Positions 1 to 64,000 of a stretch of 64,000 bases of DNA are shown here, piece by piece; the stretch's first letter is position 1; each line of letters starts with the position of its first letter. Origin of the DNA: Myxocyprinus asiaticus (Eukaryota > Chordata > Actinopteri > Cypriniformes > Catostomidae); assembly GCF_019703515.2 (NCBI RefSeq), contig NC_059379.1:26378880-26442879 (forward strand), in the 5' to 3' direction. A program made the position numbers and the translations under genes. Under the pieces are notes generated by a model. The model was not told the origin of the DNA and made no database searches. It worked only from the letters and a program-made list of their open reading frames with translations.

Positions 1-1569
1 TTGAAGAAGTTATACATAATGGGAATACATAACTCTTAGCTCACGAGACCGAAGTGACACTGACCTATACGCCAAATACATTTCTCAACATATACAGTTC
101 AGACTAAACACGTATAAGTGTTACATGTAGTTCAGAGATCTGATTAAAACATAAACAACCCTTTATTTCCAATCATAAATCAAACTATGAAAACAGATCC
201 CAGTTTACCTGACAGAAACCAATCAGATTTGTTCTTCTAGACCCAAACGGAGAGCTTGCTCTAGTTGCTCAATGTTATTTTCGATACCTGTTTTTGATAC
301 CAGATTGCTTTCTTTGAAAGCCTTGGTCATGGATTTGTATAAGTCAAAGTGCAAGTCTGCTTGGACTTATTGAGTTTTACTGTAGGTGTGGTTTTAAGAG
401 TAGCTTTCAAAGCCTAAGTACAGCTAATAACGGAGAGTTAGCACAAACCTGAGCTGATGCAGGGCTATGCCTGCTCTTGGGCTGAAATAATTCATGCATA
501 TTTCTTTCTCCCCCAATGTACTGGATCCAAGACAAAGCAAAGGCAAAGTCCATTGCCGAAAGCAAAACAGCTACAAAGACAAAAAATAATAACCCTGTGT
601 TTAACTTTGAGAAATCCGGATTCAATATGGACATCCCAACCTTTGTGATTGCACTCTTGTTGTGTTTTAGATTCCTCAAGAATTGTCTCCTGCCAGCTCA
701 AAGCAAATTTCACTCCCTCACACCAAATAAATGTTCCCCACATCTTTTCTTACTTGTGAGGCTTTGGCCTGAGGCCTTCCCTTGTCACTTTTGATTTGGG
801 ATTTGCCTTCTCCCAAGCAGCGTCAAATGAAATGCCAGTGCGGGTTGAGGAGGTGTGTTTAACCTCACTCTCCGTGTGGCCTTTACTGACAACTCCTCAC
901 TTTATTCAGCCCTCATTTTTCCCACCATCCAAAGAACAACAGCATTTAGAAAGGTAAAGTAAAACAAAATGCACGAGAAAGCTTTGGCATTCCTGATAAC
1001 TTTTTATTTAGGCTGATAAAACCAATGAATCATGCACAGCCGAGTTCGATTGAATTCCACTGAATTATCAATGATTGCGAGGAATATTAATATGCGAATG
1101 CAGGAACGTTTCTGAAGCCATGTTACTGACAAGGTTCTCAACAGAACTTTTCGTAAAATAATTTGTAACCCCAGAGACTGTTGAAAGGCCATAACACATT
1201 TTTGCATAGGTTTTCCAGCACATTCCAGAAAGGGGACATATTTTCGACTTTTTCACTCAGCAGATAAATGGTCTTAGAACACCATTTGAGAGTGTTTACC
1301 TGTGGATGTGGCCATCTTTCTGAGTCGGTGGCAGCAGGGACAGTAAGCAGAGGTGAGTCATTAAAGACTGGAAAGGTAACTGAGAACGATGGGCCTCAGA
1401 CAGATAACATCCAGCTGCTGTTACTGCTCCTGCCTCTGCTCGTCTTCCTCAGTCTGTCCTCAGCTTCTTTCTCTCACTCTGTACTCTACTGTTGTCCTAT
1501 ACCTCTATATCCCCATTTATACCTCTTATTAAGATGCATTTTGGGTGATCTCTTTAAAATGGGATGACA
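1..1569. other. Intergenic, no gene recognised
   Basis: AT-rich non-coding DNA. The open frames here are short, overlap on both strands and show no family motif or convincing splice-flanked exon. The block at 1268-1567 ends in a leucine-rich, pyrimidine-driven translation, not a believable protein. No RNA gene was recognised. Confidence 0.6.
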
Positions 1570-2097
1570 CTAAAAACAGGCATAAACGGGGTCCAAAACA
1601 TTTTGAGATTTGTTCACTACAACCCCATTCAGAGGACTCATAGTGTAAACACTCCAGTCTGATCTCACGATGTAATTGGAAACAGTAGGTTGACTTTTCT
1701 AAAATTGGTCTGTGCTTACCGAAATGCAAAAGACAGTGGCCAAAGCAGTAAGTGTTGTTGGGCATATGGGCATGTGTGCGGTCCATTTTCCAGGTGTAAT
1801 GTCCATGGAGGGGTGCAAAAAGTGAGTTGTGAAGAGAGATGTCTTGAGCTGTAGGCTTTAATACAGTGAAGAGGATTGCATATTTCATAAACTGTACCCC
1901 CCAGCTCAAACCCCAAACCTAAATCTAACCATCTGTGGAGTAAAAATTTAATGCTAGAGAGAAAAGTGCATCCTCCGAAATCCAAACCATGCTTGTCACT
2001 GATTATGCAATCATGATTACTTCAACACGGGATCAGAACCCAGGTCTCCCACACCGTTTATGCAAAGCGCTTCCGGTCGCACCATATGGGAAAGTAA
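1570..2097 (-). repeat. Interspersed repeat with tRNA-like segment (copy 1)
   Basis: Read on the minus strand, the end near 2030-2090 (ATGGTGCGACCGG, then GAGACCTGGGTTC) matches the segment at about 23670-23725 on the plus strand (ATGGCTCGACCGG, GAGACCTGGGTTC). The two blocks also share AAATGCAAAAGACAGTGGCC-like and GTAAGTGTTG-like stretches. The GGTTC segment resembles a pol III B box, which suggests a tRNA-related element. The boundaries are approximate and the family was not identified. Confidence 0.5.
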
Positions 2098-2218
2098 TTA
2101 TGCTGGAGCCGATTAAAAAATGTCTAATAGGCAGGGGTTAAATTGGGCCGGTACGGTCCGGCACATTTGACGACGACATCAACCGATTTTAGGATTCCCC
2201 CAACTCTGAAATCCCATT

Positions 2219-3516
2219 TTAAAGGTGCATTATGTAAAATTCAGAAACCCTTGTTATTAATGACACCTGTGGCCGTTAAGTGAACTGCAGCCAGCTACCT
2301 GTTGCTCATGCTCACGCTCGTGCACACACTCCATAGGGACGCGAGCATCAGCCAAAACAATGACGTAATGTACAAAGAGACAACGTGATTCACCGGCATC
2401 ATACTGACAGATGAGGTAGCATAATTAAAATTACACAGTTAAGATTGTTTTACTACAAACTTTGAGACTGTATATTATATTTGACTCTCCAGTGCTGGAA
2501 CAGGGCTGGTAAACAAAGTGTGGATATAGGTCTGACTATGCGAGACTGTAGGTTGAAGTACACTGACTGCATTTATACGATAGCCTATGTTGGCGTTAGC
2601 TAGCTAGCCAGCTTTATCAATAGCTGTTAGCTAAATCTGGTGGATGATGACAGTAGCTATTTATAAAATAGACTGTACATTATAAATATGTTGACACAAT
2701 TCAGTATTGATGTGAATCCGTCACAACTGTCATTTTTTTTTAAACAATTGTTTTATAATAGTAGAATGTATATATTTTCTGTATAACCAAGTCACGTTAC
2801 ACTGATGAATGGGTCTTTTTGCATTATCTTGAACATTGTCTAACATTCATTTCATGTGTTATTGTAGTTTATCTTGCTGAATAATTACAGATTAACATTG
2901 TTTATGACAGTTACTGTGCAGGCAAGATCAAGTTAGCTAAAATTACACAGATCAATCCTTATGGCACTATATTTCACATGCTTTGCAGTTATGTAAGCTT
3001 ACCTGTCCAATTAGAAGAACACCAATTCAGGGTCGGTTTTGATCCCCAAAACTGAATGAAGGTCCCTCCAGGAATCAAATGCCCTGCTGATGTTCACTCT
3101 AATTTTCGCTCGACTTCGATCACATTTCCGCTTAGCCAGATGGGATTCAGTAGATAAATGTTTTTTTTTTTTTTTTTTGGCTTACTCTGAGTTTGTGTAG
3201 AATTCGGTGTTGTGCTGGGAGCCGGACATTTGCTGGATTCCATCTCTAAGATAACGTTACCTAGTGTTGCAGTTTGTTGTCGCTGTTGAATAGTGGAAGA
3301 GAAGCTACTGTCTGAGGCAAGGCTCTCGGGAGCACGCATAAACGTCACATACTTTGGATTTTCCCGGCAAAAGTGACCTGCTCCCTTCACATGAAAATCA
3401 GTCTCCAACCTAGGAAGTCCGGGAAGGGGTCATTGTTTAAGTTGCATTATAAGCCGTTTACATATTGGCAAAAAAAGCGAATATTACATGAAAATTGTTA
3501 CATATTGCACCTTTAA
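2219..3516. mobile_element. Non-autonomous DNA transposon flanked by TTAA
   Basis: The left end reads TTAAAGGTGCATTATGTAA. The right end, TTACATATTGCACCTTTAA, is its near-exact inverse, so the block has terminal inverted repeats and TTAA at both borders. The inside is about 1.3 kb with no transposase; the small minus-strand frame at 3094-3408 has no recognisable motif. TTAA targets are typical of piggyBac- and Kolobok-type elements, but the superfamily cannot be assigned from this copy. Confidence 0.7.
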
Positions 3517-5163
3517 CCCCTACTGATAGTTAGTAGATGCAACTTGTCTGTGAATCAGCATAATGTGGCCAATCCTAGGGTACTGGCTCTCTCAGAAACA
3601 ACATGCCGACTTACTGTGTGATCATGTTGAACGCTCATCTTTTTGAATGTGTTCAAAGAACAGCAAAGCACCACCTATTTACCTGCACTGTTTTAAACTT
3701 TCTCAGTTATGTGTGGCTTTTAAAGGAAATAAACATCCAATCAGAAAATTTGAAAGTGTATATACATGCACAAATTCTTCAGTGCCATGGGGGCTTGTCA
3801 GAGGAGGCAAAATAGGCTGAGCCTTCTCAGAAATGTGTTCTAAAAGAACTTAACAACAAAAGTGATCAAATTATCACTTGTTTCAACCATTTTACCTACT
3901 AACGTGTATAACTTAGATGCCTTTAATTAAAATAATATATTATTTTTTTATTTTTGTTTCATGCAGGGTTAATCACTGTATGAGTCAGTATGAATACCAG
4001 AGTAGGCTGACGGCATAAAACCTCCTACTATTAGGAACAGTCCAATCACAATTTATATTCAAATGATGCAACATCATCTTCTTCCATTCAAAATTTTTCC
4101 AAAAAAGAAATTTTTTACAAAATGAGAAAAAAACACTGATATGTATATATAGAACTGGATCGCTGACGAAATGTTAAACTGCCAGCAGGAGGTGAAGCCA
4201 CCGTGTTCGAGCGGCCATCTTGGTATGCCAAAACTGCCAAAAAGTATCAATGACTGACAGAAGAAAACACCCCCATTTCACCATCTCCGACCTGCGGATA
4301 CGACAGTTGCATTTCACCCTCTAGTTACAATCATGTTTAATGTTTAATTGGCTCATCATGGATAATATTCGTTACGAGGGAGAAGATATACGTGGATCGT
4401 GATGTCAGAGCATCCATCTGCCCCGGAGTTCAGTCATCAATGCAGCACAACGATCACCAAAGGAAGCGGCAAAACTGTCAAATGTAAGTATGAAAATCTG
4501 TAATATTTGCTTTTTTGGGGGTGACAACATGTCCGTTTGCCTCGGAGGGTCCTTAAAAAAGTAAAACCGGAATTTTGTTATTTGCCTACAATGCCCGGGA
4601 TTTGCTTGTTTTCATACTGAAGTGCTCTCTGTAGTCATACATGGATACATGTAATAAATTACGTGTTTGTTTGCCATTTAAACCTAGTGTATCAGATTAA
4701 TTTGAACCAGCTATTTAGACCTTTTTTATTTAATTTACTAATTTATTTACCTATATGACATTGAGCTTGAAAATTGACTCTTTTTTTTTTCTTTTTTTTT
4801 CTTATGAATATTTTCTCAAATACTGAACCAATCCTCATAAATTATATATCGTTTGAAAACTTAAAGTCTCAAGAATCAAACTGTGCTGTCCATTTAAAAA
4901 AAAAAAAAAACTGATGAAATTACAAGTATAAACATTAGATGGCTGCAGAGAGCTACTTATTCGTCCCTGGTTGAAGAGAAGATGATTTCTAGATTTTGTC
5001 AAAAGTTCTGTATTTATATATATATTTAAACATTATCAAAGACTACTTTTGTCAGAGTTTAGCATTTGATTTGTTTGAGGTTACTTTTGTCAGTTTTTTT
5101 CATATCAGAAATGAGCAGAATAACAAGTAATAACCTAATTTATCCCTGGTTGTAACAAGATGA

Positions 5164-5196
<33 letters not shown>

Positions 5197-6969
5197 CAGC
5201 ATTGTAGATGTGTTATGGTCTCACCAATTCATTTTGGTGTGTGTATGTTCTGCATTGTGGCTGATTTATTGTTTTTTTTTTTTTTTTTTTATGGGGGGGT
5301 TGTGACAAATTAAAAAAAGTCTGGCCAGTTCAGTTTTGTGCATGTGTGTATGTTTGTGTGTGTGTTTGTGTTTTGCACTCTTGATGTTTGGTAGTCTCAC
5401 CCCTTCATGTCTGTGTGTGTTTTCTTTCTGCATTGTGGCTGTTTTTTAGATTTTATATAATAAATAATGAAAATTACTGGCTGTCACTTTTGACTGGGAA
5501 CAGTACAGGTATAACTTTTTTTTTTTTCTTCCACTTAGACTGATCGAATCAACAATTTTTTGTGTGTGTGTTCAGATATCAAATGGACGAAAAGTCACCA
5601 AGTCTTGTACCCATCAGATAAAGGAAACCAGTTTTATTGGAGAAACTAAATTGATTTTGGTCAAAAATGACCGAACAGTGCATGAGGGTTAAGTCAATAG
5701 GGACATTGGAATGTTTGGGCATAACAATATAGCGGCGCAGTGGCTTCACTGATATGACGTCATGAGCAATCCTGTTCTATTCACCTTATTCAGCCCCGCC
5801 CCTTATCCACACTCTGCTTTTCCGAATTTTGTCATCTAACTTGTTTGTATTGAAGCTACTGAGAAGAGTCGATCAAAATGTATTACGTGTGGGAGCACAG
5901 AAAGTATTTTTTACCAAGACTTGATGGTGTGAGTCTACAGCACCCCTTTATTACATGAAAATGCTCGTGAGATGTTTTTTTCTGTCACTCTAAATGTTTG
6001 TTTTTCTGAGACCCGCAGAGATAAATTGGACCTGGCAGATCACATTCGGACAGCTATGACACACTGCACTTTTTAATGATACAAGCGTTTAATTGTTATA
6101 TGTGTAATTCTGCTTAATTTTTAGGTTTCAACTTGTTAATAATTTGTGTTAAAATGTGTAGTTGACATGAAATTTCCAACAGTGACAGCTTGTATTATTA
6201 CACATGATCATACAATTAAAGAAAAATACATTTGTACTTTTTAAAATTAATTTCTCACCTTATATTTTTTAGAGGATTAAATAAAAAATAAAACATATAC
6301 TTACACATGTATGTGTGTGTGTGTGAATGAATATAGTGGCACCCCTTCCCCCATCCTGGTTTAACACTCAAACAATCTGCTCACCTTAACTATAACACGA
6401 ATGGTTGAATGACACATAAAGATGGCCAGAGGTGTCATACAGAGATATTTTTAATGACTTTGTATTGTCTCTAGGAGTCTCATGAGCACAGAAGAATATC
6501 AGTGCGTCCACAGCGTGAAGGTAGGACCTTGTGCATTTATGTTATTTTAAAATCTCCCCGCTCTGCTTCCAGTTGTTATGACCTCCCCTGAACACTTTAA
6601 AATACTCATGATAGCTTTTGGCAACTCTATAACCTGTAAATCCACTTCGCTAGCTAATTCCACTTTGACATCAACACCATAGAAATCTATATAGAACCGC
6701 TAGAACGGAAGTTCAGAGACAAAATTTTCAAGATGGATATGTACTAGTTTCTCTGGCACATAAGGTGAATATTATATATCAGTGGGAAAAACTGTGTACG
6801 GTCAAAAAAAAAAACGCATTTGTGAATGGAACTACATTCTTACGTGATGGATCAGAATCTGCTGTTGCTGGTTCAAACCAAATGATGCATCCAAGCCTCT
6901 CAAAAACATCACTTTAGAACTAGTATCACAGCTTGGGCTGTTTCTAACAAGTTATTGAAGAAACAAGGA
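3517..6969. other. AT-rich spacer without genes
   Basis: No exon or RNA gene recognised. It contains poly-A/T runs (about 4780-4800, 4895-4910, 5271-5290), a (TG)n tract at 5164-5195, and a TG-rich stretch of diverged ~150-bp repeats between about 5160 and 5450 (recurring 'CATTGTGGCTG' and 'TCACC..TTCAT' phrases). Confidence 0.55.
5164..5195. repeat. (TG)n microsatellite
   Basis: Uninterrupted GT/TG dinucleotides for about 32 bp. Confidence 0.9.
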
Positions 6970-7262
6970 TGCGTGTGTGGGTTTGGGTGGTTTACGAGGA
7001 CTTTTTTTAGGTTACAAACTGGTAATTACAAGGGTATTATGCTATAAATGTGGTTTATGAGGACATTTCTAGTGTTCCCATAATTCAAATCGCTTAAAAA
7101 AACATACTAAACTTGAAAATGTAAAAATACAGAAAGTTTTTTGTGAGGATTAGGTTTAGGGGTAGGGTTAGGGGATATAATCTATAGTTCGTACAGTATA
7201 AAAATCTTTATGTCTATGGAGAGTCCTCATAAGGATAGCCGCACCAATATGTGTGTGTGTGT
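6970..7262. repeat. Fish interspersed repeat ('cctcataaggatag' type)
   Basis: Contains the phrases TTTATGAGGACATTTCTAG, TTAGGTTTAGGGGTAGGG and GTCCTCATAAGGATAG. I recognise this arrangement from widely dispersed teleost repeats; it ends in a short TG run. The boundaries are approximate. Confidence 0.45.
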
Positions 7263-7950
7263 TTGTTAGTGTGTTAGTCAGCTTTCTGAAGATAATGTCA
7301 TTTTTGTCAAATGCATCCTATTTTCTCTGTGGAAAAATAGCCGTCCAAGCGGGGGTATTCCTCCCTATTTTGCAGTAAATATTTTGCAGCAAGAGTCATT
7401 CACTATAGAAACTGTAATGTCCTCTGCCATTTTGAACAGTATTTTCTCTCTAATGTGGAAACTCCAGTAAGAGGTAAGCACCTTGAGTTTGAGTAATTAA
7501 TCATTGTTGTGTTGCTCAGCTGTGATGAGCCTTAATGCTGAAGTTGCTGAAGTTTAAATGCTGAAGTTTAAATCTATTTCCCAGCTTTAGTAGTGTTGTA
7601 GTAATCTGAGAAATCACGGAGTGCCGATGAATGAAAATACTACTGACTGACTGTGAAGCACATTAACTCAGCTGACTCATTTACACACAAAAATTGTCTT
7701 TTGCTGCCACCTGCTGCCTAAAATATGCCATGTCACAAAAATAAATGTAAAGAGACACATTAAGCTTTACACTGCTACACTTTTTTACACTTTCTTACAT
7801 CTACACTGCTCTTACACTTTAGTTTAGAACGTCTCGAGCACAAGCGGAGTGACACACAGTGTAGCGTCTGAGTGCTGATGTTCTGAGACATCATACTCAT
7901 GGAACAACAGATTCTCGTCTCTCGTTCAATCAGATTCTAGGAACTAACTG

Positions 7951-7955
7951 ATGTA

Positions 7956-8030
<75 letters not shown>
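7951..8030. repeat. (TG)n(TA)n compound microsatellite
   Basis: GTGTGTGTGTGTGT followed by about 60 bp of alternating TA. It lies immediately before a TIR element, in keeping with TA-target insertion. Confidence 0.92.
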
Positions 8031-8035
<5 letters not shown>

Positions 8036-8041
8036 CACACA

Positions 8042-8567
8042 CACTACCAGTCAAAAGTTTTGAAACACACTCATTCTTTATATATTTTTTTTTTTTCTTC
8101 ACATTTAGAATAATAGTAAAGTCATCAAAACTATGGAATAACATAAATGGAACTATGGGAATTATGTTGTGACTAAAAATCCCAAATAAATAAAAACTGT
8201 GTTATATTTTAGCATCTTCAAAGTAGTCACCCTTTGCCTAAAATTTGCAGACATGTACTCTTGACATTTTCTCAACCATCTTCTTGAGGTATCACCCTGG
8301 GATGCTTTTTAAACAGTATTGAAGGAGTTCCCATCTATGTTGGGCACTTATTGGCTGCTTTTCTTTATTATTTTGTCCAATTTCAAAAACTTTTTTTTTT
8401 TAATTACATTTTAGTTTTATAATGAAATAAATTAATATGGTGGCACAATGATATTTTTTTCTACAAAACTAATTTCAAACATTTAAGCATACGCCTTCAG
8501 ATCAAAAGATTTTTAAGATCATGAGAAACATTTCAGTCAAGTGTTTCAAAAGTTTTGACCGGTAGTG
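8042..8567. mobile_element. MITE, family A copy 1 (Tc1/mariner-like TIR)
   Basis: Begins CACTACCAGTCAAAAGTTTT and ends AAAAGTTTTGACCGGTAGTG, an inverted pair. The interior is AT-rich with no open frame of note and carries the phrases 'GGGAATTATGTTGTGAC' and 'CTTGACATTTTCTCAACCA'. The same interior recurs at 10314-10747 and 35097-35624. TA dinucleotides surround both ends. It is a non-autonomous element, probably mobilised by a Tc1/mariner transposase. Confidence 0.75.
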
Positions 8568-8575
8568 TATATATA

Positions 8576-9800
8576 CACTGGCAGCCAAAAGTTTGGAATA
8601 ATGTACAGATTTAGCTGTTTCTGAAGGAAATTGGTACTTTAATTCACCAAAGTGGCATTCAACTGATCACAAAGTGTAGTCAGGACATTACTGATGTAAA
8701 AAACAGCACCATCACTATTTGAACAAAGTCATTTTTGATCAAATCTAGACAGGCCCCATTTCCAGCAGCCATCACTCCAACACCTTATCCTTGAGTAATC
8801 ATGCTAAATTGCTAATTTGGTACTAGAAAATCACTTGCCATTATATCAAACACAGTTGAAAGCTATTTGGTTCATTACATTGTCTTTGTGTTTGTTTTTT
8901 AAATGCCACAATATGCAATAGACTGGCATGTCTTAAGGTCAATATTAGGTCAAAAATGGTAAAAAAAAAAGAAAAAAAAAGAAAGAAACAGTTTTCTCTA
9001 GAAACTCATCAGTCAATCATTGTTTTGAGGAATGAAGGCTGTACAATGCTTGAAATTGCCAAAAAAAAAAAAAAAAAAAAAATGAAGATTTCATACAAAG
9101 GTGTACAGTCTTCAAAGCCAAAGGACAACTGGCTCGAACAAAGACAGAAAGAGATGTGGAAGGCCAGATGTACAACTAAACCAGAAGATAAGAACATCAG
9201 AGTCTCTAGTTTGAGAAATAGATACCTCACATGTCTTCAGCTGACAGCTTCATTGAATTCTACCCGCTCAACACCAGTTTCATGTACAACAGTAAAGAGA
9301 AGACTCAGGGGTGCAGGCCTTATGAGAAGAATTGCAAAGAAAAAGCCACATTTGAAACAGAAAAACAAAAAGAAAAGGTTAGAGTGGGCAAAGAAACACA
9401 GACATTGGACAACAGATAATTGGAAAAGAGTGTTATGGATCTTAACCCCATTGAGCTTTTGTGGGATCAGCTAGACTGTAAGGTGCGTGAGAAGTGCCCA
9501 ACAAGACAGCCACATCTATGGCAAGTGCTACAGGAAGCGTGGGGTGAAATGTCATCTGAGTATCTGGACAAACTGACAGCTAGAATGCCAAGGATCTGCA
9601 AAGCTGTCATTACTGCACATGGAGGATTTTTTGATGAGAATACTTTGAAATTGTTTTCAAATTGTAAAAGTAATTTTTCACGGTATTAATGCCTGACTAT
9701 ACATTGTGATCAGTTTAATGCCACTTTGGTGAATAAAAGTACCAATTTCTTTCCATAAGAGCAAAATCTGTACATTATTCCAAACTTTTGGCCACCAGTG
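8576..9800 (+). mobile_element. Defective Tc1/mariner element
   Basis: Terminal inverted repeats: the left end CACTGGCAGCCAAAAGTTTG and, on the other strand, the right end CACTGGTGGCCAAAAGTTTG. About 1.2 kb long, shorter than an autonomous Tc1, and carrying a broken transposase at 8956-9689. The right TIR abuts a SINE insertion whose target-site duplication uses the end of this element. Confidence 0.8.
8956..9689 (+). pseudogene. Tc1-like transposase remnant, catalytic core deleted
   Basis: The N-terminal part has a lysine-rich start, the phrase 'EGCTMLEIAKK' typical of the helix-turn-helix region, and 'NWKRVLW', which normally lies just before the first catalytic Asp. The sequence then jumps, with a frame change near 9435, to 'DLNPIELLWDQ', the segment carrying the third catalytic residue of the DDE triad. 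The first two Asp residues and everything between are gone. Two poly-A runs (about 8959-8990 and 9061-9082) add unreliable Lys tracts. The product cannot be catalytic. Confidence 0.8.
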
Positions 9801-10277
9801 TGTTTTTTTTGTTTGTTTGTTTTGTTTTTGTTTTGTTTTTTTTGTTTTTTTCCTTTTTCTCCCAATTTGGAATGCCCAATTCCCAATGTGCTTTTAAGTC
9901 CTCGTGGTTGCATAGTGATTCGCCTCAGTCCGGGTGGCGGAGGATGAATCCCAGTTGCCTCCGCATCTGAGATCGTCAACCCGCGCATCTTATCACGTGG
10001 CTTGTTGAGCGCGTTGCCACGGAGATATAGCGCGTGTGGAGGCTTCACGCCATCCACTGCGGCAACCACGCTCAACTCACCACGCGCCCAACCGAGAACG
10101 AACCGCATTATAGCGATCACGAGGAGGTTACCCCATGTGACTCTACCCTCCCTAGCAACCGGGCCAATTTGGTTGCTTAGGAGACCTGGCTGGAGTCACT
10201 CAGCACGCCCTGGGATTCGAACTAGTGAACTCCAGGGGTGGTAGCCAGCGTCTTTACCACTGAGCTTCCCAGGCCCC
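9801..10277 (-). mobile_element. tRNA-derived SINE (copy 1)
   Basis: On the minus strand the head reads AGCTCAGTGGTAAAGACG (A-box-like) and then GTTCGAATCCC (B box) about 35 nt later, followed by a ~300-nt body ending in AAATTGGGAGAAAAAGG and a poly-A tail (the poly-T at 9801-9853). Copies of the same SINE lie at 43756-44193 and 56357-56765. It is bounded by a direct repeat, CACCAGTGTGTTTTTTTT, at 9793-9810 and about 10279-10296, the expected target-site duplication. Confidence 0.85.
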
Positions 10278-10313
10278 CCACCAGTGTGTTTTTTTTTGTT
10301 TTGTTTTTTTTTT

Positions 10314-10747
10314 GAATAACATACATTTAACTATGGGAATTATGTTGTGACTAAACAAAATCCCAAATAAATAAAAACTGTGTTATATTTTAGCATCTTC
10401 AAAGTAGTCACCCTTTGTCTAGAATTTGCAGACATGTACTCTTGACATTTTCTCAACCATCTTCTTGAGGTATCACCCTGGGATGCTTTTTAAACAGTAT
10501 TGAAGGAGTTCCCATATATGTTGGGCACTTATTGGCTGCTTTTCTTTATTATTTGGTCCAAGTCATCAATCTCAAAAATTATTTTTATTTTTTTATTTTT
10601 TATAATTAAATAAATTAATATGGAGGCACAATTATATTTTTTTTCTACAAAACTAATTTCAAACATTTAAGCATACGCCTGTCAAAAGATTTTTAAGATC
10701 ATGAGAAACATTTCAGTCAAGTGTTTCAAAAGTTTTGACCAGTAGTG
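10314..10747. mobile_element. MITE, family A copy 2, left end missing
   Basis: Nearly identical to positions 8136-8567, but it starts abruptly just after the SINE target-site duplication, so about 95 bp of the left end is missing. The right end AAAAGTTTTGACCAGTAGTG is intact. It runs into a (TA)n tract. Confidence 0.75.
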
Positions 10748-10749
10748 TG

Positions 10750-10759
10750 TGTGTATATA

Positions 10760-10828
<69 letters not shown>
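10750..10828. repeat. (TA)n microsatellite
   Basis: Long alternating TA run at the insertion site of the next element. The same element is flanked by (TA)n on its other side (12403-12446). Confidence 0.9.
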
Positions 10829-10831
<3 letters not shown>

Positions 10832-12399
10832 GTGCATCTCAATAAATTAGAATGTCGTGGAAAAGTTCATTTATTTCAGTAATTCAACTCAAATTGTGAA
10901 ACTCGTGTATTACATAAATTCAGTGCACACAGACTGAAGTAGTTTAAGTCTTTGGTTCTTTTAATTGTGATGATTTTGGCTCACATTTAACAAAAACCCA
11001 CCAATTCACTATCTCAAAAAATTAGAATATGGTGACATGCCAATCAGCTAATCAACTCAAAACACCTGCAAAGGTTTCCTGAGCCTTCAAAATGGTCTCT
11101 CAGTTTGGTTCACTAGGCTACACAATCATGGGGAAGACTGCTGATCTGACAGTTGTCCAGAAGACAATCATTGACACCCTTCACAAGGAGGGTAAGCCAC
11201 AAACATTCATTGCCAAAGAAGCTGGCTGTTCACAGAGTGCTGTATCCAAGCATGTAAACAGAAAGTTGAGTGGAAGGAAAAAGTGTGGAAGAAAAAGATG
11301 CACAACCAACCGAGAGAACCGCAGCCTTATGAGGATTGTCAAGCAAAATCGATTCAAGAATTTGGGTGAACTTCACAAGGAATGGACTGAGGCTGGGGTC
11401 AAGGCATCAACCACACACAGACATGTCAAGGAATTTGGCTACAGTTGTCGTATTCCTCTTGTTAAGCCACTCCTGAACCACAGACAACATCAGTGGCATC
11501 TTACCTGGGCTAAGGAGAAGAAAAACTGGACTGTTGCCCAGTGTTCCAAAGTCCTCTTTTCAGATGAGAGCAAGTTTTGTATTTCATTTGGAAACCAAGG
11601 TCCTAGAGTCTGGAGGAAGGGTGGAGAAGCTCATAGCCCAAGTTGCTTGAAGTCCAGTGTTAAGTTTCCACAGTCTGTGATGATTTGGGGTGCAATGTCA
11701 TCTGCTGGTGTTGGTCCATTGTGTTTTTTGAAAATCAAAGTCACTGCACCCGTTTACCAAGAAATTTTGGAGCACTTCATGCTTCCTTCTGCTGACCAGC
11801 TTTTTAAAGATGCTGATTTCATTTTCCAGCAGGATTTGGCACCTGCCCACACTGCCAAAAGCACCAAAAGTTGGTTAAATGACCATGGTGTTGGTGTGCT
11901 TGACTGGCCAGCAAACTCACCAGACCTGAACCCCATAGAGAAATGGGGTATTGTCAAGAGGAAAATGAGAAACAAGAGACCAAAAAATTCAGATGAGCTG
12001 AAGGCCACTGTCAAAGAAACCTGGGCTTCCATACCACCTCAGCAGTGCCACAAACTGATCACCTCCATGCCATGCCGAATTGAGGCAGTAATTAAAGCAA
12101 AAGGAGCCCCTACCAAGTATTGAGTACATATACAGTAAATTAACATACTTTCCAGAAGGCCAACAATTCACAAAAAATGTTTTTTTTATTGGTTTTATGA
12201 TGTATTCTAATTTTTTGAGATAGTGAATTGGTGGGTTTTTGTTAAATGTGAGCAAAATCATCACAATTAAAAGAACCAAAGACTTAAACTACTTCAGTCT
12301 GTGTGCATTGGATTTATTTAATACACGAGTTTCACAATTTGAGTTGAATTACTGAAATAAATGAACTTTTCCACGACATTCTAATTTATTGAGATGCAC

Positions 12400-12402
<3 letters not shown>
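10829..12402 (+). mobile_element. Tc1/mariner element, copy 1, with IR/DR ends
   Basis: About 1574 bp with ~200-bp terminal inverted repeats starting CAGGTGCATCTCAATAAATT; the right end closes with GAGATGCACCTG. Each TIR contains two direct repeats: ATCTCAATAAATTAGAAT at 10836 and ATCTCAAAAAATTAGAAT at 11011. This is the IR/DR layout known from several fish Tc1 elements. It is inserted in a TA microsatellite. A nearly identical copy lies at 32642-34221. Confidence 0.93.
11092..12123 (+). CDS. Tc1-like transposase, open but with codon losses
   Basis: A 343-residue frame encoding a Tc1/mariner transposase, which cuts and pastes the element at TA dinucleotides. The N-terminal third is a paired-like helix-turn-helix DNA-binding domain ('[20 protein letters not shown]'). 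The catalytic part shows 'LFSDESKF' (first Asp), 'FQQDLAPAH' (second Asp) and 'SPDLNPIE' (third residue), giving DD34E spacing. Compared with the copy at 32905-33957 it lacks small in-frame pieces, including one codon right after the catalytic Glu (NPIEKWG here, NPIENLWG there). The true start may be the internal Met at 11128 (MGKTADL), since related Tc1 transposases begin MGK. It may be open but inactive. Confidence 0.85.
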   Translation: MVSQFGSLGYTIMGKTADLTVVQKTIIDTLHKEGKPQTFIAKEAGCSQSAVSKHVNRKLSGRKKCGRKRCTTNRENRSLMRIVKQNRFKNLGELHKEWTEAGVKASTTHRHVKEFGYSCRIPLVKPLLNHRQHQWHLTWAKEKKNWTVAQCSKVLFSDESKFCISFGNQGPRVWRKGGEAHSPSCLKSSVKFPQSVMIWGAMSSAGVGPLCFLKIKVTAPVYQEILEHFMLPSADQLFKDADFIFQQDLAPAHTAKSTKSWLNDHGVGVLDWPANSPDLNPIEKWGIVKRKMRNKRPKNSDELKATVKETWASIPPQQCHKLITSMPCRIEAVIKAKGAPTKY

Positions 12403-12446
<44 letters not shown>

Positions 12447-12448
<2 letters not shown>

Positions 12449-13399
12449 AAAACAACAAACCTCTTTTTAACTAACTAATATTATTTATTAAGGTTTATTT
12501 AACTCATTCAATTATTAGTTATTTTACTTATTACTTATTTAATTTCACTTCTGTTAAAATGAAGACATGGCAGTTTGCCTGAAAGAACACAAAACATTTG
12601 GATCTGTAACATGATTTACACGTGGTCCGGAGCAGGTGTTAATCTTGTTCGTACCAACTAATATTACACTTTCATGAATCCGAGAATTTACGTCAGAACA
12701 GCTTTACGAATGATTTAAACATAAATTCATACTGCTCATGTTTCATGAATGAGGCCCATTGTGCATTGAACTGCGGAAAGCTGAAAGGGACAAAAATAGT
12801 TTGTTTTAGTTTTTTGTCATCTTTTACAGTACTTACTTTTAAAAGACGCAACTTCTTCTTTAAGTGAATCTGAGGACAATAGAAATCAGGTTTTGGTTTT
12901 AGTTCCAGTAATATTTAAATATTTACTTTATTAAATTACACCTCACATATTTCAGATTTTATTAAAAAATACTGATTATCATATTACAATATTTCTTAAA
13001 AAGATGGTCCTATAAATATCCACAGAGGTCTGGGCTAAGTCCTGAATATCCACCGTCTCTAGAACCACCCCGAAGCTCAGTTAATACAGGTACTCCACAA
13101 AAAATATCTTTGAATTCTGTTCTATACATCATGTTTGCGCTTAGATTAAATGCAAGTATAATTGGGAGAAACAGTGCACTGTTATATTCGTGCATGCTGT
13201 CTTTGTCTTATTTTACTTTTTTGCACTGAATTATCATGCAGTAACACATTGACATTGTTGGGCCTCATGTATTCAGATAGAAGACAAAGGCAGGCCTAAT
13301 ACAGTTGTAAAAACCTAACTCAAGCCCCCACCTTCCAAGTCGTAAATCTTACTGATAAAAATCGCACCAAAATCAAACAAAGGGAGTCCAAAACAGACT
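12447..13399. other. Spacer, no gene recognised
   Basis: AT-rich DNA with phrases seen in fish repeats (for example 'TTCATGAATGAGGCCCATT' near 12750, echoed by 'GGGCCTCATGTATTCA' near 13260). No exon, RNA gene or complete element could be supported. Confidence 0.5.
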
Positions 13400-14720
13400 A
13401 CAAATCCATGAAGCCTTGCTCACTAAAGGATCGAACTCTCAACTCCTATTGGATGAGGCACACAACAGAACGTCCCTCAAACATGAAATCATCAGGAGTT
13501 GAAATACCTCTGAAATGCTTCCGGGATTTGCTTCCAGCGACTTTGTTCACCGAATATAGACGTAGCTCTTTGCTGCTCTCAGGTGCAACCTCGTGGCACA
13601 AGGAAGTAACGTCCGACTTGAAACTGTGGCCATACAATCTCCATCTCGCTGGATGAGTTGAGATTACTCTGTGTTCAACCGAACACTCTAACGGATCCGA
13701 AGGAGACCGCCGAGCAATTCGCATCTTCATCCGTTTGCCTACAGAAGTGAAGAGATTAAAGATTTCTCTTCCATCTTCAATCAAGTCGATGTTTCTGAGT
13801 TCTCCGCCAGCCCGCCGAGAATCAACAGCCGTGCCGCCCGCCGACAGAGCGAGGAAACGGCCTCCCGTCATCACCTGAGCCTCAAGGAACCGGGTCAGAG
13901 TTAAAGGATGGAGGAAAACACATTCTACCTGTGTCCTCATGCGATTCAAGTAAGATGTTTATGTCTGGGCAGAGATAGAATATTATAGTGTGTTATTCTT
14001 GTGTTTCAAGGTTTTTGCTTGTACAGTTTACGGATCGCCATGTCCGCTTATTATTAATACTCAGGGTATTAATTATCACGATTTTGTTTTGCTGTATTGT
14101 GGTCCAACCAAATTGGATTGTTGTGCAATTTTGCCATCGCGGGTGAGACCGCAACTGAGTTCATCCATTAAAGAGTCAAATAACGCGGGACTGTTTACGA
14201 GCCGTCCACCGCGTCTCTGAGCAATGAACTAAACAGCTGCTTTCTCTCCCACGATCGCGAAATCAGCTTTAGGGCTGTCACTTCTCTCTCTCTCTCTCGT
14301 ACTAACCACACACGCACACATACAGGCACGCGACCCCTCACAAACATTCTGGCACACATTTTTGGCTCGTAGATAGCTTAAATGCTAAAGCCCAGCTTTG
14401 TCCCTAAGCTATCGTACAAGTGGATACACGCGGTAACTGGTAGACTCCATCTCCGCCCCATTCGCGGTCATATTCCCTGGCCGGTAGTCTCACGTGACAT
14501 ACTCTCCACGAGAGTCACGTCCGCCATTTTGTGCGCGTCCCTCCTTACACACACACACCTTATGTGTTATAGGATTATTTTATTTCCATATCTAATCATA
14601 TCACTGTTTAGTTTGTAGTTGTAAGTCAGAAGTTTATTGACTGCATTGTATTAATTATTAATTGATATTACTGCATAAATAAACTTTTGTTTATATTACA
14701 AAGAGAAGTGTTTTGGTTTG
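13400..14720. repeat. Unclassified GC-richer block, possibly retroelement-derived
   Basis: This 1.3-kb block has more GC and CpG than its surroundings, a CT-rich and CA-rich segment, and a canonical AATAAA at 14678-14683 followed by a T/G-rich stretch (GTGTTTTGGTTTGTTTTG), which resembles the polyadenylation part of an LTR. No paired LTR, integrase or reverse transcriptase is visible. A 167-codon minus-strand frame (13446-13949) has no motif I recognise. It could be a solo LTR, a gene remnant or another repeat; I am not sure which. Confidence 0.3.
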
Positions 14721-14899
14721 TTTTGCATACACCTGTGTCATGCTGACGGGATGTCAGTGCTCGGATTCAAACCTTCATTCATTGTTTTTTCCAGAAAATC
14801 GATATTCTTCGGATGTCGATTTTCCTAAGAAAACAATCTAATATTGAGACTTAATATTCGGTTATTAGTCCCTGATTTCAGGGTGGTGCCCCGTCAATG

Positions 14900-15130
14900 T
14901 TAATCCTTATTAATATTCTATTGATTTTTGATAATTGATAATTATCTTTGATGATTGAATTTGAATGATCAATAAGCTAGTGTTAATTTTAATTAATGTT
15001 TCATCGATGTTAACAGTTAAAGATTATCTTTGATAATTGTTGATTTAAAGGATTCAAAAAGCTAACATTGATTCTCATCAATGTTCTATTGATTTTAATA
15101 ATTATTAATTATTGCTAATAACCAAACTTG
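14900..15130. repeat. Imperfect AT-rich tandem duplication
   Basis: Two diverged units of about 110-130 bp share 'TCAATGTT', 'TTCTATTGATTTT', 'GATTATCTTTGATAATTG' and 'AATAAGCTA/AAAAGCTAAC' in the same order. No protein is encoded. It follows the block at 13400-14720 and may be part of the same element. Confidence 0.5.
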
Positions 15131-15871
15131 CTCCTAAACGTAGCACACTACATTTACTGGAGCCCCATATGAGGTTTTAATGAGTTAGATCCAATTAATT
15201 AATTTAAATATTAATTAATATCTACAGAAATAATTATTAATTATTTCTGATAGTAACACTGATCTAAACAACCAGTAAAGCCCTACAACCTAGTGACTGA
15301 TGAATTTCATTATGAAATCAGATACCCTCCCCTCAAAATCCTTACAGAAGTGATCAAAAGAGACGCAGATTACGACCAGGTGTTAACTGGGTCATGTCTC
15401 ACCTGTACAATTGTGATCGGATCGCCCAAGATGCATCTTAATGCCAGATGTAAACAGGGCTTATCTCTGTCCATTCTCTTCCTCTACCCTCTAATAATGT
15501 CTTTCTCCAGTCTCACTCTGTCCTTTTCTTTAGTGTCTAGCTCTCTCCTCTGTCTCTGTCCTCTGACTCTTCCTCTGTCCTCTTTGGTCTCCAGTGCCAT
15601 CACTTCCTCATCTCCTCATTTGTTTCTTAATCTCATATACATTTTTATAGCTCTAACCTTTTTAACCTGTCAGCTTTCTTATTCAACCTGATCAGCCCCG
15701 TCCCACATACTTTTTCTAACCCTTGTCTACTGTATCTCATTCCCACATTTTATGTTCTTTCCCTCTTTTTTTTTTTTTTTTTTTGTCCTGGTGTATCTCA
15801 TTCTTTCTCTCTCTGTTGTGTCCCTCTCCTCTTCCTTTTCTTCCTCCCTGCTCTGGCCTCACTGGCTCCAG
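15131..15871. other. Spacer with pyrimidine-rich tract
   Basis: Contains a short fragment that looks like an interspersed repeat (about 15350-15460). It is followed by more than 350 nt of strongly C/T-biased sequence with a poly-T run at 15764-15784. The leucine- and serine-rich translations here are artefacts of this composition. Confidence 0.5.
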
Positions 15872-15984
15872 TCGGAACCCAGCAGGCTGCAGCTACTCCC
15901 CTGGCTGTCTGCGTGCAGGACCCCCATCTGATGGGCGCTGAGACACAGCCAAAAGCACAAAGCTGGACAAGCCCCATTCCCTGA
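15872..15984 (+). other. Candidate orphan terminal exon
   Basis: A long polypyrimidine tract is followed by CACTGGCTCCAG, a strong-looking splice acceptor. The next 36 codons are open, GC-richer than the surroundings, and stop at TGA 15982-15984. The translation includes 'DPHLMGAETQPKAQSW'. I do not recognise the protein, and no partner exon is visible upstream in the window. It could be the last coding exon of a neighbouring gene, an untranslated exon, or chance. Confidence 0.2.
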
Positions 15985-17257
15985 CTTCTCAACTGAGAGA
16001 GAACTCCTTGGACACCCTGCTCAAAACAGCTGAGACAGAGCATAACATATAATAATTCTTATGTACTTATTTTTAAAACATCTCAGGATCTGATCATTCC
16101 TGGCATTAGAAAATGTAAGCTGCAGTTAAAAGACATAAATAACAAGTGACACAAATAGGTCCCTTGACTCCTGGAGTATTCAAAGTACAGACTGACTGCT
16201 GATGAAAAGGTTCACAATCATTTGTATTTTTATTTCTGATTTGGTGCATTTTTGTTTCATCGAACTTTCAAATCTACCCCAAAAGATAAAAGAACCGTCA
16301 GATTTATAGATTCATACAAAGTTTAAAAATGTTTTTGCTGGAAACTGATGAATGATATTTTTGATTTCTAAACACATTAAATTATACACAGATCACAAAA
16401 TCGTTTATACTAGACCTTGTGTAGATGTTAGCAGATTTCTTTATGCAAATGTTTTAATATAATCTTCTTTCAGGACACCAATAAACACATCTTGAAAGCT
16501 ATTGGCTCTGATATGGTTTTAAATGCTGGATCCAGCAAGGTAAAACTCCAGTGTCTAAAACATCATGTTACGGCGCTCGTTCGCATAACACATTTAAGAT
16601 GGATATTGTGTTAAAGAACAGGTGTGTGTCTAGCCAGTTCTGTGCTGTATTACTGTATACAACCTTATATCATAACTGCATAGCCGTGATTCATGTCCAG
16701 AGGTGTCACACCAAGTCTGCTCAGATGAAACATGTCACGACCATAGACACAGGGCCCAATTAAAGGGAGGAATTAAATGGGACTCAGTGACCCTCTGAGG
16801 AATTTCACAAGGATGCTCTATATTCACTGTCAAACTTTGGGGTTGCACCCTGTCTTTAAGTACTTTCACCTGTTAATTAAGCCTTCCAAACTCCAGTCAA
16901 GGGGAAATGTGTGCAGCCAGACACTTTGCAAAGAAAAATGGCCAGCTCACAACTCAAGATGTCCTAATGTAAATATTTGACCAAGGTTGTGTATTGGACG
17001 CAAGTCTATTACACGTGGAGAAGGAAGTGGACTGATTTCAGTGCCATTAGCAGGTTTAGCAGGCCCTTTGGTTTGCTTAAAATCCTACTAAATTGCCTCA
17101 AAAAGCCAAGCCAAACAACCGCAGGTCAGGAAAGTTCGGTGACATTAGAACGGACAGACTCCAAAGGGTGGCGACATGTGCTCATAAGCTAACTTAGTGG
17201 CTCCATTCCCAGCTGTAAATACTGAGCCTCATCACCAAGAAGAGGAGGAGAAGGCAT
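15985..17257. other. Spacer, no gene recognised
   Basis: No splice-flanked exon, RNA gene or complete element could be supported. The small plus-strand frames at 16551-17192 show no motif. Confidence 0.5.
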
Positions 17258-17261
17258 TAAA

Positions 17262-17765
17262 GGAATGTTCTGGGTTTATTACAAGCTAGGCTCAACCAAC
17301 AGCATTTGTGGCATAATGCTGATTACCACCAAAAATTATTAACTTGTTCATTTAGGTAAAAAAAAAAAAAAAAACTACAATTGCGGTTACAGTAAGGCAC
17401 TTACCATGGAAGTGAATGGAGCCAGTCCATAAACATTAAAATACAATTTTTTTCAAAAGTATAGCAACAAGACGTAAACATTAAGCATGATAACATGACT
17501 TTTGTGTAATAATTGCTGCGTTTTCCAAAAGCATTGCACGCTTAAGTTGATTGTAGAGACCATTGGCGCAGATGGTTTCTGCAATCTATTTAGGCTTATG
17601 ATGCTTTTGGGAAACGCAGCCCTGATCTGTGTAAAGTTATATGCAATATTAGAACTTCATTGTCATGACAATGAAACCCTGTTATCCCAGTTCTGGTTAT
17701 AACTCAAGAGACAGGTTAAGAAGTGATTTTATTCCACTAAAGTCATGCTATTATGAACATTTTAC
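17262..17765. repeat. Cypriniform-type interspersed repeat with small nested fold-back
   Basis: Starts 'AAAGGAATGTTCTGGGTTTA', a phrase I know from dispersed carp/zebrafish repeats, and contains a poly-A run. Inside it, 17516-17618 is a compact fold-back: CTGCGTTTTCCAAAAGCATT on one side and ATGCTTTTGGGAAACGCAG on the other, which fits a ~100-bp MITE. Confidence 0.5.
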
Positions 17766-17769
17766 ATGT

Positions 17770-17965
17770 ATGCATTTGGCTGACACTTTCATCCAAAGCA
17801 ACTTACAGTGCCCTGATTACAGGGACAATCCCCCTGGAGCAACCTGGAGTTAAGTGCCTTGCTCAAGGACACAATGGTGGTGGTTGTGGGGATTGAACCA
17901 ACAACCTTCCACTTACCAGTTCAGTGCTTTAGTCCACTACACTACCACCACACCATGTATTATGT
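17770..17965 (+). repeat. Fish SINE-like repeat (copy 1)
   Basis: Reads 'GCATTTGGCTGACACTTTCA', 'TCCAAAGCAACTTACAGTG', 'GTGCCTTGCTCAAGGACACA' and ends 'CACTACACTACCACC'. I recognise this order from a very common teleost interspersed repeat. A reverse-oriented copy lies at about 53780-53965. Confidence 0.65.
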
Positions 17966-18139
17966 TTTGTGACTATACATTTGAAACGATATGTATGTTA
18001 GTGTTTATGGACCAGCCTCATTCACTATTATTGTAATTTTGTGACCACAATTTTTGTTTATTTCTTTCTTTCTTTATTTTTAAATGAGGGTTGAGTTGTA
18101 ATACAAATATCATTGATTGAGCTTAACTTGTATTGAACC

Positions 18140-18370
18140 TGGAACACTTCACACAAAAAGGAAAATTTTATCATTATTCTCTCCCCCTTTTGTTCTTAAC
18201 CCAAATGACTTTCGTTCTTATTTTGAACACAAAAGGAAATGTTAGGCCAAATCACTGTTCTCTTTTACTGCATCTTGGTTTTCCATACAATGAAAGTGAA
18301 TGGTGACTGAGACTTCCAACATCTGCCTTACATCTCCTTTTGTGTTACACAAGCCTACATTTAATAGTAA
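18140..18370. repeat. Fragment of fold-back repeat family B
   Basis: Carries 'CAATGAAAGTGAATGGTGACTGAG', shared with 22466-22755 and (less closely) 24592-24980. It appears to be an incomplete member of that family. Confidence 0.45.
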
Positions 18371-18689
18371 ATTGGGACAACAAATGGGCATTGCCATGAA
18401 AGCTCTGTGTTTCAAAGTTGTCTTTTCAATTCCATAGTTGTTCAGTTTTGATTTAATTAGCTAATTACACAAAAAACTCTCCAAGAACAGTGGTTCTGAT
18501 AGCATTTTGTGCCAGCTCTTAGGGGATGGTTGGTTACAGATAACTAGCTTGTTTAATGTGTGGCCTATGTGCAATAGTGTGGGCTGTGATTGCAGTGCTA
18601 CATTCTGGAGACAGAGCTAAGCTCTGACAAATGTTTTGACGGCCCGTGGGAGCTGGAGGAAGGGCTGTCTGTTTTCAGAGTGGAGAATC

Positions 18690-19056
18690 CAACATTGAAG
18701 ATAAGATAACGCATATTAACTGACTGATTGGCAATAGCCCTTCATTGGCAACACATTTCCATGCTTAAGGGATCATATGTGAAATCTAAGTATTAAACTC
18801 TCCCACACTTCAAATGAAGATAATTCCGATTCAAGAGCATGACATGCTTTCTGTTACTAATTAAGACCGCATGTTAATTTGAGTTTGCTTGCCAAAGAAA
18901 AAGCAGCATTTGTTTGTGTGCGTGCATGTGTACATACGCTCTCCGGTACAAGCCACCCAATCCTGTGCCAAGCGTGAGTCCACAGGAGGAGGGCTCAGCC
19001 GAGCCCCCTCTACTTTAAGACCCTCCCAGCAGCAGAGAGATATCAGTTACTCTCTT
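18690..19056 (+). promoter_or_regulatory. Presumed myocd promoter region
   Basis: This is the non-repetitive DNA just upstream of the first coding exon. A double GATA motif (AGATAAGATAA) lies at 18699-18709; GATA factors are established cardiac regulators. A TATA-like TACTTTAAGA lies at 19011-19020 in a locally GC-richer stretch, which would place transcription start near 19040-19050. No transcript evidence is visible, so the start site is inferred. Confidence 0.35.
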
Positions 19057-19274
19057 ATGGAGCAGAGAATCAGTGATACATGGGACCAAAGCTGAGCAGA
19101 CGCTGTGTGTCTTTTCCCAGGGAGACACTCAGTCACAGTTGTTTGTAGATGCGTAAGGAGATCTGTGCTCACTCTCGCAGGCAGGCTGTTGATATCGTGC
19201 TCTGATAGGTTGGACTGAAGTGAAAGGGCTGAAGTGAATTGATGCTTTGACACTGGAATCGTACACTGAGCAGA
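19057..19274 (+). promoter_or_regulatory. myocd 5' leader with three short uORFs
   Basis: Between the presumed start site and the main ATG are three small upstream frames: 19057-19095 (12 codons plus stop), 19149-19205 (18 codons plus stop) and 19242-19250 (ATG CTT TGA). All end before 19275. Such uORFs usually lower translation of the main frame. This holds only if the leader begins upstream of them and is unspliced. Confidence 0.4.
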
Positions 19275-19329
19275 ATGACTCTACTGGGCTCTGAACATTC
19301 CATTCTGATTCGCAGCAAGTTTAAATCAG
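19275..19329 (+). CDS. myocd: myocd coding exon 1
   Basis: Encodes residues 1-18 ([18 protein letters not shown]) plus one base of codon 19. The donor G|GTGAGA leaves phase 1. This N-terminus is specific to myocardin among the MRTF family, which fixes the start codon; A at -3 is favourable for initiation. A (TG)n microsatellite follows only a few bases into the intron. Confidence 0.95.
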
Positions 19330-19347
19330 GTGAGATATGTGTGTGTA

Positions 19348-19384
<37 letters not shown>

Positions 19385-22300
19385 TGGTGCAGGTGCTTCA
19401 CTTTTCACTTCATTTTTCACCTCATTATTTCATTTAACATGGCATGACAAATTCTTACACAAAACAATTAATAATAAGTAATATGCTTTTTTTATTCAGT
19501 AACAATATCTAAAAATGTTGCAAACATTGACATCCGATTAATATATTTATATTTAAAACATATTTAAGCCCTGGTACAGTGAATTTGATAACAGACTGCA
19601 TTCGGCGACACAAGTACCTGTTGGTCGTTGTTTAGCTCTCACCCATACTGCTTCCAAATTCTGTTTCCAAAAAGCCTGAAGTGCTTTGATACAGGGGTCA
19701 AAGGTTATCAAGAATCACCTCCATATCACTTAACCTGTCTTAGAGATGGAAGCAATACCCTCTGATCTAAATATCTATTTTTTTTTTTTTTTTTTTTCAT
19801 AAGTCAAGCTTCTGACAGCCAAGGTTTACTCCCCAGCAGACAAAATGTAGATCAGCTTTCCTCTCAAATGGTACATTTGATTCCACAGCACTCTGGTTTG
19901 GCACAGTAATGGATCACCAGACAAAATTACTGACAAAATTGAGCTCTTCCTCCAACAAAGGGAAATGACCTCTGTGCTCAAGGGAAGTAAAGACGTAATA
20001 TTCTGGTCCACACAGTGGCATGATGGGAATATCTTAAACATTGGCTTGTTGTGACCAATGCAGATTCTTGCTCTGATACTTCACAGATGTGAAGTTGTGC
20101 ACCCGTTCGTGTTGGTGTCGGCACTGACTGAAGCTCTCGTTCCATGTGTGCATAAGTATGTGATTGAGCTGGGTTGATAGGAATCTTACATTGTGTTCCC
20201 TGTGGACGTGTTTGGCTCATTGTGGTACTTCGTCAGGGACAACAGCCCACTCCCACCACTGCGTAGAGATTACGTAACCCAGCGACTCAGACGTTTGGAC
20301 AATTCCGAATGGCATCTTCTATACTGATGCCTCTTGAGGTCAAGTTGTTGAACATAGGAAATAAATATCACTAATGAGATCTCGTTAATATCTCAATTAT
20401 TTCTCCTAGACAGCAATGAGATTAACTGGAGAGCAAATGGAGACTTTTGCTTAAGTCTCCTCCTTCTTAGTTGTTTCACCTTAGAAAAATAGACAGTCAT
20501 ATTTGTCTCCTGAGCTATGCTGTAAGAAGTGGTTACCTGCAATTGTTACTTTTAGAAGCTAGTATTACCTAATCTAACCCTTAAACTTTTTTTCATAACC
20601 TAATGTATTCAGGTTGATTCAGACTTTTTAAATAATGTTTTGACTTGAATCAAACCAATTAATTTAGATGATACCTCATGAAACACATTTTTAGGTTAAC
20701 CTTTTTTTGTGTGTGTGTATATGATCCACATTTATTTTATAAACTCTTATGGTATGTCAACAACTGTCTTATATGTTTCTATTTCTATTTCTTCAAAGGA
20801 ATTTGAGGACAAACCTCTGAGATGAAAACAATACTTAAATTAAACCTAATTTAAATTAAACCTAATGAAAACATTAAATCTCCTGAGCTATAAAAGACCA
20901 ACCACCGAGTGATATAAATTTCCCTCTGGGTGAGTGCTGTTATTCCGGTTTTAAAGAGCATCACAGAGATGTTAACTGGCATTATATTAGAAAAGGGATG
21001 CAGAGTGACTTTTATAAATTGTATGACATGCCATTACAGCTGTTGGTGCAAGTGTACTGGATCGCAGGGATGGTGCCAATATTTTGGGGGGCTGTGCAGG
21101 GTACAGTGATCAGTCTGGGATGGCACCGAAATTTTGTCGGGGTTGGGGGGTGTGCTAGTGTTATATCGTCTGACCGTGGGGGGGGGTGCGAGTGTTATAT
21201 CGTCAGACTGGGGCGGTGTCTGTGAGTGGGGGGGGGGGGGGGCACATTGGGGGCCCACAAAATGTATTGAAGCTTTTCAATGCCAGTATTTAAAAGTTTG
21301 AAAGTTTTCAAAGCAGCATTTAAACTTTGAAATAATAGCACAGTGAACATTAAAAACCGTTAAACTGCATCATGTTGTTTGTCTTTGTGTATGCATATGT
21401 GTGGGTGGGTGGATAAAATGCTCACAGAATGCTTGATAAAAGGGTTTGTCCTCTGGTGGAATCAGTCAGTTCTCCCAGCATACAGTCTCTCTGTGGCCCA
21501 TTCACGCATGGGTAATTAACAACTTTTCATATGTCCTTCACTAAATCTCAGAGCTGAAATTAAACAAGCAACTGCACTGTAGATCTTTGTTATATCTAAC
21601 AGCTTATCTTAGACATTGAGTCTAATGTTCAGAATAGTAGTAGATCAACAGGGGTTTTTCAGTGACAGATTCTTAAATATGGACTTTTAAATTAACAACT
21701 TTAAAATATGGACCAAACATACTGGGACCACACAATTCAACTGTCATCTGTAAAAGTGCCCCTGGCTCCCATGGCAACAGCTGTCTGTGTGATGTTTAAG
21801 CTGGCATTTGGTGGTGTCATGAACTTTAAGTTCTGGTTGAGATGCATCACCATGTGCACAAGCATAAACTAACCTCAAAGTATGAACGCACATGTGACAG
21901 GAGGTGCCTGTGTCATGTCAAGATTACAGCCTTGCTATTTACAGGCAATGTAGTTAACATCAAAAGTTCAAGGCAATTGTTTAGTCGTGCAGTCTTTCTG
22001 ATATAGCTCATGATATTTTAGTTTAATAGAGTTACACAACTGAAATAAGCTGTTTTTTTTTTTTTACGAAACGAGGACAAAGTGTGTTCAATAATTTATA
22101 CTCACAATATGTTACAAATTTTAATGGGGATATTTTATCGTAGCATGTGTATTGTGAAATTGCATAATTATTGTGTAATTATTTGTCATCATTTGGACAA
22201 ATTGTACAGGGTACAAGTTGTTTTTGCAGGTATAGCCTATGCCTTGAAGACAACCGCTGCAGCTATTTTTGTACTATTGAGTCAGCTCATCTGGTTTTGA

Positions 22301-25300
22301 TTGCTGAGAACATTATTTGATCTAGTTTGTCTGCAAAGCTGTGATCATTCTTATTGAGGGCAACGACTTGGGGCAGTCATGAGCTCTGGTACTTTATTTT
22401 GCCCTGGTAAAGTGTTTTGCTTTTATTAATTCACCTGTTTTTGGAGCTGGACCGAAGCTCTGCCTTTAATGGGATTGTTTACCCATAAATTAAAATTCTC
22501 TGATCATTTACTCAACCGCGGATTGTTCCAAACCCGTCTGACTTTTTTTTTTTTCGTGGAACGCAAAGGCAGAATGTTAGTCTCCATTTACTTTCATTGC
22601 ATTACTTTTCACTTTTTTTTTTTTTTTCCCCATACAAATGAAAGTGAATGGTGACTGAGGCTGCCTTACACTGACTTTTGTGATCCACATAAGAAAGAAA
22701 GTCATATGGGTTTGGAACAATATGAGGAAGAGTACATTTTTTTTTTTTTTTAAAGTAAGTGATTTAATTGAGCACAGACAAGAGGTTCAGTGCTTATTCT
22801 TAAGGAGAAAGAACAGCACTATAGCATTAAAAGTTTGATCTAGATTGGTCCAGATTGAATTTCTTTCCATCTGCCAAAAACAGACTGATATATTGGCAGT
22901 GATTGTCTTAAGTTCATATCAGCGATCATGTGCGAAACTGCCAGTATTGTTTGTGCATGAGAGACTGTTTCTGTGTGCCAAGGCAGAACATCATTAGATT
23001 TCTCTTATTTGTCCACAGACTTGCAGTCCATGACAGTTGCTGGCATTGGACACAGAAGCACAGGTTGCCCAGTATGTGACCTAAACAAAAGCAGATGTAT
23101 GCAGATTGCTTTCGTGTGATATCAGCGGTATGAGTGAATATATGGCCATTGCCTTTGCATCAACTGCCCAATTATGCAGCTGCTTGGTTGATTTGCAATA
23201 TATGGGAGAACAAACGAGCGAACAAATGAACATTGACAAGAACAAGAACAAGAACTGGTGCATGTCCATATGGTCACCAACCAACATAACCTTGTTTCAG
23301 GAATTATATGTTATTTATAGAAAAGAGAAGCCATTTATTCCTTATTCTTCAAAGTCATAAGGATATTCACGTAAGGTATAATGTACAGTCACCCCGTAAT
23401 TATCGCAGAATAAACTTCCTCAGAGTGATAAAAGACCTCATTCGGAGTCCTGATCACCTTGTTGGGGTTTATTTGCGATAATGACCGACTGACTTTACAA
23501 TTCACTGCTCGTTACATGACTACTTAACAAAAAACAAAAATGGATTTGAAATATTGATTTGAGTTGAAATTATTTTATTCTGTATGTTGAAAGAAAGCAC
23601 CAAGTGATGTGTGATCATGTTGTCCCACCAGACATATTTGCATCGGTTTCAGTGAGTTTACCTTCCCACATGGCTCGACCGGCAGCGTGTTGCACCCAGA
23701 GACCTGGGTTCGTATCCACGTTGAAGCCAAGAAATAACTGCGTTCGCTTAATCATTGACGAGTGTGATTTGCAGGTTGCACTTTTCCCCCTGACATTTCA
23801 TTTTTACTCCACTAATGGTTAGGTTTAGGTTTGGGTTGGGGGGGTAGAGTCCATAAAATATGCATTCCTCTTCACTGTATTACATCCTGTACAGCCGAAA
23901 GGAACTTTTGGCGAACTCTCCTGGACATAAATGGAGCTCACACATGCCTACACGCCCTGCAACACTTACTGCTTTGGCCACTGGGGGCAGTGTTTTAAAT
24001 TTCGGTAAGCAGATACTGATTTTTGCTAAATAAAAGTCGACCTACTCTTTCCGATTTCACTGTGAAATTCTGCTGGGTGGGAAATGTTGGATGTCAGTGA
24101 GTCGGCATACTGTCGCAGATCCTAGGGTGCCGGAACTTTCGAAAACAGCATGCTGACATCCTGTGTGATCATGTTGACAAGAGGCACAAAACTAGCAGAA
24201 TGTTGGAGACTGGTTGACAATGGTCACATATACATTCATTGTACTAAACTATTTGACCACAGAATTCCACGATTAAACAATCAGTATCAAGTCTTCCAAA
24301 GTGCTGCGTAATGAAGACTTTTACACATGGACACTCAAGCAGTGGAGTGTCAGCTGCCCTGATGAGATGCACTCCACCAAAAACAAAGCAAAAAATTAAG
24401 CAACAGGCCCACAAATATTTTTTAAAACAGGATGTAGGGCTCTGATAAACACAGCTCCTGGCTTTTAAACAAATCTTCCTTGCAGTGTGTGGTCCTCCTG
24501 TGCCTGGGAGGGAGGTGCTCATAAATGTAAGAGGTGGGCCGTTAATCGACGCTGATGTGAGTGTGTCTCAGAGATGGTTCTGTGTGAGAGGAAATGAAAA
24601 ATTTGTCATCATTTATTCGCCCTCATTTATTCCGAAACCTGTATTACTACTGTGGAACACAAAATGAGTTATTTATAGCAGAACACTCAAGCTGCTCTTT
24701 TCCATTCAGTGAAAGTGTATGGTGACCTTGGCTGTCAAGCAACATTTTTAGTGAGTAACAACTTAAATTTCAGCCTGTTCATTATACAAAGCAATCATAT
24801 GGCTTTAAAAGACTTGGAATACAGCACATTAATTGTGGACTAATTATGATGTCCTTTTTGGAGCTTGACAGCCCCTGGTCCCCATCAACTTTCATTGAAT
24901 GGAAAAAGCAGCTCAGACATTCTGTTAAATGTCTCCATTGTGACAGAATTTTTATTTTGGGGTGAACTATCCCTTTAAAGGAGTGAAGGGGATGCAGCAT
25001 CTGCCTGTCCTACTATATATGATGTGTTCCTTCTCCGGACACAGATTAATACGTGATTTCTCCAGCTTCACTCATGATGAGTCATTATCTCTTCCTCTCT
25101 ATCTCTTTCTCTCTCTCCCTTCCTCCCTGCCTCCACCCACAGTCCTGCAGTTGAGACTCCAGCAGAGGAGGACACGAGAGCAACTCGCAGACCAGGGCAT
25201 CATGCCTCGTGAGTAATACCTCTATACTTCCCTGGACTTGTACCCCTCCACTTTAACAAAAACAGGCTTCGGTGGGTGGGTTTGTGAAACAGCCCAAACC

Positions 25301-28300
25301 TGCCTAAGATGGTCTTAACTGGTCTCCCAGCCCAGTGGCGAATGGTGCTTTTCAAAAGTGGGAAAGCACAGACTATTGTTTTTGGTGTCTGCTGCTCTCA
25401 AAGCTGCTCTTCTTAAACTGTGAAATTTCTAAACGAAAATAATTAACTCAAAACTTTTTTTGCAACACAAAACAGGCAAAACATCTGATTATAAAAGCTG
25501 AAATAAATGTGTTACATCAAATAATAACTACATGTGTATCTCTGAGACGTCAAACACTCGTCAACAGCGGTGATTTTACATTTCATATGTTGTCAATCAC
25601 GTATCACCATTTCAATTATTGGACATTTATTGAAAAGACCGCCCATTTGAGAGCTCAACCAATCATCACATTGAGAAACCGGGCTTCCAGGCAGGACAAA
25701 AATGCATTGATTGAGGGCCCAATGTTTAATAGACAAATAATGCCAATGAAGCTCCCATAGACTCCCAGAGAAGCACGGTGTCCAGGCAAGCCTCTGTAAG
25801 AGCCTCTAATCCAATTAACATCATTCTTTTGCCTCCTTGATTTGAATGGTACAGGTGTCTGCCATAGACTCCCATTAAAGCATGAACAGCACAATAGTGA
25901 TGTACATACGTACATTAAACCTGGTATTGCTGCATTTCTTATGAAATTATAAGGGAAGCCATTTGAGGAATTTTGGCCACTTTTCAACTGGTCTGGCTGG
26001 GAGCCAACCAGCCAAACACAAGCTCGGCCAGGCTGGGAGACCACCATGTGAACACCAGATTGGCCAAGTTGGGAGACCAGCTAAGCCATCTTAAACCAGC
26101 TATGACCAGAAAACCACCCATTTTAATTATTATTTTTTATTTTATTTTTCTGCAGGAAGGCCTCCCATTGGGGGCCAAATCCCACTTAAAAAAAACATTT
26201 TAAACCAGCCTACGCTGGTTTAAACTGGTCCTAGCTGGCTTTAGCTGGTCTACCAGCCTGGCCAAGCTGGAAAGTGCGCAAAATCCCTCTAAGACCAGCA
26301 AAAATGACACAGGTAGGCACGTGCTAATATGACAAATGAGCGAAGGAAAAGGCTGCTGTAAGCTGATCCACGTTGTGCTGCTTTAAATTAAGTGCTCCTC
26401 ACACGTTTCTGTTGCACTGTCAGCCAGCCTACAGGCTGACCTCACTGGAATGCTCTTGTGCTGAAGAGGTGATCTGGGCCCTGTGCGAGTCAGCTGCACC
26501 ACAATTACACCAACAACACCTGTTAACATTTAAATAGAAGAGCCACTTTCATATGAGCTGCAGTTGGCCACCTATGCATACTGGGCACAAAAACCTTGAA
26601 GATTTAATCTGCCTATTTAAATGACTGTAAGGCGATAAGAACGGGCTAACAGATAATAAACAGATGATCAAGCAAAACAGCATCTCTTTTTACCTGAAAA
26701 TGAGATCATGGACACAATTTAGGCTTCCTTATTAGAAAATCATTAGGTCTTGTGAAGAACAACACAGACACACTTTTCAGTAGACTGAGGTCTGGTCGAT
26801 ATTTCAGCTTTATTTGGCCAAGAACCACCTACTTAGAAAGATATAGTTTCACTGACATGTTAAGCAACCAACCACTGTTTTTTGTTTTGTTTTGGTTTTT
26901 ATTGTTTTTTTATGTGCTGTTGTGGCATGGATTTTCGAAAATAGCTGAGACCACAATATTAGACAGGAGTGGGGGGAAAACTACATCTCTACAAATGGTT
27001 GTACAGAAAACTAAATTTTTTTCTAATATCTGAAAGATTTGATGCTACTAACCTGCAAACTTTGGCAAATCCAGAGATTATTTCATTTTCAAAAGTGCTC
27101 ATTGTCTCAATGAGTATCTGTGCCTTTAGTATCGCTAAACACAACTTTGTTTCCAAGTAGACTAATAAGGAAACCTGTGTCCTTACACCCGGAAGAGCTT
27201 GCCAGTTAGTACAAGTGTTTTCCATTTTTGAGAGCAATATGTACAAGATGATCAGCGAAAGGACCTCAGATGGGACTGTGGATGTGTTTGAGGCTAAAAG
27301 TAACTTTTCAGAAGTTTTTAAACAAAGTCTCATATAATGAAAGTTGCATTGTAAGATAAGTCAAAGTTAAACACCCAAAGATATTAAAGAAAACAGGGCC
27401 GCATGCCTATCTATCTGCTAAAATATACTGCAGCCTTATTGGTGAATCTAATATTCTGCTTTAGGTTTAATAAATATACCGATATTCCTGATAGACTACT
27501 ATTGTAACTGTGTCACAGGTTACCTACTGTATATTTTCACTTGTGATAAGGTGTTTTAAATAAGCAGTTGAAATATACGGCTGGCCCAGCTTTAGATAAC
27601 CTGGCATAAGTGTGCACAGGAGAAGAATCAGCTGCCAGCTAGGCTCTATCAATTTCAGGGAGTCTGCCGGAGATAAAAATCCGCCCAAAAATGTGATTGG
27701 CTAGTCTGTGGTCCTTAAAAAAGAATTTTCAATGGCTGTTTATCTTTTTATGGCAGACAAGGGGCCAACAAAGTCAGATAAACAGTTTTTTAGGCATTTA
27801 AATAGGTGCTATACACTAGCCTAAATGCATGTCGATAAAGCGATATCTGCATAATAGCATACATGTTACAAAAATGAATGTTTTCTCGTTTAATCACCTT
27901 GTCTTGTGGATCTGACGTAGATAGCCCCTTTTTATTGCCCATCACTGTCAGGGTTTTTTTTTTTCGTGACCCCAAGCACTATTTTGCGACATCTGTTCAT
28001 GTGTTTGTTTTATTTTATATCTCACTGCTTTTTGAGAGTCAGTCCAACAAAAAGTAGATCTAATTCAACCTCTAGCACACTATATTTCCCATATATCATA
28101 ATGCACTTTACATTTTAAAGGGCTGTGTAAGACTGGAATTATGCAATCTGTTGCATTCCTTTGTGGAGGTGATATTTCAATCTTTCCTCTGCTTTTTGAG
28201 AGGATGGACTACACATATGCCCTGTGTATACATTTCCCTGAGAACATCTGATCTTTATTAGACACTTGAAAGCAGCAGTAAGGCCTCTCAGGGTTGTTTG

Positions 28301-31300
28301 GCGTGTGGCTGAGGAGGAGTCAGCAAGATGGACATCTTGGCTTTAGTGTTTGGCTTGTACATGGGCTATTCTCTGTCTGGACTAAAGGATTATGGAGACT
28401 TCTCATTCCACAATGTGTTACTTCAAACAGCTTTTTTTACACTCATTTGTGGTAATGTAATTAAAATATCTCTGTGCAACTTGAAACTTTTAGGTCTCAC
28501 TTTCCTGTAAAAATCTTTGAAATTAAAAACAATATGCATGTAAACATAACACTCACAGCGACAGATCGTAACATCATATGTCTGGTCAAATCTTATGAAA
28601 GAAGTCAAGAACATGTCCGGGTCAAATCTGTTCCCAAATTCAAAAGAGTAAGTAATAAGTAATAGCATTTTGCATGAAGTATTGCAAGTATGAAGGTACT
28701 GTGAATTTGGGCAGTGGTGTTTAATTGTCATGACAGCACTCTCAAAATACAAAAAAATTTCTTAATGGTTGCATAAATATTTTTATTTTTATTTTTTATT
28801 TTTTCTTGTTTATACCTTGTTTTGGGGGTGAAATGTGACCTTGACATGTTTGCTGGTAATTTACCCATCTTTGTTTATTTATTTTTTTCCAGGACATACA
28901 AGTACAATATTTTGTAGACTGGAGATTACTTAAAGTACGCAAAATCAGAAGAAGACCAGACAAATTAGAATTTATGAATATGTGTATTCTACGAAGTAAT
29001 ACCTGCAGTGCTTACCAGTCCCTCAAATAAATAATAATATAATAATAAGCCACAGAAAAGAAATATAAGGCCAAAATATATTTGAAACATAAAATACAGC
29101 TAGATTATATATTTTTTTATAATTATATGTTACCAGGGTTGGGAGGGTTACTTTTGAAATGTATTCCACTACAGATTACAGAATACATGCTGTAAAATGT
29201 AATTTGTAATGTATTCCGTTAGATTACTCAAGGACAGTAATGTATTCTAAATACTTTGGATTACTTCTTCAGCACTGGTAGATTTTTTCACTTGTTTTGA
29301 CTATAAAAACTCTGCCAGTACAGTAAGACAAAATACACACGTTAAAAATACATTCTCTGAAAAACATAAATATCTTATGCAGTGTTGTTTCTAAAACAAG
29401 ATCAATCAAACTGATCTTGTTTTAAGGATTTTTAGATATTTCTACAGGAAAACAATACAAAAATTATCATCAAGAATATGATTTTGTATACACATATTAT
29501 GTATACATCATGATGGCGCCGCGGATGGCCGCCTCGGTGTGGAGCGCTTCTATTGTTTTGTTGTTTTTGTTTGTTTGTCCTGTGTTTAGTAATCTTTTTC
29601 CAGTCAGTTTTACCAGAGACGAACTGCTGAACATTCGACAGCATATACCAGTCAATCTTTTCCCGGATTTTGAATATTCGGACGTTTTGTTTGACAAGAG
29701 ACGCGCTATGAGACGCAAGTGAGGGAGACGAGCAGGCACGCTGGTCAAACTCCGTCGGCATGGCTTTCGAATAACGCTGCCGAGCATTCATCTTGCGAAT
29801 CTCCGCTCTCTCCCTAACAAAACAGACAAACTACTTCTCCTCACCCGCACAAACAAGGACTTTTCAACCTCTGCTGCCTTGTGCTTCACAGAAACCTGGC
29901 TGAGTGAAGCCATTCCGGACAGCACATTACATCTGCTGGGCTTTCAGCTGTTCAGAGCAGATCGCATCGTGGAGTTAACAGGGAAAACGAGAGGCGGTGG
30001 AACATGCTTTTACATCAATGAAAGTTGGTGTACAGATGTAACAACGTTAAAGAAGATGCGCTGTCCTAATTTGGAAGTGCACTTTATTAACTGTAAGCCT
30101 TTCTACTCGCCGCGGGAGTTTTCCTCGTTTATTCTGGTGAGTGTGTATATCGCCAGATGCCAAACAAGTGTTTGAACACAGCGCTGCAACAGCTGGCTGA
30201 TCAAATCACAGACACAGAACAACAATACCCAGACTCAGTTATTATTATTCTTGGGGATTTTAACAAAGCAAACCTCACACGTGAACTGCCCAAATACAGA
30301 CAGCACATTACATGCCCCACCAGAGACAGAAATATACTGGATCACTGCTACACAACAATAAAGGATGCATATCGCTCTGTTCCTAGATCAGCTTTGGGAC
30401 TCTCTGATCACTGTCTGGTTCATCTTCTTCCAACCTACAGACAGAAATTAAAATCTGCTAAGCCTGTATTAAGGACTGTAAAAATATGGACCAACGAAGC
30501 AGAGCTGGAACTACAAGCCTGCTTTGACTGCACTGATTGGAGTGTTTTTGAGGCTGCAGCCACAGACCTGGATGAGCTCACAGATACTGTTACCCATATA
30601 TCAGTTTCTGTGAGGATATGTGCATTCCTACTAGGACTTATTTAACATTTAACAATGACAAACCATGGTTTACAGCGGAACTCAGGCAACTTCATCAGGC
30701 GAAAGAGGATGCTTACAGAGTTGGGGATAAAGTCTTGTACAATCAGGCCAGGAACGACCCTGCATCAGTGTGGAGTGGCATGAAACAACTTACGAATTAC
30801 AGGACTCCTACCCCCAACCCTGTAGGGAACCAACAACTGGCTGATGACCTTAATGTGTTCTACTGCAGATTTGAAAGGCCCAATCTCACACCCCACACCC
30901 ACTCTGACCTTCACTTCACACAAACACCAACACCTCCTGCAACCCCCCTCCTCCCCCCTCCTGCTACTCAACCTGCACTTAAGATCTGTGAAGATGATGT
31001 GAGCCGTGTCTTTCGAAAACAAAGGATAAGGAAAGCACAAGGCCCAGATGGCGTTTCACCTGCATGTCTTAGATCCTGTGCTAACCAGCTGGCCCCCATC
31101 TTCACACAGATCTTCAATAGATCACTGGAGCAGTGTGAAGTGCCATGCTGCTTCAAACATTCCACTATCATCCCCATCCCAAAGAAACCAAAAATCACAG
31201 GACTTAATACTACAGACCTGTCGCCCTGATGTCTGTGGTCATAAAATCATTTAAGATACTGGTGTTGGACCACCTGAAGGACATCACTGGACCCTTTCTA

Positions 31301-32608
31301 GATCCCCTTCAATTTGCTTATCGAGCAAACAGGTCTATGGATGATGCAGTCAACATGGGTTTGCATCATATCCTGCAACATCTGGACAGACCAGGAACAT
31401 ATGCAAGGATCCTTTTTGTGGACTTCAGTTCGGCTTTCAACACCATCATCCCAGCTATTCTCCGGACTAAATTACACCAACTCTCTGTTCCCACGTCTAT
31501 CTGTCAGTGGATTACCAGCTTTCTGACAGACAGGCAGCAGCTTGTGAGACAGGAGAAATTCATTTCCAGCACCTGTACAATCAGTACTGATGCCCCCCAG
31601 GGATGTGTGCTCTCCCCACTACTCTTCTCCCTCAACACCAACGACTGCATTGCCAAGGACCCCTCTGTCAAGCTCCTGAAGTTTGCAGATGACACCACTG
31701 TCATCAGCCTCATCCAAGATGACGATGAGTCTGCATACATAAGGGAGGTTAAACAGCTGGCTGTCTGGTGCAGTCAAAACAATCTGGAGCTGAACACGCT
31801 CAAAACAGTGGAGATGATGGTGGACTTTAGGAGGAACACCCCAACACTGACCCCCCTCACCATTCTAAACAGCAGCAGTGGACCTCACAGGACCTGAAGT
31901 GGGAGACCCACATTGACTCCATTGTGAAAAAGGCCCAGCAGAGGTTGTACTTCCTTCGCCAGTTGAGGAAGTTCAACCTGCCACAGGCGCTGCTGATACA
32001 GTTCTACTCAGCGGTCATTGAGTATGTCCTCTGCACTTCAATAACTATCTGGTTTGGTTCAGCTACGAAATCAGACATCAGAAGACTACAAAGGACAGTT
32101 CGGACTGCTGAGAGGATTATTGGTTATCCCCTGCCCCCCTTCAAGAACTATACACATCCAGAGTGAGGAAAAAGGCTGGAAAAATCATTCTGGACCCCAC
32201 TCACCCTGCCCACTACCTTTTTGAACTGTTGCCTTCTGGCCGACGCTTCAGAGCTCTGAGCACCAGAACCATCAGGCACGGAAAAGTTTTTTCCCCCCAG
32301 GCTATCCATCTCATGAACAGTTAAAACTGCCCCTTTGAGCAATAATTAATGTGCAATACACAGCTTAGTCTTTTTATATTATCCAACACATCCTACCTCT
32401 TCTGCCATTACATTCCCTTGCACTGTACATAACCGATTTGTATTTAGATTTGCACTACGTATGTGTATGTGTGTGTGTATGTATGTATGTATGTATGTAT
32501 GTATATGTATGTATATATATATTCATATATGTGTATATATGTGTGTGTGTATGTATGTGTATATGTATGTATATGTGTATGTGTATGTGTATGTATGTGT
32601 GTGTGTGC

Positions 32609-32641
<33 letters not shown>

Positions 32642-34218
32642 CAGGTGCATCTCATTAAATTAGAATGTCATGGAAAAGTTCATTTATTTCAGTAATTCAA
32701 CTCAAATTGTGAAACTCGTGTATTAAATAAATTCAATGCACACAGACTGAAGTAGTTTAAGTCTTTGGTTCTTTTAATTGTGATGATTTTGGCTCACATT
32801 TAACAAAAACCCACCAATTCACTATCTCAAAAAATTAGAATATGGTGACATGCCAATCAGCTCATCAACACAAAACACCTGCAAAGGTTTCCTGAGCCTT
32901 CAAAATGGTCTCTCAGTTTGGTTCACTAGGCTACACAATCATGGGGAAGACTGCTGATCTGACAGTTGTCCAGAAGACAATCATTGACACCCTTCACAAG
33001 GAGGGTAAGCCACAAACATTCATTGCCAAAGAAGCTGGCTGTTCACAGAGTGCTGTATCCAAGCATGTTAACAGAAAGTTGAGTGGAAGGAAAAAGTGTG
33101 GAAGAAAAAGATGCACAACCAACCGAGAGAACCGCAGCCTTATGATCATCAAGCAAAATCGATTCAAGAATTTGGGTGAACTTCACAAGAAATGGACTGA
33201 GGCTGGGGTCAAGGCATCAAGAGCCACCACACACAGACGTGTCAAGGAATTTGGCTACAGTTGTCGTATTCCTCTTGTCAAGCCACTCCTGAACCACAGA
33301 CAACGTCAGAGGCGTCTTACCTGGGCTAAGGAGAAGAAGAACTGGACTGTTGCCCAGTGTTCCAAAGTCCTCTTTTCAGATGAGAGCAAGTTTTGTATTT
33401 CATTTGGAAACCAAGGTCCTAGAGTCTGGAGGAAGGGTGGAGAAGCTCATAGCCCAAGTTGCTTGAAGTCCAGTGTTAAGTTTCCACAGTCTGTGATGAT
33501 TTGGGGTGCAATGTCATCTGCTGGTGTTGGTCCATTGTGTTTTTTGAAAACCAAAGTCACTGCACCCGTTTACCAAGAAATTTTGGAGCACTTCAGGCTT
33601 CCTTCTGCTGACCAGCTTTTTAAAGATGCTGATTTCATTTTCCAGCAGGATTTGGCACCTGCCCACACTGCCAAAAGCGCCAAAAGTTGGTTAAATGACC
33701 ATGGTGTTGGTGTGCTTGACTGGCCAGCAAACTCACCAGACCTGAACCCCATAGAGAATCTATGGGGTATTGTCAAGAGGAAAATGAGAAACAAGAGACC
33801 AAAAAATGCAGATGAGCTGAAGGCCACTGTCAAAGAAACCTGGGCTTCCATACCACCTCAGCAGTGCCACAAACTGATCACCTCCATGCCACGCCGAATT
33901 GAGGCAGTAATTAAAGCAAAAGGAGCCCCTACCAAGTATCGAGTACATATACAGTAAATGAACATACTTTCCAGAAGGCCAACAATTCACTAAAAATGTT
34001 TTTTTTAATGGTCTTATGATGTATTCTAATTTTTTGAGATAGTGAATTGGTGGGTTTTTGTTAAATGTGAGCAAAATCATCACAATTAAAAGAACCAAAG
34101 ACTTAAACTACTTCAGTCTGTGTGCACTGAATTTATTTAATACACGAGTTTCACAATTTGAGTTGAATTACTGAAATAAATGAACTTTTCCACGACATTC
34201 TAATTTATTGAGATGCAC

Positions 34219-34291
<73 letters not shown>

Positions 34292-35047
34292 ATTGTGTAT
34301 TCTATATATACTTTTTTCTTTTCAATATTTATCTATTTTTTATTCAATTTTTAAAGTCTTGTTGCTGTTTTTGTATTGTTGTGTACTGGAAGCTCCTGTC
34401 ACCAAGACAAATTCCTTGTATGTGTAAGCATACTTGGCAATAAAGCTCATTCTGATTCTGATTCTGATTTTTGCCCAAATATCAAAAGTCTTACTAGAAA
34501 AAAAGAAATTATGATCCAACGTGAATTTTCTTGATAAAAAAATATGATCGTGCCTGGTAACATGTGCATGTAAAATGGCTAGAAATAGCATTTTAGCTTA
34601 GCGTAAAGCTGACAATTTACACAAGTTTTATTTCTATTTCTTCTGCTCCAAACTTACTTCAAACGTACTTCTCTGTCTGCTCGTATGAATGTAACACATC
34701 ATAAGAAAGTGTTTCACTGCTGTTCAAACGCACTTTGGATTGCATCATTTATATGTATAAATATTTTCCATCTGAAATGACTAAATATTAAACAAATAAT
34801 CTCTTCAGTAATCAAAATACTTTTTGAATGTAACTGTATTCTAATTACCAATGATTAGGGAATGTGCATAAAACACATAGATTAAATCGACTGGAAGTTT
34901 CTTGAGCATCGGCCAAATGATTTAATTTAATTTGTAAATATAGTGAAAATGTTCCATCAAAAGAGATTCTTGCTGAAATGTATTTTAAAAAATAAATTTC
35001 TGACAATATTTGTATATTTTGATTTTAAAATTGATATATATTTGCAT

Positions 35048-35097
<50 letters not shown>

Positions 35098-35619
35098 TAC
35101 CGTTCAAAAGTTTAGGGTCATTTATTCTTTATTTTTATTTTATTTTTAAATTTCACATTTTAGAATAATAGTAAAGTCATCACAACTATGGAATAATAGA
35201 AATGGAAATATGGGAATTATGTTGTGACTAAAAAAATCCAAAATATATCAAAATTATGTTATATTTTAGCATCTTCAAAGTGGCCACACTTTGCCTAGAT
35301 TTTGCAGAAATGTACTCTTGACATTTTCTCAACCAACTTCTTGAGGTTGGCTTTTTAAACAGTATTGAAAGAGTTCCCATCTATATGCTGGGCACTTAGT
35401 GGCTGCTTTTCTTAATTATTCGGTCCAAGTCATCCATTTCAAAAACTTTATTTTTTTAAATACAATTTTAGTTTTGTAATTAAATAAATTAATATGTTGG
35501 CACAATTATATTTTTGTCTACAAAACTAATTTCAAACATTTAAGCATACGCCTTCAGATCAAAAGGTTTTTAAGATCATGACAAACATTTCAGGCAAGTG
35601 ACCCCAAACTTTTGACCGG

Positions 35620-35673
<54 letters not shown>

Positions 35674-38431
35674 CCTCAGCAAAAAAAGAAACGTCCTCTT
35701 TCAACTGCTTTTATTTTCAGCAAATTTAACATGTGTAAATATTTGTATGAACATAAAAAGATTCAACAACTAAGACATAAACTGAATAAGTTTCACAGAC
35801 ATGTGACTAACAGAAATGGAATAATGTGTCCCTGAACAAAGGGGGGGTCAAAATCAAAATTAACAGTCAGTATCTGGTGTGGCCACCAGCTGCATTAAGT
35901 ACTGCAGTGCATCTCCTCCTCATGGACTGCACCAGATTTGCCAATTCTTGCTGTGAGATGTTACCCCACTCTTCCACCAAGGCACTTGCAAGTTCCCGGA
36001 CATTTCTGGAGGGAATGGCCCTAGCCCTCACCCTCCGATCCAACAGGTCCCAAACGAGATTGAGATCCGGGCTCTTCGTTGGCCATGGCAGATTCTGACA
36101 TTCCTGTCTTGCAGGAAATCATGCACAGAATGAGCAGTATGGCTGGTGGCATTGTCATGCTGGAGGGTCATGTCAGGATGAGCCTGCAGGAAGGGTACCG
36201 TATGAGGGAGGAGGATGTCTTCCCTGTAATGCACAGCATTGAGATTACCTGCAATGACAACAAGCTCAGTCCGATGATGCTGTGACACACTGCCCCAGAC
36301 CATGACGGACCCTCCACCTCCAAATTGATCCCACTCCAGAGTACAGGCCTAGGTGTAACGCTCATTCCTTCGACGATAAATGCGAGTCCCACCATCACCC
36401 CTGGTGAGACAAAACGACTCGTCAGTAAAGAGCACTTTTTGCCAGTCATGTCTGGTCCAGCGAAGGTGGGTTTGTGCCCATAGGCAACATTGTTGCCAGT
36501 GATGTCTGGTAAGGACCTGCCTTACATGAGGCCTACAAGTCCTCAGTCCAGCCTCTCTCAGCCTATTGCGAACAGTCTGAGCACTGATGGAGGGATTGTG
36601 CGTTCCTGGTGTAACTCGGGCAGTTGTTGTTGCCATCCTGTACCTGTCCCGCAGGTGTGATATTCGGATGTACCGATCCTGTGCAGGTGTTGTTACATGT
36701 GGTCTGTCACTGCGAGGATGATCAACTGTCCTTCCTGTCGCCCTGTAGTACTGTCTTAGGCGTCTCACAGTACGGGCATTGCAATTTATTGCCCTGGCCA
36801 CATCTGCAGTCCTCATGCCTCCATGCAGCATGCCTAAGGCACGTTCACGCAGATAAGCAGGGACTCTGGGCATCTTTTTTTTGGTGTTTTTCAGAGTCAA
36901 TAGAAAGGTTTCTTTAGTGTGCTAACTTTTTATAACTGTGGCCTTAATTGCCTACTGTCTGTAAGCTGTTAGTGTCTTAACGACCGTTCCACAGGTACAT
37001 GTTCATTAATTGTTTATGGTTCATTGAACAAGCATGGAAAACATTGTTTAAACCCTTTACAATAAAGATCTGTAAAGTTATTTGGATTTTTACAAAATGA
37101 TCTTTAAAATACAGTGTCCTGAAAAAGGGACGTTTCTTTTTTTGCTGAGTTAATATATAAATTGATAAAAAAAAAAACACTTTCCCACTTTCTTTTCTCT
37201 TATGTGACAAGTTCAGATCACATTTCCAGAAACTTCTCGTCCTGTGACCAATTAAGCTCATAGTTCAAAGCGTTCATGCAGCATTGCCATCAGAAAAAAA
37301 GTTTCAGAACTAAGATAAAAAACTGCAACATATCCAAAACCTGGGCAATGACCCCCCCCCCCCCCAGCACGTTTTCTTCAGAGAGATTAGAACTCAAAAA
37401 CATATATGTATAAAAAATAACTCACTTATATCTCCAATGAAAAGTATTTCACACTGTATCAGCAGCAGACAAAAACTCAGCTCAGATCAGCTTTGACAGA
37501 ATAATGTCCGTATACTTATTTCCGGATTTCAGTGGCAATTAAGCTCCAGGACACAGTAACACAGTTTCACTCAAAAGAGGCAAACACTGCAGGATAACTC
37601 ATAGCATTTGCATATACTCAGGGACACAACGGCACTTTTCGCCATCTTCCGAGACACACATTGGTTAACTTTCACTACCCAGTCGTTCCGACAGCGAAAA
37701 AACTTGACAGCACAAGCTCGGTCCAGCTTCTCAACAGCTCCCATCGACACTTGTCAGCACTGTCCATAGAAAACATGGAAAAACGGGCTCCTTTCACTTT
37801 GAGCACTCTCTGCTCTCACCGCATGCTTCAACCACATTTTTTCTCCTCTGACCCCTCTTCTGGTCTCTCTCTTCCGGACACTTTCTCTTCCGGTCTCTTA
37901 CGTGCCACAGTTCCACAAAGCACAATTTCAGAATAAAAGTCCTTGAATATTAACATAGTCCTCCACACATGGTATTACTATAGTAATATTGTAGAAGCCA
38001 TGTTATTTGGAGGAAGCCATAGTTAACCATGGTGTTACTACAGTAATATGGTGTTCATATAGTAACCATGTTTAATTTTGTGGTTTGGTTTTACTACAAA
38101 ATAAAATGGTGATACTATGGTAACTGAAGTAAAGCATGGTTAATTTTTATAAGGGAAGGTTAGGGTTAGGTTTAGGGGTAGGGGTTGGTGTAGGGTGTCT
38201 GTGGGACTCTACAGGGGTGCAAATAGCATCTAAAATTATTTGAACTCAGCGTTTAAAAAAATGCTTTTTGCTGCTCTTTACAACTAGTGCAAATACCCTC
38301 TACCTTGATTTTATGATTTCATTGTTTGTTCTGAAAAGGTTTATTTTATGCTATTTGATTACTACACATTGTTTGTAATGACTTTGGGTTAACAGATTTA
38401 AATGTGGATTTAGCATTTTGATTTGATCTGA

Positions 38432-38494
<63 letters not shown>

Positions 38495-41400
38495 TGAACT
38501 TTGTGGCATGAGTCATCACTTTCAAAGCAGTAGGTGACTGTAAGCAGGGCTCGAGTTCGGGGGGGATGCGAGGGAATGCCATCCCCCTTGTTGCAAAAAA
38601 TACCAAAAACCATCCCCCTTTCAAAACCACCATCCCCCCTTACCATCACTTTTAGATCAATTGTGTCATGTATTAATTAGAACTAATCATGATATCAAAT
38701 ATATAATGCTCTACATTTGATAAATAACAGATTTTAAATATTGGCGATTAGCCGATCAGAATTAGATTTCGATATGTTTGGGGTTGCCAGATTTCAAGAG
38801 ATGAAATCCCCCAATCAGATCTTTACACTTACACAGTTTGAAAATATTCTGCCAGTGTGATGCTTTACTTGTGCAATTTGGCAACCTTGAGTGTGCAAAC
38901 TCTCTCACTGACTACATTTACGTGGACACCAGAAAGCGGTTTATTGCGACAAAGCAGGTTATTGCGAGAAAACAGCGTTCCTGTTTACATGCACTGCATA
39001 TGTGGCATACTCTTTACTCCTGTATATATGCGGCTCGATCAGTAAGCAGCTTTCTCCACAGCAACATAATTTTCCCACGACGCTTGTGTAAATAACAAAC
39101 ATGGGATACGAGGAAGACTTTGCTATTTTATTCTCCGATGCTTTGCTTTATTTCCAGATATTCCAGAGTTGCTGCTGTGTTTGTTTCCTTCACTTTCTAT
39201 TGTGAACTTCAGCTGAATTGCGCTGCAATAGTTGAATTTCCCTCTTACATAAAAACTCAGGGATTTCCCCAATGTATGAGCGCATATATACGAACATGAG
39301 GGACTGTCGATATTTTAAATTGGTGTGTATAAATGAGTATAGTTTATAGTGTATGTGTAATTTCCCAGTGTACTTCCAGAAATGTTGAATTCTTTCCACT
39401 GTGTTGAAATGTTGTTGGGCCCTTTCGTATGACGTTTGTCATCCCGATCTGTTCCATGCATGCACACTCTTCAAACACCCATCAGAACACAGCTGATGCA
39501 TTTAATGGCAACATTAACCTGTGTTCTCAGAGAGAAACCTAGCTGTGTTAAACCGCTTTCTCTTAATCCCTTTAACGCCGTAAAGAAATTGTTTACATGA
39601 CGTTTCAGAATGCTGCTTTCTGCTAAAACCCTGGAATAAACTGTTTTATTAAGTGCATGTAAAAGTGGTCACTGCGAAAAGGCGCCGGTTTTCTGAAAAC
39701 ACCGGCAAAAAGGTATGTCGGAGTTTAGCAAGATGGGTTGACTTGTCCTTCCTATTGTTCACATAAAACTTACGCCACTAAATTTTAAAATGTTTTGCGG
39801 ACTTGCAAAAATGGCCAAGAGAGTAGTTAGAAGAAAATCTTTCTTTAAAAAGACAATTTTTTGTTAAAAAACAATTTTCGCCTTTTGTGTGTAGAACAAC
39901 TTTTTGCACCACTGTTGAAGCAACCTTCATAGAAACAGCCCAAACTTCCATTAGCCAACTAGTTTGGTTATTGGAGTAGAAAAAATGCATGTATATCTGT
40001 TTCTTTCATGATCATAACGTGGATTCTATTCACAAAATCAATCAGAAAAAATACAACAACAGAGCGTAACAGGTGTATATTATAGCCATGTGTAAGGGTC
40101 AGTGATGTGACGCTCATTTTTTTGTCCAGATCTATTAAACTAAAAATACATAAAAATGCAAAACATTTATTTGAATACACCTCTGCTATGATGATCAATT
40201 TTTTATTTATTTTTTATTTTAAGTTGTATTGATATTTCTTCAGGGGCTTAAAGTAAAAAAAATATATATATAAAAAAAATGTTTCCAGAAACAGTAAAAA
40301 AAAAAAAAAGTTAAATTCTTAAAATAATAAATGTTGGCATGACTTGTGCAGATAATCTTTAGTGTTATTTCTTAAAAAAAAAAAAAAAAAAAAAAAATAA
40401 GCAATGAAACAATTGTTTTAAAATATGATTCATTTTTAAAAATGCTTTTGTCCACCAAATCAAAGTCATGTGGGTTAACCAACATGTATTTGTTTATTAT
40501 GTTGACCATAAAAACCATAAAACATAGCTGACAACTTGAGACCCTTAAGACAGTGTGAAGTTTAAAAGAAAAAAAACCATCTGATTTTATTTTTTTTATT
40601 TTTATGAAAAGGCACATTTTGTTCAGGTCATGTGGTGTAACCCTGAGAAAACGTCTTGATATTTTTGATTAAAAAAAAATAAAGGTTTGACGCCACCATC
40701 CCCCTTGAAATTCACTGACTGTAAGCACTTACAGAGAGAGTGTGGCCTGTGTCAGAAGGACTGTGGAAGAATGTAATGTTACATCTCTATTTAATGGCAG
40801 ATTAGCAGGATCCATTTATCTGGACTAGTTAAGCCTCAATAACAATGATTTGTTTAAAGATGTGTAAAAATGTTCTCTGTTAAAATTCTTTCTTGAATTA
40901 CATCTTGAGTCAACTATAAATAAGCCATTTGTCGTTTCACTTAAAGGTGTTATGCACTGTGACTCTGGGACAGTATCAAAACATTCTTTCTTTGAGCAAC
41001 AATCCAGTCCTACACAGCAACACTGACTCGACCAATGGCATGACTTTGGGACGGGACTGTCTGTTTTTGGAATCTGTTTGAAAACAGTGATAATTTTTGC
41101 AATTCTAGACACTATTTTTGCAATTTGTCTGATGCTAGTGATGCAAAGATTACACACCTGAGTCCACCTTTAGAGATAGTTTTAGAGATAGAAGTGGATC
41201 ATAACACATCTGTCATCATTTCAGCTTTCAAATGTAGATCTGTAGATATTACACTAACAAATATGTCTGACACAACAGATGACCATTTACGAGTGTGATG
41301 GATAGTGAAATGATTGTGGCAGTTTGTATAACCATGTGAACATAGATCTCTCTGTATAAATGATATAGCTACATTGTTATAGCTAGCTTTTTTTAAAGAT

Positions 41401-44400
41401 TTGAAATTGTTTCCATGTTCTTCTTCTTGTGTTGTCTGTGTTCCTGATCCCTTCCTAATTGTATCCATATGTTTCTTGTTTGTCAATTACCCGTGTGTGT
41501 AATTACCACTCATGTAACTTGCTATTCAGTGGCTATAATGGTTAGTCTAAGTTTATTTCTTACAGTATTTTCCCAGTTCTATGTGTTTTGGATTCTTGTA
41601 TCTTGTACTCGTTGAATAAAAGGATGCAAGAGAGTGCAATAGTGGGGTTTCAGAAGTAAAATCCCATTCATTTTCTCCATAGAGAAATGTAATGATAACA
41701 TATAACACTTTCAAGACAGACCTGCTTAAAAAAGTCATGTAACTGAATAAGTCCTTCAAAACTGGACAAACCAGCGGACTAATCATCACATCTGAAATGT
41801 TGCTCTGGTCATCCTGAAATAAAGGTGTCCTGAAAATCCAAAGCCTGCATAGATTTTACAGAGCAAATAAGTCTAATACAAACTTGAACTGTGCCAAAGA
41901 GCAGGTTTATTGACACTTTGGAAAAATATATTATAGATCCACATGGTAAAGCCATAAGGAAGGAGGAACGCACACACATAGCACTCCTAGAACCGTGGGA
42001 CGTGCTGTCGCTTCCAGACATGAGAAAGTTACAGTATTTACAGGGTTTTGTCTGTGTGTTCTAAACCGCGAGTATTATATTAATAAAAGATCTCACAGTG
42101 GCCACAATTTTTCCGGAAGTGACAGTTTTGTTCTTTTGAACACATGGGATAGAAAGCGACTTTATTTGCACAATCCCCTATAGAGAAAATGAATAGGAAA
42201 AATTACAGCCCCTGAAGAAAAGTGGCTGGTCACTGTTGTGCTCTTTTAGGTCCTATAACTCCTGCTTTCCTGAGATCCACATTACAGAAAACATGACTAG
42301 AACCATTAAACAAAACAAATGTTTTGTTAACAATAAAGACGTGTTGAATATCAATGTCAGGCTTATATATTGCTGAAATTATTATAGTACAACATGGCCT
42401 CTCACATGTCCCAACAACAATTTGGTGAACAAAAATTATAAAAATAAAATGAAAAAAAAGTTTCATTGGTCAATATTTCTTTGCAGCAGTCAGACTAGCA
42501 TTTGGTTCAGAACTATAATTCAGCTTTATGAGAGATACACTGAGCCAGATCAGGTACTGGCAGAAATTATTTATGTAGGATTCATTGACAGCGTGTTCAC
42601 CGACACCTTTACAGATAAAAGTGTATCACATTTACTTAGTTCTCTCCCATTTGTTTTTCCAGCCTTGAAGAATCCGGCTGCATTCCATGAACAGAGGAAA
42701 AGTCTTGAGCGATCCAAGGTTAGAACTATAAGCAACATTATCTCAAAGAATCCTTCAAAAACAAAGTCACGTGGTATGCGGCATGTCTTTCAGACAATAG
42801 AAAAATAATTAAATTAAATGATTAGAAACAGTGCAATATGAAATTACAACAGGTGATTTCATTGTCTTGGTATTTTGTAAGTGTGTAAAAAAAAACAATT
42901 ATTTAATTAGTTGTGTCAATATTTTGCAGACTGGAGATTACTTAAAACACAAAATCAGAAGTAGGCCTGAGAAATCTGAGCTTATCAACATCAAAATTCT
43001 ACAAGGTAAGACCTTTGGTGCTTGTTACTGCACTCAAAAAATCTGAGATTACGCATTTCAATTAAATTACAAAATGCCATTACATTTAATTGAGTAATTT
43101 ATAACAATAAATAAATAAATAAATAAATAAAACAAAATATTATTAGTTTTATTAATGTAAAAAAATGCACAGGTGTATTAAATGGAATTTCGTTATGAAA
43201 TTTAAATGTGAAAATCTTAAAAACAGGCTAAAGTATTTTTATTTTTATTTTTAAAGTGTGTTGTTGCCAGATTAAAAAAATAAAAACACCCACATGGTGA
43301 AATTGATTATGTTTCAACCTTAGAATTTGAAAATATATTACTAAATGTACTTCCATGTTAAGAAAATGAGTAACACCAAGGTTTGCTTTAGCATCTGCCA
43401 AATGAATGTGCAGTCATGTGTAAATGTAGAGACAATGTGCCAACAAAACAGTAGGAAAATACTTCTGAATTCTTGTTGAAATTTATTTTAAAAATATATG
43501 TTTTGGACAATATTTATATATTTTGATTTTAAAAAAACAAATGAGATTTGGTCCAAAAATGATCTATATTTGCAAAATAATATATCTAACATTTATCCAA
43601 GACACATTTATATAAATGTATTACAAATATATAATACCAATATATTTTCCTGATATAGGAAATTTTGCCATTTTTCTATATTTTAAAATACATTAAAAAA
43701 TTACACATTTTTGCCATATGGGTGCATACACTGAATAACTAAAATAGCATTATAAAGGGGTCCTGGGTAGCTCAGTGAGTACAGATGCTGATTACCACCC
43801 CTGGAGTTGCGAGTTCGAATCCAGGGTGTGCTGAGTGACTCCAGCGAGGTCTCCTAAGCAACCAAATTGACCCGTTTGCTAGGGAGGGTAGTCACATGGG
43901 GTAACCTCCTCGTGGTCGCAATTAGTGTTTCTCGCTCTCAATGGGGTGCGTGGTAAGTTGTGCATGTATCGCGGAGAGTAGCATGAGCCTCCTCATGCTG
44001 TGAGTCTATGCGGTGTCATGCACAGTGAGCCACGTAATAAGATGCGCAGATTGACGGTCTCAGAAGTGGAGGAAACTGAGACTTGTCCTCCGCCATCTGG
44101 ATTGAGATGAATAACCACGCCACCACGAGGACCTACTAAGTAGTGGGAATTGGGCATTCCAAATTGGGAGAAAAGGGGATTAAAAAATAAATAAAAATAA
44201 CATTATAACATCTATGTATATAATGCCATGATGTCATAGAAAATAAGCCTTAAGTGAATCTGACTGTTCTCAGCAGATTTAGAGAAAGTGTATTTTCCAT
44301 AAAGATACAAAACACATGGTTTTGGCTTCAGTCATTACAGACTGTTTACAGCGGGAGCATTTTGACACTTCAGACCGAGCTTTGTGTGATCCACTCTGAA

Positions 44401-47400
44401 TGATGTGCACCTTGGAGGCCCAGACCTGGAAGCTCACACAATAACTGTTTATTCTAAAAATGTCTCTTGTGTTGCATCATGTATGTGTTTGAATGAAGGC
44501 CTGCTATACTGGATTAACAGTGCTTACCAACACTCTGTTTACTGTACAGACACGGCCAGTGAAGGCCCCGTACAAGACTCACAGACAAAACTTAAGCGCG
44601 CCAGGCTTGCCGACAACCTTAATGAGAAAATCGCTCTCAGACCAGGCCCACTGGAGCTGGTGGAGAAGAATATCATTCCTGCTGATTCAACTGTTAAAGA
44701 AGCGGCTATGAAAGGTATTTGAGGCAACCGGAATGTCAATGAATTTCATGGTTTTCACTAACAACCAATAGAGATAAAAGAGTTCATTGAGCAAAATGAA
44801 AACATTTTGTGTTTCAATACTCCAAACTTCCCCCCAAGTCCATATTTATTGAAACAAAACTGCCAAAATAATCATTTTTGATTGGTACATTACAGCATGG
44901 ATTGTTTTATGAATCTGTCACAGTGTGATGCAGTTTTTTTTTCCTTTGCCATTGAAGGATCAGTAAAAAAATATATATATTGGAATCGACAGTAAAACTG
45001 TAGCTTGTATGCGAGCAGAGAAAGCACTGTTTTTATTTTCACATGCAAAGGGAGCATTTCTTAAAGGCACAACAGCAAAAAAAGAAAAAAAAATAGAAAA
45101 AAAAATATATCTATATCTATATCTATATCTATATAGATATATATATATATATATATATATACTTCTAAGGGTCAGAAAGAGGCTGGAAAATAATAATGAA
45201 ATACTAAATTATGAGTTTTTTCTGGACACACACACAAAAAGCCTACTAACATTCAACTACCCATTTACAAGGGAGTATTGCAGTATCAACATTGACACTT
45301 TTTAAAGTCTGTCCGATCACCCCTTGGGATTGATGGCACCCCTATGCATTGCATATATTGCATATATAGTTTTTGCGCCTGCTGCTAAGATTATACAGTA
45401 AGTGGATATTTTAAGTATAAATTGAATAATTTGACTGAAAACCAAACCTTTTAGTGTTAAAATAATAACATTAAAAATCCTAAATGAGTCAACATTTTAA
45501 TTAATTTTGCATCTTCCATTCATGACTGTCCCAACAATGCCCAGAATTCCAAGCTAATGATGTTTAGCGAGATTCCTTAAATTCCTCCCAACCTTTGCCT
45601 CAACAAACACCATTTGATTTAGGAGGCTATTCGCTCTTGCTCACAGGCATTAACTTCCAATGTGTTTACTATGTAGTCTGACCACAGTATGTTGTCCCCT
45701 TAGATCCCCCCAAAGCCAATGTTTTTGGACATGCTCAATGTAAACATTTTGTGTTTCCCCCCTGGAGCTGTCTGTAAATGTATTGCATAAGCCAGGCATG
45801 AGGCTGGGGGCGATAGTTTATATTACCACTGTTGGAAGAGGAACATGTTTTATTGAGACAAATAGCAGCTGTATTTAAATCCACCTTTATGCTGGAGATC
45901 AAATGAATGTCCCCCTCATTTCTCTGTTTTGACTCGTTATGATTTATGTGGCTCCACCAAACCACCTACAAAGGTGTTTGAGAAGATGGGGTGCTCCCCA
46001 GCCATCTACTGCCACTAAAACTGTCCCTACAAATGTCACTTCATAGAAAAAAGAGCTGTACCTGTGAAAGCCTATTTTCAGCAGTCATTATTCCAATCTA
46101 CAAAACTAGGAAGTCATTCTAATGTGGTAATGTGATACTAGAGAAACCATTCTTGACCTTTCACTGACTGAAAATGCCTAAAGTCGAAATTTATGCAGAT
46201 TTACGCATTTAAATTATATGACAAATGTTCATCAAACTGAAGACATTTTTAAATAATAATATTATAAATTGAACATTAATTTGAAGTATTTAAGTTTAAA
46301 TACGTCACATTACGCTTGAGTCAATCATATGTAAATTTTGGTAAAGATTACTCAGTTCAGTTTGATGTACAGTAATTTTGTCTTACAATTGAAATGCATA
46401 AATCTGCGTAAATTTAGACTTTAGGTATTTTCACAGTCAGTTTTTAAAGCTATTAAGGTGGTTTCATTTTCATTTTCTTTTTTTTTCTTTTTTTTTTTTT
46501 TTTAGTTATGAACAAATTTTGAAGAATACAGTATTTAAAATAAATAGTCATGTTTAACACTATGAATGTCTCTACTGCAACCTTGGTGAAGAAAAGTATC
46601 TTTTTCATTCAACAACACAAATTTCATGATGATTCTAAACTTTTCAATGGTAGTGTATGTGGATATGATGAACAATAAGTCCTTAGAAATCTATTCTTTT
46701 GTTCAAAGAAACTTTGAGTACATTTTCATGTCAAATTAGTGCACATGCTCTGACACATTGAGCCATAATGCTCATGCAGGTTGTGCGAGTTTGAATCTGG
46801 CTTGCAACATTTTTTGATCCTGTTCCCCTTCTATAAATCCCCTGCCTTTAAATAAAAAAGTGATCAAAAAAAATAAATAAAAAGGAAATGAAATAAATTG
46901 CATTATGTTGATGAAGTAGGAGCAATATAGTGCATTTTCTTTCCAAACACAACTGTTTTAGACGATCTAAGATGGTACAAGTGGACAGGCAGTAGCCAGG
47001 TGCTCTCTGGGCCTTTTTCATATTGCACAGGCCAGTCCAACATCAACAACTGAAGGAAATAACACTCACACATTTCCCAGTGTGTGACGAAGGCAGCGGA
47101 CAGTGTGTGCCCAGCACACTCGTGCAAAGTGTGCTTGACATGATTAAATCCAGTCTCTGCACTCCTGGCAGGTCACATGCTTAGATATGGAATCAGTCAT
47201 ACAAACACACACAAATAATTGCCCCTTCCAAGTGTGCACTCAAACCAGTGTTTGAGTAGTTAGCAACATTGTGAAATGTGAACTTAACTACATTTTTCAG
47301 TAGCTTGACTGTAGCTCAGCTATTTTCACAATCGTTTAGCATTCTACTTTTTTTCAGTAAGTAGCTGTGTAGCATCACAATGTAGCGTCTTCTTTTTGAA

Positions 47401-50400
47401 GCGAAATATTTAGTTTATAGTAGTGTTGGGTAGATTATTTATGACATAATCAGGTACTGATTACAAATGATACAACTAAAATTGTAATCAGGAATTTAAT
47501 ATTTTAGATTATACTTGGGGGTAATTTTATCAGATTATTTTGGATTACTTATTGCATGTTTTGATGAAAATCTAAGTGTATTAATTACCAATATGCCCTC
47601 ATTTCACTTAACATTAGTAAACATGAAATCATACAGCAATTTGTTTTGTCAGTCCCTGAAATCCCCCACACCCATTTGTAATAACGTAATCCATAAAAAA
47701 ATCCATAAAAGTGTAATCCATTAAAATTAACTGTAATCTGATTACATGCATTTAGTAATGTATTTAAAAGTAATTTATTTTTAAACTAATTACATAATCC
47801 AGATTATATGCAGTCCATTACTACCCCACACTGGTTAATCGCTGCTGTTTATTACTGTTTTTTGACTCAATTATACAAAATAGTTTGTTTTCTAGTATTT
47901 GTATTTATTATAAATATAGGTTGTAGGTGTATTTATGTTCATTTTAATGATGTCACCCAAATTGTTTTATTTCTTCATAACTGAGATCTTTATTCCTTTT
48001 GTGCCAGATGAATACTTTTCTAATTGCAGAATTAAAATATCATCAGATAGTTGTTTTATTAAAAAGATTTTCTCCCTCTAATAGCTTCAGTGTAGTTAGC
48101 AATATTTGTTAGTAGGTTCCAGTATAGCTAACTACTTTTTATTAAGGGTAGCATGACTGCAGTTTAGCTACTTTAAGGTATGAGTAGCTTGTAGCTTGGG
48201 AAGCTACAGTTTCACAGTAGCTTCACCAACAATGACTCACACTGGCCCTATTATGACCCCTTACTCTGACCTGTAGAATATCAAGGCTCCTGCTACAGTA
48301 AAGTGGCCCCTGTCAGTCTCCCCCGACTACATTACGGCACATCTGAGCCAAGTTCTCAACTAGGTGCAATTGACAAACAAATTACAAGTGTTCAACAATG
48401 GCCAGGATCAAGCCAGTGGCACCAGACACATCAGCATTCTGGCATTTGCTCAACACTCTTATATTCCTCCTCCACACATACACAAAATCAGACGCAAACA
48501 CACTCATGCACAAACTCTGGGAGACTTTTACTCAAATATTTACACAGACACAGACTTCAGAGCCTTGTAATTCTTTCAAACACTGCTTGTGTTAAGATGT
48601 TAATCAGTCTTGCTTCACGTTAGCTGAACTGGCGGACTGTGGGGCTCCGTGAATAAATTTTTTCTTATCTTTGCTGCGGCCTGCTTTGTTTTGCTTCTTG
48701 GATTTATCCTTCTATGTATGCTTATCTTAATGCATTCGAGTTCTGTATCTCAGTACACTCTTTTGTCCCTGTCTTATCTCTCTAGTGAACCATGGGAAGT
48801 ACCCCAAGCAGGAGGACTCGTACGCTTTTGAGGAGGACAGCAGCAGTGACAGTCTTTCTCCCGAGCAGCCCCACAGTGAAGAGTCGCAGGGCTCTGCTGA
48901 ACCCCTCCTAGAGAACAAAACCAGCAGCTTGCCCTCCCCCAGACTGACCAGTATTAGCCAGGTGAAACACTGCACTGTCCAACAAAGTTAAAAAGGTTCT
49001 ACATATTCAGACTGATGTTACAGTGACAAAAAAATCAGTGACAGTGTCTGCTAAAATCACTTTTAGAATTATCAAACTGGCCCCCAGTGGCCAAAGCTGG
49101 AACAACAGCCATGTGCATACGCAACAGTACTGAGACCTAAACTGTGTTCTCTCACTTGCTTTGAAAAGATGCATCATGAGCATCCAATTTTTTTCCTGAA
49201 ACATCTGAGTAATAATTACATTAATATACTCCTAACTCTAACAGTTCAGAGAACAGCATACAAAACAGTCTTATTTCACTTACTTGTGTGTAAATGTGGT
49301 ATCTTGCTAACCGAAGATCAGCATTCAGAACTAATGTGATGATTTCCTGTATGATCATGCTGGCATATTCCTTTCCCTTTGAATGTTCATTCGTTAAGTG
49401 ATTTGGCTTTAATCCATTCAGAATAATGCATTGCTCTTAATGTGCAATACAAAATTAGCACAGAGAATGTAGAAAAAGTCCACAAATTCACCTGGGTCTG
49501 CCCTTGTTTTAGTAAAATGTTTCTCATCTGGTGGGCCACTGGTCTGATTTGATAGGGTCGCTGAAAAGTAGGGAAAAAAACAATGCTAAATGCAAAGAAA
49601 AAAATGCAACTCACCTTATAATCATGCATAGTTAACTTAGGATAGCCATATAAATTGGCATATTGACTTTTAAAAGGGACTAAACCCTTTTGTTGTTGAC
49701 GTAAAATGCCAGACATCCAATATTTAACAGCAAATTCACCTTTCACTAGGTAATTTGGCTAATACTATTAAAATATTTGGCCCAGTGTTTGTACCTTGTG
49801 TTAGGTTTGTAAATCACACTTCTGCTGTTGTTTATATATATATATACAAAATTGTCAGTTTTCCTATTCAGCCTACACAGGCATATTCATCATTTTACAT
49901 ATTGTTGATCCTATGCAGTTCATAGTTATTTTAATAAACTTAAATGTTTTATTTAAAGACAAATTAGTTTACCAAAAATAATAATAATAATAATAATTGG
50001 TACTGTGTTGGGTCGCCACTAGATAAAATCTGGGTCATGAACCAAAACTAGTTGTGAACCACTGGTTTTCTTGAAACAGTTTGCAATGTCTAAGAAAATG
50101 TTGCCCCCTATGGTCATAAAGGGAACTGCAGTGTTCTGCTCAGACTCTTGAGGAGCCGTTAGGCACGGAATGACAGATCTTTGACTCAGGGCCCAGCTCA
50201 GCATGCCAGTGTGTTTCTTACACAGTGAAAAGTGTATTGTGGTTGTTGCTTTTACAACATTGCTTCAGGCATCAGAATGATTGCCCATTCTTTGGCAACA
50301 GGCATAATTAATGACTCGCTGTTGCTGTCAGGAGGCCTGGCATGAAATCATAAACTATTACTGAGATCACGTGCAGTAAAAGCGTGTACGAGTTGGGAAT

Positions 50401-53400
50401 ATTTGTTTTAGTATTGTGGCTGTCCAGTGGTGGGAGCTGTAAATTATGTAAATGTTTAATAATAATCACCTAATGTGCATGTTTAAAATGCAAAGTACTT
50501 GGGAATATGTGTAAATCTCATACAAAGAAAGTTGCATGGGTACCAGCTTAGTTTGTGTAGTACCCTGTTTTCAAGCCTAGCTTCAGTTGGAAAATGTCTG
50601 ATCTAATGATCATTTGACTATTCTAAAGGGGTCTCAGAACAAAGAAGCCACTAATCAAAACCAAGAAGACAATGCACATATGACAAACACCCAGGCAACT
50701 CCACCTATACCAGTCCCTGCAATTGTCAAGGTAGGACTAAGCAACTTCTCTGCCATTTACACTCAAAAAAACAGATTGTTCATTGCTATGTTTAAGCATC
50801 CCAACCAGTCCAACTTAGCAAAACAGGCTGAACCAATGTTTTGGGGCTGGGCTAACTGTTTGTCAATCAATGGAAGATGGGGGAAGCGTTTGGAAAACCT
50901 GTTTGACAACAGTCATTGTTTTTACTATTTCAGTGCTCACCATAAAGCTAATCTTCAATCACAAAATTTTAGATAACTTTGAGGATCTGAATTCACTGTT
51001 CTTTTCTTTTCTGTTCTTTTTAACTGAACAATGCAGTCCAAAATGTCAGACAAGAACCGCCACAAGAAGCCAAAAGATATCAAGCCTAAAGTAAAGAAAC
51101 TCAAGTACCACCAGTACATCCCACCAGACCAGAAGGCAGAGAAATCTCCTCCTCCACCCATGGACTCTGCGTATGCTCGTCTTCTGCAGCAGCAGCAGCT
51201 CTTCCTGCAGTTGCAGATCCTCAGCCAGCAGAAACACCAGCATCACTCTCACCCCCACCAGCATCAGTGTCCTCAGAGCCAGAGTTTCAGCTACCACACA
51301 TTGAACCAACACACACCAAATAAGTGAGTCCTGAGGAGACACTTTCCATAAATGTGAAATGGAGCACAAATTGGTGTCCCATTACTTTTTTTAGAAAATA
51401 TATCTGTAATATATGCTAGATTAACTATTATTATAGAACAAAATTTGAATAGCATGAAATGTATCTACTTTTAAATGAATTAGATGTATTGGGAAGATAA
51501 ATAATCTTATTCTATACAGTTTTCACACAAGTTGTAGTTTTGACTGGATTCGTCAAACTCACCCATTCAGCCCTGTTAATGTTGGAAAAATGATAAATAT
51601 TTCTTTAATTTGCGGGAAATATAAGTCTATCAAAAACTACAAACCAACATTTGTCTCCAAACTACAGTACATTGCATTTATTAAACTTTATTTTTATTTA
51701 GTGTTTTATTTTTTTTTATTTTATTTTATTTATTTTTTTTGCTAGAAATTATTAAATCACATAAATCAGGATTTTAACTGGTCCCAAATGTTGGTGACAT
51801 GTACAACTCATATAAACATTTATAAATATAAAATATATATATATATACACTGTGTGCCCAATTATTAGGCAAGTGAGTATTCTGATCTTATCATTATTTC
51901 CATGCACATTTTCCAACTCCAAACCATATAAACTTGAATGCTTATTGGATTAAATCATTTTCAGGTGATATGTATTTGTGTAATGAGGGAGGGTGTGACG
52001 AAAGTGACTAACACCTTATATCAAGGTGTGCATAATTATTAGGCAGCTTCATTACCTCTGGTAAAATGGGCCAAAAAAGAGATTTAACTGACACCGAAAA
52101 GTCAAATATTGTAAAATGCCTTTCAGACGGATGCAGCACTCTTGAAATAGCTAAACTATTGAGGCTTGTAACAACATTTTGTTGCGAATAGTCAACTGGG
52201 GCGCAAAAAAATGCATGGAGGTGAAAAGGCGCAAATTAACTGCAAAAGACTTGAGAAGAATTAAACCCATTATCCTCCAATGCTACCATATTCCAAAACT
52301 GCAACCTACCTGGAGTGTCCAGAAGTACAAGGTGCCAAGTGCTCAGAGACATGGCCAAGGTCAAGAAGGCTGACACATGACCACTACTGAATATATTCAC
52401 AAGTTGAAGCGTCAAGATTGGGCAAAGAAATACCTGAAGACAAATTTTTCAAAGGTTTTATGGACAGATGAAATGAGAGTGACTCTTGATGGACCAGATG
52501 GATGGGCCCGTGGCTGGATCACTAATGGACACAGGGCACCACTTCGAGTCAGGCGCCAGCAAGGTGGAGGAGGGGTACTTGTATGGGCTGCTATCATTAA
52601 GGATGAGGTAGTTGGACCTTTTCAAGTTGAAGATGGACTGAAACTCAACTCTCAAACCTACTGCCAGTTTCTGGAAAGTACTTTCTTCAAGCAGTGGTAC
52701 AGGAAGAAGTCCTCAGCATTCAAGAAGGCCATGATCTTTATGCAGGACAATGCTCCATCACATGCATCCAAGTACTCCACTGCTTGGCTAGCCAGAAAGG
52801 GCCTCAAAGATGACTAGACCCCCTTCCTCACCTGACTTAAATCCTACTGAGAACTTGTGGGCCCTTCTCAAACGTGAGATTTACAGTGAGGGAAGGCAAT
52901 ACACCTCTTTGAACAGCATTTGGGAGGCTGTGGTTGCAGCTTCAGTGAAAGTTGATCATGAACAGATCAAGAAACTGACAGACTCCATGGATGGAAGGCT
53001 CATGGCAGTTATTAAAAAGAAGCGTGGCTATATTGGTCACTGAATATTTTTGAAAGGCCAAACATTTTCCAGGCCATTTAATGTTACTTATTTGTTGCAC
53101 CTACCATTTAGAATAAACAATTGAGTTGGGAGAAATTCTTTTTGTAATTTAGTTGCCTAATAATTGTGCACACTAATAGTTGCCTAATAATTGTGCACAC
53201 TTATATATTCCCCTGAGAAAGACAAAACTCACTTTTTCTTTGTTAAACATTCAGGTTTGATGTTCAATAACATTTTGGATTGACTGAGAGCATTGTGTTT
53301 GTTCAACAATAAAATTAATCCCGAGGAATACAATCTGCCTAATAATTGAGCACGCAGTGTAAATACAAAATGCACCTAAGGAGCTCAAACAAAGTATTAT

Positions 53401-56400
53401 ACAAACTGTTTTATATAAGAATAAGTACCTTTCACTGACCCTAAGGAACTAAAGGAAATTCATGCAATTTTTGTTTTATTCAGAATATTTTTCAAAGGAA
53501 TGGTATGACAGAAAAAGCACTGTCTACTATTTATTTGTCAGTTAATTAAATGTATTTCTTTCTTCTGTGTAACAGGCAATCAAGTGAACAACAATTATCA
53601 TGTAGTTCAAATGGACCAACTAGCGGCATTAACAGTAGCTCCTCATCTCCTGTGAAGACAACCTACTGCAATCCCACCTCCATCACCCCAGTCAGACCAG
53701 GCCCTTTGCCTGCTAACCTAGATGACTTGAAGGTAGGTGCTGCTCTTTTACATGTTCTTACATCGGAGGTTGTGTGGCATTGTTGTTAAAGATCTGGCCT
53801 GGTAACCAAATGGTTATAGGTTTTGATTCCTGTAAGAGTTGATCTGTGATCTGTAACCATTGTGCCATTAAGCAAAGCATCCCTGGTTGTTCCAAAGGGA
53901 TTTTCAATGTAACAAATGTACTGTAAGTCACTTTGGATAAAAGTGTCTACTAAATGGCTGTAGGCGTTAATTACAGACAAATAAAGTGCGAACCAAAAGT
54001 CTGAGACCACTAGTAAAAATACCCCATTTGCATTTATTCTCATTTAATACCGCTTTTATTTTAAAAATTAAATATATTATCAGCATAACAATTTGAGTAA
54101 AAAGTTATTATTATTTATTTTATTTTTTTGTATATTTGGTATTCACTTGGTGGCCATCTTTGGAATGCTCCTGGGCAGCTATTTTCTATGTAAACAGTGG
54201 CATACAAGTGTACTACTTAAATGGGGAAAAATCAAACTCTTGGTTAAACGGTTGGTCAAGATTACGATCAAAGAACATCACTGGTATCATAAATTGTGCT
54301 TCTTTACCTTAGATTATGCTAAAAAATGAAATTTTCCCAGCTTGTATAGCTAATGTGCATGCACGTTCTCGAGATGATTGACAGGCGATGTCTGTATCTA
54401 AACGGTGATTGGCTCTTTAACCTGTAAGGCAGGGCTTCCTTTCTACATTTGTTGACCATTGGGCATTCCAATTTCTCCCATTCATTTTAATAGAAGTGAC
54501 CCGTCTCTGCTAAATAGTCTCTGGTATGTGTCCTTTTTTCTTTAATGACAGCATAAACTTGAGCTGGCATAGACTTCACAAGTCTGTGCAATACCTATGA
54601 TCCATGTTATCCAGCATGATCTGACAACGTTCCAAGGAGCATTTTGCCTGCTTTAATGAAATCTTTGTAAAAAGAAGGTAACATGGTCAAGATTTGGTTA
54701 TTTGATTATTAACCTAGAAATAGTACAGAATATTTCATATTTTTTCATAATTTTGTCAAATTAAATTTGATTTCGAATTCCAGATTTTAAATGTGGTTTC
54801 AGACTTTTGGAGCTCACCCTATATAGAATGCATTCACAGGCAACATCAACAAAAACAATTCTTTTAAAAAAGCATGACAGAAGAAATGTGTTGGGTTCAT
54901 GTTTGGATTCATTAATTTGTGTGATGGCAGGTATCTGAGCTAAGGCAACAACTGAGAGTACGTGGCCTGCCTGTGTCTGGCACTAAAACAGCTCTAATAG
55001 AACGACTACGGCCCTTTAAAGACTCCAGCTCCAGCTCTGGAGACATCAGCACTGTGACCTTCCCAGTGACCCCCACAGGATCTCTGTCATCCTACCAATC
55101 CCCGAACTCCTCAAGTGCCATGTCTCATGGTGGTGGCTACTACCCTTTCTGCAGCACCATCTCCACCCCACCCATCTCACCAGCCTCTTCTGACCTCTCT
55201 GTTAGTGGCTCTGTACCTGACAGCTTCAGTGATGTCACTATGTCTTCTCCACAGTTTGGCCTTCAGCCCTCTCCTGCCCAACTGAGCACGGATGAGGGCC
55301 AGAGCATATCAAGTGCCCTCGGAGCAGGTTGCCTATGTGGGGATACCCAGGCAGGTTTAGAGCCTCTGGGTCTAGATGCAGAGAAGGACAAGATGTTGGT
55401 GGAGAAGCAGAAGGTGATTGAGGAGCTCACATGGAAGCTCCACCGAGAACAGAGGCAGGTGGAGGAACTGCGGATGCAGCTTCACAAGAGGAAGCATGCT
55501 CATTGCCTGCAAGAATGCCCTACTCCACCACCAGGACCACCATCACAACATCTAATGCATCACCAGCCTCCATCCCAGATGCAGCAGTTTTATGGTGTGT
55601 CTGTCAAACAGGAGCATGTGGCTTCAAGCTGCCCTCTTTCATCGAAACAGCTGAAAGGAGGACCAAGCAACAGCTGCATGGAGGGGATGGGTCACTGTGA
55701 CCTACACAGTGGTCCTCACTGCCTCGAGGTGCCCTCCTCTGGAAGCCCCACTGGCCTCTCGGCCTTCCTGAGCCCCCAGTGCTCTCCTCAAGATTCCCCT
55801 GTCACCAAAACTTCCAGCAGCCCCCAGCCCAGCAGTTTGCCTTCCTCCCCCAGTCATCCCTACATGCTGACCCCTCCTCTGGGCAGAGATGGCTGCTCTC
55901 ACCCATTGGCTCAAAACGGACCCAGACCATGCAATATGCAGGTACTTAGCATCATGCAGAGAGCTGAACACTTCTGGTAAACTTCTGAAATTGACTTGCA
56001 CGCTACAACATAATAGTCACATACCCTTACAAAAATTAATCGACTGCCATGGTACTTTGATATAGTTCTGAATGATTGCCATAATCATATACCAAGGTAT
56101 TTACATGGTATTTCCAGCTAATTCATAAAATACCAAGGTGATTACAATGGAATTTACATGCTACTCCAGGTTATTTTAAAGAATACCGTGGTATGTCAAT
56201 GGTGCTCCAAGGCAATTCAAAGAATGCCACGGTATTAACATGGTATTTTTAAGGTATCCCAAATAATACCATGATATTTACATGATACTTCAAGGTACTT
56301 AAAAAATACCATGAAATTTACATGGCTCTTCAAGGTACTTCAAAGAAAACCATGGTGTAACTCAGTGAGTAAAGACGCTGACTACCACCCCTGGAGTCAC

Positions 56401-59400
56401 GAGTTCGAATCCAGGGCGTGCTGAGTGACTCGAGCCAGGTCTCCTAAGCAACCAAATTGGTCCGGTTGCTAGGGAGGTAAGAGTCACATGGGGTAACCTC
56501 CTCGTGGTCGCTATAATGTGATTCGTTCTCGGTGGGGCGCGTGGTGAGTTGTGCGTGGATGCCGCGGAGAATGGAATGAAGACTCTACACGTGCTATGTC
56601 TCTGCGGTAACGCGCTCAACAAGCCACGTGATAAGATGCGCGGATTGACGGCCTCAGACTCGGAAGCTACTGAGATTCGTCCTCCACCACCCGGATTGAG
56701 GCAAGTCATTATGCCACCACGAGGACTTAGAGTGTATTGGGCATTCCAAATTGGGGAGAAAATGGAGAAAAAATCATGGTATTTAAAGTACATGGTAGTC
56801 AAAGTAATTCAAATATTATCAAAGTATTGTGCAAGGTACTGCAAGGTACTTCAAAGAATACCATGGTATTTACATGGTACTCCAAGGTGCTTCAAAGAAT
56901 ACCAAGGTACTTGCATACATACTACTTACATACTACTTCAATGTTTGTCAAAGAATACAATGTTATTTTTACATGTTACTCTTAAGTATTTCAAAGAATA
57001 CCATGGTATTTACATTGTCTCCAAGGTACTTCAAAGAATACTATGGTATTTACTTTGTACTCCATGGTACTTCAAAGAATACCATGGGATTTTTATGGTA
57101 CTCCAAGGTATTTCAAAGAATACCATGGTATTTACTTTGTACTCCAAGGTGTTTCAAAGAACACCATGGTATTTACATGGTACTCCAAGGTGCTTCAAAG
57201 AATACCAAGATACTTACATACTACTTCAATGTTCGTCAAAGAATACAATGTTTTTTTTTTTTCTTACATGGTACTCTACTGTAAAGTATTTCAAAGAATA
57301 CCATGGTGTTTACATGGTATTAGGTCTTTCAAAGAATATCATGGTATTTACTTTGTACTCCAAAGTACTTCAAAGAATACCAAGGCATTTACATACTACT
57401 TCAATGTACCTCAAAAAATACCATTGTATTTATATGGTACTCCAAGGTATGTCAAAGAATACCATGGTACATGTAACATGTCCATAAAACATGGTACGAC
57501 TATGGTTCCAGGTAAAAAACATCCAGATGATTAAATGGTATTTTCTGATACATTTTGTTTGTGTAATCGTTAGTGTTATCAGGCTAAGCAACTAATTGGT
57601 GAAATATTTCTCTCACAGTTACAACAGAAAAATGTCGGACAGACGGTGAGCTGCTCATATTCATCTGACCAAAGAAGCATGCAGCCTGTATGCCCAAGCC
57701 CTGCAGAAAGCAACTTAAACCCCAGAGGGTCATCAAAGGCCAAGAGTGCTAACATGCAGCAAAAAGTATGTGAAAAACAAATTAAGTATAACTAAATAAT
57801 CCTATGGGAAAAACTTAATTCATGCACAAAACCCACATGAGAAATCATCAAATAAACTTTTTTTTTCTGCATCTCCTGCAACAGTAAGTCTCAATTACAT
57901 TGCACAAGATTTTGCTATTGCTCAGATGTTTAAAAGTATGGCTTTTTGTTAAAATATTTTTCCACAAATATTTTAATATAGCAGTCATGTGTCTTCATCA
58001 ACATACCTTGGAATTGCCAAGATTCATTGAACTGTTTAATCATGTGAAGTCACAAGAGCTCCTCAATGAACATGAGCATGGTCATGTGATCATCACATGC
58101 CCAAACATATGGAAGCTCTCACACAAGGTGGTGTTTAATCTCGCTGGTATTTGTTGTCATTCGGCCAGAGTTTACACCATCTTCAAGAAAGATATGATAG
58201 ATTTCTTAACGACCACAAAGAGACAAAGCAGGAAACCTTTGGTGCCCCCTTGCGCATGGTCCAAACATACAAATGCAGTCTGCCTCACATCAAAGAGACC
58301 TTCTAGAACCTTCTCCTTCTCCAGTCCCTCTTCCTCTTCAGAGGTGTAACATTTCACCCTGTCTCCTTATATAGGAGGCAATATTGCACTCTCCCAGGCA
58401 CGTTGACCCAAAGTCTCCCACCACTGCCTTCTGTAGTTCAGATTCTTCTGCATCCAACACTAAACAGCCCCCATGCTATGAGGATGCTGTAAAACAGGTA
58501 AAGCAGCCCCAAGAGTAGCCCCAACATCACTGCTCTAATTTATGGCTCGCTCCTCTCCTCTTCCCCTGTAGAGTGCACTCCTCTGCTCTCACACTGCACA
58601 CTCTTGTATCCGCAAAAAGAGATTTCTGGCTGTCTTTTTAGAAAAGAGCTTTGCTAAAATTCTTGCTAAAGAGGAACTTATGAGTGGCAGTGTTAATGCT
58701 GCGGAAAGTCAGAGTTGCTGTATTGTGGGGCTATTCGAATCCACTCCTGGAGAGCCACCAGAGATTAACTCCAACCCTAATCAAACACACCTGAACAAGA
58801 TTATCAAGGCCTTCAAGAGGATTAAATGACAAATGTAGGAGTTGCAAATGAATGCAAAAAAATTTGAATATCGCAAGAACATTCTGCAAATAAAGCAGTG
58901 TTTCCGTCCATGTTCAAGAGAACGAAATCGTAATTTCCAAGGAATAATTAGTACAAAATAGAAATGGAAATAGACAAACTGGTCTAATTTTTTACGTGAC
59001 TCATACACACTTTTCTGGTGAAATGAACAAGTAAAACGGCAGATAATCTGTTCATAAACACTTAGTTTTTACAATGTTCCTCGCACAATAGCCGCTTTTC
59101 CACTATCGGACCAGTGCGAGCCAGGGCCATAAACTAGTCAGCCGGGGCTAATAGCCTCAGACCTCAAGCCGCGAGACCAAAATCGCTCTGCATTCCTACC
59201 ATCAGGCCAAAATCCCAGTAGCATTGCCCTAAAACCTGCCCTTTATACACCACCCTGGTGCAAATGTCACACACCCCGCCCATTTCAAAAGCCAAACAAA
59301 ATCCGCATGTTATCTCGAACCATGGAAAGTTCTTCCTTTGTCCATTGTGCATCTTAATGGATTTGTAATGTGCCCCAAATTTTTTTGCCGAGATGCAGGT

Positions 59401-61874
59401 GCGTGACATCACACAAACATGTTGCCACCCAGAGATGTACAAAGTTAGTGATTAATATTCACTTTTATTAAATTATATTGATCAATGTGTCAAAGTTCCT
59501 ACATTACAAGATATTAAAGTTTGTTTAACAAACCTTTGCAGAGACAAGTGTACAAAACACTTTTTTGATGATCATACACCTGTAGCACAAATGCTAATAT
59601 AGCAGCATTGTTTATCAGTTGGGTTGCTAGGAGACGTCTAGTCTGGTGACAGTCAAACCCCTGTTAAGCTAAAGGGAGTGTTGCAGTTTTGGTAGTTTAA
59701 ACATAATTTTCCAAGCATCTGGCAGTGGAATTCCTTTCTGGTCAGAGATCGGAGAATTCAAGTAGGAATATCCCACATCCGACTTGAATGAAATGCAGCA
59801 TGGGTATCTCGCTAAACTCCACCTTTGACACTGACCCCGCCACAATTCCCAGTTGGCCTTGTTTGACCCAAGGGTAATTGGCGAATAAGCCCAGAGGAGG
59901 CACGATTAAGTCCTGGAAGTGACAGTGGGAACGCAACTGCCCCTGGCATGCACCAGCACGCCCTCATTTGGCCCGACAGTGGAAATGTGGCTAACAGTAT
60001 CTTAAGACATCTAAGCATTTTACTATAGTGCCTGACCTGTAAGGCAAAACATTTTAATGTTTACATTACATAACCAACCACAGTTATTATCTTGTTCCAC
60101 CATGATCAATTTGAGCTGTAAATCAACACAGCACCACAAGTTGTGGACATTTCCCCTCAGAACTGGCACGTTATGTGTAAAGAACCAAGTAATATCATTT
60201 AGCAAAAATGATGCTGCAGTCACGTAATTTTCATGAGATCAGGCTGGAAAATCTTAGCCACTGGGGAACCCACTGCAACTTTTTTATTAAATGTAATACA
60301 TTACTTACAGTTTAGAGTGTGCATACAAAACACTGTGACGAACTTCATGTTTGCAAGCAATTGACAGCAGATGCCTTTTTTCTGGGAGCGACAGCATGTC
60401 AGACAGTGTTGGGAGGTAATAGTAGCCAATAATTTTGATGACAGGCTTTGGCTCCAGCATTTCAGAAGGACCAGAGCAAAATTTGAAATGCTATGCAAGG
60501 ATATCTGCTGTTAGTCTAATTATGAGTGATTTACTGTATATTTATTCACATAATTCGTTACGGCAAGGTCGCATTTGAAGTAAATATCTTTCCATCATAG
60601 CTTATGCTCATGTCTTCTTCCTGAATAAAATATTTATCTACCTCAAACCAGCATATACTGTACATTATTTTTTCATATTTTCAGCATTATTCATGCAATA
60701 TCCCAAAATGTGCATAAAAACCTCACAGGCAGGTATGTAAGAGCAGGGTTGGAACTAAATTTTACAGGATGGTGACCCTCTGGAACAGATTCAAATAGGC
60801 CTGCTGGATTATGTACTTGCAGGAATAAACATTTGCCAACAAGTCTGAATGTAACAAAAATAATTTAAGTACATTGCATTTGAATGTGATCATAGCTGAA
60901 AACCTGGTTATTATCAGTTTGTATATTTACAACACCTTCAAAACGAAGGTATGGAATGTGGCATAAATCTGTTTTAAAACAACAAATATCAAAATGATAG
61001 TTCACACATAATTTTATGTTCTTGCAGCAAATGACCAGAAGTCAGCAGATGGATGAACTTCTAGATGTCCTCATTGAGAGTGGAGGTGAGCATACAATGT
61101 CTCATAATAAATGCCGTATGAAAGCTTTCAATTTCAGCTAATTTATTTGATCCTGTCAGTTGCATGGTGAATGGCAATCAAAGATGTAATACTAAACATT
61201 TGCAAGGCCCCTTAAAACTGCACCTTATGTCACCCCATTATCAAGACCAGCCTGTTGTATTCACTCCTAAATCGCTGTCTGTGCTGTGATATCCTCCCCT
61301 TTTTTCCAAAGAAATGCCAGCTAACGCCAAAGAAGAGAGGTCCCCTGTAACCAAAGTTGTGCCTCACCTTACAGTTTCACCTAATGGAGTGGCCATATCC
61401 AAGTTCCATAGACACTACAGTCACACGTCACCAACCCTGCTTCCATATGAGCATGCTGCAGAGCATGGCAACAGCCACCTGGAGGTGCTACTGAGCCCTA
61501 TAGCCCAGCAAGGAGACTCAGTCCTTCTAAAGATGGGCGCTGAGGAAGGACACTTGGAGGAGATTGGGGAAGGCTTTACCGGCCCCCAACATGATGACAA
61601 GTTGCTTAGTAACCGTGACATGATGAACACACCTTTGTTGCCCGTGGCTAACAAAGTATCACCAGTCAGTGTAGATAGCCAAGGGCTCGGAATGACATTT
61701 ACAGAGTCGCCGTGGGAAACTATGGAATGGTTAGACCTAACCCCACCCAGCTCAGCTACAGCATTTAATAACAACATGCCTCCTCCCGGGCCCAGCATCT
61801 TTAACACAGAATTCCTTGATGTGACAGATATCAACTTGAACTCTACAATGGATCTGCACTTAGAGCATTGGTGA
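19275..61874 (+). CDS. myocd: Myocardin, 14 coding exons (whole gene span)
   Basis: Myocardin is a nuclear coactivator that binds serum response factor at CArG boxes and drives cardiac and smooth-muscle genes. The 14 exons (listed separately) sum to 3042 nt, or 1013 residues; human MYOCD is about 940-990 by recall. Visible domains: myocardin N-terminus (1-18), RPEL1 (about 19-50), RPEL2 (about 60-85, with canonical RPEKSEL), RPEL3 (about 98-130, RPGPLEL), basic region (237-270), Q/H-rich stretch (281-310), SAP domain (375-410), leucine zipper (about 531-570) and C-terminal activation domain (827-1013). RPEL motifs bind G-actin in MRTFs. The start MTLLGSEHS and the end TMDLHLEHW match myocardin rather than MRTF-A/B. 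All introns are GT-AG and all phases agree. Introns hold many transposons. An extra RPEL2-like exon lies in intron 2. Confidence 0.96.
19338..19382. repeat. (TG)n microsatellite next to exon 1 donor
   Basis: TG-rich run starting 9 nt inside intron 1 and becoming uninterrupted after about 19351. It could vary in length between individuals, close to the splice donor. Confidence 0.9.
19383..21060. other. Intron 1, no feature recognised
   Basis: AT-rich intron with a poly-T run at 19779-19797. Small frames on both strands show no motif. Confidence 0.55.
21061..21250. repeat. G-rich tract with short duplicated unit
   Basis: The plus strand carries several G runs, including 9 and 16 Gs. A unit of about 45 bp (GTGTTATATCGTC followed by a G run) occurs twice. 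Multiple G-tracts within 100 bp could fold as G-quadruplexes in the transcript of intron 1. Confidence 0.6.
21260..22465. other. Intron 1, no feature recognised
   Basis: No exon, RNA gene or complete mobile element could be supported here. Confidence 0.5.
22466..22755. repeat. Fold-back repeat family B, copy in intron 1
   Basis: Begins 'GGGATTGTTTACCCATAAAT' and continues 'TCATTTACTCAACCGCGGAT', 'TTCCAAACCCGTCTGAC', 'AAAGTGAATGGTGACTGAGG' and 'CATATGGGTTTGGAAC'. The TTCCAAACC and GGTTTGGAAC halves are inverted. Related copies are at 24592-24980 and 63066-63509. A familiar type of cyprinid non-autonomous element. Confidence 0.6.
23600..24185 (+). repeat. Interspersed repeat with tRNA-like segment (copy 2)
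   Basis: Shares with 1570-2097 (opposite strand) the block 'ATGGCTCGACCGG...GAGACCTGGGTTCGTATCC' and the later 'CAACACTTACTGCTTTGGCC' and 'TTTCGGTAAGCAG' segments. The phrase GTGTGATCATGTTG occurs near both ends (23609 and 24160) and again at 3617-3630, so a further fragment lies there. Confidence 0.5.
24592..24980. repeat. Fold-back repeat family B, copy 2 in intron 1
   Basis: Left part 'TTTGTCATCATTTATTCGCCCTC', right end 'TTTTGGGGTGAACTATCCC' followed by TTTAAAG. The right terminus is the inverse of the terminus seen at 63066. Contains GTGAAAGTGTATGGTGAC. No coding capacity. Confidence 0.6.
25143..25208 (+). CDS. myocd: myocd coding exon 2 (RPEL1)
   Basis: 66 nt, phase 1 in and phase 1 out. 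It follows a long CT tract and a CCACCCACAG acceptor. Encodes [19 protein letters not shown] and then IMP, the first half of the N-terminal RPEL motif. The donor C|GTGAGT is strong. The next codon is completed by exon 3, 17.4 kb away. Confidence 0.95.
25285..26295. repeat. CCAGC/GCTGG-rich fold-back repeat in intron 2
   Basis: Its ends carry repeated CCAGC and GCTGG words in opposite orientation (for example 'CTTAACTGGTCTCCCAGCCC' on the left and 'GCTGGTCTACCAGCCTGG' on the right), with 'TAAACCAGC' and 'GCTGGTTTAAACTGGTC' inside. I recognise this as a common fish repeat type. The boundaries are approximate, and 25380-25960 may be a separate insertion. Confidence 0.5.
26300..28892. other. Intron 2, mostly featureless
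   Basis: No confident exon. A weak candidate at 28555-28649 (CTCACAG acceptor, AAAAGA|GTAAGT donor) has one open frame but no similarity that I can defend. The poly-T at 27954-27964 and the TTTT-rich stretch near 26880 explain the local hydrophobic translations. Confidence 0.5.
28893..29029 (+). pseudogene. myocd: Duplicated RPEL2-like exon (28918-28995) in intron 2
   Basis: From 28918 the sequence ACTGGAGATTACTTAAA matches the start of true exon 4 (42930) exactly, and the preceding CAATATTTTG(T/C)AG acceptor matches too. After a net 2-nt gain the two stay alignable to the donor (CTACGAAGTAATACC here, CTACAAGGTAAGACC there). The 78-nt copy encodes [18 protein letters not shown], versus [18 protein letters not shown] in exon 4. 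It is phase 1 at both ends, so it could join exon 2 to exon 5 in frame. The frame also continues to a TAA at 29027-29029, beside an AATAAA-like word. A second acceptor, TTTTTTTCCAG, lies at 28882-28892. It may be a dead copy or a cassette exon. Confidence 0.7.
29133..29509. repeat. Interspersed repeat, left half (split by LINE)
   Basis: Starts 'GGGTTGGGAGGGTTACTTTT' and continues 'AATGTATTCCACTACAGATT', a phrase common in dispersed fish repeats. Its other half resumes at 34473 and ends near 34856 with 'GAATGTAACTGTATTCTAATTACC', the inverse-type terminus. The LINE at 29510-34472 therefore inserted into it. Confidence 0.6.
29510..30645 (+). pseudogene. LINE endonuclease region, broken
   Basis: The first frame (29510-29722) ends at a stop after 70 codons. 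From about 29725 the frame runs through '[20 protein letters not shown]' and '[12 protein letters not shown]', typical of apurinic-type endonuclease domains (nicks target DNA to prime reverse transcription). A frame change near 30157 leads to 'IIILGDFN' and 'GLSDHCLVH', which carry the catalytic GDFN and SDH motifs. The frame breaks again near 30610. Confidence 0.82.
30618..32325 (+). pseudogene. LINE reverse transcriptase region, broken
   Basis: Fragments in order: '[11 protein letters not shown]', an apparent internal deletion at '[11 protein letters not shown]', '[11 protein letters not shown]', 'STIIPIPKK' with a stop at 31227, then 31229-31897 with '[12 protein letters not shown]', '[14 protein letters not shown]' and 'LKFADDTT' (the catalytic FADD box). 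A stop occurs at 31895-31897, followed by '[17 protein letters not shown]' to 32166 and a further shifted tail to about 32325. The enzyme would copy the element RNA at its target, but this copy is inactive. Confidence 0.87.
32459..32641. repeat. TATG/TG/TA compound microsatellite in LINE tail
   Basis: About 180 bp of interrupted ATGT, TG and TA units ending in pure TA, directly at the Tc1 insertion point. The Tyr/Val/Cys/His-rich frames on both strands come from this composition. Confidence 0.9.
32642..34221 (+). mobile_element. Tc1/mariner element, copy 2, probably complete
   Basis: About 1580 bp with the same ~200-bp IR/DR ends as copy 1 (start CAGGTGCATCTCATTAAATT, end GAGATGCACCTG) and TA on both sides. 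It lies in the 3' part of the LINE, so it arrived later than the LINE. High similarity to copy 1 throughout implies both are young. Confidence 0.93.
32905..33957 (+). CDS. Tc1-like transposase, apparently intact
   Basis: A 350-residue open frame. Domains: N-terminal paired-like HTH ('[20 protein letters not shown]'), a second basic segment ('[15 protein letters not shown]'), then the DDE catalytic domain with 'LFSDESKF', 'FQQDLAPAH' and '[12 protein letters not shown]'. Thirty-four residues separate the second Asp from the Glu, the DD34E signature of Tc1. It keeps the codons that copy 1 has lost, and there are no internal stops, so it could encode an active enzyme. The internal Met at 32941 (MGKTADL) is the more likely start by comparison with the family. 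Confidence 0.9.
   Translation: MVSQFGSLGYTIMGKTADLTVVQKTIIDTLHKEGKPQTFIAKEAGCSQSAVSKHVNRKLSGRKKCGRKRCTTNRENRSLMIIKQNRFKNLGELHKKWTEAGVKASRATTHRRVKEFGYSCRIPLVKPLLNHRQRQRRLTWAKEKKNWTVAQCSKVLFSDESKFCISFGNQGPRVWRKGGEAHSPSCLKSSVKFPQSVMIWGAMSSAGVGPLCFLKTKVTAPVYQEILEHFRLPSADQLFKDADFIFQQDLAPAHTAKSAKSWLNDHGVGVLDWPANSPDLNPIENLWGIVKRKMRNKRPKNADELKATVKETWASIPPQQCHKLITSMPRRIEAVIKAKGAPTKYRVHIQ
34222..34287. repeat. (TA)n microsatellite flanking Tc1 copy 2
   Basis: About 66 bp of alternating TA directly after the right TIR. Confidence 0.92.
34473..34856. repeat. Interspersed repeat, right half
   Basis: Continuation of the repeat that begins at 29133, resuming after the LINE 3' end. It ends 'CAAAATACTTTTTGAATGTA', then 'ACTGTATTCTAATTACC'. 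Sequence after about 34860 is no longer repeat but diverged myocd intron homology. Confidence 0.55.
34900..35060 (+). repeat. Segmental duplicate of myocd intron 4 sequence
   Basis: Aligns in the same orientation with 43386-43590: GCATC(G/T)GCCAAATGA at 34906 and 43391, then TTCTTG(C/T)TGAAAT(G/T)TATTTTAAAAA, GACAATATTT(G/A)TATATTTTGA and ATATTTGCA. It lies at the expected distance downstream of the duplicated exon once the insertions at 29133-34856 are removed. Confidence 0.75.
35046..35096. repeat. (TA)n microsatellite
   Basis: Alternating TA of about 50 bp at the junction between the segmental duplicate and the next MITE. Confidence 0.9.
35097..35624. mobile_element. MITE, family A copy 3
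   Basis: Left end CTACCGTTCAAAAGTTTAGG, right end CCAAACTTTTGACCGGTAG, with the same interior as 8042-8567 ('GGGAATTATGTTGTGAC', 'CTTGACATTTTCTCAACCA', 'AAGCATACGCCTTCAGATC'). (TA)n lies on both sides. Confidence 0.78.
35674..37150 (-). mobile_element. Second Tc1/mariner family, degraded copy
   Basis: TIRs: left CTCAGCAAAAAAAGAAACGT, right ACGTTTCTTTTTTTGCTGAG, an exact inverse over 20 nt, with TA-rich flanks. About 1.48 kb. A broken transposase runs on the minus strand. The TIRs and protein differ clearly from the elements at 10829 and 32642. Confidence 0.88.
35867..36900 (-). pseudogene. Tc1-like transposase, broken
   Basis: Minus-strand N-terminus '[20 protein letters not shown]' with HTH sequence '[20 protein letters not shown]', then '[12 protein letters not shown]' (first Asp). 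A stop follows 'RRRNERYT' near 36349. The frame resumes with '[13 protein letters not shown]' and '[12 protein letters not shown]' (second Asp). Near 36060 the 'SPDLN' segment is followed directly by 'LVWDLLDR': the expected PIEHL-type residues, including the catalytic Glu, are deleted. The tail 'AAGGHTRY' ends at a stop at 35867-35869. Not functional. Confidence 0.85.
37151..37939. other. Intron 2, no gene recognised
   Basis: Contains a 14-nt C run at 37352-37365. The frame at 37661-37936 is a Ser/Leu-rich chance frame without motifs. Confidence 0.5.
37940..38215. repeat. CATGGT/ATAGTAA-rich repeat with telomere-like stretch
   Basis: Repeated words 'CATGGTATTACTATAGTAAT', 'CCATGGTGTTACTACAGTAA' and 'ACTATGGTAACT', followed by GGTTAGGGTTAGGTTTAGGGG. 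It resembles the CATGGT-type array in intron 10 but is more diverged. Confidence 0.5.
38438..38492. repeat. (CT)n(GT)n compound microsatellite
   Basis: About 28 bp of CT followed by about 27 bp of GT. Confidence 0.92.
38547..40715. mobile_element. 2.2-kb inserted block with 12-bp target duplication
   Basis: TGACTGTAAGCA occurs at 38535-38546 and again at 40716-40727, immediately outside the block. Both inner ends carry CATCCCCC motifs (several near 38579-38640, one near 40697). An apparent second element sits inside at about 38915-39680: 'ACTACATTTACGTGGACACC' on the left and 'TAAGTGCATGTAAAAGTGGTC' on the right. No transposase or reverse transcriptase is visible; poly-A/T runs lie at 40290-40310, 40376-40396 and 40580-40600. 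Family not identified. Confidence 0.55.
40728..42662. other. Distal intron 2, no feature recognised
   Basis: AT-rich unique-looking intron. The minus-strand frames at 40825-41789 show no family motif or supporting splice structure. The acceptor for exon 3 (TTTGTTTTTCCAG) closes the interval. Confidence 0.55.
42663..42718 (+). CDS. myocd: myocd coding exon 3
   Basis: 56 nt after a TTTGTTTTTCCAG acceptor. It completes a Pro codon and encodes [18 protein letters not shown], linking RPEL1 to RPEL2. It ends exactly on a codon (AAG|GTTAGA). The [12 protein letters not shown] sequence is closer to MRTFs than to mammalian myocardin (by recall). Confidence 0.95.
42930..43005 (+). CDS. myocd: myocd coding exon 4 (RPEL2)
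   Basis: 76 nt, phase 0 in, phase 1 out. Acceptor CAATATTTTGCAG, donor CAAG|GTAAGA. Encodes [18 protein letters not shown] followed by INIKILQ. The RPEKSEL core is a canonical RPEL, whereas mammalian myocardin has a degenerate RCNSADL here (recall). The residue aligning with mammalian Met80, the reported internal start of the smooth-muscle isoform, is Ile (INIKILQ). Confidence 0.95.
43006..43755. other. Proximal intron 4, source of the segmental duplicate
   Basis: AT-rich intron with an (ATAA)n run at 43106-43133. Positions 43386-43590 are homologous to 34900-35060 in intron 2. No exon is visible. Confidence 0.65.
43756..44193 (+). mobile_element. tRNA-derived SINE (copy 2), with target duplication
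   Basis: Head GGTAGCTCAGTGAGTACAGA (A-box-like) and B box AGTTCGAATCC about 40 nt further on. The body is shared with 9801-10277 and 56357-56765, and the tail AAATTGGGAGAAAAGGGG is followed by A-rich sequence. AAAATAGCATTATAA at 43741-43755 and AAAATAACATTATAA at 44194-44208 form a 15-bp target-site duplication with one mismatch. Confidence 0.9.
44550..44714 (+). CDS. myocd: myocd coding exon 5 (RPEL3)
   Basis: 165 nt, phase 1 in and out. Acceptor TTTACTGTACAG, donor AAAG|GTATTT. Encodes residues about 85-139, with [20 protein letters not shown] and then [11 protein letters not shown], the third and best conserved RPEL with its basic lead-in (also a nuclear import signal in MRTFs). Confidence 0.97.
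45107..45163. repeat. (ATCTAT)n(TA)n microsatellite
   Basis: Four hexamer-like ATCTAT units running into alternating TA, preceded by A-rich sequence. Confidence 0.9.
46161..46441. mobile_element. Fold-back MITE in intron 5
   Basis: Left arm CACTGACTGAAAATGCCTAA with GTCGAAATTTATGCAGATTT. The right arm, read on the other strand, is CTGACTGTGAAAATACCTAA with GTCTAAATTTACGCAGATTT. The arms are about 60 nt and the total length is 281 bp, with no coding frame. Confidence 0.75.
47236..48245. repeat. 'Stem-like' repeat pair with nested insertion
   Basis: The outer element starts 'CCAGTGTTTGAGTAGTTAGC', with 'AGTAGCTTGACTGTAGCT', and ends with 'TAGCTTCACCAACAATGACT', carrying TAGCTA-type words in both arms. 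Inside, about 47420-47835 is a second element: 'GTTGGGTAGATTA' on the left, and 'AATCTGATTACATGCATTTA' and 'ACATAATCCAGATTA' on the right. Both resemble dispersed fish repeats. The boundaries are approximate. Confidence 0.5.
48786..48961 (+). CDS. myocd: myocd coding exon 6
   Basis: 176 nt, phase 1 in, phase 0 out. Acceptor CTTATCTCTCTAG, donor CAG|GTGAAA. Encodes residues about 140-198, including [19 protein letters not shown], the acidic/serine-rich linker after RPEL3 that is conserved in myocardin and MRTFs. Confidence 0.95.
48962..50628. other. Intron 6, no additional feature
   Basis: 1.67 kb with a short (TA)n at 49834-49846 and (ATA)n at 49976-49996. Frames on the minus strand have no motif. 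Confidence 0.6.
50629..50730 (+). CDS. myocd: myocd coding exon 7
   Basis: 102 nt, phase 0 both ends, acceptor TTCTAAAG, donor AAG|GTAGGA. Encodes [18 protein letters not shown] through [10 protein letters not shown], a low-complexity linker that varies between species. The closing PIPVPAIVK resembles the TPIAVHAAVK end of the human linker (recall), which supports the exon. Confidence 0.88.
51037..51323 (+). CDS. myocd: myocd coding exon 8 (basic and Q-rich region)
   Basis: 287 nt, phase 0 in, phase 2 out. Acceptor TGAACAATGCAG, donor AA|GTGAGT. Encodes residues 233-327: the basic region [20 protein letters not shown], then [25 protein letters not shown], the Q-rich [17 protein letters not shown] and a His/Gln run ([12 protein letters not shown]). 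In mammals the basic and Q-rich parts contact serum response factor. The His-rich run looks particular to this fish version. Confidence 0.96.
51324..51847. other. Intron 8, proximal part
   Basis: AT-rich, no exon. Ends in a short (TA)n run at the Tc1 insertion site. Confidence 0.55.
51848..53359 (+). mobile_element. Third Tc1/mariner family in intron 8
   Basis: Starts CACTGTGTGCCCAATTATTA; the right end read in reverse is CACTGCGTGCTCAATTATTA. TA occurs on each side (51846-51847 and 53360-53361). About 1.51 kb with a damaged transposase on the plus strand, in the same orientation as myocd. Confidence 0.9.
52067..53043 (+). pseudogene. Tc1-like transposase, frameshifted
   Basis: Begins [19 protein letters not shown] with HTH sequence '[12 protein letters not shown]'. 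A stop occurs near 52189, the frame changes ('[17 protein letters not shown]'), and another stop lies at 52371-52373. The catalytic part at 52377-52817 shows 'VLWTDEMRV' (first Asp) and 'FMQDNAPSH' (second Asp). A frameshift near 52813 leads to '[11 protein letters not shown]' (Glu) and the C-terminus at 53043. All three catalytic residues remain, but the frame is broken several times. Confidence 0.87.
53576..53732 (+). CDS. myocd: myocd coding exon 9
   Basis: 157 nt, phase 2 in, phase 0 out. Acceptor TTCTGTGTAACAG, donor AAG|GTAGGT. Encodes residues 328-380, a Ser-rich linker ending [13 protein letters not shown]. The last residues (NLDDLK) are the first part of the SAP domain. Confidence 0.96.
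53780..53965 (-). repeat. Fish SINE-like repeat (copy 2)
   Basis: Read on the minus strand it contains 'CATTTAGTAGACACTTTTATC', 'CAAAGTGACTTACAGTACA' and a distal AACCATTTGGTTACCAGGCC, matching in order the repeat at 17770-17965. Confidence 0.6.
53988..54825. mobile_element. Non-autonomous Tc1-like element in intron 9
   Basis: Left terminus ACCAAAAGTCTGAGACCAC; the right terminus read in reverse is CTCCAAAAGTCTGAAACCAC. The interior of 0.8 kb holds no intact transposase; the frame at 54093-54329 has no motif. I recognise the termini as a widespread fish Tc1-like type. Confidence 0.65.
54931..55941 (+). CDS. myocd: myocd coding exon 10 (SAP, leucine zipper)
   Basis: 1011 nt, phase 0 both ends. 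Acceptor TGTGTGATGGCAG, donor CAG|GTACTT. Encodes residues 381-717. The SAP domain (DNA-binding helix-hairpin-helix) continues as [19 protein letters not shown] and [10 protein letters not shown]. There follow a Ser/Pro-rich region with TFPVTPTGS and [15 protein letters not shown] (possible phosphorylation sites), the leucine zipper around 531-570 ([33 protein letters not shown]), and a long Ser/Pro region with [12 protein letters not shown] and [12 protein letters not shown]. The zipper mediates homo- and heterodimers with MRTFs. Confidence 0.97.
56040..57505. repeat. ~41-bp CATGGT-rich tandem array in intron 10
   Basis: Units follow CCATGGTATTTACATGGTAC, then TCCAAGGTACTTCAAAGAATA. There are more than 20 diverged units in the interval, regular from about 56860 to 57480 and looser from 56040 to 56350. 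A SINE (56357-56765) lies within it. Because 41 is not a multiple of three, units rotate through all frames and produce long spurious open frames such as 56549-57487. Confidence 0.85.
56357..56765 (+). mobile_element. tRNA-derived SINE (copy 3) inside the tandem array
   Basis: Head GTAACTCAGTGAGTAAAGAC, B box AGTTCGAATCC, body as in copies 1 and 2, tail AAATTGGGGAGAAAATGG. AAAACCATGGT before it and AAAATCATGGT after it (one mismatch) are array sequence and probably represent the target-site duplication. Confidence 0.88.
57619..57765 (+). CDS. myocd: myocd coding exon 11
   Basis: 147 nt, phase 0 both ends. Acceptor TTTCTCTCACAG, donor AAA|GTATGT. Encodes residues 718-766 (starting [20 protein letters not shown]), a poorly conserved Ser/Pro-rich linker; human myocardin has a 'VQQKMAGLHSSDK' segment here by recall, which supports it. 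Confidence 0.88.
57766..58374. other. Intron 11, no additional feature
   Basis: The 149-codon frame at 57900-58349 lies wholly inside the intron and shows no motif. Confidence 0.6.
58375..58497 (+). CDS. myocd: myocd coding exon 12
   Basis: 123 nt, phase 0 both ends. Acceptor TCTCCTTATATAG, donor CAG|GTAAAG. Encodes residues 767-807, ending [12 protein letters not shown], which matches the conserved PPSYEDAVKQ segment of myocardin (recall; MRTF-A has PPGYEEAM). Confidence 0.95.
58498..59088. other. Intron 12, proximal part
   Basis: Holds a fragment near 58733-58800 ('ATTCGAATCCACTCCTGGAG') that looks repeat-like. No exon is supported. Confidence 0.5.
59089..59995. mobile_element. Fold-back element in intron 12
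   Basis: Left terminus TAGCCGCTTTTCCACTATCG, then GACCAGTGCGAGCCAGGG. The right terminus read in reverse is TAGCCACATTTCCACTGTCG, followed by GGCCAAATGAGGGCG. About 0.9 kb with no recognisable transposase; the small minus-strand frames lack motifs. Confidence 0.65.
59996..61027. other. Intron 12, distal part
   Basis: No exon, RNA gene or complete element supported. Closes with the exon 13 acceptor TTTATGTTCTTGCAG. Confidence 0.55.
61028..61085 (+). CDS. myocd: myocd coding exon 13
   Basis: 58 nt, phase 0 in, phase 1 out, donor GAG|GTGAGC. Encodes [19 protein letters not shown], identical in sense to the strongly conserved start of the myocardin C-terminal activation domain. Confidence 0.97.
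61312..61874 (+). CDS. myocd: myocd coding exon 14 (activation domain, stop)
   Basis: 563 nt. The acceptor TTTTTTCCAAAG completes a Glu codon split from exon 13. Encodes residues 827-1013: [15 protein letters not shown], '[14 protein letters not shown]', '[20 protein letters not shown]', '[20 protein letters not shown]' and the terminal DLHLEHW. TGA at 61872-61874. The [12 protein letters not shown] and FLDVTD segments are diagnostic of myocardin. Confidence 0.98.
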
Positions 61875-62995
61875 AAAGCAAGATGAGCAGAAAATACCCG
61901 CAAATGTTATCACTATGCACTTCAACAACATATTTCAAAACCCAAAGCTTTTCCAAAATATCTCAAAAAGCACACAAGTAGCATTTTAAAATTAAAATTA
62001 GATGTCCGGATGTGGTCTCCATGGTAACTTGTGAAATGTCATATTTCTTCCTATAACTTGGCTGAAAAAGAGCATAGTGTTTTAATACTATTTTATCACA
62101 GTCCAAAACTTGAAAAGTGTTTTGACTATTGATTCTGGGAAAGAATGTTAATTACTGGAAACAGGAAGATCATACAAACCAAATTGGACTCAAACAGGGA
62201 CATCCATACAACATGCAAAGGCATTTTCTGAAACCATTTGTAAATATTCCATTGTACTGATAAACAAGAAAGTCAATACTTTTCTATTTTGTCTGCACAT
62301 TTGTGGTGTGGGAAAACACATGTAAATGCGTAAAACATGTTCACAAAGATCAAACTATTATATCACATGTACTCTGTTGTGCTATTGTAAATATTAATAC
62401 ACACTTTGCACCTCGAGTAGTAAACCTATAGTACTATGTGTCACACTTTGGCTTTTGCATATAGTTTTGAGAGCATTTCATTCTCGCCCTATTATCTCCA
62501 TATTGTTGTTAATTTATTTAGAGAGCTGAAACTTTTGGTTCGTATTTAATGTATGAACTCATATAATGTAATACTCTTCACTTAATGTGAAAGGATATTC
62601 TTCAGATTCAGAAAGGAAATCAAAATCTCAACCTTTTATATTCAGAATCAATGGAGAACTTAACTGTATTTAGAATGATGAAGACTTTTAGGGTCTGAAA
62701 TAAGGGTCAATAGTGAGACATTGCATAAAAATAATTTGCATATTTTCTTTTCTTTTTTACTTTTTAGTCACTTCTTTCCCCAATGTCTATTGGAATGCCA
62801 TTCAAAAATGTCACGAGTATTGCTTTAATAACAGTCATGTCAGCTATTTTGAAAATTATTTTTGAAAGCTCTTTTATTGTTATTATGCTCGTAAGATCTT
62901 ACTCTTCTGATGTATTTATTTCAACATTTTCTTTTCATTGGAATATTTATACATACATATGAGACATTTCTTTTAATTAAAAACAAAAGTTAGAG
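61875..62995 (+). other. myocd 3' UTR (probable extent)
   Basis: Unique-looking AT-rich sequence with several ATTTA words (for example 62513-62519, 62917-62930) after the stop codon. The best polyadenylation signal is ATTAAA at 62976-62981; an earlier ATTAAA lies near 61995. No canonical AATAAA is seen in this interval. The real end is not determinable here. Confidence 0.45.
62976..62981 (+). terminator. Candidate poly(A) signal
   Basis: ATTAAA, the commonest variant signal, about 1.1 kb after the stop and just before a repeat element begins. Confidence 0.35.
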
Positions 62996-63065
62996 TAAAC
63001 TTGCTTATGGTTAAAAGGCTTTAACAAATGATAATTTTTCCCACAGTATTGGGATCAATCAATTT

Positions 63066-63509
63066 AAAGGAATAGATCACCCAAAAATTTTAATTCTATC
63101 ATCATTTACTCACCCTCCTTTTTATGCAAACCTGAAGAACTTTCTTTTTCTGCAGAATACAAAAGTAGATATTTTAAAGGATGTCACGATCACTGATTTC
63201 CATACAATAGCAGTTGATAGTGACTCACTTTAAAGTTTAAAGCACCCAAAAGTGTCATAAAAGTAGTCCATACTACTTGAGAGTGAATAATGACATCATA
63301 CAAAAGTGATTGTATGCCTCCAGAAGACTTGAAATATGATGCATGAGTTTTATGGACTACTTTTATGACATTTCTGGGTGCTTTAAACTTAAAAGTTAAG
63401 TTTTAAAGTGAGTCATGTATCAACTGCTATTATAGAAATCCGTGAACGTAACATCCTTTAAAATATTTCCTTTTGTTACTTTTCATTTTTGGGTGAACTA
63501 TTCCTTTAA
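63066..63509. mobile_element. Fold-back repeat family B, long copy
   Basis: Left end TTTAAAGGAATAGATCACCC; right end GGGTGAACTATTCCTTTAAA is its inverse. The inner arms are also inverted: 'TTTCCATACAATAGCAGTTGA' opposite 'TCAACTGCTATTATAGAAA', and 'AAGCACCCAAAAGTGTCATA' opposite 'TATGACATTTCTGGGTGCTTT'. About 445 bp that could fold almost end to end. Shares termini with 24592-24980. Confidence 0.8.
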
Positions 63510-64000
63510 AAATGAGTCTCCATCATTGATCTTTTACTGATTACATGCACTGATAATTACTTTTTTGTAATGCCAAAATAATACATTTTTGATACTGCCT
63601 CATTCTTTTTGAAACCCCTCGTGTGTGAAAAAAAGTTACACTATATTTATATAAAATGTCAAAGAATTTTAAACTGACAATCAAATTTGAATATCTCAAC
63701 ACCTGAAACAAAAGCAATACCTTACTAACAGGTGATGCCCAGTTTTACTAGCACTTGTGAAAAATGAAATCTAATATATAAATTACTCTGGCAAGTTTTG
63801 GACCAGATCACGGATTATCAAATTGTTGTTTTTTTTTTTTTTTGTATTAGCTCACCAAAAGCTCAAACTGTGAATATATATATTTCTTCTGTGCATGAAA
63901 TAGCTATTATAATGTTTATTGTCTTCTTTTCTCATTTCTAATCACATTTCAATTCACTTTAATGCTTTTGACTTGTAGGGAATATCTTTATTCCCGGGGT
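63510..64000. other. Downstream flank
   Basis: AT-rich DNA with a poly-T run at 63829-63843. No gene or complete repeat recognised. Confidence 0.55.

Follow-up and report, generated by a model that had tools for sequence, protein, structure and literature searches.

Tandemly duplicated exons are reportedly the subject of work by Letunic in 2002 and by Kondrashov and Koonin in 2001. According to an excerpt of a further study (PMC5740500), the criterion for mutually exclusive duplicated exons is a shared reading frame and a length difference that is a multiple of three. The exon copy analysed here shares with the exons of that excerpt its basic make-up, a diverged exon copy bordered by AG and GT within an intron of the gene that it derives from, and its similarity to a neighbouring exon. 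It departs from them in length and frame, being 78 nt long against the 76 nt of its source and containing stops in phase 0, and in arrangement, as exon 3 separates the copy from its source, exon 4.

The second described system is exon 2a of mammalian Myocd. As characterised in excerpts of three reports (PMC3833424, PMC6613909, PMC9900090), this 44-bp exon lies between exons 2 and 3, carries an in-frame stop and is included in differentiated smooth muscle, where translation then starts at the exon 4 ATG. In the same excerpts RBPMS promotes exon 2a inclusion via downstream CAC clusters, such clusters are present in the rat Myocd intron, and QKI represses inclusion. The sucker family has its own genome duplication, for which an excerpt of PMC8412299 gives a Ks peak of 0.184; that genome paper also reports RNA-seq reads from 12 tissues of Myxocyprinus asiaticus.

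The host gene and its duplicated exon 4

The window, by which we mean the whole 64,000-nucleotide stretch of Myxocyprinus asiaticus DNA analysed, carries the myocardin gene (myocd) on the + strand. The joined peptide of exons 2-5 contains three Pfam RPEL stretches, and the first five exons were placed as follows:

19275..19329, + strand: myocd exon 1, coding part, from protein matches, with the start at 19275
25143..25208, + strand: myocd exon 2, exit phase 1, from frame reading
42663..42718, + strand: myocd exon 3, entry phase 1, exit phase 0, from frame reading
42930..43005, + strand: myocd exon 4, which encodes RPEL2 and gave rise to the copy, entry phase 0, exit phase 1, from frame reading and Pfam
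44550..44714, + strand: myocd exon 5, entry phase 1, from frame reading

Three retrieved proteins (P0027, P0001 and P0003) were aligned to the window. P0027, a myocardin-like protein of the Chinese sucker, Myxocyprinus asiaticus, gave 13 pieces, nine of them at 98-100% identity and the remaining four, which appear to overrun exon ends, at 42-96%. Since another Myxocyprinus asiaticus record (P0001) and a protein from Xyrauchen texanus (P0003) fitted the window less well, the window most likely represents one of two Myxocyprinus homeologs.

Several observations on the architecture of the gene were made alongside. P0027 begins with 34 residues (MNAISLEQ...) that are absent from the window, and proteins of loach, carp and catfish begin with comparable MNA sequences, so that a further myocd first exon probably sits elsewhere, outside the window. 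Three database proteins, P0110, P0134 and P0152, from Myxocyprinus, Triplophysa and Cyprinus carpio, lack exon 2 and RPEL1: their exon 1 continues directly, and in frame, into exon 3 (KSALKSP). In the carp proteins P0144 and P0148 the start peptide runs into exon 3 without exon 2 (LIDSLFTDK...FVFPALKSP); a similar open stretch (FIDSVFTDT...FVFPALKNP) occupies approximately 42560-42662 of the window, in the intron upstream of exon 3, and is a possible alternative start. The window also holds two near-identical transposase frames of Tc1 type (11083-12123 and 32896-33957) and, in intron 2 less than 1 kb downstream of the copy, retroelement-like frames at 29723-32166, all typed by eye.

A preliminary description of this DNA had taken positions 28918-28995 for a diverged copy of exon 4, splice borders included, that measured 78 nt against 76 nt through a net gain of 2 nt. 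Our blastn comparison of 28793-29129 with the window confirmed this assignment, and the gain was located as a TA after codon 6. The next-best matches outside the query reached only E 0.017 or worse in comparison to 2.6e-19 for exon 4, which excludes chance. The elements of the duplicate are:

28905..29013, + strand: full extent of the blastn match to 42917-43023, 78% over 109 bp, E 2.6e-19
28918..28995, + strand: exon part of the duplicate, a 78-nt diverged version of myocd exon 4 that lies in intron 2 and reads openly in phase 1 alone, from blastn, frame reading and alignment
28936..28937, + strand: TA insertion relative to exon 4, from alignment, exact position uncertain by one or two bases

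The block is a real duplicated exon with its borders. Homology extends beyond the exon part for 13 nt upstream and, downstream, for 18 nt (blastn) to about 37 nt (gapped alignment), and both the AG and the GT are retained. Once one TA is taken out, whole codons comprise 75 bases, and 17 of these differ from exon 4; the first codons are shifted, and downstream of the insertion the copy returns to exon 4's own codons.

Three broader origins were tried and rejected. A longer duplicated block was discarded as flanks of 120 nt gave no better alignments than shuffled sequence, although at this divergence a neutral flank may have become unrecognisable. An accompanying copy of exon 3 was rejected likewise: the 420 nt upstream of the exon 4 copy align to exon 3 no better than shuffles, and no window match better than E 0.069 was found outside self and the known block. 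Carriage by a transposon was rejected on the basis of blastn of 28000-29500 within the window, whose only results were self, exon 4 and a short inverted match of the segment to itself (29392-29424). Among the papers listed for myocardin exon duplication and for myocardin and RPEL in zebrafish, no title or abstract opening describes this exon.

Reading frames and splice signals of the copy

The copy had been described as open only when entered in phase 1 and as joining exon 2 to exon 5 in frame, and frame reading upheld both points. The phase-1 frame is open over the whole copy, the other two entries meet stops (phase 0, exon 4's own frame, among them), and the exit phase of exon 2 and the entry phase of exon 5 are both 1. 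The 78 nt are a multiple of three, and a second join, exon 2-copy-exon 3-exon 4-exon 5, also keeps the frame because exon 3 accepts phase 1. This inclusion adds 26 residues; it is a simpler event than exon 2-copy-exon 5 and was absent from the preliminary description. Splicing of the copy directly to exon 4 is out of frame.

Judged from junction residues, exon 1, exon 2 and alternative first exons (such as those of P0027 and P0068) would all pass phase 1 to the next exon, and a phase-1 entry into exon 4 yields 10 residues and then a stop. A fresh 76-nt, phase-0 copy would therefore have been unreadable as an RPEL in those transcripts until the insertion occurred, which would remove the most natural route for selection to keep the copy as coding sequence. 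The earlier estimate of roughly one in three holds for phase alone; in simulation the last 18 codons of a neutral copy stay open in 74% of runs, and multiplication by 0.74 brings the chance of phase and openness together to about 0.25.

Splice sites were scored with a simple frequency matrix, with the 991 GT and 999 AG of intron 2 as background; scores of eight later exons were excluded because their ends had been picked automatically and some picks were plainly wrong. The signals in and around the copy are listed below, the first three from the matrix and the last read from the sequence:

28891..28892, + strand: strong alternative acceptor AG, 15.42 bits, a score that 2 of the 999 intron 2 AG reach
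28916..28917, + strand: acceptor AG of the copy, 1.96 bits, reached by 236 of the 999 intron 2 AG
28996..28997, + strand: donor GT of the copy, 2.67 bits, reached by 152 of the 991 intron 2 GT
29026..29031, + strand: AATAAA overlapping the read-through stop TAA 29028-29030

In the true exons, by the same matrix, the donors of exons 1-5 score 5.45-10.93 bits and the acceptors of exons 2-5 6.50-12.08 bits. Neither border of the copy rises above background, and the donor context reads GAA/GTAATA in comparison to AAG/GTAAGA in exon 4. The acceptor before 28893 is strong but frame-breaking: it lies outside the duplicated block, 25 nt upstream of the copy, and phase-1 reading from it ends early, within the copy, at TAA 28931-28933. 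Reading through the copy donor had been said to give a protein that ends at a TAA at 29027-29029 next to an AATAAA-like word; the word is there, as AATAAA, but the stop lies one base further on, at 29028-29030.

These signals bear on the view that the copy acts as a poison or terminal exon, whereby splicing into 28893 or 28918 would lead to a stop and then to mRNA decay, or to cleavage after the AATAAA at 29026-29031, with less Myocd as the outcome. The strength of the upstream acceptor, the early TAA of the 28893 version and the AATAAA itself are consistent with such a role. Intron 2, however, contains 37 AATAAA or ATTAAA words, so that one here is unremarkable, and the matrix scan found no donor above 5.4 bits between 28893 and 29600. 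We regard a poison or terminal exon as very unlikely.

Peptide, selection and age of the copy

An altered RPEL core had been attributed to the copy, and the alteration itself stands: the RPxxxEL core of PF02755 is absent and the copy reads RPDKLEF (EL to EF). Recognition as an RPEL repeat is lost to Pfam, however, as the copy peptide matched no family at E up to 10; the exon 4 peptide alone is assigned to the RPEL repeat (PF02755) with 23.2 bits against a cut-off of 23. The best PDB match of the copy peptide was RPEL2 of MRTF-A/MAL (PDB 2yje, 2yjf, 2v52, 3tpm, 3tpq), in which RKIRSRPERAELVRMHIL aligns with residues 8-25 of the phase-1 peptide at a non-significant E of 0.28. That repeat carries RPxxxEL where the copy carries RPxxxEF, and the part of the copy before the insertion is out of register.

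All 177 retrieved proteins, MRTF proteins included, could be aligned over exon 4 and gave 41 distinct peptides, 40 besides the window's own. The copy has a residue unseen among these 40 at 6 of 25 columns (7, 11, 18, 19, 22 and 25), and in the window's exon 4 this applies to two columns, 21 and 22. The possibility that the Arg at column 7 of the copy is ancestral (compare LKRKI in MRTF-A) was rejected, as 40/40 other distinct peptides have His.

A search with 4-letter words over the first 250 residues of the 177 proteins found the copy peptide in none of them. The only word recovered was RPDK, which lies inside exon 4 itself in loaches (Triplophysa, Misgurnus), a conger and one further protein. 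Of the 3278 candidates obtained with the cassette in the query sequence, E 0.001 was passed by 2809; a representative with the cassette should rank first, and the top match (240 bits) has ordinary structure, which indicates that there is no such representative among the best 120 of the 2809. A fragment-length query found two proteins, neither with the copy. These searches covered the representatives of 90% clusters, the cluster of P0027 having 13 members.

Pairwise comparison of copy and exon 4 gave a dN of 0.217 and a dS of 0.534, from 11.5 nonsynonymous and 5.5 synonymous differences (the latter in 14.8 sites), and with so few differences dN/dS alone was rejected as a means of deciding. Simulations were judged on counts (3000 runs, exon 4 held at omega 0.15, total differences 16-18). 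The nonsynonymous count of 11.5 equals the neutral-copy mean and was reached in 17.6% of runs at omega 0.5 and 2.4% at omega 0.2. Third codon positions hold 11/17 differences, a share reached in 1.2% of neutral runs (P 0.012), in comparison to 8.1% at omega 0.5 and 27.9% at omega 0.2. The two measures disagree, as the nonsynonymous count fits a neutral copy whereas the third-position excess speaks against pure neutrality. Our judgement leans more on the splice sites and the phase argument than on this excess, and constraint could have acted during part of the copy's history.

The third-position excess is one of two observations that would agree with a working cassette, the other being the two in-frame joins. 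Such a cassette would add 26 residues between RPEL1 and RPEL2 when placed between exons 2 and 3, or would replace exons 3 and 4, and so change actin sensing. This possibility must be set against the weak donor and acceptor of the copy, the lack of an RPEL match (E 0.28 for the best solved RPEL2), the broken conserved residues and the absence of the peptide from the 177 retrieved proteins, and we consider it unlikely. The preliminary description had left a choice between a real alternative exon that alters actin sensing and a pseudo-exon whose frame is chance. Background splice scores, no RPEL match, changed conserved residues and absence from the 177 proteins make the pseudo-exon the better supported of the two; for the alternative exon, frame compatibility was correct, and the positive evidence comes down to that fit, with its chance of about 0.25, and the third-position excess.

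With regard to age, 11/28 intron bases downstream of the copy differ from their exon 4 counterparts, and the copy retains a Met opposite an Ile of the window's exon 4. A synonymous distance of about 0.5 and these intron differences, in comparison to the Ks of 0.184 for the sucker duplication, together with the retained Met, suggest, with wide error, that the copy predates that duplication. Other suckers should in that case possess the copy.

Comparison with exon 2a and meaning of the locus

Like mammalian exon 2a the copy lies between exons 2 and 3, a likeness of position. Exon 2a brings an in-frame stop after exon 2; the copy brings one when entered at 28893 and none when entered at 28918. 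Downstream, where exon 2a has its regulatory motifs, the surroundings of the copy hold no ACTAAY (QKI) in 28593-29246 and only two CAC in 28996-29246, and whereas exon 2a is used in smooth muscle, the copy has a weak donor. The exon 2a system restarts at the exon 4 ATG, but the exon 4 peptide of the window is without Met.

At 42990-42992 the window's exon 4 has Ile (ATC) in a column that is Met in 37/40 other distinct peptides, Leu in two and Arg in one; one Xyrauchen homeolog (P0003) has Leu there. This column we take to be the start Met of mammalian smooth-muscle Myocd. Judged from these residues, the short myocardin isoform may be missing from one sucker homeolog through loss.

A fish counterpart of exon 2a would arise if an exon from 28893 stopped the long frame and translation restarted at ATG 28974 or 28980 within the copy, giving a form without exons 1-2. 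It would lie in the same intron as exon 2a, behind a strong acceptor; the TAA reached from 28893 is in frame, both ATGs are in frame with exon 3, and the window's exon 4 has no in-frame ATG of its own. Yet the CAC clusters of rat have no equivalent in the two CAC of 28996-29246, ACTAAY is lacking in 28593-29246, and the donors on offer score only 2.67 bits (28996) or 4.5 bits (28935, a donor whose use would exclude the ATGs). Furthermore, NMCI occurs in none of the 177 retrieved proteins, and hence none starts MNMCILR; a query for an isoform with that start gave 250 proteins, and among the 120 of them listed there was no such isoform. A counterpart of exon 2a is therefore exceedingly unlikely on these grounds, and we give equally little credence to a moved smooth-muscle-type start, in which the exon 4 Met would have been lost while the copy exon from 28893 stopped the long frame and supplied new ATGs in the frame of exon 3.

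Overall, positions 28918-28995 are very probably a decaying exon duplicate, an unused fossil. Against this reading stand the third-position excess, the fully open phase-1 frame of 78 nt, the retained GT and AG and the very strong acceptor before 28893. A small segment containing exon 4 and its intron borders would have been duplicated within the gene and inserted in intron 2, about 14 kb upstream of its source, at a time that probably precedes the genome duplication specific to suckers. Running from phase 0 to phase 1, the new copy would have been unreadable as an RPEL repeat after phase-1 exons, and its inclusion would have met a stop. Subsequent drift would have introduced some eight amino-acid changes and the 2-nt insertion and removed the G at -1 and the G at +5 of the donor, with the insertion making the remnant frame-compatible by accident, at a chance of about 1/4. 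The copy would most likely be skipped in essentially all mRNAs.

The readings differ in what they would mean. If the copy were spliced in, it would alter the actin-sensing end of a main heart and smooth-muscle regulator in a lineage-specific manner, and would do so from the very intron that houses the mammalian isoform switch by exon 2a. A moved start, if true, would be an exon-2a switch rebuilt from a duplicated exon in a sucker homeolog. As a fossil exon, the favoured reading, the copy would be a case of an ill-fitting duplicated exon made frame-compatible by a chance insertion, and it would caution that frame fit is not to be taken as evidence of function.
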